Shown here: positions 1 to 43,334 of the stretch, in pieces
Numbering within the stretch: the first letter of the stretch is position 1
Layout of the letters: every line of letters starts with the position of its first letter
Source: an uncultured Roseburia sp.
GTDB taxonomy: Bacteria; Bacillota; Clostridia; Lachnospirales; Lachnospiraceae
Assembly (NCBI GenBank): GCA_947088675.1
Contig: CAMUHN010000021.1
Coordinates: 1 to 43,334 of the forward strand
Length of the DNA stretch: 43,334 bases
Direction: 5' to 3'
Notes under the pieces: model-generated
Told to the model about the DNA's origin: nothing
The model's input: the letters and a program-made list of their open reading frames with translations, nothing else
Databases searched by the model: none
Translations under genes and position numbers: made by a program

Positions 1-290
1 ACATCTAAGGCTCATGCCAATGGGCATTTCGCCAAGACGTACTAAGTTTCACGCCGAAAAACGCCAAAAACGGGCGTTTTTCATCTCGATATGAGTCGCA
101 GCGAAGCTGCGACATGGGGGTTAGTGTGAAAAATCAGCTCGATAGCTGATTTTATCACACGCGAATTTATTCGCGGTGGCTATATTGTGCCGAGAACGTC
201 ACAAATGAGCCCTGATCCGACAGAAGAAACTGCATTCGCAGATTTCTCCTGCGGTTCCTCGAACTAAACGTTCTCGGAATGGAGATTATT
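1..290 (+). promoter_or_regulatory. Hairpin-rich intergenic leader upstream of the DUF3737 gene
   Basis: No gene is visible here, but the stretch is dense in inverted repeats: ATGCC/GGCAT (14-27), a terminator-like stem AAAACGCC/GGCGTTTT (58-80), GTCGCAGC-GAA-GCTGCGAC (95-113), a long stem GTGTGA+AAAATCAGCT paired with AGCTGATTTT+TCACAC (124-160), and GCGAA-TTTA-TTCGC (161-174). The last element, 190-277, is closed by the 10-bp pair CCGAGAACGT/ACGTTCTCGG. It contains an imperfect 12-13 bp hairpin (221-251, loop ATTC) and a small hairpin GTTC-CTC-GAAC (254-264). It ends three bases before the GGAG ribosome binding site (281-284) of the next gene. A TATATT (181-186) could be a -10 box placing the start of transcription at the closing stem. 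This is seen in sequence; a cis-regulatory role is inferred, and I do not recognise a named riboswitch class. Confidence 0.5.
58..81. terminator. Probable intrinsic terminator, possibly bidirectional
   Basis: The perfect 8-bp stem AAAACGCC (58-65) / GGCGTTTT (73-80) has a 7-base loop and is followed by one more T on the plus strand. On the minus strand the stem is followed by TTTTT (complement of 57-61). It probably ends a gene that lies left of the window. Confidence 0.5.
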
Positions 291-1169
291 ATGACAATCA
301 TTGAAAATCAGTCATTTGACATGGAACGCGCGCTCTATGGAAGCGACCGCGTGCTGATCAGAAACTGCTCGTTTGACGGGCCCGCAGACGGTGAGAGCGC
401 ACTCAAAGAGTCAGATCATATTAAAATCGAGCATTGCTTTTTTAACCTGCGTTATCCATTCTGGCATGACAGAGAACTTATAATCCGCGATTCGGAAATG
501 ACAGCTCTCTGCAGAGCCGCGCTGTGGTATTCCGAACATATAGAAATTACAGACTGCAGACTGCACGGGATTAAAGCGCTGCGGGAGTGCAGCGATATCC
601 GGATTCAAAACTGCGACATTGTTTCACCGGAATTTGGCTGGTCCGCACGAGGGATACATATGGAAGATACCACGGCGGACAGCGAATATTTTATGATGCG
701 CTCGGAAAATCTGACTTTTAAAAACGTGACTTTTCAGGGCAAATACTCTTTCCAGTACATTAAAAATGCAACTTTTGAAAACTGTGTGTTAGACACGAAA
801 GACGCATTCTGGCACGGGGAAAATATTACTGTTAGAAACAGCGTATTAAATGGAGAATATCTGGCATGGTACTCCAGAGGACTGACGCTGCTTCACTGTA
901 AAATTACCGGAACGCAGCCGTTTTGCTATTGCAGAAATCTAAAGCTGATTGACTGCGAAATGACGGGCACGGATCTTGCTTTTGAAAAATCGGATGTAGA
1001 TGCGGTCATTACATCAAAGATTGACAGCGTTAAAAATCCTCTGTCCGGAAAGATTGTGGCCCCGGAAATCGGCGAACTGATTATGGATGACGCGAATGCA
1101 AAAGGCCAGGTGTCTGCAGCCCGAAATTCGCGGAGCTCAGACAGGATTGATTTCACAGACTTTTCATAG
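291..1169 (+). CDS. DUF3737 family right-handed beta-helix protein
   Basis: The protein is 292 residues with no signal peptide or membrane segment, so probably cytoplasmic. It consists of degenerate repeats of about 20 residues of the form (I/L)x(I/N)CxF/Lxx..., for example VLIRNCSFDG, IKIEHCFFN, LIIRDSEMTA, IEITDCRLHG, IRIQNCDIVS, LTFKNVTFQG and LKLIDCEMTG, interspersed with repeated W(H/Y)-containing turns (FWHDREL, LWYSEHI, FWHGENI, AWYSRGL). This pattern matches the DUF3737 family, predicted parallel beta-helices of unknown function and about this length. The start at 291 is preferred over an in-frame ATG at 279 because GGAG (281-284) overlaps the earlier start and sits 6 bases before 291. 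It lies 66 bases upstream of a two-component pair but need not share its role. Confidence 0.85.
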   Translation: MTIIENQSFDMERALYGSDRVLIRNCSFDGPADGESALKESDHIKIEHCFFNLRYPFWHDRELIIRDSEMTALCRAALWYSEHIEITDCRLHGIKALRECSDIRIQNCDIVSPEFGWSARGIHMEDTTADSEYFMMRSENLTFKNVTFQGKYSFQYIKNATFENCVLDTKDAFWHGENITVRNSVLNGEYLAWYSRGLTLLHCKITGTQPFCYCRNLKLIDCEMTGTDLAFEKSDVDAVITSKIDSVKNPLSGKIVAPEIGELIMDDANAKGQVSAARNSRSSDRIDFTDFS

Positions 1170-1235
1170 ATTTTTCAACCGAATTTAAATATTTTTGGTT
1201 ATCATAGATTTACTAAGAAAAAAGGCGGGTAGACA

Positions 1236-1907
1236 ATGAGGCTTTTATTAGCGGAGGACGAACGCTCACTGTCACGGGCAGTTTTGAAAATACTGCAGTC
1301 GGATCACTATGAGGCAGACGCTGTGGACAATGGAATCGACGCATTGGAGCATCTTAAATCCGGCAACTATGATGGCGCTGTGTTAGATATCATGATGCCA
1401 AAAATGGACGGGATTACTGTGTTAAAAGAGATAAGAAGCTCCGGCAGCAGGATCCCGGTTCTGCTTCTGACGGCAAAGACGGAGATTGACGACAGAGTGC
1501 TGGGACTTGACTGCGGTGCAAATGATTATCTGACGAAACCATTTGACACAAGGGAACTGCTGGCAAGAATACGTGCGATGACAAGAAATCAGGCAGCGGA
1601 CAGTAACAGACTTTACTGCGGCAATATCTGTCTGGATCGCAGTACGTTTGAGCTGTCATCGCCGAGCGGCTGTTTTCGTCTGACAAACAGGGAATTTCAA
1701 ATGCTGGAACTTATGATGACAAACTCCGGCCGACCGATTTTGGCGCAGCGGTTTTTTGAAAAGATCTGGGGAAATGATCAGGATGCGGAATTGGAAATTG
1801 TCTGGGTTTACATATCTTATCTTCGCAAAAAGCTGGACGCACTCCATGCTGACGTTGTGATCACCGCCGATGCAAAACGTAACTATACACTGCAAAACAG
1901 CGGATAA
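1236..1907 (+). CDS. OmpR/PhoB-type response regulator
   Basis: This 223-residue transcription factor has an N-terminal receiver domain (about residues 1-115) and a C-terminal winged-helix DNA-binding domain (about 128-220). The receiver shows the acidic pair in LLAEDE, the phospho-acceptor aspartate in VLDIMMPKMDG (D52) and the conserved lysine in LTKPFD. The effector domain has the family pattern LTNREFQMLELMM and VWVYISYLRKKLD. The adjacent kinase starts about 30 bases downstream, so the two form a co-transcribed two-component system. The signal and regulon cannot be read from the sequence; the upstream DUF3737 gene is a possible but unproven target. Confidence 0.93.
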   Translation: MRLLLAEDERSLSRAVLKILQSDHYEADAVDNGIDALEHLKSGNYDGAVLDIMMPKMDGITVLKEIRSSGSRIPVLLLTAKTEIDDRVLGLDCGANDYLTKPFDTRELLARIRAMTRNQAADSNRLYCGNICLDRSTFELSSPSGCFRLTNREFQMLELMMTNSGRPILAQRFFEKIWGNDQDAELEIVWVYISYLRKKLDALHADVVITADAKRNYTLQNSG

Positions 1908-1937
1908 AAGGGAAAGAGGCTACAGAAAGGTGTGGTT

Positions 1938-3203
1938 TTGGGTATGATTAGAAAACTGCAGATCAGATTTATCCTGTTGTCAATGTCTGCGCTATTGTTT
2001 GTGCTGATTTTGCTTATTACGGGTATCAACATTGTAAATTACAGAAATGTTCTTTCAAATGCAGATAAAATTCTGGAGCTGCTCGCTGACAATAACGGTG
2101 ATTTTCCGTTGGATCAGGAAAACGCTGAATTTGACCTGCCAGAGGATATGTCCCCGGAAGTTCCATACGAATCCAGATATTTTTATGTTACGTTAAACAA
2201 TGAAACTGTTTCTGCAATACAGACAGAAATCAACCATATCGCGTCGGTAGACTCTCTGGGCGCGGCCAACTATGCTGTGACTGCGATCAGAAACAACAGG
2301 CCCAAAGGGTTTGTCGCTGCCTACCGCTATATGATGCGCAGGCGATCTGACACAACATTAATTATTTTTTTGGACTGCGGCAGAAAACTTCTCTCTTTTG
2401 AATATTTTTTATATGCCAGTATCGTAATCTCGCTGGCAGGTTATTTTCTTGTGTTTTTGATTATCGTTTTTTTTTCCAATCGAATCATACGTCCCATCTC
2501 GGAAGCTTATGAGAAACAAAAGCGCTTTATTACAGACGCCGGACACGAGATCAAAACGCCTCTTACCATAATTACGGCAGATGCCGATATTCTGGAAATG
2601 GAGCATGGAAAAAGCGAATGGATTTCCGATATTAAAAAACAGGCAGGACATCTGACTGCACTGACGAATGATCTGATCTATCTGGCACGTCTGGAGGAAT
2701 CTAAAAAGACAATGATGATGGTCGAATTTCCTGTTTCAGACTTGGTAGCCGAAACGGCTGCGTCGTTTCAGGCCATTGCACAGACGCAGGGCAAAAAATT
2801 TGAGTGCGCTGTTTCTCCGGCGCTCTCCCTGTGCGGCAACGAAAAAGCAGTTGCACAGCTGACCAGTATTCTGTTGGACAATGCGCTCAAATATTCACCG
2901 GAGGGAGGCATTGTCTCTGTACGCCTGGAAAAATTAAATAAGTCGATACGCTTATCCGTTTCCAATACGGTAAAGGAGTCGGTAAAAAAAGAAGATTTAA
3001 ACAGACTGTTTGAGCGGTTTTACCGACCGGATGCCTCACGCAACTCAGGTACAGGCGGCTATGGCATCGGTCTGTCTGTCGCAAATGCGATCGTTCATTC
3101 CCATAATGGGAAAATACAGGCCAGTGCGCCGGACGGGAAATCGCTTTTGATCACTGCGACATTTCCAATGGTACAGTCGATGATGCAGTATATTACAAAA
3201 TGA
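1938..3203 (+). CDS. Membrane sensor histidine kinase
   Basis: This is the partner kinase of the upstream regulator. Transmembrane helix 1 lies near residues 10-32 and helix 2 near 156-180. Between them is an extracytoplasmic sensor region of about 125 residues with no recognisable domain. A short linker leads to a HisKA dimerisation domain with the phospho-acceptor histidine in DAGHEIKTPLT (about H203), then an HATPase domain with an N box (LLDNALKYS) and a G box (GGYGIGLSVANA). The start is uncertain. GTG 1932 is only one base from the AGAAAGG ribosome site (1924-1930), TTG 1938 has 7-base spacing, and ATG 1944 has 13-base spacing. About 420 residues, ordinary for the family. Confidence 0.9.
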   Translation: MGMIRKLQIRFILLSMSALLFVLILLITGINIVNYRNVLSNADKILELLADNNGDFPLDQENAEFDLPEDMSPEVPYESRYFYVTLNNETVSAIQTEINHIASVDSLGAANYAVTAIRNNRPKGFVAAYRYMMRRRSDTTLIIFLDCGRKLLSFEYFLYASIVISLAGYFLVFLIIVFFSNRIIRPISEAYEKQKRFITDAGHEIKTPLTIITADADILEMEHGKSEWISDIKKQAGHLTALTNDLIYLARLEESKKTMMMVEFPVSDLVAETAASFQAIAQTQGKKFECAVSPALSLCGNEKAVAQLTSILLDNALKYSPEGGIVSVRLEKLNKSIRLSVSNTVKESVKKEDLNRLFERFYRPDASRNSGTGGYGIGLSVANAIVHSHNGKIQASAPDGKSLLITATFPMVQSMMQYITK

Positions 3204-3282
3204 TGTAGTTCTTTATCTATGAGAAAATTTGGTGTTCCCGTAATAGAGGGAGTCATTCATTTAAATTCCGGAGGTATTTGCA

Positions 3283-3882
3283 TTGACATATGAAGATTTT
3301 TATGGATCCGCTCTGGCAGGACTGATAAAAGCAGAGGCACAGCTGCGAAAAATGATTTCCATTTATTCCGATGAGAATCCGGATCATGCAAAATCTGTGA
3401 TTTATTGCTGTTCCCGTCTGAAATCACCGGAGAGTATGATAGAGAAACTGAAAAAACGCGGGCTGCCGGTGAACAGGCAGGCCGCGCTTTCTCAGGTCTA
3501 CGATGCAGTCGGTATCCGGGTTGTCTGTTCGTTTGCGGAAGATGTCTATCAGGTTGCTGCATGGCTGAAAAGCAGAGCAGAGTTTCGTATCCTCGAAGAG
3601 AAGGATTATATTGCTTATCCAAAACCAAACGGGTATCGAAGCCTGCATCTGCTGCTTCAAATGTCAGAGGGGAACGTGAGCGGAATTTATGCCGAAATTC
3701 AGATTCGCACAATTGCCATTGATTTTTGGGCGGCGCTGGAACACCAGCTTAAGTATAAGAAAGACCTTCCACATGAAGCCATAATCCGGGAAGAATTAAA
3801 ACGATGTGCAGATGAAATTGCTTCGGTAGATCTCACAATGCAGACAATACGTGATATTTTAAAAGAAAGGGACTGTTGTTAA
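3283..3882 (+). CDS. Small alarmone synthetase (GTP pyrophosphokinase, RelA/SpoT domain)
   Basis: This 199-residue single-domain protein is expected to transfer pyrophosphate from ATP to GDP/GTP to make (p)ppGpp. Visible family features are YDAVGIRVVCSF (the family's D-x-x-G-x-R region), YIAYPKPNGYRSLHLLL (substrate loop) and AEIQIRTIAIDFWAALEHQ. There is no HD hydrolase, TGS or ACT domain, so it is a stand-alone synthetase like the YjbM/YwaC group rather than a long Rel protein. The start is TTG at 3283, supported by GGAGG (3270-3274) at 8-base spacing. It follows the kinase gene by 79 bases and may be stress-induced from its own promoter, though none is obvious. No toxin or antitoxin partner is evident beside it. 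Confidence 0.88.
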   Translation: MTYEDFYGSALAGLIKAEAQLRKMISIYSDENPDHAKSVIYCCSRLKSPESMIEKLKKRGLPVNRQAALSQVYDAVGIRVVCSFAEDVYQVAAWLKSRAEFRILEEKDYIAYPKPNGYRSLHLLLQMSEGNVSGIYAEIQIRTIAIDFWAALEHQLKYKKDLPHEAIIREELKRCADEIASVDLTMQTIRDILKERDCC

Positions 3883-4089
3883 ACCGGTGTTCCGTTCCTG
3901 ATTCTTAAGAATAATCCCAGGAACCGGGGGCGGTTTCAATTCGTGGCATTCCATGGCCAACTGTCTGTGGTTTAATGCCCGGTTAGCTGCAGGACGGCCA
4001 TTCCATTTCTTATAAAGTTCCACAATGGCCCGCGTTATTTCGGTATTGTTGTCTGGAAAATATTTCCGTTCGTATCGGGGGGTTGGTAT
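3859..4089 (-). pseudogene. Unrecognised open frame, possible remnant of a gene 3' end
   Basis: The minus strand is open for about 76 codons, reading from just after a TAG (4090-4092) to TAA (3859-3861). It contains protein-like sequence such as YERKYFPDNNTEITRAIVEL and KKWNGRPAANRAL. There is no ATG near its beginning and no ribosome site, and its end overlaps the 3' end of the alarmone synthetase gene by about 24 bases. A balanced amphipathic composition rather than random sequence suggests a decayed C-terminal fragment, possibly of a mobile-element or accessory gene. I cannot name the family. Confidence 0.35.
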
Positions 4090-4359
4090 CTAAAATAATA
4101 AGTTCTGTTCTGCTATCCCTTTCTTGCTGTTGGTTTCTATTTGTCCGCAATCTGTTCCCTGCTTAATTTTTTGATTGTCGTTAAAATCGGGTACATTGAT
4201 ATCACCTATACTGCCCGTTCCAGAAAAGGCCTTTTGCTGCGACCATTCTGGCGACTGCAAAAAAAGCATCTGCCTGTATGGAAAAGCCCGCAAAACAGCG
4301 GGCTTTCTGTTTGTGGTCTTATCGCTGTAAAACTCTGAAACAAAGGATATGATGCGCAA
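4090..4359 (-). pseudogene. Unrecognised minus-strand frame, possibly gene debris
   Basis: This 89-codon frame runs from ATG 4359 to a stop at 4090, in a different frame from the fragment ending at 4089. Its N-terminal part reads through a perfect terminator hairpin (4283-4306), so it is unlikely to be translated as one protein. The second half, from about FLQSPEWSQQ on, is hydrophilic and could be remnant coding sequence. There is no convincing ribosome binding site. Together with the neighbouring fragment it fills a 608-base gap (3883-4490) that holds no intact gene. Confidence 0.25.
4283..4306. terminator. Intrinsic terminator-like hairpin AAAGCCCGC/GCGGGCTTT
   Basis: A perfect 9-bp GC-rich stem (4283-4291 with 4298-4306) has the loop AAAACA and is followed by a T-rich tail TTTCTGTTTGTGG. 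It insulates the downstream NTPase cassette from upstream transcription, or ends transcription of the decayed genes around it. Confidence 0.7.
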
Positions 4360-4378
4360 TTCTGCTTTGTAATTTCGC

Positions 4379-4407
4379 TTGAAATATCAGCGGATATCTT
4401 TTATAAT
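4379..4407 (+). promoter_or_regulatory. Sigma-A type promoter of the membrane protein/NTPase cassette
   Basis: TTGAAA (4379-4384) and TATAAT (4402-4407) are separated by exactly 17 bases. Transcription would start near 4414, about 77 bases before the first gene of the cassette. Confidence 0.75.
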
Positions 4408-4426
4408 TTAATCAACTATTTTTGAA

Positions 4427-4452
4427 GTTTATTTTGCTCGGCAAAAATAAAC
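4427..4452 (+). promoter_or_regulatory. 5'-leader hairpin of the NTPase cassette
   Basis: GTTTATTTTGC (4427-4437) pairs with GCAAAAATAAAC (4441-4452) around a TCG triloop, giving an 11-bp stem with a single bulged A. It lies about 13 bases after the predicted transcription start and 38 bases before the start codon. It is AU-rich and lacks a T tail, so mRNA stabilisation or a protein-binding role is more likely than termination; this is inference. Confidence 0.5.
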
Positions 4453-4490
4453 CAGATCTGTCCGGATCAGGATAAACCGGGAGGTACTGC

Positions 4491-5120
4491 ATGAATCGGA
4501 AAAAAATTTACTTACTGGTTATGATAGCATTATTGATTATATTTATCTGCTGGCTTTTTGCCAGATTAAACGTTTATTCGGTCATTGCGTCTGCACTCGG
4601 TTTGTCAGAAAAGACGGAGGAGCGCATGCCATATACCATTATGCTGTTTGCGATCCTGATTGAAATTGGCGGTTATTTTCTGGCACATCTTACTGAACTG
4701 GCGGAACTGTACTTTAACAGAAAAGACCACAGAGAGGAAACGGCCTGCTGCATCAATATCAGAGTCCTGAATACCACAACGTTAAGAAAAGGGTATAAGC
4801 ATGGTCTGCCGGAGATAGTGATCGGAACCGGCGCTTCGTTTATTTATATTACCGCCTGCATAGAATGTGAAAATATGCATCAGGTCAATATGTGTACGAT
4901 CCGTGATAAAAATATAAAGACAGATTCCGGCTTTTACTTCAGGGTCTGTACGGAGAACGACAGTTTTGAGGATTCCTACACATTACCCATATCATACAAA
5001 GACGATTTCAGGAACCGGCGCTATAGCGGAACGCTTGGGCTGACATTAGTGGATGGGCAGCCGGGCGCCTATGTTAATATTGCAGTAAAACGAGTCCGAA
5101 AACAAAGGAGAACGAAATGA
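4491..5120 (+). CDS. Small two-helix membrane protein, first gene of NTPase cassette
   Basis: This 209-residue protein is not assigned to a known family. It has two strongly hydrophobic helices at about residues 5-25 and 48-68, separated by a short loop (RLNVYSVIASALGLSEKTEE). A soluble C-terminal domain of about 130 residues follows, predicted mostly beta from the alternating hydrophobic pattern (PEIVIGTGASFIYITACIE, YSGTLGLTLVDGQPG), and ends in a basic tail KRVRKQRRTK. GGGAGGT precedes the ATG at good spacing. Its stop overlaps the ATG of the first NTPase (ATGA, 5117-5120), which strongly implies translational coupling and a joint function. It is plausibly a membrane anchor or effector controlled by the NTPases; this is inference. 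Confidence 0.75.
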   Translation: MNRKKIYLLVMIALLIIFICWLFARLNVYSVIASALGLSEKTEERMPYTIMLFAILIEIGGYFLAHLTELAELYFNRKDHREETACCINIRVLNTTTLRKGYKHGLPEIVIGTGASFIYITACIECENMHQVNMCTIRDKNIKTDSGFYFRVCTENDSFEDSYTLPISYKDDFRNRRYSGTLGLTLVDGQPGAYVNIAVKRVRKQRRTK

Positions 5121-7030
5121 CAGAACATGTAATTAAAATTAATCAGGACTATCAGAGAGATTACCGGATTGGGCAAAGTGATTTGTATCATACATTTCAG
5201 AGGCAGTTTGATTATTTATTGGATACCAGGAAAACGGTGAAAACATCGCAGGAGTTTGAAGAAACGTATGTCAATGACGATGAATTTGAAGCGCAGATTG
5301 AAAACTTCCGCAACTCTGCGACAAGTCTGGCCAGATTCTGCACCGGATATACCGGTGTCGGAAAAACCACGGCAATACGGCATTGCTTTGGACTGGGGAT
5401 TGACAATGAGGCTCATACGAATCCGGCAAAGAAAGAACTGATTTTCCCTGTCTTTTTTCAAAGTGATACAATGGAAAATCCGCAGAATTTTGAACTGTAT
5501 CCCTGTATTTCCGCAGTCTGCAGCAAACTGGAGGACAAACACCGGGAACTTCGGGCTCTTTTAAAAAGCCAGGAGGGGAAAAAAGAATTTTTTGATTTTA
5601 TGCGTCGTTTTTCTCCCTATGCGCTGGAATATGTAGACCCGGTTGACGCCATGGATATGAGTGATGAGGAGTTGATACGCAAGAAGCTGCATGGCGCATA
5701 TAAACACCGTCCATTCGAATTTTTCGCAAGCCGGTTAAAATTTTATATTTCAAAAAATTATACGCATTATCAAAAGCTGATTATTATTCTGGACAATCTG
5801 GAAACCTTTCCGGAGGATTTCCAGAAAACCATCATAGGGAAGTTTTTAAAGCTGCAGAACTGTATGCAGAATACGCTTTATCCGGCAAATGGCGCATATG
5901 CCGTACATTTACTGATTTCAATCCGCCCGCACACAAACCGGAATTTAAATAACGACCGTACACTGGAAACGTTTCCTACAAATGAACCAACCATTACAAA
6001 AAAGAAATCCGCTGATCTTGCGCTTGTATTAAAAAAATGTTTTGATTACTGCAGCAGGCGCATTGCAGCCGATGTGACATCCACAGAAGCATATCAGCGA
6101 TTAATGGAACAAAACGCGTGCTTTCCGCAGGAATACGCAGACAGCATCCACAAACTGTGTTGTTTAAATACAAAAAACGCACTTGCCGCCTATGCCCGTA
6201 TTTTTGTAAACCGCTTTTGGGTACAGAATTCGATGGAACAGACAGGAAGAGATTTTGACAGCATCAGCGTCATGCGGGCGCTCGCCTGTAACGAGGAGGA
6301 GGTTTTCTGGGGCGACGCTAAAACGATTATTCCTGATATCCTCCTGACAAAACGGACAGAAGATTTAAGTATCTATTGCCTGCTGATGCTCAAATATTTT
6401 TATCGACAGAAAGGATTTGAAGATTATGGGATGAATGCGGCAAGTGTCAAAACAATCATAAAAGAATTAAACGATATCTTTGATCCCAAAATAACGGACA
6501 AATTTCTTTCCGCAGTCAGATTTCTGTATGCGCAGGGCGTCATCAACAAATCTACCGTATGTTTCGATGACATGAAAGCGCAGGATGCGGATGAGGCGCT
6601 CAGAGAAAACAGTAAATTATATATTTCGCCGAGAGGGAACGAACTCTATGACATGCTTGGGAGAGACAGCGTATATCTGGAAATGCTGCGTGAAAATGCA
6701 TGGCGTGATTATGAAAACAGAGCATTGTATTCCAGATTTTCCAGCCGGGTGCTGATGAATAACGCAAAACAAATCCAGATTTTCAAGGATCTGCTGGAAT
6801 ACATAGACTATCTGCGGGAGACGGAGGAGGATATTCTGATTACGGCAGGCAATGTCGCGAAACAGGAGGAATACAAAAAAATATTTGGCGATAAGCTGGC
6901 TGTAGAGAATCTTCTGGATGGCGTTGAAAATTCACTTAACTATTCCGGCATCATAAATCAGGACGATATGCGCCGGCTGTTAAGAGATGTCAGAGCAAAT
7001 ATAAGCGAAACTCAAAAAAAATTAGTATAG
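5117..7030 (+). CDS. P-loop NTPase A of a tandem paralogous pair
   Basis: This 637-residue protein has a Walker A motif GYTGVGKTT (residues 77-85) followed by IRHCFGLGI, and a Walker B LIIILDN with a following LETFPED (about 221-233). LLISIRPHTNR resembles a sensor region of AAA+/STAND-type ATPases. The C-terminal half contains ALACNEEEVFWGD (388-400), a helical segment, and a winged-helix-like unit ending YISPRGNELYDML (from 502), then a helical tail. No membrane segment or known sensor or effector domain is visible. It overlaps the membrane-protein gene by 4 bases and is followed 11 bases later by its paralogue. Walker B has Asn where the paralogue has Asp. The family is not recognised by name; ATP binding is confident and the role unknown. 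Confidence 0.8.
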   Translation: MTEHVIKINQDYQRDYRIGQSDLYHTFQRQFDYLLDTRKTVKTSQEFEETYVNDDEFEAQIENFRNSATSLARFCTGYTGVGKTTAIRHCFGLGIDNEAHTNPAKKELIFPVFFQSDTMENPQNFELYPCISAVCSKLEDKHRELRALLKSQEGKKEFFDFMRRFSPYALEYVDPVDAMDMSDEELIRKKLHGAYKHRPFEFFASRLKFYISKNYTHYQKLIIILDNLETFPEDFQKTIIGKFLKLQNCMQNTLYPANGAYAVHLLISIRPHTNRNLNNDRTLETFPTNEPTITKKKSADLALVLKKCFDYCSRRIAADVTSTEAYQRLMEQNACFPQEYADSIHKLCCLNTKNALAAYARIFVNRFWVQNSMEQTGRDFDSISVMRALACNEEEVFWGDAKTIIPDILLTKRTEDLSIYCLLMLKYFYRQKGFEDYGMNAASVKTIIKELNDIFDPKITDKFLSAVRFLYAQGVINKSTVCFDDMKAQDADEALRENSKLYISPRGNELYDMLGRDSVYLEMLRENAWRDYENRALYSRFSSRVLMNNAKQIQIFKDLLEYIDYLRETEEDILITAGNVAKQEEYKKIFGDKLAVENLLDGVENSLNYSGIINQDDMRRLLRDVRANISETQKKLV

Positions 7031-7041
7031 GAGACAAAAAT

Positions 7042-8988
7042 ATGCGTATGCTTAAGATTAATAATCGTTTTAAGAGAAAGATAGAATTGGGCGAAAGCGA
7101 TATCTACCGGAAATTCAGCGAACAATTTGATAACCTGTTCAATTCGGATGAAGTCGCAAAAAATAAAACAGAATTTGAAAATATGTATATTCCCGATTCG
7201 GAATTTGAAACACAGATCGACAATTTTCGCAATTCGCTGACACATATGGTAAAATTCTGCGTCGGTTATACCGGTATAGGGAAAACGACTTCCATTCGTC
7301 ATTGCTTTGGCCTTGGTATCAGAAATGAAACAATTTTAAACCCCGATAAAAAAGAGCTGGTATTTCCCACGTTTTTAGACGGCTATCAGATTGCCGATAT
7401 GGAAACATTTAATCTTCCGGCCCGCATCTCATCTGTATGCACAAAACTGGAAGAAGAATATCCGGATTTGCGCGAACTGATGAGCACAGATTCCGGTAAA
7501 ACAGAGTTTTATGATTTTCTAAGAAAACATTCATCCCATATACTTGAAACTGACGAACCCATTGACGAAATGGATTTATCTGTCCATGATCTCACCATAA
7601 AGCGCCTGAAAACTGCTTTTAAAGAAAACCCGTTTGAATTTCAGTCCAACCGCTTAAAATTTTTTATTACAAAGAAGAACACGGATATCAGACGTCTCAT
7701 TATCATTCTGGACGATATCGAGACGCTTCCGGAAGAGTATCAGAAACAGACCATCTGTAATTTCCTGCGGTTCCAGAAATGTATGCAGGACACTGACTTT
7801 TGGGACAATCAGGATTATTTTGTAAATCTTCTGATCTCCGTGCGTCCGCATACCTATCGAATCTTAAACTCCAGCCAGCGAATCTCGGCATTTTCATTCA
7901 GCAGAATTGCTATTATGAAAAAGAATATGCTCGATCTGGACCGTTTTTTTGAAGAAAGATTTCAATATTATACGACAAAAAGCTACCGTGAAATAGGAAA
8001 TATGACAACCTGGACAGACTGCTATCATGAGCTGATGAATATGAACAGAGTTTTTGCAGGGAAATACAAAGAAATGATTCAGGCGCTTTGTTTTTTTAAT
8101 ATTCGCGAGGCGTTGGCATCCTATTCCAAGGTTTTTGCAAACCGTTTCTGGGTGCAGAAAAACAGGTCAAAGGAAAGTATCTTTACCTTATCCTCGCCGG
8201 AATATACGTTTAACAATATCAATGTAATCCGGGCGCTCGCCTGCAACGAGGAAGAGGTATTCTGGGGCGACGGCGATACCGTAATTCCCAATTTATTTTA
8301 TTCGACCGAGAAAGCGGATTTCAGCGTCTACTGCCTGCTCGTCCTGGTCTATTTCGTCAAAAAGGGCGGCTTTGATTCCTACGGAATCAACGCGGAAACG
8401 CTTGGAACAGTAAAAAAAGAATGGGAAGAAATATTCGGAAATAATATTACAAAAAAATTTATCGTAGCGCTCAACTATCTGTTTGAAAAAAGAGTTCTAA
8501 GAAAATCCATCAAAGATATTGACGATATGAAAACGCTGGATAAACCGGAATCGCTGAGCGACAAAAGCAGGCTTTATATCTCGCCGCGCGGAAACGAGCT
8601 GTATGAAATGTTGAGCAGGGACAGCGTACTGCTGGAAATGCTGCGCGAAAGCGCATGGCGTGATTACGAACACAGAAAATACTCGGAGCTTGCCAGCTAT
8701 GAGCTTATGCTTGCATCAAAGCAGATTGAAATATTTAAGGATCTGTACGAATATATTGGTTATCTGTGCGAACAGGAAGAAAATATTCTTGCAACGGTGA
8801 GAACATTAGGACAATTAGATCACTACAGGAGGGTTTTTACAACGAAAGAAAACGAATCCGTTATGTCTGTTTTATTAACAGGCGTAAAAAATTCGCTTGA
8901 TTATTCCGGCATTATTCATCAGGAAAATATGAATGAACAGTTTTTACGGCTAAGAACAAGGATTTGGGGAATTACGGATAAGTTTTAA
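7042..8988 (+). CDS. P-loop NTPase B, paralogue of the preceding gene
   Basis: This 648-residue protein aligns with the preceding one along its whole length, roughly half identical by eye and far higher in blocks. In the block starting at residue 512 (YISPRGNELYEML...) 29 of 34 residues match. Walker A is GYTGIGKTT (75-83), Walker B LIIILDD (219-225) followed by IETLPEE, with a sensor-like LLISVRPHTYR, ALACNEEEVFWGD (398-410) and the same winged-helix-like C-terminus. AGGAGA (7029-7034) lies 7 bases before the ATG. Retention of two diverged full-length copies in one operon argues for a heteromeric complex, not simple redundancy. Not recognised as a named family; a defence or stress-response role is a hypothesis from cassette architecture only. 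Confidence 0.8.
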   Translation: MRMLKINNRFKRKIELGESDIYRKFSEQFDNLFNSDEVAKNKTEFENMYIPDSEFETQIDNFRNSLTHMVKFCVGYTGIGKTTSIRHCFGLGIRNETILNPDKKELVFPTFLDGYQIADMETFNLPARISSVCTKLEEEYPDLRELMSTDSGKTEFYDFLRKHSSHILETDEPIDEMDLSVHDLTIKRLKTAFKENPFEFQSNRLKFFITKKNTDIRRLIIILDDIETLPEEYQKQTICNFLRFQKCMQDTDFWDNQDYFVNLLISVRPHTYRILNSSQRISAFSFSRIAIMKKNMLDLDRFFEERFQYYTTKSYREIGNMTTWTDCYHELMNMNRVFAGKYKEMIQALCFFNIREALASYSKVFANRFWVQKNRSKESIFTLSSPEYTFNNINVIRALACNEEEVFWGDGDTVIPNLFYSTEKADFSVYCLLVLVYFVKKGGFDSYGINAETLGTVKKEWEEIFGNNITKKFIVALNYLFEKRVLRKSIKDIDDMKTLDKPESLSDKSRLYISPRGNELYEMLSRDSVLLEMLRESAWRDYEHRKYSELASYELMLASKQIEIFKDLYEYIGYLCEQEENILATVRTLGQLDHYRRVFTTKENESVMSVLLTGVKNSLDYSGIIHQENMNEQFLRLRTRIWGITDKF

Positions 8989-9061
8989 CGTGATTCCTGT
9001 AAAAGGGGAGTAAATCATCAAAGCTTCGCCGCGTTTGCAAAAAGTTTTTTACATAAAGTAC

Positions 9062-9109
9062 TTGAAAAAAACAAACATACGTGCTATTATAATGTCGAAC
9101 ATAAGTTTG
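9062..9109 (+). promoter_or_regulatory. Promoter with two LexA-like boxes (SOS control)
   Basis: TTGAAA (9062-9067), 17 bases, then TATTAT (9085-9090; an overlapping TATAAT is at 9088-9093). Two sequences match the Gram-positive LexA/DinR box CGAACRNRYGTTYC. CGAACATAAGTTTG (9096-9109) matches 12 of 14 positions just downstream of the -10. CAAACATACGTGCT (9072-9085) matches 11 of 14 between the -35 and -10. Their placement over the promoter core is ideal for repression, and the genes downstream are predicted DNA-repair proteins. Confidence 0.65.
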
Positions 9110-9142
9110 CATATAATACAACAGAAAGGCGAGACCGGATTT

Positions 9143-10486
9143 ATGATCCTTCAGCAAAATATGCCGCTCATAGAAAAATTAAACATTCTGTCTGATTCGG
9201 CAAAATATGACGTTGCATGCACATCGAGCGGCGTCAACCGCAGAGGAAACGGGCATGGCATTGGAAATTCGCTTGCGGCGGGACTTTGCCATGCGTTTGC
9301 GGCTGACGGGCGCTGTATTTCTCTGTTAAAAATTCTTTTTACAAATGAATGCATTTTTAACTGCGCATACTGCCGCAACAATTGCAATTCTGACATTCCC
9401 CGGGCATCTTTTACACCGGAAGAGATCTGTACGCTCACCATTGAGTTCTACCGAAGGAACTATATCGAGGGACTGTTTTTAAGTTCCGGTATTATGATCA
9501 GCCCAGATTACACCATGGATTTAATCTATCAGACGCTCTATAAACTGCGCAATGAATATGATTTTAACGGCTATATCCATGTCAAGGCGATTCCGGGCGC
9601 CGACCCTGCGCTGATTGAACGCGCCGGTTTTCTGGCAGACCGTATGAGCATTAATCTTGAGCTTCCGACCTCCGAGAGTTTAAAAAAACTGGCCCCGTAC
9701 AAATCACGCCGGACGATCTTAAAACCGATGCGCCAGATCCAGACAGGCATTACGGAAAATAAAAACGAAGTCGCCGTTTATCGAAACGCGCCAAAGTTTG
9801 TTCCGGCCGGGCAGAGTACACAGCTGATTATTGGCGCTACGCCGGAAAATGATTACCAGATTATGAGTGTAACCGAAGCGCTTTATCAGAAATTTCATCT
9901 GAAACGTGTTTTTTATTCCGCATTTGTCAATGTCAACCACAACACAAATCTGCCAATGCCGGCAGGCGGACCGCCGCTGCTTCGGGAGCACCGTCTCTAT
10001 CAGGCGGACTGGCTGCTTCGCTATTACGGATTTCGCGCGGATGAACTTTTATCGGAGCAGCGGCCTGATTTTAACATATATCTGGACCCAAAATGCGACT
10101 GGGCGCTGCGTCATCTGGACTTTTTTCCGGTTGAAATCAACCGCGCCCCCTATAAAACGCTGCTGCGCGTTCCGGGTATCGGCTATAAGTCGGCGGAGCG
10201 CATTGTAAAGGCGCGAAAGACGTCTAAATTAACCTATGACGACCTGAAAAGAATTGGCGTTGTATTAAAGCGGGCGCTTTATTTTATTACATGCTCCGGC
10301 AAAATGATGTACAACACAAAAATGGACGAGAACTATATCTGTTCCAATCTTCTTTCCGACAAAACGCAGATTCCGCGTGAGATCAGAGAGGGAAGTTATC
10401 AGCAGATCTCCCTGTTCGATCAGACGACGCTTGGCAGTCTCGCACTGGACCAGCAGACGATGATACGGGCGGAAGCGCCTGTTTAA
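9143..10486 (+). CDS. Putative DNA modification/repair radical SAM protein (TIGR03916 type)
   Basis: This 447-residue protein carries the radical SAM cysteine triad in CIFNCAYC (C70, C74, C77), preceded by the family's N-terminal region KYDVACTSSGVNRRG. Near residues 333-365 is a helix-hairpin-helix-like segment, LLRVPGIGYKSAERIV, typical of non-specific DNA binding. This is the architecture of the 'radical SAM linked to UDG' family, related in fold to spore photoproduct lyase-like enzymes and predicted to act on DNA lesions; its substrate is not known. The start at 9143 places the promoter and LexA-like boxes outside the gene; an in-frame extension to 9035 would cover them. It is followed by its usual partner gene. 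Confidence 0.88.
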   Translation: MILQQNMPLIEKLNILSDSAKYDVACTSSGVNRRGNGHGIGNSLAAGLCHAFAADGRCISLLKILFTNECIFNCAYCRNNCNSDIPRASFTPEEICTLTIEFYRRNYIEGLFLSSGIMISPDYTMDLIYQTLYKLRNEYDFNGYIHVKAIPGADPALIERAGFLADRMSINLELPTSESLKKLAPYKSRRTILKPMRQIQTGITENKNEVAVYRNAPKFVPAGQSTQLIIGATPENDYQIMSVTEALYQKFHLKRVFYSAFVNVNHNTNLPMPAGGPPLLREHRLYQADWLLRYYGFRADELLSEQRPDFNIYLDPKCDWALRHLDFFPVEINRAPYKTLLRVPGIGYKSAERIVKARKTSKLTYDDLKRIGVVLKRALYFITCSGKMMYNTKMDENYICSNLLSDKTQIPREIREGSYQQISLFDQTTLGSLALDQQTMIRAEAPV

Positions 10487-10546
10487 AAGATCTGCGGTAA
10501 AATCTTACTGTTAAAGAGCGCATTGTTGCGCAGAAAAGGGGTTTTT

Positions 10547-11335
10547 ATGTATATTTTTATCTGTGAAAACAGCCTGGAGGGTATTTTAACAGGCGTTTAC
10601 GATGCCTGTGCGAGCAGACTCGGACACCGAAATATACGGCTGATGACAGGGGAGCCGGCAGAATATGAATTATTTTCAGAGTACAGAACAGTGGAACCGT
10701 CTTTTGAAAAGAGCCGGAAAGTAGCAGATACCATCCTGACACGCCTTGACCGCAACTTTTATGAGACAATCTACCAGGCCGCCATGTCTGCAGAGCTGCA
10801 CAACGAAAAGAAAATGGACAAGGCGGATGCAATCTATGAGACCATTCTGCTTGCGCTATCCTGCGAAAGTGGACAGAAAGTGCTTCTCTCACTCGGAGAA
10901 CCCTGTGTTTACCGTATTTTTGAACTGTGCCGCAATACGAACCGGGAGGCATGTCATCATCTGGAATTTCTGCGTTTCCGCGAATTGAAAGGCGGCGTGC
11001 TGTTTGCAGTGATTCATCCCCAAAATTATATCCTCCCGTATGTGGCAGAGCATTTTACAGACAGACTGCCGCAGGAAAACTTTATGATATATGACGCCAC
11101 GCATAAGCTTGCCGCTGTACACAGGGCTGCGGGACATTTTATGCTGACTGACGCCAGCGATTTAGATCTCGAAAAGACAAAAAAATATTCCTCCAAAGAG
11201 GAGGAATACGCGAAACTCTGGATCTCTTTTTTTGATCACATTGCAGTCGAAGCGCGTATCAACCCGTCCCTTCAAATGCAGCTGATGCCGAAACGTTACT
11301 GGGGCGATACGCCGGAACTTTCCCGTTTTGTGTGA
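10547..11335 (+). CDS. TIGR03915/DUF4130 family DNA-metabolism protein
   Basis: This 262-residue protein begins MYIFICENSLEGILTGVYDA, the hallmark start of the family that is co-encoded with the preceding radical SAM protein. It also contains the family-typical C-terminal motif YAKLWISFFDHIAVEARINPSLQMQ..PKRYW. In many genomes this protein carries a C-terminal uracil-DNA-glycosylase domain; here it ends right after the PKRYW region, so that domain is absent. The start at 10547 is chosen because AAAAGGGG (10534-10541) lies 5 bases upstream; an in-frame TTG at 10523 would precede the ribosome site. Its last 40 bases overlap the convergent tatD gene, and a terminator for that opposing operon lies inside this frame. 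Confidence 0.85.
   Translation: MYIFICENSLEGILTGVYDACASRLGHRNIRLMTGEPAEYELFSEYRTVEPSFEKSRKVADTILTRLDRNFYETIYQAAMSAELHNEKKMDKADAIYETILLALSCESGQKVLLSLGEPCVYRIFELCRNTNREACHHLEFLRFRELKGGVLFAVIHPQNYILPYVAEHFTDRLPQENFMIYDATHKLAAVHRAAGHFMLTDASDLDLEKTKKYSSKEEEYAKLWISFFDHIAVEARINPSLQMQLMPKRYWGDTPELSRFV
11179..11208 (-). terminator. Intrinsic terminator of metG-tatD, inside the opposing DUF4130 gene
   Basis: Read on the minus strand, a perfect 9-bp stem TATTCCTCC/GGAGGAATA (11208-11200 with 11194-11186) with a 5-base loop is followed at once by TTTTTTT (complement of 11179-11185). It lies about 90 bases past the tatD stop and within codons of the convergent gene (around KKYSSKEEEYAKL). Confidence 0.75.
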
Positions 11336-12096
11336 AAGAACAGGCGCATCGCATTGTCCCAGGTGATACGTTCCACTTCCTCTCTGGAAATGCCTTTCTG
11401 TGCGGCGATTTGTTCGGCAATAAACGGAATGAGCGTAGAATTGTTCCGCAATCCGCGGTGCGGCTCCGGCGCCATATAAGGGCAGTCCGTCTCCAACAGA
11501 ATCCGGTCGGAGGGGATACGGGAAACGGTTTCTTTCAGTTTTTTTGCGTTTCGAAACGTAACAACCCCGCCCACACCGATATAAAATCCCATCTCGATCA
11601 ATTCTTCCGCCAGTTCCGGAGAATAGGAATAACAGTGGATCACGCCTGTGATTTTGCCGGCGGTTTCTTTTAAAATACGTAACGTATCGGCAGCGGCGTC
11701 TCTGGAATGGATGATAACAGGCAGTCCGCTTAAAACGGCAAGCTCCAGCTGGCGGCGAAACCAATGCTGCTGCAGCCTGCGCACTGCGCTCTCTTTTTCC
11801 CAGTAGTAGTCCAGGCCGATTTCTCCGACGGCAACTACTTTACTGCCGTTTGTCTGCCTTTTGAGCCAGTCAAACGATTCTTCGCTGAGACAGGCGGTTT
11901 CGCTGGGGTGCACGCCGACCGCAGCATAGACGAAATCATATGTTTCAGCCAGTTTCAGCGATGCCCTGGAAGACGCGACAGATGCGCCGACATTGATGAT
12001 GCGCCCGATGCCGTGCTGCGGCATCGCGGACAGAAGAATGTCTCTGTCATCGTCAAAGCGCGCGTCATCGTAATGGGCATGTGTTTCAAATATCAT
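11296..12096 (-). CDS. tatD: TatD family metal-dependent hydrolase
   Basis: This 266-residue protein has an amidohydrolase-fold TIM barrel with the full set of metal ligands: HAHYDDARF at the N-terminus, the glutamate in VGEIGLDYYW, histidines in PVIIHSRDA and GVIHCYS, and the aspartate in ETDCPYMAP. TatD proteins are Mg-dependent 3'-5' deoxyribonucleases implicated in DNA repair and turnover; some act as D-aminoacyl-tRNA or generic nucleases, and the precise substrate here is unknown. It starts 12 bases after metG in the same direction, an arrangement found widely in Firmicutes, and a GAGGAG site precedes the ATG. Its 3' end overlaps the convergent DUF4130 gene by 40 bases. Confidence 0.92.
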   Translation of the reverse strand: MIFETHAHYDDARFDDDRDILLSAMPQHGIGRIINVGASVASSRASLKLAETYDFVYAAVGVHPSETACLSEESFDWLKRQTNGSKVVAVGEIGLDYYWEKESAVRRLQQHWFRRQLELAVLSGLPVIIHSRDAAADTLRILKETAGKITGVIHCYSYSPELAEELIEMGFYIGVGGVVTFRNAKKLKETVSRIPSDRILLETDCPYMAPEPHRGLRNNSTLIPFIAEQIAAQKGISREEVERITWDNAMRLFFHTKRESSGVSPQ

Positions 12097-12108
12097 TTTC
12101 TAAACTCC

Positions 12109-14118
12109 TCAGCAAATTTCAGCGCCGGACGGCATTTCCCTTTCGGGCGTCAACAATGCGAGATTGCCGTCTGCATCTTCTGCACACAAAAGCATCCCTT
12201 CGGATAAGACACCTGCGAGTTTTGCCGGTTTTAAATTGACCAGAACCATAACTTTTTTACCGACCATCTCTTCCGGTGTATAGTATTTGCGTATGCCGGA
12301 TACAATCTGCTTTGTCTCTCTTCCGATTTTAACCTGGGAGCAGAGCAGTTTCTTTGATTTTTCAACTGCCTTGCATTCGATGATTTCACCGACCTGAAAC
12401 TGCATCTTCATAAAATCGTCATAGGAAATCTCCTCTTTCGGTTCAATGTCAATGCATTGATCCGCAGATGATTCTGCTGTCTGTTCTGTTGTGTCAGAGA
12501 TTCCCTCCCGGGTTTCGTACTCTTTTTTCTGGGCTTCCCGGATAGCTTCTACTTTTTGCATTACCTCTGTTACGTCCTGCCGTGCAAATAAGATTTCCGG
12601 CTTGTCCACAACCTTTGTGCCGCTCTCGTACAGTCCAAACAGGTTTAACTGTTCAAAGCTGCGCAGATCGGTGCTTAGCTGCGCGACAATTTTTTCTGAC
12701 GTTTCGGGAAGAAAACTGTAAAGCAGCGAAGCGCCGATTGTAATGGACTCGACCAGGTTATAAAGTACCTCGCTCAGACGATCTTTTTTTGACTCGTCTT
12801 TTGCAAGGATCCATGGCGTGGTTTCATCAATATATTTATTGCACCGCTTAAACAGAGCAAATACTTCAGAGATGGCATCTGCCACCCGAAGCGCTTCCAT
12901 TTTCCCGGCAACGCGGTCTCTTGCAGCGGTGGCGACTGCTTTTAAATCGGCGTCGTACTCCTCCCCCTCTATAGTCGCTCCCGTTTTGGAGACGATTCCT
13001 TCAAAATATTTATTGCTCATTGAAACCGTGCGGTTTACCAGATTCCCAAGTACATTGGCGAGATCAGAATTAAATCGTTCCACCACAAGCTCCCATGTGA
13101 TAATCCCGTCGTTTTCAAACGGCATCTCGTGCAGTACAAAATAGCGCGTGGCATCCACGCCGAACAGGTCGGCCATATCGTCGGCATAGATGACATTGCC
13201 TTTTGATTTGCTCATCTTATCCCCGCCCTGTAACAGCCAGGGGTGTCCGAAGACCTGTTTCGGAAGCGGCAAATCAAGCGCCATCAGGAAAATGGGCCAG
13301 TAGATGGTATGAAATCGAATAATGTCTTTTCCGATTAAGTGCAGGTCGGCAGGCCAGTTCTTTTTAAATAATTCGGAGGAATCGCCGTCTGCATTGTATC
13401 CGATTTTTGTGATATAGTTTGTCAGCGCGTCCAGCCATACATAGACCACATGCTTCGGATCAAACTCGACAGGGACGCCCCACGAAAACGAAGTTCTTGA
13501 AACGCAAAGATCCTGCAGGCCCGGCAGCAGAAAATTATTCATCATCTCGTTCTTTCGCGAGACGGGCTGAATAAATTCCGGGTGCGTATTGATGTGTTCC
13601 ATCAGCCTGTCTGCGTATTTGCTCATTTTAAAGAAGTAAGCTTCTTCCTTTGCCGCCTTTACTTCCCGCCCGCAGTCAGGGCACTTCCCGTCTACAAGCT
13701 GTGAACTGGTCCAGAACGATTCACATGGAGTGCAGTAAAGCCCCTCATAGGAGCCTTTATAGATATCGCCTTTGTCGAATAGCTTTTTAAAGATTTTAGA
13801 AACCTGTTTTTCGTGGTCGGCGTCCGTTGTACGCACGAAACTGCTGTAGGAAGTATTCATTCGATCCCAGATCCGCTTTACTTCTCCCGCCACATCATCG
13901 ACATATTCTTTTGGCGTGATACCGGCTTTTTCCGCTTTTTCCTGGATTTTTTCTCCGTGCTCGTCCGTGCCGGTCTGGAAGTATACGTCGTAGCCTTCTA
14001 ATCTTTTGTAGCGTGCAATTGCGTCGGCAAGTACGATTTCATAAGTATTTCCGATATGTGGTTTTCCGGAAGTATATGTGATCGCAGTTGTAATATAAAA
14101 TTTACCTTTATCACTCAT
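12109..14118 (-). CDS. metG: Methionyl-tRNA synthetase
   Basis: This 669-residue class I synthetase charges tRNA-Met. The HIGH motif reads HIGN (residues 21-24), the zinc-binding knuckle has CTPC and CPDC around 125-150, and the KMSKS loop reads KMSKSKGN near residue 300. An anticodon-binding helical domain follows, and a C-terminal tRNA-binding OB-fold domain (from about residue 565, FQVGEIIECKAVEKSKKLL) typical of the dimeric bacterial enzyme. The start at 14118 is chosen because GGAGGT lies just upstream of it; an ATG at 14136 would precede that site. No T-box or SAM riboswitch fits in the short upstream region. Confidence 0.97.
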   Translation of the reverse strand: MSDKGKFYITTAITYTSGKPHIGNTYEIVLADAIARYKRLEGYDVYFQTGTDEHGEKIQEKAEKAGITPKEYVDDVAGEVKRIWDRMNTSYSSFVRTTDADHEKQVSKIFKKLFDKGDIYKGSYEGLYCTPCESFWTSSQLVDGKCPDCGREVKAAKEEAYFFKMSKYADRLMEHINTHPEFIQPVSRKNEMMNNFLLPGLQDLCVSRTSFSWGVPVEFDPKHVVYVWLDALTNYITKIGYNADGDSSELFKKNWPADLHLIGKDIIRFHTIYWPIFLMALDLPLPKQVFGHPWLLQGGDKMSKSKGNVIYADDMADLFGVDATRYFVLHEMPFENDGIITWELVVERFNSDLANVLGNLVNRTVSMSNKYFEGIVSKTGATIEGEEYDADLKAVATAARDRVAGKMEALRVADAISEVFALFKRCNKYIDETTPWILAKDESKKDRLSEVLYNLVESITIGASLLYSFLPETSEKIVAQLSTDLRSFEQLNLFGLYESGTKVVDKPEILFARQDVTEVMQKVEAIREAQKKEYETREGISDTTEQTAESSADQCIDIEPKEEISYDDFMKMQFQVGEIIECKAVEKSKKLLCSQVKIGRETKQIVSGIRKYYTPEEMVGKKVMVLVNLKPAKLAGVLSEGMLLCAEDADGNLALLTPEREMPSGAEIC

Positions 14119-14168
14119 AAGAGACCTCCAATTCATATCATTTTTCTATCCGATCATGATTGTTTTTT

Positions 14169-14197
14169 AGGTTAGCATGAATAAACAAAGAAGTCAA
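14169..14197 (-). promoter_or_regulatory. Probable metG promoter
   Basis: On the minus strand, TTGACT (14197-14192) and TAACCT (14174-14169) are separated by 17 bases, about 50 bases upstream of the metG start. Confidence 0.5.
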
Positions 14198-14211
14198 GTG
14201 CCGTCGTCTGT

Positions 14212-15657
14212 CTAAACCGATAAAAACAGGAAACAAACATTGACTGTACACAGCAGTGCAAAAAAGGCTGCTGTCAGTTTGACACAGACCGGATTTACAC
14301 GGCCAGGTATCAGGGAAGACGTTTTCTCAATGCCTGTTACAGCGCTAAGGATCAGTACCGTATAAAGCGCCGCGTAAACGCGTTCGCCGGAAACATAGAT
14401 CGTCGCCATAAATCCCAGTACTGCGCCTGCCCCAAAGCCGCAGCCGAACATGACCAGCAGAAAGAAAAACAGCTGCCTGTCGGAGCCGAAAATCTGATAC
14501 AGTGCGTAAATAACGGCGATAACAGCGATGAAAAGATAGAACATCGGGAGCCAGACAGAAAGTTCGTGCCAGTTCCATTCCAATATCTGGCCGGGTTTTG
14601 GAAACAGGCCGCAGAGCGTTGGATATGCCGTAACGATTGTCGTATGTCCGAATAAAATCAGGCCCGGAAGCGCTGCAAATATTGTTTTATGTACGCTGCC
14701 TGTACGGATAAAAACGAGCAGAACAAGAAGCAGGGAAAACGCGAAAAACACAATATCTGCATTGGCCAGAAATACGCGTTCCAGACTTAACAGTCCAAGA
14801 TATAGTTTATCCCCAAAACCAAAAGTACGATATACCGGCAGGTCGGCCAGACTGACTGCATTTCTGGCGGCGTTGCCGGGGCACAAAAAGATTACAAAAA
14901 GAGAGAACAGGCAGATCGCGCACAATATAAAGAAGAGCAGCAGGTTTTTGCGCCCGGTGTGCGGAATGTTCTTTTTCGTTTCCATAATCAGCCGAACTGC
15001 CAGAAGAAAAAGCAGTACGGCAAGTATCACGGCGTACTGTTCATGGCTGCCGGCAATAAAACAGACCGGAATACTAAAAAGAGACATCCAGACTGGGATT
15101 TTTTCTTTTAACAGTATCTTTTTTAATACGACAGCGATAAAAAGGGTACTCCATAACGGCCAGAAATGGGTTTCTGTGGTGGTGATCCAGCCGGCTGTTC
15201 CCATATCGTGAAATGGGAACAGGAGCATTCCGGCTGCAGCGCACCAATGGATCAGCCGGCTTTTGCGGACAGCTTCGGGATCCGAAGCCGAATCTTTTTC
15301 TCCCAATATCCTGTTTTTGGAAGAATCCGCAAGACTTGCAAACAGACAGGGCATTGCCGCAAAAATCAGACAGTCCAAAATACGCCAAAGCCATGGAGCG
15401 CGCGCAAGCATAACGAGGATTCCCTCTAACACGATACGTGAAGTCCAGTATGTATAGCGGTTTGCCAGATATTCGACAAAACCTGTGCCGTTTAGCGCAT
15501 CGGCAAAAAACGGGTCGTCTCCTCCCATTGGATGCATCCGGATATGATAAACGACAGAGATCAGCAGCACGACGAAAAAAGGCAGATACAATAAAATATC
15601 TGCCTTTGCCGACCGTTTCTTTTCGTTGTTGCGTCTGCACAAAAAAAACGGTTTCAT
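14212..15657 (-). CDS. Polytopic membrane protein, DUF6056-like
   Basis: This 481-residue protein has about ten to twelve hydrophobic helices, beginning with ADILLYLPFFVVLLISVVYH. The first extracytoplasmic loop contains an acidic motif (HPMGGDDPFF), followed by YWTSRIVLEG. This topology with an early acidic loop resembles GT-C-type membrane glycosyltransferases and the uncharacterised DUF6056 family; I favour the latter from the overall pattern. Substrate and activity are unknown. The start codon directly abuts the stop of the zinc-ribbon gene upstream (TAAATG), so the two are translationally coupled. The basic N-terminus (RRNNEKKRSAK) suits a cytoplasmic N-terminal end. Confidence 0.65.
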   Translation of the reverse strand: MKPFFLCRRNNEKKRSAKADILLYLPFFVVLLISVVYHIRMHPMGGDDPFFADALNGTGFVEYLANRYTYWTSRIVLEGILVMLARAPWLWRILDCLIFAAMPCLFASLADSSKNRILGEKDSASDPEAVRKSRLIHWCAAAGMLLFPFHDMGTAGWITTTETHFWPLWSTLFIAVVLKKILLKEKIPVWMSLFSIPVCFIAGSHEQYAVILAVLLFLLAVRLIMETKKNIPHTGRKNLLLFFILCAICLFSLFVIFLCPGNAARNAVSLADLPVYRTFGFGDKLYLGLLSLERVFLANADIVFFAFSLLLVLLVFIRTGSVHKTIFAALPGLILFGHTTIVTAYPTLCGLFPKPGQILEWNWHELSVWLPMFYLFIAVIAVIYALYQIFGSDRQLFFFLLVMFGCGFGAGAVLGFMATIYVSGERVYAALYTVLILSAVTGIEKTSSLIPGRVNPVCVKLTAAFFALLCTVNVCFLFLSV

Positions 15658-16029
15658 TTACTCATCCTCAAACATATCATGCAGTTTGGCGCCGCAGCTG
15701 TAGCAAAAAGATGCTCCGTCCGGTACGGTTGTCCCACATTTAGGACACTGGATCGCCCCCTTTTGCTTTAAGAGCTCTTCTTTCATGCGGTCGATTTCCG
15801 CCTGCGCTTCTTTGATCAGATAAATCTGTTCCTGTTCCTCGCATGTGTCGTCATCTTTGTGTTTGGAATAATAGTCCGCACCCAGCGCGGTGTACTGTTT
15901 TTGAATATAGTCTTCTTTGGAACGGATATCCAGCTTTAATTTCGCGATACCGGATACATCTTTTGCTTTCTGGCTGACATCCTTACCTGCGCTGACAAGC
16001 GCCTCGCCGATCTGTTCAAATAAATCCAT
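15658..16029 (-). CDS. Zinc-ribbon domain protein with coiled-coil N-terminus
   Basis: This 123-residue cytoplasmic protein has an N-terminal part (about 1-90) that is charged and helical, with heptad-like spacing (IAKLKLDIRSKEDYIQKQY, IKEAQAEIDRMKEELLKQK). The C-terminal part is a zinc ribbon, CPKCGTTVPDGASFCYSCG (about 95-114), with two CxxC pairs. Similar small proteins are common in Clostridia; their function is not established. It is the first gene of a two-gene unit with the membrane protein that begins at its stop codon, from a clear promoter just upstream. Confidence 0.8.
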   Translation of the reverse strand: MDLFEQIGEALVSAGKDVSQKAKDVSGIAKLKLDIRSKEDYIQKQYTALGADYYSKHKDDDTCEEQEQIYLIKEAQAEIDRMKEELLKQKGAIQCPKCGTTVPDGASFCYSCGAKLHDMFEDE

Positions 16030-16100
16030 GTTATTCCCGCCTTTCCTGTTCTGTTCCCCCGGTTTTACCTGCGTTTTTTCTTTTCAGAACCTATAGGGTT

Positions 16101-16129
16101 ATTATACCTGTCTTTTATGTCTGATGCAA
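16101..16129 (-). promoter_or_regulatory. Promoter of the zinc-ribbon/membrane protein operon
   Basis: On the minus strand, TTGCAT (16129-16124), 17 bases, then a perfect TATAAT (16106-16101), 72 bases before the start codon. Confidence 0.75.
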
Positions 16130-16194
16130 GAAAAATCTGAAATTTTGGATGCAGGGAATGTATTTGTCCCTGTAAACAAAGGGAACAACAGCGT

Positions 16195-19100
16195 TTATTC
16201 CAGAAACGCCAGAATTTCTTCTTTCGTAAATGATGTCTGATTCATTCCCTCCCCCTCCAATACCTGCTGCGCCAGTTTCTTTTTTCGTTCCTGCAGTTCG
16301 ATCATCTTTTCCTCGATTGTTCCCTCGGAAACCAGTTTATATACGGTGACAACATGATTCTGTCCGATCCGGTGGGCACGGTCAGTCGCCTGATCCTGAA
16401 CGGCAACGTTCCACCAGGGATCATAGTGGATGACGATATCGGCAGCTGTAAGGTTAAGTCCGGTTCCGCCGGCTTTTAAGGAAATGCAAAAGACAGGCAC
16501 ATCATCCTGATTGTAATGTTCCACCATTTCCATGCGTTTTTCTTTGCTGACTGCCCCGGTCAGCATATAATAAGAGATATCCTCATTGGAAAGCAGAACT
16601 GCAAGACGGTCCAGCATAGTGGTAAACTGGGAAAACAGCAGTATTTTATGTCCGCCGCTCACTGCGTTTTTAATTAATTCCATGCACATTTCCGCTTTTG
16701 CGCTGCCGCTGCCATATTCTTCAAACACCAGGGCAGGATCGCAGCAGATCTGGCGCAGTTTTGTCAGTTCCGCCAGAATCTGGATTTTTTGCGTACGAAA
16801 TTCCTTTTCAGACTGACCGGCAAGATGACGCTTCAATTGCTGTATATGAGCTTCGTAGAGAACGAGCTGTTCGCCGGACATTTTCGCATAGAGGTTTTCT
16901 TCTATTTTTTCGGGCAGATCAGTCAGGACGTCGCCTTTGATACGTCGTAAAACAAACGGTCGTATCATGCGCAGAAGCCAGTCCATACGCTCTTCGTCTG
17001 CATTGAGCGTGATTGGCGTTTCCAGCTGCTGTTTAAAACGCTGGTAGGAAAAAAGAAATCCGGGCATCAGGAAATCAAAAATACTCCAGAGTTCACTCAG
17101 ACGGTTTTCGATGGGCGTTCCGGTCAGAGCAAGCCGAAATGCCGCAGTAATCAATTTTACGCCTTTGGCGGCCTGTGTATTCGGATTTTTAATATACTGG
17201 GCTTCGTCGATTACTTCAATTGAAAATACTATATTCTGATATAATTCCGTATCGCGTTTTAAAAGATCATATGAGGTAATCAAAATATCGTTTTTTCCGC
17301 TTGAATGTACCAGTTTTTTGCGCTCCGGCGCCGTACCTGTCACAGCAACTACCGGAAGAACCGGCGCAAATCGTTCGAGTTCCCGCTGCCAGTTGTAGAC
17401 GAGAGAGGCGGGGCAGATAATTAACGCGCGTCTCGCCGGTTTTTCTTTCGCGCAGATTTCCTGGTATTCCGACAGGAGCAAACTGATGACCTGAAGTGTT
17501 TTTCCAAGCCCCATATCGTCCGCCAGAATGCCGCCAAAGCCGTTTTCACGAAGTGTCTTAAGCCAGAGGAATCCGGAAACCTGGTATCCGCGCATCACAT
17601 GTTTTAAAGACTTTGGAACTTCAAAATCGCTGTCCTCAATCGTTTTCATATTGCGGACAATGCCTTTTAATTCTTTATTCTTTTCAACCGTAAGAAACTG
17701 ATTGTTTTTTAACGCTGCGTCCAGATACATTGCGCGGTATTTCGGTATGTGGAGCGTTCCTTTCTTTAAACTGGATTCGGTCAGGTGAAGCGCTTCGCTC
17801 ACCTCGGCAAGCTGTACAAGTCCGTTGTGGGACAAATCCAGGAAATCGCCGTTTTTTAAACGGATGTATTTTTTCCGATGACTGAATTTTGACAGAACGT
17901 AGGCAAGTTCATCCGGCGGCATTTCTTTTGAGTGAATCGAAAGTTCAAGCAGATCGCTTTTTAAGGAAATGCCAACGGAAACATTCGGGGCTGGAAGCAC
18001 TTTCATTTTACGGAACGGTTCTGACGTATAAATCTCCATAAATTCCGAGAGACGTGCAAGCCCGCCGGAGAGCAGCTGATACAGCTTGTCCTCATCATGG
18101 GAAAGCAAAAAGACAGTTTTATCAGCGGACAGATCGTTAAAATAGGGATGAACAAGATTGCGGATGCGCGTTTCCTCCGAGATATCGCGCACTTCACCCT
18201 CTTTTATGGGCTCCAGAACATTGTACTTTGTCTCTCCGTAGACAGCGACCAGTTTGGCGCCGATCACATGGAGATCCAGTTTGTCAAGATATAACTGAAA
18301 TTCAGGTTTTTGGGGGATATAAAGTGTCTCGTCAAAACCGACGGAAAAAATATGAAATGTTTCCTTTAAAAGAGGAAGCAGATCGCGGCAAAAAACAGGC
18401 ATTTCCTCGTCGGAAACATAACAGGAGCGGCCTGTCTGGCGTTCCAGAAAGTCGAATACGTCTTCCGCCCGCTGTTTTAAAAGTACTGGACTCCGATAGA
18501 TCACCTGATCTTTGCAGAAATAATAAAAGCGGCTGCCGCGGATCACAGCCAGCTCTTCTAATATCAGAAAAATGCCCATACTTCCCGGTTTGATTGTTAA
18601 AAGAGGTTTCATTTCCGTTTCGGCCACATGACACGGGCGCATTTCCCTGTAGTCAGTCTGTGCAAAAAACATCTGATTGCCGACCGCCTCAAAAAAGCGG
18701 TCGATGCCGACTTCATCTAAATCCATCACACGTTCGTATCCGCTTCCGTCGTGGACATAATAGGCGTGCCGTCGGCTGCGGCGTTTCAGGTCGGCATCCT
18801 GAAGTTCCATAAATTCAATCAGGCGCAGGCTGTATTCCGTAAAAGCAGCTTTGTTGTGATAGAAATCAAGTTTTTTCCCATACCGCACGCGCTCGTTTGA
18901 ACTGACGGCTTTTAGAAATGCGGAAATATTTTTCAGGACATATTTCTGTTCATTTCCGATTTTAAACTCTGCAGTGGCATAATTGTATCCAAGATGAAAA
19001 TAGGGTTCCAGTTCAATTTTGCCATATACATTTTCGGGCAGCAGATAAGCGGCGCCCGCCTGCAGGGAATGACGTGTCAGTATCGTTTTAAAACCGACAG

Positions 19101-19461
19101 AAGTATGCATGACCTCAGACTGCTGCTGTTTCTCGCGCAGAATCTCGGAAGCCTGCCGTTTGTTTACATAAGCGAGCAGCGCCGCCACACAGTGGCTGCA
19201 GAGGCCCTCGTCATTATAATATGCATCACAATTACAGCAGGAGGAGCAAACCTCTGTAAACTCCTCATCCACCAGAACGGTAACGTGATAAATGTCCTGG
19301 GGAGACTCCTGTATTTTTGCAGTAATCTCGGCTTTTGGCGAATTGTTTTCTATATAAATATCATAAGAAAATTCAGTAGCAGCCCCTGATTCGTACAGGA
19401 ACAGTCCCCGCCGGTAAGCAGCCGGATATACCTCATTACGAATATCCGATATAGAAAACAT
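16195..19461 (-). CDS. SNF2-family helicase with N-terminal SWIM zinc finger
   Basis: This 1088-residue protein has an N-terminal SWIM domain with the CxC...CxH pattern in CNCDAYYNDEGLCSHC (around residue 75-90), a long central region of the bacterial SNF2-associated type, and a C-terminal SNF2 ATPase. The ATPase has a Walker A in LADDMGLGKTLQ (about 645-655), a DEAQ box in VIDEAQYIK, the motif LTGTPIENRLSELWSIFDFL, and a helicase C domain ending DQATDRAHRIGQ. These are dsDNA translocases of the SWI2/SNF2 superfamily; the bacterial role is not well established. It lies 32 bases after the Na/Pi cotransporter gene, probably in its transcript. The 165 bases after its stop hold a weak hairpin (CAGGGA/TCCCTG, 16152-16172) and the next promoter. 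Confidence 0.92.
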   Translation of the reverse strand: MFSISDIRNEVYPAAYRRGLFLYESGAATEFSYDIYIENNSPKAEITAKIQESPQDIYHVTVLVDEEFTEVCSSCCNCDAYYNDEGLCSHCVAALLAYVNKRQASEILREKQQQSEVMHTSVGFKTILTRHSLQAGAAYLLPENVYGKIELEPYFHLGYNYATAEFKIGNEQKYVLKNISAFLKAVSSNERVRYGKKLDFYHNKAAFTEYSLRLIEFMELQDADLKRRSRRHAYYVHDGSGYERVMDLDEVGIDRFFEAVGNQMFFAQTDYREMRPCHVAETEMKPLLTIKPGSMGIFLILEELAVIRGSRFYYFCKDQVIYRSPVLLKQRAEDVFDFLERQTGRSCYVSDEEMPVFCRDLLPLLKETFHIFSVGFDETLYIPQKPEFQLYLDKLDLHVIGAKLVAVYGETKYNVLEPIKEGEVRDISEETRIRNLVHPYFNDLSADKTVFLLSHDEDKLYQLLSGGLARLSEFMEIYTSEPFRKMKVLPAPNVSVGISLKSDLLELSIHSKEMPPDELAYVLSKFSHRKKYIRLKNGDFLDLSHNGLVQLAEVSEALHLTESSLKKGTLHIPKYRAMYLDAALKNNQFLTVEKNKELKGIVRNMKTIEDSDFEVPKSLKHVMRGYQVSGFLWLKTLRENGFGGILADDMGLGKTLQVISLLLSEYQEICAKEKPARRALIICPASLVYNWQRELERFAPVLPVVAVTGTAPERKKLVHSSGKNDILITSYDLLKRDTELYQNIVFSIEVIDEAQYIKNPNTQAAKGVKLITAAFRLALTGTPIENRLSELWSIFDFLMPGFLFSYQRFKQQLETPITLNADEERMDWLLRMIRPFVLRRIKGDVLTDLPEKIEENLYAKMSGEQLVLYEAHIQQLKRHLAGQSEKEFRTQKIQILAELTKLRQICCDPALVFEEYGSGSAKAEMCMELIKNAVSGGHKILLFSQFTTMLDRLAVLLSNEDISYYMLTGAVSKEKRMEMVEHYNQDDVPVFCISLKAGGTGLNLTAADIVIHYDPWWNVAVQDQATDRAHRIGQNHVVTVYKLVSEGTIEEKMIELQERKKKLAQQVLEGEGMNQTSFTKEEILAFLE

Positions 19462-19493
19462 AAAATTCCCCCATTGTTTGAGATAAAAAAGTT

Positions 19494-21254
19494 TCAGATG
19501 GAATACTTCTGCTTAAATTCTGCAAAAAGGCGCATAAATTCCGCACTTTCCGCCTCGTCCATCTGTTCGGTAAAGCTGTGCTCGGCCAGCTGCGTATCTT
19601 TCAGCTGCATCATATAGACTGCAATATTGGAACAGTGGTCGGCGACACGTTCGTAGTTCATAGCAAGGTCGGAGAGTACAAGACCAAGTTCAATCGTGCA
19701 TTTCCCTTTTCGAAGACGTTTTACATGATGTTTCTTTACATTTTTGTTCAGTTCGTCAATGACCTCCTCAAGCGGCTCTACCGTTCTTGCAAGTACCTCG
19801 TCATTCTGAATAAATGCAGATGTAGTGCGCTCGAGTATTTCCTGGACCGCGCCGCCGAATGTCGTCATCTCTTCGCGGCCTTTTCTGGAAAATCCGGCTT
19901 TTTCTTTATGCATCTGCTGCGCATTTTCCACAACATTAATCGCATGGTCGGAAATCCGCTCGAAATCAGTCAGACAGTGCTGCAGCGCAGAAACCTGCAG
20001 ACTGTCGTGATAAGAGAGATTTTCACTGCTTAAACGTGTCAGGTAGGCGCTGATCTTGTCCTCGTACACGTCGATACGATTCTCTTTTGCAATCACATCC
20101 GCGATTTTTTCTTCGGAAAATTCGGTCAGTACAGACATTGCCTCCAAAAAGCTGTCCCTTGTCATCTGTGCCATCTGCGCGACAAGCGAACGACACTGCT
20201 CTATTGCAAATGCCGGCGTACCAAGGAAACGTTCGTCCAGAATGGTAAATACGTCGACGGAGGCATTCTTCTCGTCCTCCGTTTTCGGAAGCGTGAGATA
20301 GGCCAGTTTTTCCAGTCCCTTTGTAAAGGGAAGCAGCACAAATGTGGTAAACAGGTTAAAAATCGTGTGCACCAGCGCGATTCCGGGCGCTCCGATCGTT
20401 TCGTCCGCAAACGGAAAAGAAAAAATGGCATTTCCGGCAAAAAACAGCGTCATAAAAAGAATCGTTCCGATCAGGTTAAAATACAGGTGAACAAACGCCG
20501 TGCGTCTGGCGCTTTTGTTCGTACCGATAGACGATATCATGGCCGTAACGCAGGTACCGATGTTCTGGCCCATAATAATTGGTATCGCAGAACCGAATGT
20601 AAATGCGCCTGTTACAGAAAGTGCCTGTAAAATACCGACGGACGCGGAGGAACTCTGTATAATTGCCGTAAGCAGCGCTCCGGCGATTACCCCGATCAGC
20701 GGATTTTTAAACATGGTGAGAATGTTTGTAAATTCCGGAACATCGGCAAGCGGTTTTACTGCGCCGCTCATGGTATCCATTCCAAACATTAAAATGGTAA
20801 AGCCGAGAAGGATCTGACCGATATCTTTTTTGCGGTCGCTTTTGCCCGACATGAGAAAAATAATGCCGATGAAAGCGAGAATGGGAGCAAACGACGAGGG
20901 TTTTAACATTTTTATAAAAAAGCTGCCGCTTTCAATTCCGGTCAGACTTAAGAGCCAGGCTGTTATTGTGGTGCCGACATTCGCTCCCATAATGATGCCG
21001 ACTGCCTGTGAAAGTTTCATAATGCCGGAATTGACAAATCCGACTACCATAACGGTAGTTGCTGAAGATGACTGTATTACGGCAGTGACGCCGGCCCCTA
21101 AAAGTACCGCCCGGATTGGATTGGAGGTCAGTTTTTCCAATATACGTTCCAGTCGTCCGCCCGACATTTTTTCCAGACCGGCTCCCATTGTGTTCATTCC
21201 ATATAAAAACAGTGCCAGTCCGCCAATTAAAGTCAAAACTCCAAAAACATCCAT
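19494..21254 (-). CDS. Na+/phosphate cotransporter family protein with PhoU domain
   Basis: This 586-residue protein has an N-terminal membrane half that contains the duplicated Na/Pi-cotransport repeat. Both copies of the signature are present: VTAVIQSSSATTVMVVGF and LTAIIQSSSASVGILQAL. The C-terminal third is cytoplasmic and helical, in the manner of PhoU (ISDHAINVVENAQQM and YERVADHCSNIAVYM are the typical ERxxDHxxNI-type metal-binding motifs). Members move phosphate or another anion with sodium. The start at 21254 is chosen for GGAGG (21264-21260) at 5-base spacing; longer in-frame starts lack such a site. It is transcribed away from ybjQ and appears to lead the operon with the SNF2 helicase. 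Confidence 0.92.
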   Translation of the reverse strand: MDVFGVLTLIGGLALFLYGMNTMGAGLEKMSGGRLERILEKLTSNPIRAVLLGAGVTAVIQSSSATTVMVVGFVNSGIMKLSQAVGIIMGANVGTTITAWLLSLTGIESGSFFIKMLKPSSFAPILAFIGIIFLMSGKSDRKKDIGQILLGFTILMFGMDTMSGAVKPLADVPEFTNILTMFKNPLIGVIAGALLTAIIQSSSASVGILQALSVTGAFTFGSAIPIIMGQNIGTCVTAMISSIGTNKSARRTAFVHLYFNLIGTILFMTLFFAGNAIFSFPFADETIGAPGIALVHTIFNLFTTFVLLPFTKGLEKLAYLTLPKTEDEKNASVDVFTILDERFLGTPAFAIEQCRSLVAQMAQMTRDSFLEAMSVLTEFSEEKIADVIAKENRIDVYEDKISAYLTRLSSENLSYHDSLQVSALQHCLTDFERISDHAINVVENAQQMHKEKAGFSRKGREEMTTFGGAVQEILERTTSAFIQNDEVLARTVEPLEEVIDELNKNVKKHHVKRLRKGKCTIELGLVLSDLAMNYERVADHCSNIAVYMMQLKDTQLAEHSFTEQMDEAESAEFMRLFAEFKQKYSI

Positions 21255-21342
21255 ATTTTCCTCCATAACGAACGTCAATGCCCTGCTTTCCGAGGTTTTA
21301 TGACGATCGCATTTGTTTGGGATAAAAAAATAACAAGTCCTG

Positions 21343-21370
21343 TATCTAATCTCTTTATAACGCATTTCAA
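21343..21370 (-). promoter_or_regulatory. Candidate promoter of the Na/Pi-SNF2 operon
   Basis: On the minus strand, TTGAAA (21370-21365), 16 bases, then TAGATA (21348-21343). It lies about 90 bases upstream of the cotransporter start. The -10 match is moderate. Confidence 0.4.
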
Positions 21371-21401
21371 CGGATTATGCAAATGAAATTTTTATTTTGG
21401 G

Positions 21402-21430
21402 TTGACATATCGACATTTGCATGCTATTGT
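21402..21430 (+). promoter_or_regulatory. Promoter of ybjQ-like gene
   Basis: Consensus TTGACA (21402-21407), 17 bases, then TATTGT (21425-21430) preceded by TGC, an extended -10. Confidence 0.65.
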
Positions 21431-21491
21431 ATTAATGTAATAACACAGAATGGCGATGCAATACAGACATAAAAAACAGCTGGAGGGAAAG

Positions 21492-21803
21492 ATGATCTTA
21501 GTTAATACTGATTATATCAGCGGGAAAAATCTGGAGATGCTTGGCCTTGTAAAGGGCAGTACAATTCAGAGCAAAAATATCGGTAAAGATATTACACAGG
21601 GGTTTAAGACGCTTGTGGGCGGAGAGCTGAGAGCCTATAACGAGATGATGAATGAAGCGAGAGCGCTCGCAACGCAGCGCATGGTGGAGGAAGCGGCGCA
21701 GATGGGAGCGGATGCCGTTGTCAATATCCGCTATGCATCGTCTGCAATTATGGCGGGAGCCGCAGAGGTAATCGCCTACGGAACGGCTGTGAGATTCGTA
21801 TAG
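21492..21803 (+). CDS. YbjQ family (DUF74) small protein
   Basis: This 103-residue protein is the normal length for the YbjQ/heavy-metal-binding (DUF74) family, which forms homopentamers whose function is unknown. Visible family features are IQSKNIGKDITQGFKTLVGGE, NEARALATQRMVEEAAQMGADAV and a conserved C-terminal IAYGTAVRF. No membrane segment is present. The start at 21492 is set by GGAGGG (21482-21487); longer in-frame starts to 21450 would place the ribosome site inside the gene. It is monocistronic: a strong promoter lies upstream and a strong terminator downstream. Confidence 0.9.
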   Translation: MILVNTDYISGKNLEMLGLVKGSTIQSKNIGKDITQGFKTLVGGELRAYNEMMNEARALATQRMVEEAAQMGADAVVNIRYASSAIMAGAAEVIAYGTAVRFV

Positions 21804-21867
21804 AAGCGTTTTGGAGACAAAAGCTTCCGGCTGACAGCCCAAAAAGATATTTGAAATAATGAAAAGG

Positions 21868-21905
21868 ACAGTTATAGATCAAAAGATTTATAACTGTTTT
21901 TTTTG
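21868..21905 (+). terminator. Strong intrinsic terminator after ybjQ
   Basis: ACAGTTATA (21868-21876) pairs with TATAACTGT (21889-21897), extended inward by four further pairs to an AAAA loop, and is followed by an unbroken run of T to 21905. Confidence 0.9.
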
Positions 21906-22034
21906 CATATACGGAAAAAGCGAAATTTATTTGCAGCTGTTGCAGGTTCTGCACAAACATGATAAAATGACAACCGATTAATACAAAAGTCATAAGCATG
22001 AATGAGCGGATGCATAACGGACAGGAGGGAAATT

Positions 22035-23864
22035 TTGGATTCAGCCTACTTTAAAAATAATAAGTATATTTTAACGGTACTCTGGAAAATAAAAAAGGGG
22101 AGGGTGATCGGCGAGTTTTTTTATTGCGCGCTGTCTTATATTTACTGGGTGTTTTATGATATCCTGTTTTTAAAGTATCTGGTCGAAGCTCTGGAAAGAA
22201 AGAAAAGTTTTGAGCAGATTATGACATTTATTCTGATCTCCATGTTTGGATTTGCGATACCGGGTATCCTATGTTCATGGTACAGGAACGTCTATAAACC
22301 AAAAGCCGATGCCGATATATTTGAAGCGGTGCATACGCTGTTATTTGAAAAGGCGACTCAGGTTGAACTGGAATGTTATGAAAATACGGAATTTTACAAT
22401 CGTTTTACACTTGCGATGAATAACTGCGGACAGCGATTTCTGCAGATTATAGAAAACCAGTGTACAATCCTGACCAGTACCATTGCCGGTTTGTTTGCGC
22501 TTTTTTATATGTTTCAAATAGACCACTTTGTTATCTTGTTTATTGCAGGACCGTTGATTGGGAATTTCGTATTCGGAAAAAAGATGAACGCGTTGAAATT
22601 TCGGATGGATAAAGAATGTGTTCCATGGCAGCGCAGAATGGATTATGTCAACAGGACATTCTATCTGTCCGATTATGCCAAAGAATTTCGTATGTCCAAT
22701 ATTTTCCGTGTGCTGCGCAGGCTGTATGACGAGGGGTATTCCGGTGTTTTGAGGAAAATAGACGAATATAAAAAGCAGAGAGTCACGCTTTCATTTGTCA
22801 GAAATATTTTTACCTTTGTTGTCATTTTTCAGGGTGTAATTTTCTACTCTCTCTATCGTGTTCTGGTTACAAAATCTATGGGACTGAGCGGTTTTACAGT
22901 TCTTTTTTCAGCCATGAGCGCAGTGGCATGGATGATTATAGAATCTTCTGAGTCCATTATGAAAAGTTATGAGGACAGCCTTTATATCGCTAACTTAAGA
23001 GAATTTCTCAATTACAAGCCCAGGATCGACGAGAAGCAGGGCGGCGTTTCCCCCAAAGACTGTAAAGAAGATGAAAACGGGGAAAATTTCCTGGTGATGC
23101 AAAATGTCTCGTTTACATATTTCGGACAAAAAGAGCCGGCGTTATCTGCGATTAACATGGTAATACGCAGAAATGAGAAGATTGCCATTGTGGGCCACAA
23201 CGGAGCCAGCAAGACAACATTTGTAAAATTGCTGATGCGTCTTTACGACGTATCGGAAGGCAGTATTCTCTACTGCGGCAGAAATATCAGAGATCTGGAT
23301 TTACCGCAGTATCGGATGTTGTATGGGACGGCATTTCAGGACTATCAGGTATTCGCAATGAGCGTTGCGGAAAATGTTTTAATGCGTGAGCCAAAACAGA
23401 AAGAGGATTACGAAAAAGTCGGGCAATGTTTAAAAATGGCCGGCATTTATGACAAAATATGCGATCTGCCGCATGGCGCAGACACCATATTGACAAAAGA
23501 GTTTACGGAAGAAGGCGCGGCGCTCTCCGGCGGAGAGCTTCAGAAAATAGCAGTGGCAAGAGTTTTTGCAAAAGAATTTCAGATTGCCGTGTTTGATGAG
23601 CCGTCGAGCGCGCTTGACCCGGTAGCCGAATACCGTCTCTATGAAAATATTCTGCGGGCATGTGCGGATAAAACAGTGATCTTTATTTCGCACAGGCTTT
23701 CGGCAGCAATGCTGGCGGATCGGATTTTTCTGTTTGAGCATGGAAGAATTGCAGAGCAGGGAACGCATCGGATGTTAATGCAGCAAAACGGGAAGTATGC
23801 CGATATGTTTCGAAAACAGGCGCAAAATTATGTGGGGGCAGGGAATGATGCAGAACAGGCATGA
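22035..23864 (+). CDS. ABC exporter half-transporter A (permease-ATPase)
   Basis: This protein of about 609 residues has an N-terminal set of about six membrane helices and a C-terminal nucleotide-binding domain. The signature reads LSGGELQKIAVAR, Walker B with catalytic glutamate IAVFDEPSSALDP, and the switch histidine is in FISHRLS. Walker A reads GHNGASKTT (about 387-395): the last glycine of GxxGxGK is serine. The start is TTG 22035, 5 bases after AGGAGGG (22023-22029). It forms an operon with the next gene, a second half-transporter with a normal site, so a heterodimeric exporter is expected. Substrate unknown; related pairs move peptides, lipids or drugs. No peptide precursor gene is seen nearby. 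Confidence 0.85.
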   Translation: MDSAYFKNNKYILTVLWKIKKGRVIGEFFYCALSYIYWVFYDILFLKYLVEALERKKSFEQIMTFILISMFGFAIPGILCSWYRNVYKPKADADIFEAVHTLLFEKATQVELECYENTEFYNRFTLAMNNCGQRFLQIIENQCTILTSTIAGLFALFYMFQIDHFVILFIAGPLIGNFVFGKKMNALKFRMDKECVPWQRRMDYVNRTFYLSDYAKEFRMSNIFRVLRRLYDEGYSGVLRKIDEYKKQRVTLSFVRNIFTFVVIFQGVIFYSLYRVLVTKSMGLSGFTVLFSAMSAVAWMIIESSESIMKSYEDSLYIANLREFLNYKPRIDEKQGGVSPKDCKEDENGENFLVMQNVSFTYFGQKEPALSAINMVIRRNEKIAIVGHNGASKTTFVKLLMRLYDVSEGSILYCGRNIRDLDLPQYRMLYGTAFQDYQVFAMSVAENVLMREPKQKEDYEKVGQCLKMAGIYDKICDLPHGADTILTKEFTEEGAALSGGELQKIAVARVFAKEFQIAVFDEPSSALDPVAEYRLYENILRACADKTVIFISHRLSAAMLADRIFLFEHGRIAEQGTHRMLMQQNGKYADMFRKQAQNYVGAGNDAEQA

Positions 23865-25680
23865 AAAGAAACAGAAGCTGCAGACAGAAAAGATCGGATT
23901 GGGACGGTGCTACCGGAATGTATTCTTTATGCTGGGGAAAGCGGCACGTTTCCTGCCGGGCTATATTGCAGTATTTTGTCTGTTCCAGATTTACTGCGCA
24001 ATTCAGGTGTTTTTTGAGTTTACCTATACAGTGAAAATTCTGTTGGACTTTATTACGGAGGGGGCTTCCTATCGGCAGGCGGTTGCTTATCTGCTGCTGA
24101 TGTTTGCGCTGGTGTTAATCAAACTGGTATGGGCGGCCTGGATGGAAAATGCTGCAACACCCAGGGCGAAGGAAATACTGCACAGGAGTCTGAGAATGGA
24201 ATTATATCAAAAGGCGGCCGGCCTGGATTTGGAGCGTTATGATGACCCAAATTATTACAATGAATTTGTATGGAGTGTCAATGAGGCGGCAAACCGCATG
24301 GATCTGATTCTGGAAGATATCGGTTTCCTGTTAAACAAAGGGGCCTATATATTGATCAGCGGCGCATTTTTTATCGCATTGGATTCCTTTAGCATTTTTT
24401 TTATCTTACTGAGTCTGAGCGTTACCCTGCTGATGAACTCTTATATGGGCAGGATTCAGTTTCTGCGCGATACGGAATTAAAACCTGTGGAGAGAAAGCG
24501 CAGTTATTTTGGCAGGATTTTTTATTTGAATGACTATGCGAAAGAGATTCGCTTAAATCCGGTGGCAGACCGTCTGAAAAAAGAATTTTCGGATACCAAT
24601 AAAAAGGTTTATCCGATTGTGGAAAGATACGGAAAAAAGATTGCAGCGGCGGATTTTATCGGCGATTACTTTGCCAATGATATTCTGATTAATGCCGTTT
24701 ATCTTGGCTATCTGATTTATCAGACTGTGGTAAAAGAAGCCTTTCGCTATGGCAGTACGATGGCATTATATCAAAATTCGGCAGGGCTGAAGCACTCTCT
24801 GAACGATCTGGCCAAGGCTCTGCCGCGTCTGGAACAGCACGGGCTGTATGTCGAGAAGATTCGTACTTTTCTGGCGGCGGAAAGTAAAATGCAAAGCGGG
24901 GGATACAGCGGGGATGAAACGTTTGAAACGCTGACGTTAAACAACGTCTCTTTCGCATATGGGAAAGATCGGGAAACGTTGCATCAGATTAATCTGTCTG
25001 TTTCGGCGGGTGAAAAAATCGCTGTTGTGGGTTATAACGGGGCAGGAAAATCAACGCTGATTAAACTTTTGCTGCGGCTTTACGACGTAAAAGAAGGAAG
25101 TATTCTATTAAATGGGCGTGATATCCGTACTTACGATCCGAACTGTTACAGATCGCTTTTTGCAACCATTTTTCAGGATTACAGGATTTTTGCTTCTTCC
25201 ATTGCCGACAATGTGAAAATGGATGTGGCCGGCGACGGAGACAGAGAGGAAATCGAAAGAGCGCTGCATCTGAGCGGTTTTTCCGAGCGCCTGCATACGC
25301 TTTCAAACGGTATCAATACGCGGCTGACGCGTGAATTTGAGGAAGACGGGGTGAATCTTTCGGGCGGAGAGGCACAGAAAGTAGCCATTGCGCGAACCTT
25401 TTATCAGTACCGTCCGATCATTATTCTTGACGAGCCGTCCAGCGCTCTGGATCCGATCAGTGAATATCAGCTGAATCAGACGATGCTGAATGCCGCAAAG
25501 GATAAAACGGTTTTATTTATTTCTCACAGGCTTTCCAGCACGGTTTTGGCGGATCGTATTTATATGCTGGAGAAAGGCAGGATTGTTGAGTCCGGAAGCC
25601 ATCAGGAACTGATGAATCTGGGCGGAAAGTATGCGCAGATGTTTCAGCTGCAGTCGGAGAAATATCATATGCTCAAATAG
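23845..25680 (+). CDS. ABC exporter half-transporter B (permease-ATPase)
   Basis: This protein of about 611 residues is paralogous to the preceding gene and overlaps it by about 20 bases. Six predicted helices begin at FLPGYIAVFCLFQIYCAIQV. The nucleotide-binding domain has a canonical Walker A GYNGAGKST, Q-loop region FATIFQDYRIF, signature LSGGEAQKVAIAR, Walker B IIILDEPSSALDP and FISHRLS. All catalytic residues look intact, in contrast to its partner. The start is uncertain among ATG 23845, ATG 23848 and ATG 23830; GGGGG (23834-23838) favours 23845. The SSALDP D-loop is shared by both halves. Function is as for half A. Confidence 0.85.
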   Translation: MMQNRHEKKQKLQTEKIGLGRCYRNVFFMLGKAARFLPGYIAVFCLFQIYCAIQVFFEFTYTVKILLDFITEGASYRQAVAYLLLMFALVLIKLVWAAWMENAATPRAKEILHRSLRMELYQKAAGLDLERYDDPNYYNEFVWSVNEAANRMDLILEDIGFLLNKGAYILISGAFFIALDSFSIFFILLSLSVTLLMNSYMGRIQFLRDTELKPVERKRSYFGRIFYLNDYAKEIRLNPVADRLKKEFSDTNKKVYPIVERYGKKIAAADFIGDYFANDILINAVYLGYLIYQTVVKEAFRYGSTMALYQNSAGLKHSLNDLAKALPRLEQHGLYVEKIRTFLAAESKMQSGGYSGDETFETLTLNNVSFAYGKDRETLHQINLSVSAGEKIAVVGYNGAGKSTLIKLLLRLYDVKEGSILLNGRDIRTYDPNCYRSLFATIFQDYRIFASSIADNVKMDVAGDGDREEIERALHLSGFSERLHTLSNGINTRLTREFEEDGVNLSGGEAQKVAIARTFYQYRPIIILDEPSSALDPISEYQLNQTMLNAAKDKTVLFISHRLSSTVLADRIYMLEKGRIVESGSHQELMNLGGKYAQMFQLQSEKYHMLK

Positions 25681-25697
25681 CGGTTGTACATTTCTGC

Positions 25698-25726
25698 TTG
25701 TAATCAGATTTTTTTCGTAGTATACT
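25698..25726 (+). promoter_or_regulatory. Promoter of rsmA
   Basis: TTGTAA (25698-25703), 17 bases, then TATACT (25721-25726), about 60 bases before the rsmA start. Confidence 0.6.
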
Positions 25727-25785
25727 GAACAGACTACGGAAATATTTGTCCCCAAATACATTGATAGAAACGAATGGAGATCATT

Positions 25786-26661
25786 ATGGCAGTTCTTGGC
25801 ATTCCACAGAATACAATCGCAGTTTTGCAGAAATATCAGTTTCACTTTCAAAAAAAACTCGGGCAGAATTTTCTGATTGATACGCATGTTCTGGATAAGA
25901 TTATGGATGCGGCCAGTGTCACAAACGAAGATTTTGTGCTGGAAATCGGACCCGGAATCGGAACGCTGACGCAATATCTCTGTGAAAACGCAGGAGAAGT
26001 TCTGGCTGTGGAGATTGATTCCAGCCTGATTCCTATTTTAAACGAAACATTGAAAGACTATGAAAATATTACATTATTAAATCAGGATATACTAAAAGTT
26101 GATATTGGAAAGATTGCAGCGGAAAAAAATTTGGGCAGGCCAATCAAGGTGGTTGCAAACCTTCCTTATTATATAACGACGCCTGTAATAATGAGCTTGT
26201 TTGAAAGCCATGTGCCGATTGATTCCATTACCGTAATGGTTCAGAAAGAAGTCGCCGAACGCATGCAGGCATCTCCCGGTACAAAAGACTACGGGGCTCT
26301 CTCTCTGGCAGTCCAATATTATGCAAAGCCGCAGATTGTGGCAAATGTTCCTCCGAATTGTTTTATGCCGCGTCCGAAAGTCGGCAGTACGGTGATACAC
26401 CTGACCCGGCATGAAACACCGCCAGTTTTGACGGACGATGAAAAGCTTTTATTTCGGGTGATACGGGCCTCGTTTCGCCAGCGCCGCAAAACACTCGCAA
26501 ACGGCCTGTCAAATGCGGCTGAAATTATGTTGTCCAGAGAAGAGATTGCCGGCTGTATAAATGAATTGGGGCTGCCCGCCACAGTGCGGGGCGAAACGCT
26601 CACCCTGTCGCAATTTTCCCAACTTTCCGATCTGATCAAAAACAGAATGAAAAGCAAATGA
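25786..26661 (+). CDS. rsmA: 16S rRNA (adenine-1518/1519-N6) dimethyltransferase
   Basis: This 291-residue protein, also known as KsgA, dimethylates two adjacent adenines in the 3' terminal hairpin of 16S rRNA during small-subunit assembly. It shows the N-terminal QKKLGQNFLID, SAM-binding VLEIGPGIGTLTQYL (51-65), the acidic loop AVEIDSSL, the catalytic NLPYYI motif (near residue 125) and the C-terminal VRASFRQRRKTLANGL-type element. The start at 25786 is chosen because GGAG (25776-25779) precedes it by 6 bases; the in-frame ATG at 25774 overlaps the ribosome site. Confidence 0.97.
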   Translation: MAVLGIPQNTIAVLQKYQFHFQKKLGQNFLIDTHVLDKIMDAASVTNEDFVLEIGPGIGTLTQYLCENAGEVLAVEIDSSLIPILNETLKDYENITLLNQDILKVDIGKIAAEKNLGRPIKVVANLPYYITTPVIMSLFESHVPIDSITVMVQKEVAERMQASPGTKDYGALSLAVQYYAKPQIVANVPPNCFMPRPKVGSTVIHLTRHETPPVLTDDEKLLFRVIRASFRQRRKTLANGLSNAAEIMLSREEIAGCINELGLPATVRGETLTLSQFSQLSDLIKNRMKSK

Positions 26662-26668
26662 ATTTGGT

Positions 26669-26696
26669 TCATAAAAATCTCCTTTCCACATATATT
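26669..26696 (+). promoter_or_regulatory. Candidate sigma-E promoter for spoIID
   Basis: CATATATT (26689-26696) resembles the sporulation sigma-E -10 element CATACAAT, and TCATAAA (26669-26675) lies 13 bases upstream in the -35 position. spoIID is a known mother-cell sigma-E gene. The match is partial. Confidence 0.4.
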
Positions 26697-26717
26697 GTAG
26701 GACAAGGAGATTTTATT

Positions 26718-27797
26718 ATGCGCAGAAAATTTCATCGACGAAAATATCGTCCCAATTGTAACCTGATTCTTCTGGTCTTTATTTTATTTTTATTCTTTCT
26801 GATTTTAATTCAGCGGATACAGATCGAAAATCTCTGTGACGATGAGGATGACGACGAATGCCTTGTTCCGATTTCTACCGAAGCGGCGCCTGTCATGCTG
26901 CCGGATTCGGCAGACAAATCCGATGCGTCTGATACGGAGCGTAAAGAAAATCAGCCGGATTTGCCAAAAGATACAGCGGAATCGGACAACGGCAATGAGA
27001 CTGCCGGGCCCTGGAGCGGCGAAGAAGAGGAACCCCTTTCGGATCTGGAGAGACAGGTGGCCATGACCGCTGCAAAACAGATTCGAATTTCGGCTCAAAA
27101 AGAGACAATCAAGGCGCAGTGTATTCTGGCGCGTACAAGTATCCTTGATGCGCAAAAAAACGGGACAAGTGTCCCGGCATCCTTTTCAGAATCGGATCTG
27201 CAGCAGTTGTGGGGCGATGACTGGGAAAAAAATCTTTCGCTTTTTGAGGAGTGCGCAAAAGAGACCAAAGGGGAGGCGCTGACCTATCACGGAAACTATA
27301 TTTATGCGGCCTATCACGCGGTTTCCGCGGGGACAACACGCAGTATGACCGAGTTATATCAGGATACCGATATGCCGTATCTGGCCAATGTAACCTGCCC
27401 GAAAGACGCTTCTGCAGACAATTATCTGGCTGTACTATACTGGGAAAAAGACGAGTTTTTAAAAAAATGCGGAGAGCTTACGCAAAACGCGCAGATCGGC
27501 GGGATGGCGGAAGTTCAGATTACCGGAAGAGACAGTGCGGATTATGTGCTTACTGTACAAATTGGAAATGCGTCCTGTTCGGGAGAAGAATTCCGCAGCG
27601 CTTTTTCACTTAACTCATCCTGTTTTACAATTGCGGACCTTGATCAAAAGGTAAGAATTGTCACAAAGGGCATCGGCCATGGATTTGGCATGAGCCAGGC
27701 AGCCGCAAATGAAATGGCTGCGGGAGGCGCTTCCTGTCAGGAATTGCTCTCTGCTTTTTTTCCGAATGCCGTTTTGGAACAGTCACAAAATTTGTAA
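26718..27797 (+). CDS. spoIID: Stage II sporulation protein D-like (SpoIID/LytB domain)
   Basis: This 359-residue protein is membrane-anchored by one N-terminal helix (NLILLVFILFLFFLILI), followed by an acidic linker (about 40-105) and a SpoIID domain. SpoIID is a lytic transglycosylase of the mother-cell membrane that drives engulfment with SpoIIM and SpoIIP. Family features are IKAQCILARTSIL, YHAVSAGTT and the C-terminal GIGHGFGMSQAAANEMA. In the usual AAEMP segment the glutamate regarded as catalytic is replaced: here the sequence reads TAAKQIR (K120/Q121). AAGGAG precedes ATG 26718. The next gene is a spoIIQ-like gene, an order found in other Clostridia. Confidence 0.85.
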   Translation: MRRKFHRRKYRPNCNLILLVFILFLFFLILIQRIQIENLCDDEDDDECLVPISTEAAPVMLPDSADKSDASDTERKENQPDLPKDTAESDNGNETAGPWSGEEEEPLSDLERQVAMTAAKQIRISAQKETIKAQCILARTSILDAQKNGTSVPASFSESDLQQLWGDDWEKNLSLFEECAKETKGEALTYHGNYIYAAYHAVSAGTTRSMTELYQDTDMPYLANVTCPKDASADNYLAVLYWEKDEFLKKCGELTQNAQIGGMAEVQITGRDSADYVLTVQIGNASCSGEEFRSAFSLNSSCFTIADLDQKVRIVTKGIGHGFGMSQAAANEMAAGGASCQELLSAFFPNAVLEQSQNL

Positions 27798-27815
27798 ATA
27801 TTTTTGTATCCTTCT

Positions 27816-27844
27816 GAATAAACCATCCAATCAGGGTAACAATA
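27816..27844 (+). promoter_or_regulatory. Candidate forespore (sigma-F/G type) promoter for spoIIQ-like gene
   Basis: GGTAACAATA (27835-27844) fits the sigma-F -10 consensus GGNRANANTR at every position, with GAATA (27816-27820, four of five of GYWTA) 14 bases upstream. SpoIIQ is a forespore sigma-F product, so the position is meaningful; the spacing is a little short. Confidence 0.45.
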
Positions 27845-27899
27845 TAGATAAACGAAGTTTCGTTTGAGGAAAAGAAAAACAGGATGGATGGTGAAGAAA

Positions 27900-28736
27900 A
27901 TGAGAAAGACAGGTTGGTCTGCGATCTGGAAGCAGAAACAATATGTGATTGCGGGAACACTGGTGATTGTTGCTGCAATCGGGACAACTATTTTCTACGG
28001 AACGCGCGAGGAATCGAAACGGGAACAGATGGAGGCGGAAATCGCCGAGGAGATGCAGATTCAGGAAGAGCAGTCGGAGCCGGAAGAGGATTCCGAAGAA
28101 TCGGCGATTGTGTCTGCTGTCATACCGCCGAGGACTTCGGAGATCAGGGAGGCGCCGGATACTCAGATGCAAAATGCAGTGGAGCTGGAGGATCTGCTCG
28201 GTGACGCCGGAGAGCAGACCGATGAGGAAGAAGTGGTGCAGCCGGAGACGGAAGAAGCAGTGCAGACAGCAGCCGAAAATGTCAGGAAAGAGACTGCGAA
28301 GACAACCGCATTGCATTTTTCGCCGGAGGACGGGATGATCTGGCCAATGCAGGGGAATGTGATTTTAAATTTCAGTATGGATTCTACAACATATTTTCCG
28401 ACACTTGATCAGTATAAATATAATCCGGCCATTATTATTGCGGGAGAGGTCAACAGCAAAGTATATTCCGTTGCGAAAGGCAAAGTGAGTTCCATTGAAA
28501 ATACGGCTGAAACAGGTACAACAATGACAGTGGATCTTGGCGATGGTTATACAGCTGTTTATGGTCAGCTAAAAGAGCTGAATTTCAAAGAGGGCGATTT
28601 GGTGGAGTCCGGCCATGTACTTGGATTTATCAGCGAGCCTACAAAATATTATTCCGTTGAGGGAAGCAATCTCTATTTTGAGCTGTTAAAAGACGGCGAA
28701 CCGATAAATCCGGTCGAGTTTTTTGAAGAACAGTAG
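27900..28736 (+). CDS. spoIIQ: SpoIIQ-like LytM/M23-fold protein, catalytic residues absent
   Basis: This protein of about 278 residues has one N-terminal membrane helix (YVIAGTLVIVAAIGTTIF), an acidic linker (about 40-135) and a C-terminal LytM/M23 beta-domain. In sporulation SpoIIQ is the forespore half of the channel with SpoIIIAH. All M23 metal ligands appear substituted: the first His/Asp region reads YKYNPAI (from 172), the YxHL motif reads YGQL (221-224) and HLHFE reads NLYFE (257-261), so it is probably structural rather than a peptidase. It follows spoIID by about 100 bases, consistent with the SpoIIQ assignment. The start is uncertain: ATG 27900 has GGTGA at 5 bases; ATG 27888 and TTG 27864 are alternatives. 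Confidence 0.78.
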   Translation: MRKTGWSAIWKQKQYVIAGTLVIVAAIGTTIFYGTREESKREQMEAEIAEEMQIQEEQSEPEEDSEESAIVSAVIPPRTSEIREAPDTQMQNAVELEDLLGDAGEQTDEEEVVQPETEEAVQTAAENVRKETAKTTALHFSPEDGMIWPMQGNVILNFSMDSTTYFPTLDQYKYNPAIIIAGEVNSKVYSVAKGKVSSIENTAETGTTMTVDLGDGYTAVYGQLKELNFKEGDLVESGHVLGFISEPTKYYSVEGSNLYFELLKDGEPINPVEFFEEQ

Positions 28737-28760
28737 AGCAGTTTCGTTTTGGCGGTGATA

Positions 28761-28790
28761 AACGGCGCGGCGATTGCCATGCCGTTTTTT
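28761..28790 (+). terminator. Intrinsic terminator after the spoIIQ-like gene
   Basis: AACGGC (28761-28766) pairs with GCCGTT (28781-28786), with a further inner GGC/GCC pair, and is followed by TTTT to 28790. Confidence 0.85.
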
Positions 28791-29185
28791 CGTGCCGGAT
28801 TGATGTCACATCAACTGTTCTGCCGCATATCTTATCATGTAAGGAAAATTCGCAATCGCTTCCCTTACATGGCAGTATTTGTTTTTATATGTAAAGTACA
28901 TTCTGTGTCGATTGCTTCTATATAGATTATGGTCTGCGTGCTCCAGAAAACCGGCGGCGCAGACCTACATAACATAGACGCAGAGTAAATCCTTATATTG
29001 ACAAAAAAAACGGAATGTACTATAATCAAATCTGCTGTAATAAGGCTGTTGTACCTTTGTGTGCAACAGCCTTAAAAATTGTTGATAACAGGAAGATATC
29101 ACTGCGTGCTTTTATTGTCCATGACAACAGAAAGTGAACCCATATATTTTCTATTGTTATGTCACGACTAGAAATGGAGATTAAA
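28791..29185 (+). promoter_or_regulatory. Gap holding inverted repeat, promoter and long structured leader of the DEAD-box gene
   Basis: No gene is visible. At 28836-28871 a 9-bp inverted repeat, CATGTAAGG/CCTTACATG, flanks 18 bases. A perfect promoter follows: TTGACA (28998-29003), 17 bases, TATAAT (29021-29026). The predicted leader is about 150 bases. Within its first 45 bases it contains an 11-bp perfect hairpin, TAAGGCTGTTG (29041-29051) with CAACAGCCTTA (29064-29074), with no T tail. Long structured leaders are usual for cold-inducible RNA helicase genes; regulation here is inferred. Confidence 0.7.
28998..29026 (+). promoter_or_regulatory. Consensus sigma-A promoter of the DEAD-box helicase gene
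   Basis: TTGACA and TATAAT, both perfect, at 17-base spacing, about 160 bases before the start codon. Confidence 0.9.
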
Positions 29186-30778
29186 ATGGAGACAGTCAGA
29201 TTTGAAGAGTTGGATTTATATCCGCAGATACTGCGTGCAATCGCAGAAATGGGCTTTGAGGAGGCGACGCCGATCCAGAGCCAGGCAATTCCGGTTGTAA
29301 TGTCGGGTGCGGACGTGATAGGACAGGCACAGACAGGAACAGGAAAAACGGCATCGTTTGGGATACCGGTGCTGCAGAAAATTGACCCGAATAATAAGAA
29401 GACACAGGCTATCATTCTCTCCCCAACCAGAGAGCTTGCAATCCAGGTGGCGGAAGAAATTCGAAAGCTCGGCAAATACATGCATGGGATCAAAGTTCTG
29501 CCGATTTATGGCGGACAGGAGATTACGCGTCAGATCAAAGCCTTAAAAGGGGGTTCGCAGATTATTATCGGAACACCGGGACGCGTTATGGATCATCTGC
29601 GCCGCAAAACGATTCGTCTGGAATCGGTAGATACGATTGTACTGGACGAGGCAGATGAGATGCTGAATATGGGATTTCGGGAGGATATCGAGACAATCCT
29701 TGAATATATACCGAATGAAGAGCGCCAGACTGTTTTGTTTTCGGCAACCATGCCAAAACCGATTTTAGAGATCACAAAAAAATATCAGCATGACGCGGTT
29801 ACTATTCGTGTTGTAAAGAAAGAACTGACCGTACCGAGCATTGAACAGTATTACTATGATGTCAAGCGTAAGGATAAAGCGGAAGTGCTTTCGAGGCTTT
29901 TAGACTATTATAATCCGAAACTTTCTCTTGTATTCTGTAATACAAAAAGGATGGTGGACGAGCTGACGGAAACACTGCAGGGACGCGGCTATTTTGCGGA
30001 GGGGCTGCACGGCGATATGAAGCAGACGCAGCGCGACCGGGTAATGAAAGGGTTCCGCAGCGGCAAAACAGAAATACTGATAGCTACCGATGTTGCGGCG
30101 CGCGGAATCGACGTCGATGATGTGGAGGCCGTATTCAACTACGATATCCCGCAGGATGACGAATATTATGTGCACCGCATCGGCAGGACGGGCCGTGCCG
30201 GTCGAACCGGCCGTGCTTTTACATTTGTAAAAGGAAAAGAAGTTTACAAATTAAAAGATATCATGCGCTACTGCAAGACAAAGATTGTAGCCATGCCGAT
30301 TCCGTCGAGCGACGATGTAGCGCAGATCAAGGCCGAAAAAGTAATGGAGGAGATCGCCCGTATTATTGATGAAGAAAACTTAAAAGATATGATCAATATT
30401 ATCGAAGAGCAGGTAAACCAGTCGGATTACACCGCAATGGATATCGCCGCTGCATTTTTAAAGCAGGCGCTTGGGCAGGTAAATCTGGACAATGACAAAT
30501 CGACAGAACCGGATTTTGGGGATACCGGCGCGGAAGAAGGCATGGTACGCCTCTTTATCAATATCGGAAAGAAAGACCATGTAAAACCGGGAGACGTTTT
30601 AGGCGCGGTTGCCGGAGAGTCGGGTATGCCAGGGAAGCTGGTCGGCGCAATCGATATGTACGATAAATACACTTTTGTGGAAGTGCCCAGAGAATACGGA
30701 CGTGAAGTCTTAGAGGCAATGAAAAATGTAAAAATTAAAGGTCATTCCATCAATATGGAACCTGCAAATCAAAAATAG
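29186..30778 (+). CDS. DEAD-box ATP-dependent RNA helicase (CshA/DeaD type)
   Basis: This 530-residue protein has the Q motif (MGFEEATPIQSQAIP), motif I AQTGTGKT, Ia SPTRELA, II VLDEADEML, III FSATMPK, IV-V (IATDVAARGIDVDDV) and VI YVHRIGRTGRAGRTGRA. The C-terminus (about 450-530, from MVRLFINIGKKDHVKPGD) is a DbpA-type RNA-binding domain, which in relatives targets 23S rRNA. Roles in ribosome assembly, mRNA decay or cold adaptation are expected. The start at 29186 is set by GGAG (29176-29179) 6 bases upstream; the in-frame ATG at 29159 has none. It is monocistronic, ending in a 17-bp terminator. Confidence 0.95.
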   Translation: METVRFEELDLYPQILRAIAEMGFEEATPIQSQAIPVVMSGADVIGQAQTGTGKTASFGIPVLQKIDPNNKKTQAIILSPTRELAIQVAEEIRKLGKYMHGIKVLPIYGGQEITRQIKALKGGSQIIIGTPGRVMDHLRRKTIRLESVDTIVLDEADEMLNMGFREDIETILEYIPNEERQTVLFSATMPKPILEITKKYQHDAVTIRVVKKELTVPSIEQYYYDVKRKDKAEVLSRLLDYYNPKLSLVFCNTKRMVDELTETLQGRGYFAEGLHGDMKQTQRDRVMKGFRSGKTEILIATDVAARGIDVDDVEAVFNYDIPQDDEYYVHRIGRTGRAGRTGRAFTFVKGKEVYKLKDIMRYCKTKIVAMPIPSSDDVAQIKAEKVMEEIARIIDEENLKDMINIIEEQVNQSDYTAMDIAAAFLKQALGQVNLDNDKSTEPDFGDTGAEEGMVRLFINIGKKDHVKPGDVLGAVAGESGMPGKLVGAIDMYDKYTFVEVPREYGREVLEAMKNVKIKGHSINMEPANQK

Positions 30779-30800
30779 TCTGTCTCAGAAACAGTGATCA

Positions 30801-30865
30801 AAGACACAATACCGGAATCATGCATGTAAGATGCATCCGATTCCGGTATTGTGTCTTTTCTTTTT
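30801..30865 (+). terminator. Strong intrinsic terminator after the DEAD-box gene
   Basis: A perfect 17-bp stem (30803-30819 with 30839-30855) is capped by an inner ATGCAT repeat and followed by TTTTCTTTTTC. Confidence 0.92.
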
Positions 30866-30992
30866 CTAAAGTATTTCTAAAAATTGGAAAAAAATGTCAA
30901 ATTTAGTCGATAATGTGATACAATGACAATTGTTCACTGGAGTAAAGCAGAAAAATCGGCAGGAAATACTGGTCTGGGAGGGATGCATTTTG

Positions 30993-32309
30993 ATGAGAAA
31001 GGGGTATGAGGGGAAAAGTGTGTATGATGCGCTGCAGGAGCGTTTTCATTACCTGTTTCATGAGTTTGAAAATATCTATGTTTCATTCAGCGGCGGCAAG
31101 GACAGCGGCGTTTTGCTGAATCTTGTGCTTGATTTTAAGCGCAGATATTATCCGGAACGAAAGATCGGCGTATTTCATCAGGACTTTGAAGCACAGTACA
31201 GCGTGACAACTGAATATGTTACAAGGACGTTCAAAGCGCTGGAGGGAGAGTGCGATCTGTACTGGGTCTGTCTTCCTATGGCGACCAGAACGGCGCTTAG
31301 CAGCTATGAAATGTACTGGTACCCCTGGGACGATAAAAAAGAAGACCTGTGGGTGCGTAAAAGACCGGATTATCCGTATGTGATTACGATCGACAGGCCG
31401 TTTCACCATTATCGCTATCGGATGCATCAGGAGGATCTTGCAAAGCAGTTCGGGCGTTTTTACAAAGAATCGCACAATTATGACAAAACCGTCTGTCTGC
31501 TGGGAATCCGCGCAGATGAGTCGCTGCAGCGGTATAGTGGAATTGTAAACAAAAAATACGGATATAATGGGGAGTGCTGGATTTCAAAGCAGTTTAAGGA
31601 CGTATGGTGCGCCTCGCCGCTCTATGACTGGACCAATCAGGATGTCTGGGTAGCCAATTATCAGTTTCACTATGATTACAATGCCCTGTATGATTTGTAC
31701 TACAAGGCGGGGTTAAAGATTAACCAGATGCGTGTGGCTTCCCCGTTTAATGATTATTCCAAAGACGCTCTCAATCTGTATCGTGTCATTGATCCGGAAA
31801 TATGGACAAGACTTGTGGGGCGCGTCCGGGGTGTGAACTTCGGCTGTATCTATGGAAAGACCAGGGCGATGGGATACCGCAAAATAAAGCTGCCGGAAGG
31901 TCATACATGGGAATCTTACACAAAATTTCTGCTGGATACGCTTCCGGCAAGACTGCGCAATAACTATGTAAAAAAATTTCGGACATCAATTGAGTTCTGG
32001 CATAAGACGGGCGGGGGACTTGATGAGAACGTGATACAGGAACTGCTTGATCACGGATATAACATTCGCAGAAACGGCGTGTCGAATTATACATTGATGA
32101 AACATTCGAGGATTATCTTTCTGGGCGCTATTCCGGACAACACGGATGATATCAAATCTACAAAGGACATCCCGAGTTGGAAGCGGATGTGCTACTGTAT
32201 TTTGAAAAATGACCATATCTGCCGCTTTATGGGGTTTGGTCTGACGCGGCAGGAACAGATGCGAATTGATAAAATCAAAAGAAAATATGGAGGGATGATC
32301 AATGGCTGA
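30993..32309 (+). CDS. PAPS-reductase-fold ATP pyrophosphatase, IbrA-like (DUF3440)
   Basis: This 438-residue protein has the PP-loop SGGKDS at residues 33-38, in FENIYVSFSGGKDSGVLL, which marks an adenine-nucleotide alpha-hydrolase of the PAPS reductase superfamily. Further family features are GIRADESLQRY, WCASPLYDWTNQDVW and NFGCIYGKTRAMGYR. It lacks the C-terminal ECGxH of true sulfate-assimilation reductases, and its partner is a ParB-like protein, so it matches the IbrA/DUF3440 group. The E. coli IbrA-IbrB pair was reported to activate eib immunoglobulin-binding genes; the biochemical activity is unknown. ATG 30993 is 10 bases after GGGAGGG (30976-30982); TTG 30990 is an alternative. A weak promoter (GTCAAA-17-TACAAT, 30896-30924) lies upstream. 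Confidence 0.85.
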   Translation: MRKGYEGKSVYDALQERFHYLFHEFENIYVSFSGGKDSGVLLNLVLDFKRRYYPERKIGVFHQDFEAQYSVTTEYVTRTFKALEGECDLYWVCLPMATRTALSSYEMYWYPWDDKKEDLWVRKRPDYPYVITIDRPFHHYRYRMHQEDLAKQFGRFYKESHNYDKTVCLLGIRADESLQRYSGIVNKKYGYNGECWISKQFKDVWCASPLYDWTNQDVWVANYQFHYDYNALYDLYYKAGLKINQMRVASPFNDYSKDALNLYRVIDPEIWTRLVGRVRGVNFGCIYGKTRAMGYRKIKLPEGHTWESYTKFLLDTLPARLRNNYVKKFRTSIEFWHKTGGGLDENVIQELLDHGYNIRRNGVSNYTLMKHSRIIFLGAIPDNTDDIKSTKDIPSWKRMCYCILKNDHICRFMGFGLTRQEQMRIDKIKRKYGGMING

Positions 32310-32874
32310 AAATATGTTTCAAAGTCCGGTATATAATGTGAAAGCTGTCCCTTTCGAAAAAATAGTGCCAAATTCGTATAATCCGAACGGCGTTGCGCCG
32401 CCGGAGATGAAGCTGCTTTATGACAGTATAAAGGAGGACGGCTATACGATGCCGATCGTGTGCTACTATTCCCAGAAGAAAGATTTATACGCAATTGTGG
32501 ACGGTTTTCACCGCTGGCGCGTGATGAAAGAATATCCCGATATCTACGAGCGCGAGCAGGGGATGATGCCGGTTTCGGTCATAAATAAACCGTTGTCCAA
32601 CCGGATGGCCAGTACGATCCGCCATAATCGTGCCCGCGGTTCCCATAATGTGGATTTGATGAGCAATATTGTAAGGGATCTGCATGAGCTGGGAAGAAGC
32701 GACGCATGGATATCGAAACATCTGGGCATGGATAAGGATGAAATCCTGCGGCTTAAACAGATTACCGGTCTTGCCGCATTATTTAAAGATATCAATTTTG
32801 GTCAGGCATGGAAACCAATTGAGGATCTGGAACGGGAAGAGAAAAAGCAGCCGGAAAGAAAAGAAGGAAAATAA
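32302..32874 (+). CDS. ParB-like nuclease-domain protein, IbrB-like
   Basis: This 190-residue protein has an N-terminal ParB/Srx-fold domain with the nucleotide-binding VDGFHRWRV (the usual GxHR motif), preceded by VPFEKIVPNSYNPN and PIVCYYSQKKDLYAI, and followed by RHNRARGSHN. A helix-turn-helix-like segment covers about 120-160 (DLHELGRSDAWISKHLGMDK). It overlaps the IbrA-like gene by 8 bases and has its own GGAGGG site, so the two are co-translated. It is not a chromosome-partition ParB: too short, no parA and no parS seen. The two probably form one system, possibly for nucleic-acid modification or regulation; this is inference. Confidence 0.85.
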   Translation: MAENMFQSPVYNVKAVPFEKIVPNSYNPNGVAPPEMKLLYDSIKEDGYTMPIVCYYSQKKDLYAIVDGFHRWRVMKEYPDIYEREQGMMPVSVINKPLSNRMASTIRHNRARGSHNVDLMSNIVRDLHELGRSDAWISKHLGMDKDEILRLKQITGLAALFKDINFGQAWKPIEDLEREEKKQPERKEGK

Positions 32875-32883
32875 AAGATACTA

Positions 32884-32912
32884 TTGCACTTTTTATGAAA
32901 ATGCGGTATATT
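32884..32912 (+). promoter_or_regulatory. Promoter of the small membrane protein gene
   Basis: TTGCAC (32884-32889), 17 bases, then TATATT (32907-32912), about 46 bases before the ATG. Confidence 0.65.
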
Positions 32913-32958
32913 ATAAGAATCGAATTTTAAGTACCGGAACAGATAGAAGGAGAGAATT

Positions 32959-33201
32959 ATGAGCCAGGCAAAAGTTGACCGTTATAAGGAAGAAAAATCA
33001 CGCCGCAAAGAAATAATCGCAAAAGAAAAAAGAAAACATATGTTAGTCGTTATATGCGGCTGGGCGCTTGCTGTTTTGATTATCGGCTGGGCAGGATTTT
33101 CCGCATACCGCATTTATGAAAACAAAAAGCCAGTGGAGACAATCTATGCAAACTTAGATGCTGTCAATGATTATCTGGATTCCCTGAGTACGGAAGAATA
33201 A
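32959..33201 (+). CDS. Small single-pass membrane protein of unknown function
   Basis: This protein is 80 residues: a highly basic cytoplasmic N-terminus (YKEEKSRRKEIIAKEKRKH), one hydrophobic helix (MLVVICGWALAVLIIGWAGF, about 28-47), then a short acidic extracytoplasmic tail ending DAVNDYLDSLSTEE. AGAAGGAGAG precedes the ATG. It is a stand-alone unit with its own promoter and terminator, which supports it being a real gene despite its size. The family is not recognised; small proteins of this layout are common in Lachnospiraceae. Confidence 0.75.
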   Translation: MSQAKVDRYKEEKSRRKEIIAKEKRKHMLVVICGWALAVLIIGWAGFSAYRIYENKKPVETIYANLDAVNDYLDSLSTEE

Positions 33202-33213
33202 CATCTGTAAGGG

Positions 33214-33258
33214 AAAGACGCCGTTTTCGTCAGTGATTGGACGAAAACGGCGTCTTTT
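33214..33258. terminator. Bidirectional terminator between convergent genes
   Basis: An 18-bp perfect stem (33214-33231 with 33240-33257; AAAGACGCC..., GGCGTCTTT) has an 8-base loop, T-rich on both strands. It serves the small membrane protein gene from the left and the FMN-binding-like gene from the right. Confidence 0.92.
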
Positions 33259-33275
33259 TCATCTTATAGCAAAGT

Positions 33276-33722
33276 TTAATTTGCGGTTTCCGTAACTTTT
33301 GCTTTTGAAAGCGCCTGTTCAATTGCATTTAAAAGCATCAGCGCTGTATATTGCTGATCTGAATTATATGTAATTCCTTCCGTCGACTGATTTTTGAGGA
33401 CCTGGTCTTTGATCGTTTCCATCGCCGGTTCCATCAAAGGATACATCGTTGTCACAGTTTCATCCAGATTAACAAGGGAAATGGAATCAATTCTGTTTTC
33501 ATCCACAATTACCTGCACATCCACTGCATGGCTGCCGCACATAATGGATGAGGAGTAAACCCCTGCTACATAATTCATGGTTTCTGTGGATTCTTCCGAT
33601 TTGTCATCTGGAACAAACATAAACAGCAGCAATACGGTAAGCAGTATTCCCAATCCTGCAAAAATAGCCGTATATACGACCTCTTTCATATGAAGGACTA
33701 CGATCTTTGTCTTTGCGCTCAC
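33276..33722 (-). CDS. Membrane-anchored protein with degenerate FMN-binding-like domain
   Basis: This 148-residue protein has an N-terminal membrane helix (YTAIFAGLGILLTVLLLFMF, about 17-36). An extracytoplasmic domain follows whose order (VAGVYSSSIMCGSHAVDVQVIVDENRIDS then IKDQVLKNQSTEGITY and a C-terminal helix ALMLLNAIEQAL) parallels FMN_bind domains (xxGxYxG...ITVEVTVKDGKI...QSxxVDxVSGATxTS). The SGAT(S/T) flavin-attachment motif is replaced by EGITYNS, so covalent FMN attachment is unlikely. GTG start with GGAGGG upstream. It is transcribed divergently from the HD-GYP gene. Confidence 0.65.
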   Translation of the reverse strand: MSAKTKIVVLHMKEVVYTAIFAGLGILLTVLLLFMFVPDDKSEESTETMNYVAGVYSSSIMCGSHAVDVQVIVDENRIDSISLVNLDETVTTMYPLMEPAMETIKDQVLKNQSTEGITYNSDQQYTALMLLNAIEQALSKAKVTETAN

Positions 33723-33840
33723 TGTTTTCCCTCCGGATATTGATTATTACATTGTATGATCATTTTGCGGATTCATGACAGGAAAATTAGTATTTTCCTG
33801 TGTATTGCAGATGTATCGCATCAAAGTTCTCGTGCGGCGG

Positions 33841-33869
33841 TTGCAACCGGGGGCGCGGTATGTTATGAT
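33841..33869 (+). promoter_or_regulatory. Promoter of the HD-GYP/hybrid kinase operon
   Basis: TTGCAA (33841-33846), 17 bases, then TATGAT (33864-33869), 28 bases before the start codon. Confidence 0.65.
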
Positions 33870-33897
33870 AACCTGAGAAAACAGGAGGACAGGGCAG

Positions 33898-34968
33898 ATG
33901 AAAAAAATCATTTTGGTTGTGGATGACGACAGGACGAATCTGGCGCTTGCACAGAAACTGCTGTTGCCGCAATACCGCATAGCTGCGTCAAATTCCGGTA
34001 TGGCTGCACTGAAATATCTGGAACATAACCATCCGGATTTAATTCTGTTGGATATCAATATGCCCGAAATGGACGGGTTTGCCGTGATGGAGCAGCTGAA
34101 AAAAGAGGAGAAAACAGCAAATATTCCTGTAATCTTCCTGACAGCGGACAATCTTACGGAGACAGAGATCAAGTGTTTTCGTATGGGGGCCATGGATTTT
34201 GTCACAAAACCATTTGTGCCGGATATTCTGTTAAGCCGTGTGGAAAAGACGATCGAGCTTGACTCTTACCGCCATGATCTGGAAAATATGGTTCGCATAC
34301 AGGCGGAAAAGATTACGGAGAATGCGAGAAAACTGAGCGTTATTCAGGACTCCGTGATTGTCGGCATGGCAAATCTGATTGAAAGCCGCGACGGAAGCAC
34401 CGGACGTCATGTCAAAAATACACAGATGTATGTCCGGATGATTGCAGACGAGCTGTACCGCAGAAAACTGTTTGCGGACGAACTTTCGCCGGAGTCCATC
34501 GAGGATATCTGCAAAGCTGCGCCGTTGCACGATGTCGGAAAGATTAAAATACCGGATGCGATTTTACAAAAACCGGGAAAACTGACACCGGAAGAATTTG
34601 ATGAGATGAAATTACATACCACATACAGCCGCAAGATTATAAATACTATTATCGGTGATGTTGAGGACGAGCACTATGTGAAAGTCGTAGAAGATATCGC
34701 GCTTTATCACCATGAACGATGGGACGGGACCGGGTATCCGACCGGGCTTGCGGGAGACGCGATCCCTCTGGCCGCAAGGATTATGGCCGTTGCGGATGTA
34801 TTTGACGCGCTGTACGAGGAGCGCTGCTATAAACCTCCGATCCGGCCGATTGAGCGTATTATGCAGATTATGTCGGAGGGACGCGGGACACAGTTTGATC
34901 CGACGATTATCGACGTTTTTATGGAGATGCTTCCCAGACTCAAAGAAATGTTAAACATCCGGGAATAA
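33898..34968 (+). CDS. Response regulator with HD-GYP output domain
   Basis: This 356-residue protein has a receiver domain at residues 1-120 with VVDDDRTNLA, phospho-acceptor D52 in LILLDINMPEMDG and TKPF. A coiled linker leads to an HD-GYP domain (about 150-350) with ESRDGSTGRHVKNT, LHDVGKIKIPD (H211, D212), LHTTYSRKII and HHERWDGTGYPTGL. HD-GYP proteins hydrolyse cyclic di-GMP to pGpG or GMP; all expected metal and GYP residues are present. It is first in an operon with two hybrid histidine kinases, 24 bases upstream of the first, which are the likely phosphodonors. AGGAGG precedes the ATG at a long spacing. Confidence 0.93.
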   Translation: MKKIILVVDDDRTNLALAQKLLLPQYRIAASNSGMAALKYLEHNHPDLILLDINMPEMDGFAVMEQLKKEEKTANIPVIFLTADNLTETEIKCFRMGAMDFVTKPFVPDILLSRVEKTIELDSYRHDLENMVRIQAEKITENARKLSVIQDSVIVGMANLIESRDGSTGRHVKNTQMYVRMIADELYRRKLFADELSPESIEDICKAAPLHDVGKIKIPDAILQKPGKLTPEEFDEMKLHTTYSRKIINTIIGDVEDEHYVKVVEDIALYHHERWDGTGYPTGLAGDAIPLAARIMAVADVFDALYEERCYKPPIRPIERIMQIMSEGRGTQFDPTIIDVFMEMLPRLKEMLNIRE

Positions 34969-34992
34969 AACAGGAAAGGGGCGGGAACGGCA

Positions 34993-37872
34993 TTGGAGAA
35001 AAAGCAGCAGAATGGCACGAGAAAGATAGAATGGATTGTGCTGTGTGTTTTTGTAGTTTATACAGTCGGAATGTTTGTGGTAGCGCAGATATCCGGCTGG
35101 AATATTTTTATAAAAGAAATTATTGTTCTCTGCGCCGCGGCGGGCGTACTGACAGACTTAAAGCAATACAGGACTTATGAGTTTCGGGCAAAATCCATCG
35201 CGGCGCTGGCATGGCTGAACCTCCTGCTCTATGCGCTGCAGACAAGAAGCCTCTCCACAATGCTCTCTACGATGGCGGGGCTTATTGTGCTGCTCGGCCT
35301 GTTCTGTATCCCTCAGATTATCTATGGCGGAATGATTCTGACTACGTTTATCTTCCTCTATCATATTTTTGTTGCCAAAACGATTGCTGTCGGTTCCGTC
35401 AATGATGCAGTGCGCGTATGTTTGCAGCTGCTGTCTGTCTACACGGTCTCTGTCGTTACCTGCATTATGATTCGGGACAGACAGGAAGCAAGCGGCCAGC
35501 TGATCGAAAAGATACATGAACTTGAGGTTGCCGAAAAAAGCAAGGATGATTTTATGGTAAATATTTCCCACGAAATTCGCACGCCGATCAATGCGGTATG
35601 CGGAATGAGCGAAGCAATCCTTCAGGAAGAGCTGCCGCCCGACGTCAGGAAAGACGTGATTGATATCCAGACGGCAGGCCGCAATCTGCTTGCAACCGTC
35701 AGCAATATCCTCGATTTCTCGGAGCTTGAGAGCGGACAGATGCAGCTGGCGGAAGAAAGCTACAATATCACATCTACGATCACCGATATAATCAATATGG
35801 CGCTGACGAAAGAGAACGGCAGACATCTTGAACTGATTGTAGACTGCGACGCGAACCTGCCGAGCAATCTTGTGGGCGATGAACAGAAACTAAGGCGCGC
35901 TGTTATGAATCTGCTTGATAATGCGATGAAATTTACGAACAACGGCGGGATTATACTGCGTATTACCGGCAGAAAAGAAGAATATGGCATGAATCTGATG
36001 GTAAGTGTGAAAGATTCCGGCATCGGGATTACAAGGACAGATGTTGAAAAGATATTTACAAGTTTCAGCCAGGTGGATACGAAAAGGAATCGAAAAGAGG
36101 GCGGCGTGGGCCTTGGACTGGCCATTACGCAGGCGCTGGTGCGCAGTATGGGAGGATTTTTAACAGTAAACAGTACGCCTGGGGCGGGCAGCGAGTTTCT
36201 CTTTACAGTGCCGATGAAAGTGCTGGATGAGACGCCGATTGTCTCTGTGAAAAATAAAAAGCAGCTTTTTGCGGCCTGCTATATCAATATGGACAAATAT
36301 AATTATTCTGTTGTGCGGGAAGGTTATGAAACGTGTATTGCCCATATGGCGGATCAATTTGGGATTTTATTTCGGATCTGCAAAAACCTGCCCGAATTAA
36401 AACGGAGAATGGAACACGAAAAATATTCTCATGTGTTTATCGGCTGGGAAGAATACTGTGAGGAAACAGAATTTTTTGAGCAGCTTTCTTCACGGACAAC
36501 GGTTGTGCTGATCTTAAACTACGGGCAGGATACCAGAGTCGGCAGCGGGATGCTTCGGATTTATAAACCGTTTACCGTATTGTCCATTGCCGCCGTATTT
36601 AACGGACAAAAACTGATACGCAATGAAGAGCATATCAGCATTCATAATCGTTTTATTGCGCCGAAAGCCAACGTGCTTGTCGTGGATGACAATGCGATGA
36701 ATTTAAAAGTGATGGCGCGTCTGCTGCTGCCGTATCAAATCAAAGTTACCATGGCCGGAAGCGGACAGGAAGCGCTCGATAAACTGGATCACAAACAATT
36801 TGACTGCGTATTTCTCGATCACATGATGCCGGAGATGGACGGCGTGGAGACGCTGCATCGGATTCGCAGAAAGCCGGGCAGTTATTTCCAGTCGCTGACC
36901 GTGATTGCATTTACGGCGAACGCCATCGGCGGAGCAAGAGAAATGTTTTTGTCGGAAGGGTTTGATGATTTTATCGCGAAACCGATTGAACTTAGCGTGT
37001 TAGAGCGAATGCTGCGCAAATATATTCCAAAGTCAAAGCAGGTGGTGATCGAGGAGGAAAGCGGGGGGACGGACGAACAAAGAAACACTGCAAAAGAAAA
37101 CGCAGAGAGCATAAATGAAAAAGAAGAGCCTGTCGTGACAAAACAGGAAAAGGCGCCGTGCAGTCCGGCGGAGCGCGAGGAGAAGGCATTGTCTGCGCTG
37201 CGAAAAGCAGGCATTGTGATTGAGCAGGCAATCCAGTACTGCGGCGACAGAGACGGGTTCCGCGATATTATCGGGATCTATCACAGGGAAGGGGCAAAGC
37301 GGAAGAGACAATTAGAACAGTATTATAAGGAAGCCGACTGGAAAAATTATGTCATTGCAGTGCATGCGCTAAAGAGCAATTCAAAAGGAATCGGCGCAAA
37401 CGAGTTGTCCGAGCTTGCGCTGAAACTGGAAATGGCAGGAAAACAGAATAATCTGGATGTGATCTTAGAATATCATGAGGCATTGCTGGAGGCGCACGAC
37501 GAGCTGCTCTCTGCGATCGGCCGTAATGCATTTGTCTATCCGGAGCCGGAAAAAGAGCTGACTGGCAGACAGCCGCACAAAAACGGAGCCGAGGGCGCAG
37601 CAGTTGGGGAAGAGGATGCAGGCAGTGGAGAATTGGCGCGGGATACGGCGCTTTTGCGGGAAAAACTGGATAGTTTTGAAAATGACGGGACAGACGAAAT
37701 TCTGGATCGGCTTTCTGCGTATCGCTGTTTTGCAGAAACTGCGGTACAAATCCGAAACAGACTGGAAGATTTTGATTTTCCGGGGGCAGTAGAGCTTCTT
37801 GAAGCATGGGAGCACACAGGTGAGGCGGCCGCCGAAACAGCAGGCGAAAAGAACGGGGGCAAAACGTTATGA
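34993..37872 (+). CDS. Hybrid sensor histidine kinase with receiver and Hpt domains
   Basis: This 959-residue protein has several N-terminal membrane helices (about 10-160), a coiled linker, HisKA with H193 in VNISHEIRTPINAV, and HATPase with GVGLGLAITQAL. A pseudo-receiver-like region (about 420-545) has no clear phospho-acceptor. A true receiver follows (VLVVDDNAMNLKV; D609 in FLDHMMPEMDG), then a Hpt domain with H791 in VHALKSNSKGIG. This is a complete internal phosphorelay (His-Asp-His) able to feed the upstream HD-GYP regulator. TTG start with a GGAAAGGGGCGGG region upstream. Its stop overlaps the ATG of the next kinase (ATGA). Confidence 0.93.
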   Translation: MEKKQQNGTRKIEWIVLCVFVVYTVGMFVVAQISGWNIFIKEIIVLCAAAGVLTDLKQYRTYEFRAKSIAALAWLNLLLYALQTRSLSTMLSTMAGLIVLLGLFCIPQIIYGGMILTTFIFLYHIFVAKTIAVGSVNDAVRVCLQLLSVYTVSVVTCIMIRDRQEASGQLIEKIHELEVAEKSKDDFMVNISHEIRTPINAVCGMSEAILQEELPPDVRKDVIDIQTAGRNLLATVSNILDFSELESGQMQLAEESYNITSTITDIINMALTKENGRHLELIVDCDANLPSNLVGDEQKLRRAVMNLLDNAMKFTNNGGIILRITGRKEEYGMNLMVSVKDSGIGITRTDVEKIFTSFSQVDTKRNRKEGGVGLGLAITQALVRSMGGFLTVNSTPGAGSEFLFTVPMKVLDETPIVSVKNKKQLFAACYINMDKYNYSVVREGYETCIAHMADQFGILFRICKNLPELKRRMEHEKYSHVFIGWEEYCEETEFFEQLSSRTTVVLILNYGQDTRVGSGMLRIYKPFTVLSIAAVFNGQKLIRNEEHISIHNRFIAPKANVLVVDDNAMNLKVMARLLLPYQIKVTMAGSGQEALDKLDHKQFDCVFLDHMMPEMDGVETLHRIRRKPGSYFQSLTVIAFTANAIGGAREMFLSEGFDDFIAKPIELSVLERMLRKYIPKSKQVVIEEESGGTDEQRNTAKENAESINEKEEPVVTKQEKAPCSPAEREEKALSALRKAGIVIEQAIQYCGDRDGFRDIIGIYHREGAKRKRQLEQYYKEADWKNYVIAVHALKSNSKGIGANELSELALKLEMAGKQNNLDVILEYHEALLEAHDELLSAIGRNAFVYPEPEKELTGRQPHKNGAEGAAVGEEDAGSGELARDTALLREKLDSFENDGTDEILDRLSAYRCFAETAVQIRNRLEDFDFPGAVELLEAWEHTGEAAAETAGEKNGGKTL

Positions 37873-40550
37873 AAGAAAAGCTGCATAACAGATTAAAAAC
37901 CTTGTTTTCCATAGAGTTGACATATCAGGAGCGCATGACACGCATCATTCTTGCGATGACGTTTGTTGCCTCGATAATTGGTATGGGACGCGTTTTTCTC
38001 GGTACAGATGCTGCTGTGCTCAGGGTATTGGTTTTGATGGCCGCTCTGTCAGCCGCTGCATTTGTGATCGCAGTCAAATACAAAAAACCAAAGCTCGCCT
38101 CATGGATCAACGTTCTGGCTGCCAATATGATTCTGTTCCCGCTGCTGTTTTTCATGAGCGGCGGAATGCAAAGCGGTACGCCGATCTGGTTTGTACTGGG
38201 TCTCGTTTATATTTTTCTGCTGTTTGAGGGAAAAGAATTGTTAATTGCCTTTTTCGTTTCGCTGCTCTCCTTTTTGGGCGCGTTTACGCTTGCTTACGCA
38301 TATCCCTCACTGCTTACGCCGGCGCCGAACCGGTGGTTTGGTTATACGGATTCCTATATTACACTTGTATTTGTGAGTATTTTTATTGGTTTTCTGCTTA
38401 AAAGCCAGGTGCGGACATACGATCGGGAAAAGAAACTGGCTGAGAAGCAGAAAGAGGAAATTGAACAGATTGCCCGCTCAAAAGACGTATTTTTCGCCAA
38501 TATGAGCCACGAGATACGCACGCCGATCAATACGATTATCGGTTTAAACGAGATGATTCTGCGCGACGAAATTTCCGACGAAATTGCAGAGAATGCAATC
38601 AATATCCAGAATGCAGGCAAAATGCTGCTGACGACGATCAATGATATTCTTGATCTGTCAAAGCTTGAGTCGGGAAAAATGGAAATTGTGCCGGTGCAGT
38701 ATGAGGTCAGCGCGATGTTCAGCGATCTCGTCAACTTAATCTGGATTCGCGCGCAGCAGAAAGAACTGGAATTTAAGGTTGATATTGACAGAAACATTCC
38801 GTCCATGCTCTATGGCGACGAGGTGCGCATCAAACAGGTGGTCACGAATATGCTGACAAACGCGGTTAAATATACCGCGAACGGCTCTGTCACACTGACC
38901 GCAAAAGGGGAGCGCATTGCGCCGGATGCCATCATGCTGCGCATCTGTGTCGAGGACACCGGAATGGGCATAAAGAAAGAGAGCCTTGACGATCTGTTTC
39001 GCTCGTTTAAACGCGTGGATGAAACGGCAAACCGCAATATTGAGGGAACCGGTCTTGGACTTACGATCTCAAAGCAGCTGATCGAAATGATGGGCGGAAA
39101 AATTTACGTTGACAGCGTATATCACAAAGGCTCCGTGTTTACCATTGAACTAAAGCAGAATGTCGTCAACGCAAGACCGATTGGAATCATTAATTTTGCA
39201 GCGCAAAAACAGCTGGATTATCACTCGAAATATGTGCAGAGCTTCACCGCGCCGGATGCGAAAATACTTGTGGTGGACGATAACGATATGAACCGGATGG
39301 TTGCGATCAAGCTTTTGCGCGGTACGAAAGTGAACGTGGATACGGCAGAGAGCGGAAAAGAATGTCTGAAAAAAACGGCGGAAACCGCCTATCATGTAAT
39401 ACTGATGGATCATATGATGCCGGAGATGGACGGGGAGCAGACGATGCGGGCAATTCGTCAGCAGGCAAAAGGGTTTTGCCAGAAGACGCCGATTGTTGCG
39501 CTTACGGCAAACGTAATGACGAATGCAAAGCAGGTTTACGAGGATATGGGATTTGACGGTTATCTCGCGAAGCCAATTAACGCCGCTCTGCTGGAAGCAT
39601 GCCTGTTAAAATATCTGCCGCAGGATCTGATCGAGTTTTGCGCCGCGCAGTCGGATTCCGAAAGCGCAGCCGATGCCATTAACCAGTTTACAGGGGCAAG
39701 AAAGCGTAAAGTTGCGGTTACGGCGGACTGTATCTGCGATCTGCCGGCGGAGTGGATTCAGAAATTTCAAATTCGTCTGATGTATCTTTATGTCCACACA
39801 AAAGAGGGACGTTTTTGCGATATTTCCGAAATTTCCTCGGACAGTCTGCTGGACTATCTGAAGATTGAGGGAAATTATGCGCACTCCTCCACGGCGTCGC
39901 CGTCCGAGTATGAGTATTTTTTTGCAGATGCACTTTTGGGCGCGGAGCAGGTGCTGCATCTGACTGCGACCGCCGATTTAAGCGATGCATGGTCCTGCGC
40001 GCATAAGGCAAGCAAAAGTTTTGACAATGTAACGGTGTTCGACTCCTGCCATATCAGCAGCGGCCACGGGATTATGACACTTTATGCGGCAGTACTGGCC
40101 GAACGTGGGCGCAGCGTGGCGGAGATCTGCAGGGAGCTCGATATGCTAAAAGACTGTGTATTTTCCAATTTCCTGGTACCGCGCACGGATGCGCTCTACC
40201 GCAACAAAAAGGTGAACGGGACGGTACATAAACTCTGTACTCTGCTGGGGCTGCACCCGGTCCTTTATATGACGAAAAACAGACTGAAAGTATGGCAGAT
40301 TATGGTTGGAAATATACAAAAGGTAAACCGCCGCTATGTCAAAAAGCTGATGCGGCGTCCAAGCCAGATTGACAGAAGGATATTGTTTCTGACATATGCG
40401 GGCTGTTCCATGCAGCAGTTGGATGACATTTTGGAGGAAATCGGACGCTATGTATCTTTTGAGCAGATCGTATTGCAGAAAGCGTCTGCAACCGTTTCCA
40501 GCAACTGCGGCGTCGGAACGTTCGGGGTGATATTTATCCGACGAAAATGA
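37869..40550 (+). CDS. Hybrid histidine kinase fused to a DegV domain
   Basis: This 893-residue protein has six or so N-terminal membrane helices (about 24-180). HisKA follows with H214 in FANMSHEIRTPIN, then HATPase with GTGLGLTISKQL, and a receiver (about 460-585) with ILVVDDNDMNR and D514 in LMDHMMPEMDG. Residues about 611-893 form a full DegV domain: VAVTADCICDLP, YAHSSTASPSEY, VTVFDSCHISSGHG and the C-terminal ILFLTYAGC. DegV proteins bind fatty acids, and in FakB they present acyl chains for phosphorylation. The fusion suggests that lipid binding feeds into the relay; this is inference. Its stop is 2 bases from the convergent yibE/F stop, leaving no room for a terminator between the genes. 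Confidence 0.9.
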   Translation: MKEKLHNRLKTLFSIELTYQERMTRIILAMTFVASIIGMGRVFLGTDAAVLRVLVLMAALSAAAFVIAVKYKKPKLASWINVLAANMILFPLLFFMSGGMQSGTPIWFVLGLVYIFLLFEGKELLIAFFVSLLSFLGAFTLAYAYPSLLTPAPNRWFGYTDSYITLVFVSIFIGFLLKSQVRTYDREKKLAEKQKEEIEQIARSKDVFFANMSHEIRTPINTIIGLNEMILRDEISDEIAENAINIQNAGKMLLTTINDILDLSKLESGKMEIVPVQYEVSAMFSDLVNLIWIRAQQKELEFKVDIDRNIPSMLYGDEVRIKQVVTNMLTNAVKYTANGSVTLTAKGERIAPDAIMLRICVEDTGMGIKKESLDDLFRSFKRVDETANRNIEGTGLGLTISKQLIEMMGGKIYVDSVYHKGSVFTIELKQNVVNARPIGIINFAAQKQLDYHSKYVQSFTAPDAKILVVDDNDMNRMVAIKLLRGTKVNVDTAESGKECLKKTAETAYHVILMDHMMPEMDGEQTMRAIRQQAKGFCQKTPIVALTANVMTNAKQVYEDMGFDGYLAKPINAALLEACLLKYLPQDLIEFCAAQSDSESAADAINQFTGARKRKVAVTADCICDLPAEWIQKFQIRLMYLYVHTKEGRFCDISEISSDSLLDYLKIEGNYAHSSTASPSEYEYFFADALLGAEQVLHLTATADLSDAWSCAHKASKSFDNVTVFDSCHISSGHGIMTLYAAVLAERGRSVAEICRELDMLKDCVFSNFLVPRTDALYRNKKVNGTVHKLCTLLGLHPVLYMTKNRLKVWQIMVGNIQKVNRRYVKKLMRRPSQIDRRILFLTYAGCSMQQLDDILEEIGRYVSFEQIVLQKASATVSSNCGVGTFGVIFIRRK

Positions 40551-40552
40551 CG

Positions 40553-41668
40553 TTACCTGCGTGTCAACAGGACGGCTCCGACTGCCGCAGTGAGAGGGAC
40601 TGTCATGACGACACCCATGGTTGCGGAGATACCATGCATAATCTCGATTGTCAGGGAGTACATGTTTGCCAGCTGTAAAAGCGGATAATCGCAGGCATAC
40701 AGATAGATCAGCGTATGGAGCGATCCTCCGGCAAATGCAAGAATCAGTGTGTTAGACATGGTGCCAATCATGTCTTTTCCTACACGCATACCGGAGGAGA
40801 ACAATTCCCCGGCGCTAAGGTCCGGGCGTATCGCATGGATTTCATGCTGAGCCGATGCAATCGACATGCCCACATCCATGACGGCGCCCAGTGAAGCAAT
40901 TAAAATTCCGGCAAACAGCAGTTCGCCGACTCGTATCCCGGTCTGTTCCGAGAGATACATTAATTCTTCAATATCACTGACATTATAGCCGGAAATTTGT
41001 GTTACGATGCCAAAGAGCCAGGCATAGATGCAGGCAACGACAGTTCCGCCGATTGTTCCGATGATTGCGGCAGCTGTTTTTGCCGGGTTTTTGCCGATCA
41101 GCAGAAAGGTTGCCGCAGCAATAACCGCATTTACGGAGAGCGCTGCAAGGATGGGCGATATGCCGCGGTAAATCAGCGGCAGAAATAAAAAAAGGATGCA
41201 TATGACAGAGCACACAAGGCCGGCAATGGAGGCGAGTCCTTTTTTTCCGCCGACCAGGAAAATGCAGACAAAAAACAAAAGGATCATTGCGCCTGTTCCA
41301 AAGGCGCGTTCCGCCGTGTAAACCGAAACTTCCAACGTCTGTTCCGAACTGTTTACGATAGCGATCACATGCATCCCCTCTCTGCATGCTGCGCCAAACA
41401 GCCAGGAAGACGAACTGTACGCTTCGGTTTCCGTTCCTTTTAATTCACCGGTCAGTATCTGTAACCGTACTTTCTGATTTCCGATCCGGCTGCCGCTTTC
41501 CGTCAGATTGTCTTCTAAAATACGAAGGACTTTTGCCCGTTCAAATGTCTGTCCTTCCGAATGATAAATTTCTCTCTTTTCTATATGGTTTAATCGGATC
41601 AGAAAGGAAAGCGCGAGGATGCCGGCGAGCGCCAGGCATCCTCTCTTTAAGATCTGTTTTGCTGTCAT
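40553..41668 (-). CDS. YibE/F family membrane protein
   Basis: This 371-residue protein has an N-terminal helix, an extracytoplasmic domain of about 90 residues (to about residue 120), then seven or eight helices. The family-typical VYTAERAFGTGAMILLFFVC and the conserved GAVMDVGMSIASAQHEI segment mark YibE/F proteins, which resemble transporters and are found in Firmicutes; the substrate is unknown. The ATG overlaps by one base the stop of the metallophosphoesterase gene (TAATG), so it is co-translated as the distal gene. It is convergent with the DegV-fused kinase with a 2-base gap. Confidence 0.88.
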   Translation of the reverse strand: MTAKQILKRGCLALAGILALSFLIRLNHIEKREIYHSEGQTFERAKVLRILEDNLTESGSRIGNQKVRLQILTGELKGTETEAYSSSSWLFGAACREGMHVIAIVNSSEQTLEVSVYTAERAFGTGAMILLFFVCIFLVGGKKGLASIAGLVCSVICILFLFLPLIYRGISPILAALSVNAVIAAATFLLIGKNPAKTAAAIIGTIGGTVVACIYAWLFGIVTQISGYNVSDIEELMYLSEQTGIRVGELLFAGILIASLGAVMDVGMSIASAQHEIHAIRPDLSAGELFSSGMRVGKDMIGTMSNTLILAFAGGSLHTLIYLYACDYPLLQLANMYSLTIEIMHGISATMGVVMTVPLTAAVGAVLLTRR

Positions 41669-43334
41669 TATTTTTTTACCTTTACTTCGTATATTTTACT
41701 GTATTCCCCATAATAGGTCTGCCCGGAAACTACCTTATAACCTCTTACTTTGATATAGTAGGTCTTTCCTTTTTTCAGTGATTTCAGTCTGCATGTTGTC
41801 TTATTCGTTTTTTCCTTTTTTGCATTCCGGAATCTGCTGTTTCTGGAATAGGCGATCTGATATCCGCTGAGCGGGATTTGGGCTTTTTCAAATGTAACCG
41901 TTATGTTCCGCTTTTTTTTCGAGACTGCGGAGGTCACTTTGACCTGCGGCGGTACGATGGAAAAAGAGACCGTTTTTGTGCCGGAATATGAGCCGATTCC
42001 GGTAATAGTAGCTGCTGCTGAGCCGATCTCCCTGTTATCAGAGAAATCTACGGTATAATCCGTTCCCATTTTCAGCGCTGTTCCGTTTAAACGAACGGTA
42101 ATGACAGGACAAATCTCTTTGCCGGTATAAGCCATCGATTCGATTGGATTTACGGATGTTTTTTCGATGTTTTTGTCATCTGTATTTTTTAGAATGGTAA
42201 GCGGGTCGTCTATCTTTTTTCCGTTGTCAGCGCGGTACGTTGTAATCCGAAACTTATTTTTTGTGACATTGACAATGGAATAAGTCGGGACTTCTTTCTG
42301 CCAGCGTGCAGCGACATATGGCTGCAGTTGCGGCGTCAGTTCATAATATTTGCTGCCGGAGGAGGAACCTGCCGTCATATACAAAATCCCGTCCGGATTT
42401 GTCACCTTACCGGAAACAGGCTGATCGTCCGTTTTTCTGTCGCCTTTTAGAAATACGGATCTTGTATAGGAATGGTCATGACCTGTTAAGACAATGTCAA
42501 TATCGTTTTCCTCCAGATACGGCAGCAGCTGGTAGCGAAGATCCTTTACCTTTTCCTCAATGGAATGTTTTGCAGAGCCGTAGATGTCCTGATGCAGCGT
42601 CACAATCCGCCAGACGCATTCCGGATTTTTGCGGATTGCATCTTCGATAAATTCCCGGTGTTCCGCTGTATTGTTGTCCTGCGTATTTAACATGAGAAAC
42701 AAGGCGGCGCCATAAGTAAACCAGTAGTCTCCGCCGACAAATTCGTTTTCACCAAGCGCGCTTTGATTCGGTACATGAAAGTGGTAATCGAAATTGGGGT
42801 TGTCATCGTCGTGGCTGCCGACTGTCGGCGCAAGCGGTATCGAACCAAGCAGGTCGGGGGAGAGAAATCCGGCGTATTCGATTTCACTGAGCGTCGTGTC
42901 TTTTAATTTCTGCGCCTTTGTCTGAATCTGATCTCCGGCCGATAAGATAAAATCAGCATTTCTGCCCGATTTTTGATAGGCGGCTTCTAAAGAAGCGTTC
43001 CAGTGAAACGAGTCGTTTCTGACCGCATCATTTTGCGCGGAAAGGAACTTTTCGGTCACGTCATCCTGTTCGGCTGCGCGTACCGGATTTGAACTGCCAA
43101 TCTGCGGGTCGCCCACATAGATAAAAGAAAACTCATCTCCCGGTTCGTTTGTGTGAAAAGATCGAATTTCTTTTTTGTCGACCTGGTAATAGTAGGTGGC
43201 GCCCGGTATTAATCCGGTTAAAGTTACCTGATTGCTCCGATAGCCGCGCTGCGCTTTTGACTGTCTGACTTTTACGGCTTTTGCGTCGCTTAAATCCCGT
43301 TTTTGACCAAGGCGAAAACGCACGTCATCTCCTT
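41668..43334 (-). CDS. Secreted purple-acid-phosphatase-like metallophosphoesterase (5' end outside window)
   Basis: The frame is open to the right edge, so the N-terminus, including any signal peptide, is missing. The GTG at 43323 is not a credible start, since it sits inside the N-terminal fibronectin-like domain (LIPGATYYYQVDKKE). The calcineurin-like catalytic domain shows YVGDPQIGS, SAGDQIQ, GSHDDDN (replacing GNHD), VTLHQDIYG and TGHDHSYTR, a full metal-ligand set. C-terminal to it are a beta-sandwich/Ig-like region (ICPVITVRLNGTALKMGTDY) and a fibronectin-like domain (SGYQIAYSRNSRF...YYIKVRGYK) of the kind found in surface proteins. At least 555 residues. It hydrolyses phosphomonoesters or phosphodiesters outside the cell; substrate unknown. 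Confidence 0.88.
   Translation of the reverse strand, partial: GDDVRFRLGQKRDLSDAKAVKVRQSKAQRGYRSNQVTLTGLIPGATYYYQVDKKEIRSFHTNEPGDEFSFIYVGDPQIGSSNPVRAAEQDDVTEKFLSAQNDAVRNDSFHWNASLEAAYQKSGRNADFILSAGDQIQTKAQKLKDTTLSEIEYAGFLSPDLLGSIPLAPTVGSHDDDNPNFDYHFHVPNQSALGENEFVGGDYWFTYGAALFLMLNTQDNNTAEHREFIEDAIRKNPECVWRIVTLHQDIYGSAKHSIEEKVKDLRYQLLPYLEENDIDIVLTGHDHSYTRSVFLKGDRKTDDQPVSGKVTNPDGILYMTAGSSSGSKYYELTPQLQPYVAARWQKEVPTYSIVNVTKNKFRITTYRADNGKKIDDPLTILKNTDDKNIEKTSVNPIESMAYTGKEICPVITVRLNGTALKMGTDYTVDFSDNREIGSAAATITGIGSYSGTKTVSFSIVPPQVKVTSAVSKKKRNITVTFEKAQIPLSGYQIAYSRNSRFRNAKKEKTNKTTCRLKSLKKGKTYYIKVRGYKVVSGQTYYGEYSKIYEVKVKK

Follow-up and report, generated by a model that had tools for sequence, protein, structure and literature searches.

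A three-gene operon pairing a small membrane protein with two P-loop NTPases in an uncultured Roseburia species: a possible STAND-like conflict module

The window analysed here is a 43,334-nucleotide stretch of DNA from an uncultured Roseburia species, and it contains three intact, closely spaced genes that span 4491-8988. The ORF coordinates bear out the discrete three-gene operon proposed in a preliminary description, with an ATGA overlap joining the first and second genes and 11 bases separating the second from the third. The products are also as described there, namely a 209-residue membrane protein with two helices and two paralogous NTPases of 637 and 648 residues, which are 48% identical to each other. 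The features of the region are:

3870..9025, strand not assigned: accessory segment, extent from DNA similarity to the sister species G039
4283..4306, + strand: terminator-like hairpin 5' of the promoter (hairpin scan)
4379..4407, + strand: probable promoter TTGAAA-17-TATAAT (11/12 consensus bases)
4491..5120, + strand: ORF1, two-helix membrane protein of 209 aa (intact ORF)
5117..7030, + strand: ORF2, P-loop NTPase of 637 aa (intact ORF, motifs)
7042..8988, + strand: ORF3, paralogue of ORF2, 648 aa (intact ORF, motifs)

The 3' end of the promoter-like site lies 83 bases upstream of gene 1. Between 3800 and 9300 just one more site reaches 11/12, on the minus strand within ORF2, and a scan of the whole window with a narrow promoter pattern finds a single site besides the promoter, at 28998. 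The earlier claim of a single promoter stands insofar as this site is present, but promoter-like sites in the region were not above shuffles (12 observed vs. 13.3), and neither were terminator-like hairpins (6 vs. 5.2). The borders had been read as gene debris on the left and an SOS operon on the right, and neither reading is borne out. The adjoining RelA/SpoT-type gene on the left (3283-3882) looks intact, encoding 199 aa where the G039 version encodes 198 aa, and for the roughly 500 bases 3' of it the sole other match in the same genome is 77 bases at 74%. On the right, a single LexA-like box (9096-9109) carries 1 mismatch, against a chance expectation of 0.8 such sites per window. Similarity to G039 ends on the left at 3869 and restarts on the right at 9026, on two separate G039 contigs, and a SIR2_2-nSTAND gene sits at the matching left boundary in that species. 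By eye, the genes neighbouring the operon in the window are mostly ordinary or housekeeping-like.

Both NTPases carry the GYTG(V/I)GKTT, ALACNEEEVFWGD and YISPRGNELY(D/E)ML blocks, as had been noted from the letters of the DNA. The Walker A and Walker B motifs are GYTGVGKTT (77) and IIILDNLE (222) in ORF2, and GYTGIGKTT (75) and IIILDDIE (220) in ORF3. In an alignment of the ten family members, G77, G82 and K83 of Walker A and D226 and E229 of Walker B are invariant, R270 after the sensor strand is kept in nine, and the residue after D226 varies, being G in the member at locus L009. The family layout consists of about 65-90 residues ahead of the P-loop, the NTPase core, a winged-helix-like segment and a helical C-terminal region; in ORF2 the winged-helix-like segment is predicted around 414-515, followed by the helical C-terminus, from the secondary structure of a low-confidence AlphaFold2 model. 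The fold of the proteins was not placed because the AlphaFold2 models are too poor (mean pLDDT 35 for ORF2 and 47 for ORF1). No transmembrane helix was called in ORF2 or ORF3, where hydropathy over 19 residues peaks at 0.76 and 1.24, respectively.

The family had not been recognised in the preliminary description, and database searches agree: all three proteins of the operon fall under the curated cut-offs of Pfam and NCBIfam, and the PADLOC matches of the family are weak (best E 1.7e-4, to mad8, among the nine members other than G1004). AAA_16, AAA_22, ATPase_2, NACHT and NB-ARC recur among the sub-threshold Pfam matches, with the window proteins reaching 18.8 bits against a NACHT cut-off of 26.7. 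Among the eight non-window members, only G1004 passes the NB-ARC cut-off (24.2 vs. 23.5 bits), and only over profile positions 10-75 of 248; the L011 member has a single Pfam P-loop match (AAA_22 at 0.11), and for that of L009 Pfam gives no match to any P-loop family, with E values up to 0.5 considered. No repeat-type sensor or effector profile in Pfam is above cut-off in any member. Profile comparison gave NACHT a probability of 42, lower than the 52 given to an ABC transporter, and this comparison, made with NACHT and nSTAND sequences, did not set them apart from ABC transporters. PDB sequences were queried with ORF2, ORF1, the G1004 member and two profiles, ORF3 never being used alone; the strongest match, to Pnkp1 (2.2e-5), covers the P-loop region only, and kinship with Pnkp1 was set aside.

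Searches of whole genomes recovered 10 proteins of the NTPase family, at 9 loci in 8 genomes, and apart from the window pair its members are 16-29% identical pairwise. Patchiness among close relatives had been proposed as a check, and within the genus the family is present in 2 of 62 genomes. The two occurrences differ in their surroundings and in the branch on which they lie, evidence against simple vertical inheritance. In the tree, the window pair belongs to a supported group (97/98, with a warning of long branches from the tree tool) that does not include the same-genus member G023. The family is sparse in other counts as well (4/145, and 2/48 in a set with nearly all candidates scored). 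Searches with tblastn gave no match for ORF2 or L053 in plasmids and phages, for L011, L012 and L052 in plasmids, or for L054 in phages, and no confirmed relative emerged from viral contigs scanned with ORF2 and four other members or from two scans of genome contigs. Short matches that locally rescored at no more than 27.9 bits were dropped, comprising those in 22 of the 26 genomes of one search, together with a second one in G227, and those in 8 of the 11 genomes of another search; at the three such loci inspected, L055-L057, the match falls, by eye, in an ABC-F-like ATPase.

Only the window, among the nine loci, has the NTPases as a tandem pair. Among the residues that six or more of the eight other members share, ORF2 and ORF3 each depart at 16. 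Faster evolution of ORF2 was considered on account of its longer branch (0.76 vs. 0.37), but none of eight relative-rate tests was below 0.05 (lowest 0.063, highest 0.91). Both duplicates keep the family motifs, which suggests that they may form a mixed oligomer or give a single effector two triggers.

At seven of the nine loci the gene immediately 5' of the NTPase gene encodes a small membrane protein, and the gap between the two genes ranges from -4 to 123 bases. Conservation of the trio as a unit had been proposed as a check, and what recurs is the membrane gene with one NTPase; the full trio occurs in the window only, and the partner is not a single conserved protein. Some partners have two helices plus a soluble domain, while others have a helix, a cysteine loop and a second helix. 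By phmmer, ORF1 and the L010 and L011 partners have no detectable kinship among themselves or with the rest, apart from a marginal similarity between the G068a and G099 partners (E 0.02-0.04); kinship does link the G099 partner with the G068b and G227 partners, and marginally with that of G743 (0.008-0.02). With partner types that show no detectable similarity, a single homologous membrane partner at every locus finds no support. The NTPase core is constant and the membrane partner is exchangeable. No membrane gene was found at L009 and L112, where a divergent XRE-type gene lies upstream (by Pfam HTH at L009, by eye at L112). An XRE-type gene also adjoins L011, by eye.

ORF1 has two N-terminal transmembrane helices, at about 3-35 and 42-77, by hydropathy and an AlphaFold2 model in which residues 1-80 have block pLDDT values of 59-83. 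Strands are predicted in the soluble part of about 130 residues that follows, at pLDDT under 50, and this domain is probably beta-rich. ORF1 has no family match above cut-off in Pfam or NCBIfam, no PADLOC match at E up to 1, and no match to PDB sequences better than E 0.36.

Several known systems resemble parts of this module. STAND NTPases (NACHT/NB-ARC/Avs-type) commonly, though not universally, have a C-terminal repeat sensor and a fused effector domain. The family is like them in its P-loop, its hhhhD(D/N)hE-type Walker B, the conserved R after the sensor strand, its patchy distribution and, if the low-confidence model is right, the winged-helix-like segment; it is unlike them in that Pfam detects neither a fused effector domain nor TPR/LRR/WD40 repeats, the likely effector here being a separate small membrane gene. 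Tmn and KAP NTPases are membrane-associated P-loop defence proteins with helices in the P-loop protein itself. They share with this module a P-loop NTPase tied to membrane helices and a conflict setting, but the helices here are on a separate protein and not within ORF2 or ORF3, and the window proteins have no Pfam match to KAP. Pfam includes an S-2TMbeta family, and ORF1 matches S-2TMbeta neither in Pfam (E up to 1) nor in PDB sequences (E up to 10). According to PMC12657218, the S-2TMbeta effectors Cap15 (CBASS) and OptE (Panoptes) have two N-terminal helices and then a soluble beta domain, the same outline as ORF1 if its soluble domain is indeed beta-rich. Unlike these effectors, ORF1 has a P-loop NTPase as its operon partner, and no nucleotide-cyclase gene (CD-NTase or mCpol) was noticed beside it by eye among the window ORFs. 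SLATT proteins, small two-helix predicted effectors of NTP-dependent conflict systems described in PMC7159879, are likewise encoded beside an NTP-dependent regulator, but Pfam gives ORF1 no SLATT match (E up to 1). Titles and abstract openings found in the open-licence PMC literature do not describe this gene pair.

Clustering with known defence genes had also been proposed as a check, and it is seen in part. Near-full-length PADLOC matches lie within about 4 kb of the NTPase gene, not adjacent to it, at L052 (PDC-S28, a candidate defence system) and L012 (two to AbiEi, one half of AbiE), and L054 sits amid phage portal, terminase and exonuclease genes, but such PADLOC matches occur at only two of the nine loci. 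The neighbour scan took in 28 genes, of which 8 were picked as promising-looking, without control neighbourhoods for comparison. Some family copies are in mobile-element or phage surroundings, while the neighbours of L010 and L011 are mostly ordinary-looking by eye.

We tentatively favour, at somewhat short of even confidence, a horizontally exchanged conflict module in which a STAND-like switch NTPase triggers a membrane effector. The conserved P-loop motifs, the pairing with a membrane gene, the sparse spread, and the defence and phage neighbours count for this reading; PADLOC neighbours at only two of nine loci and the lack of a detected membrane gene at L009 and L112 count against it, as the weak profile matches and the Pfam results for L009 and L011 do against the STAND assignment. 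The NTPase would rest in one nucleotide state until it senses infection or some related disturbance, the sensor probably being its helical C-terminal part, whereupon nucleotide exchange and assembly of the NTPase would turn on the membrane protein encoded immediately upstream. The two-helix hairpin would then damage or depolarise the membrane, halting growth ahead of phage release; in the window, the NTPase gene would have been duplicated to two diverged copies. Judged from sequence, the gene set may thus be an infection-triggered membrane-damage defence. More doubtful, though conceivable, is the wider proposal that these are two-component conflict systems of a class not named before, with one switch NTPase family, swappable small membrane effectors of differing origin and, here, a duplicated heteromeric switch. 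If a reading of this kind is right, the module would be a new bacterial NLR-like immunity family with sensor-switch and killer as separate genes and the killer swapped among loci; it would open the way to studying how a STAND-like switch turns on a membrane partner in trans and what is gained from a duplicated, non-identical switch, and would account for an operon left unnamed by Pfam, NCBIfam and PADLOC.

The exchangeable partners, being without detectable similarity between types, would also fit a mere anchor, and an unlikely alternative is that ORF1 is a non-toxic tether for an ATPase acting at the membrane, where it would block or remodel DNA on its way in or some phage process, giving exclusion and not suicide. 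The copy amid phage genes at L054 fits this, as does the winged-helix-like segment, which in the low-confidence model could bind DNA; however, the membrane gene was not found at two loci, and a role beyond anchoring is suggested by the size of the soluble domain in ORF1 and by the Cys-bearing loop in other partners. Slightly less probable is an ORC/TniB-like ATPase that serves the maintenance, replication or transposition of mobile elements, with a winged helix that binds DNA and a tether in the membrane. TniB is among the weak matches of the family, with AAA_16, AAA_22 and ATPase_2, and some copies do sit in mobile-element or phage surroundings, but no gene for replication or transposition was noticed as a consistent partner, and element genes are absent by eye from the 13-17 kb read at L010 and L011. 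An ordinary accessory stress or envelope function unconnected with phages, for which the housekeeping-like neighbours in the window speak, is improbable for a family that is rare, patchy and not simply vertical, in varied surroundings that include phage and defence genes. The switch-and-effector reading is also preferred over toxin-antitoxin-like regulation, the least probable of these, in which ORF1, small, two-helix and encoded in an operon with overlapping genes, would be a membrane toxin silenced by the NTPases or by the XRE-type neighbours seen at L009, L112 and L011; a simple antitoxin needs no large conserved NTPase motifs, and the partner type varies among loci.

The preliminary description proposed an undescribed system built from a membrane protein and two NTPases, and its three reading frames proved intact and closely packed:

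4491-5120, + strand: ORF1, a two-helix membrane protein of 209 residues
5117-7030, + strand: ORF2, a P-loop NTPase of 637 residues
7042-8988, + strand: ORF3, a paralogous P-loop NTPase of 648 residues

ORF1 and ORF2 overlap in an ATGA, and 11 bases separate ORF2 from ORF3. The two NTPases are 48% identical, with identity peaks (0.53-0.62 per 40-residue block) at the P-loop, the Walker B motif, the CNEEEVFWGD block, and the YISPRGNELY segment. Both retain the NTPase motifs, and each shows 16 departures at positions where at least six of eight other family members agree. A good promoter consensus match ends 83 bases 5' of ORF1, and such matches are no more frequent around the operon than in shuffled sequences.

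None of the three proteins exceeded a curated cut-off in Pfam or NCBIfam, in keeping with the earlier failure to recognise the family. PADLOC returned a single weak match for the trio (LmuC, 0.0083, to ORF3), PHROGs gave none for ORF2 or ORF1, and PDB sequence searches with these two found nothing better than E 0.36. Among nine aligned NTPases of the family, one other than ORF2 matched phrog_14719, which has no function assigned (2.8e-6), and weak Pfam matches recurred to AAA_16 and AAA_22 (six each), AAA_14 (three), and ATPase_2, NACHT, NB-ARC, and ABC_tran (two each). The tenth member, from genome G1004, narrowly passes the NB-ARC cut-off in its P-loop part only, and the NTPase at locus L009 has no P-loop family match in Pfam at E up to 0.5. 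A DxxE Walker B motif is present in all ten members and an arginine follows the sensor strand in nine. Because of the weak Pfam matches and these two motifs, STAND-like is the best class for the family, though not a proven one, as an ABC transporter scored at least as well in hhalign as single NACHT and nSTAND sequences did and the AlphaFold2 models of ORF2 and ORF1 were too poor for use.

The family is real, rare, and patchily spread, and has no name in the libraries searched. Ten NTPases were found at nine loci in eight genomes; the samples overlap, and all counts include the window's own genome (G000). The ORF2 search matched 4 of 145 relatives. With at most four candidates scored per genome, so that counts are lower bounds, profile searches reported 26 of 397 genomes in the family sample (four with full-length members: G000, G068, G074, and G227), 11 of 291 in the class sample (three true: G000, G099, and G743), 3 of 392 in the order sample (G000, G099, and G1004), and 1 of 299 in the phylum sample, the window's own. 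In G099's family, where the scoring covered almost every candidate, 2 of 48 genomes carried the NTPase. The profile-discovered members (G227, G099, G743, and G1004) scored 193 to 378 bits before entering the model; in the loci examined, no other match exceeded 27.9 bits.

Within the genus (62 genomes, all inferred to belong to the set of 145, with completeness down to 58% in some), ORF2 matched the window's genome and G023 alone. The G023 copy is 21% identical, lies outside the supported tree group that holds the window pair, and is on a separate contig from that genome's radical-SAM gene. This distribution and placement argue against simple vertical inheritance, and the universal vertical inheritance that the preliminary description named as contrary to its proposal is not what the genus shows. 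The nearest species, G039 (90% complete; radical-SAM protein 96% identical), gave no NTPase match with the ORF2 query. On the left side, DNA similarity to it breaks off at 3869, close to where a RelA/SpoT synthetase-type gene ends, and it restarts at 9026, 37 bases 3' of ORF3. That gene (3283-3882) is small and stand-alone (Pfam 9.2e-32; partial PDC-S33 match, 3.6e-23). As the G039 counterparts of the two flanks are on separate contigs, the right one beginning near a contig end, neither an empty site nor allelic exchange is demonstrable. At the boundary where the window has the NTPase operon, the left G039 contig (L107, 5420-7954) carries, on the opposite strand and as the next gene 3' of the RelA/SpoT-type gene, an 844-residue SIR2_2 and nSTAND_NTPase5 protein that resembles ThsA (9.9e-14, PADLOC).

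At seven of the nine loci, the gene immediately 5' of the NTPase encodes a small membrane protein, with gaps of -4 bases in the window, 3 at L010, 24 at L011, 123 at L012, 20 at L052, 14 at L053, and 19 at L054. The partners in the window, L010, and L011 have 209-222 residues, with two hydrophobic segments at the N-terminus and a soluble part towards the C-terminus; we detected no sequence kinship among the three. Those at L012, L052, L053, and L054 have 112-149 residues and a four-cysteine loop between hydrophobic ends (the C-terminal one of L053 falls under the threshold used), and may represent a family of metal-binding membrane effectors. Their cysteines align with similar spacing at L012, L052, and L053; the L054 loop is spaced differently, and only its last two cysteines align. 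By phmmer, the L053 partner is kin to its counterparts at L012 and L052 (3e-5 to 5e-4), and the kinship of the L054 one is marginal. No membrane gene was seen before the NTPase at L009 (among ORFs of at least 40 residues) or L112, the G1004 locus (at least 80), where a divergent XRE-type gene lies upstream (Pfam HTH for L009, by eye for L112). This gene is not a clean alternative to the membrane partner, because HTH genes are also near the L010 and L011 copies. The NTPase tandem was seen in the window alone, the two copies in G068 being at separate loci. What recurs of the proposed trio is a membrane gene 5' of an NTPase, but neither the tandem nor the identity of the partner. The strongest new points are the pairing of a constant NTPase with membrane partners that are exchangeable, and the duplicated switch in the window's genome.

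Defence-type genes lie near the NTPase at individual loci. We scanned 28 neighbouring proteins with PADLOC, eight picked for their defence-gene look and 20 taken from the nearest remaining ones; the G039 SIR2 protein, scanned along with the eight, is not counted here. Near-full-length matches (E below 1e-60) were found for three, a raw count over these partly pre-picked neighbours that does not establish enrichment: PDC-S28 two genes 3' of the L052 NTPase, and two AbiEi matches 2.6 and 3.4 kb before that of L012. Nine others had partial, generic, or weak matches (a kinase at L052, a PAPS reductase at L053, an ABC transporter at L009, an HTH gene at L010, the window RelA/SpoT gene to PDC-S33, and one protein each at L011, L054, L112, and L012, the last to NACHT-pentapeptide), and the remaining 16 had none at 0.001. 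The L054 NTPase is surrounded by phage portal, terminase, and exonuclease genes. At L112 (819-7514), the NTPase has on one side a gene that looks transposase-like by eye and on the other a fragmentary P-loop gene that matches Nhi/AbiO weakly.

We favour the reading that the module is a switch NTPase acting on its membrane partner, most likely in abortive-infection-type defence. STAND domains are described as undergoing NTP-dependent oligomerisation upon signal sensing, and phage sensing has been proposed for bacterial ones (PMC9122126). Cap15 and OptE are described as combining two helices with a beta-barrel domain and as damaging the inner membrane once triggered (PMC12657218); ORF1 has a like outline but no sequence similarity to them. 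By analogy, the NTPase would sense a signal and switch in an NTP-dependent manner on the membrane partner, which would then damage the membrane with an abortive-infection outcome; we infer every step of this sequence. As P-loop switches adjoining small membrane effectors are already well known, e.g., from the SLATT proteins (PMC7159879), the module would be a variation on this theme rather than a new kind of system.

Elsewhere in the window, positions 1-307 form a dispersed repeat with an inverted repeat near 124-160 and at least 37 partial matches in G039 (30 of 114 first-look candidates scored), and an Rfam search of the window returned no family. Just 3' of the promoter-like site of the radical-SAM gene is a LexA-like box (9096-9109; one mismatch to the consensus, 0.8 expected by chance). 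What is, judged by eye, presumably an IbrA/IbrB-like pair occupies 30930-32874, with the PAPS-reductase-type protein first and the ParB-like one second.
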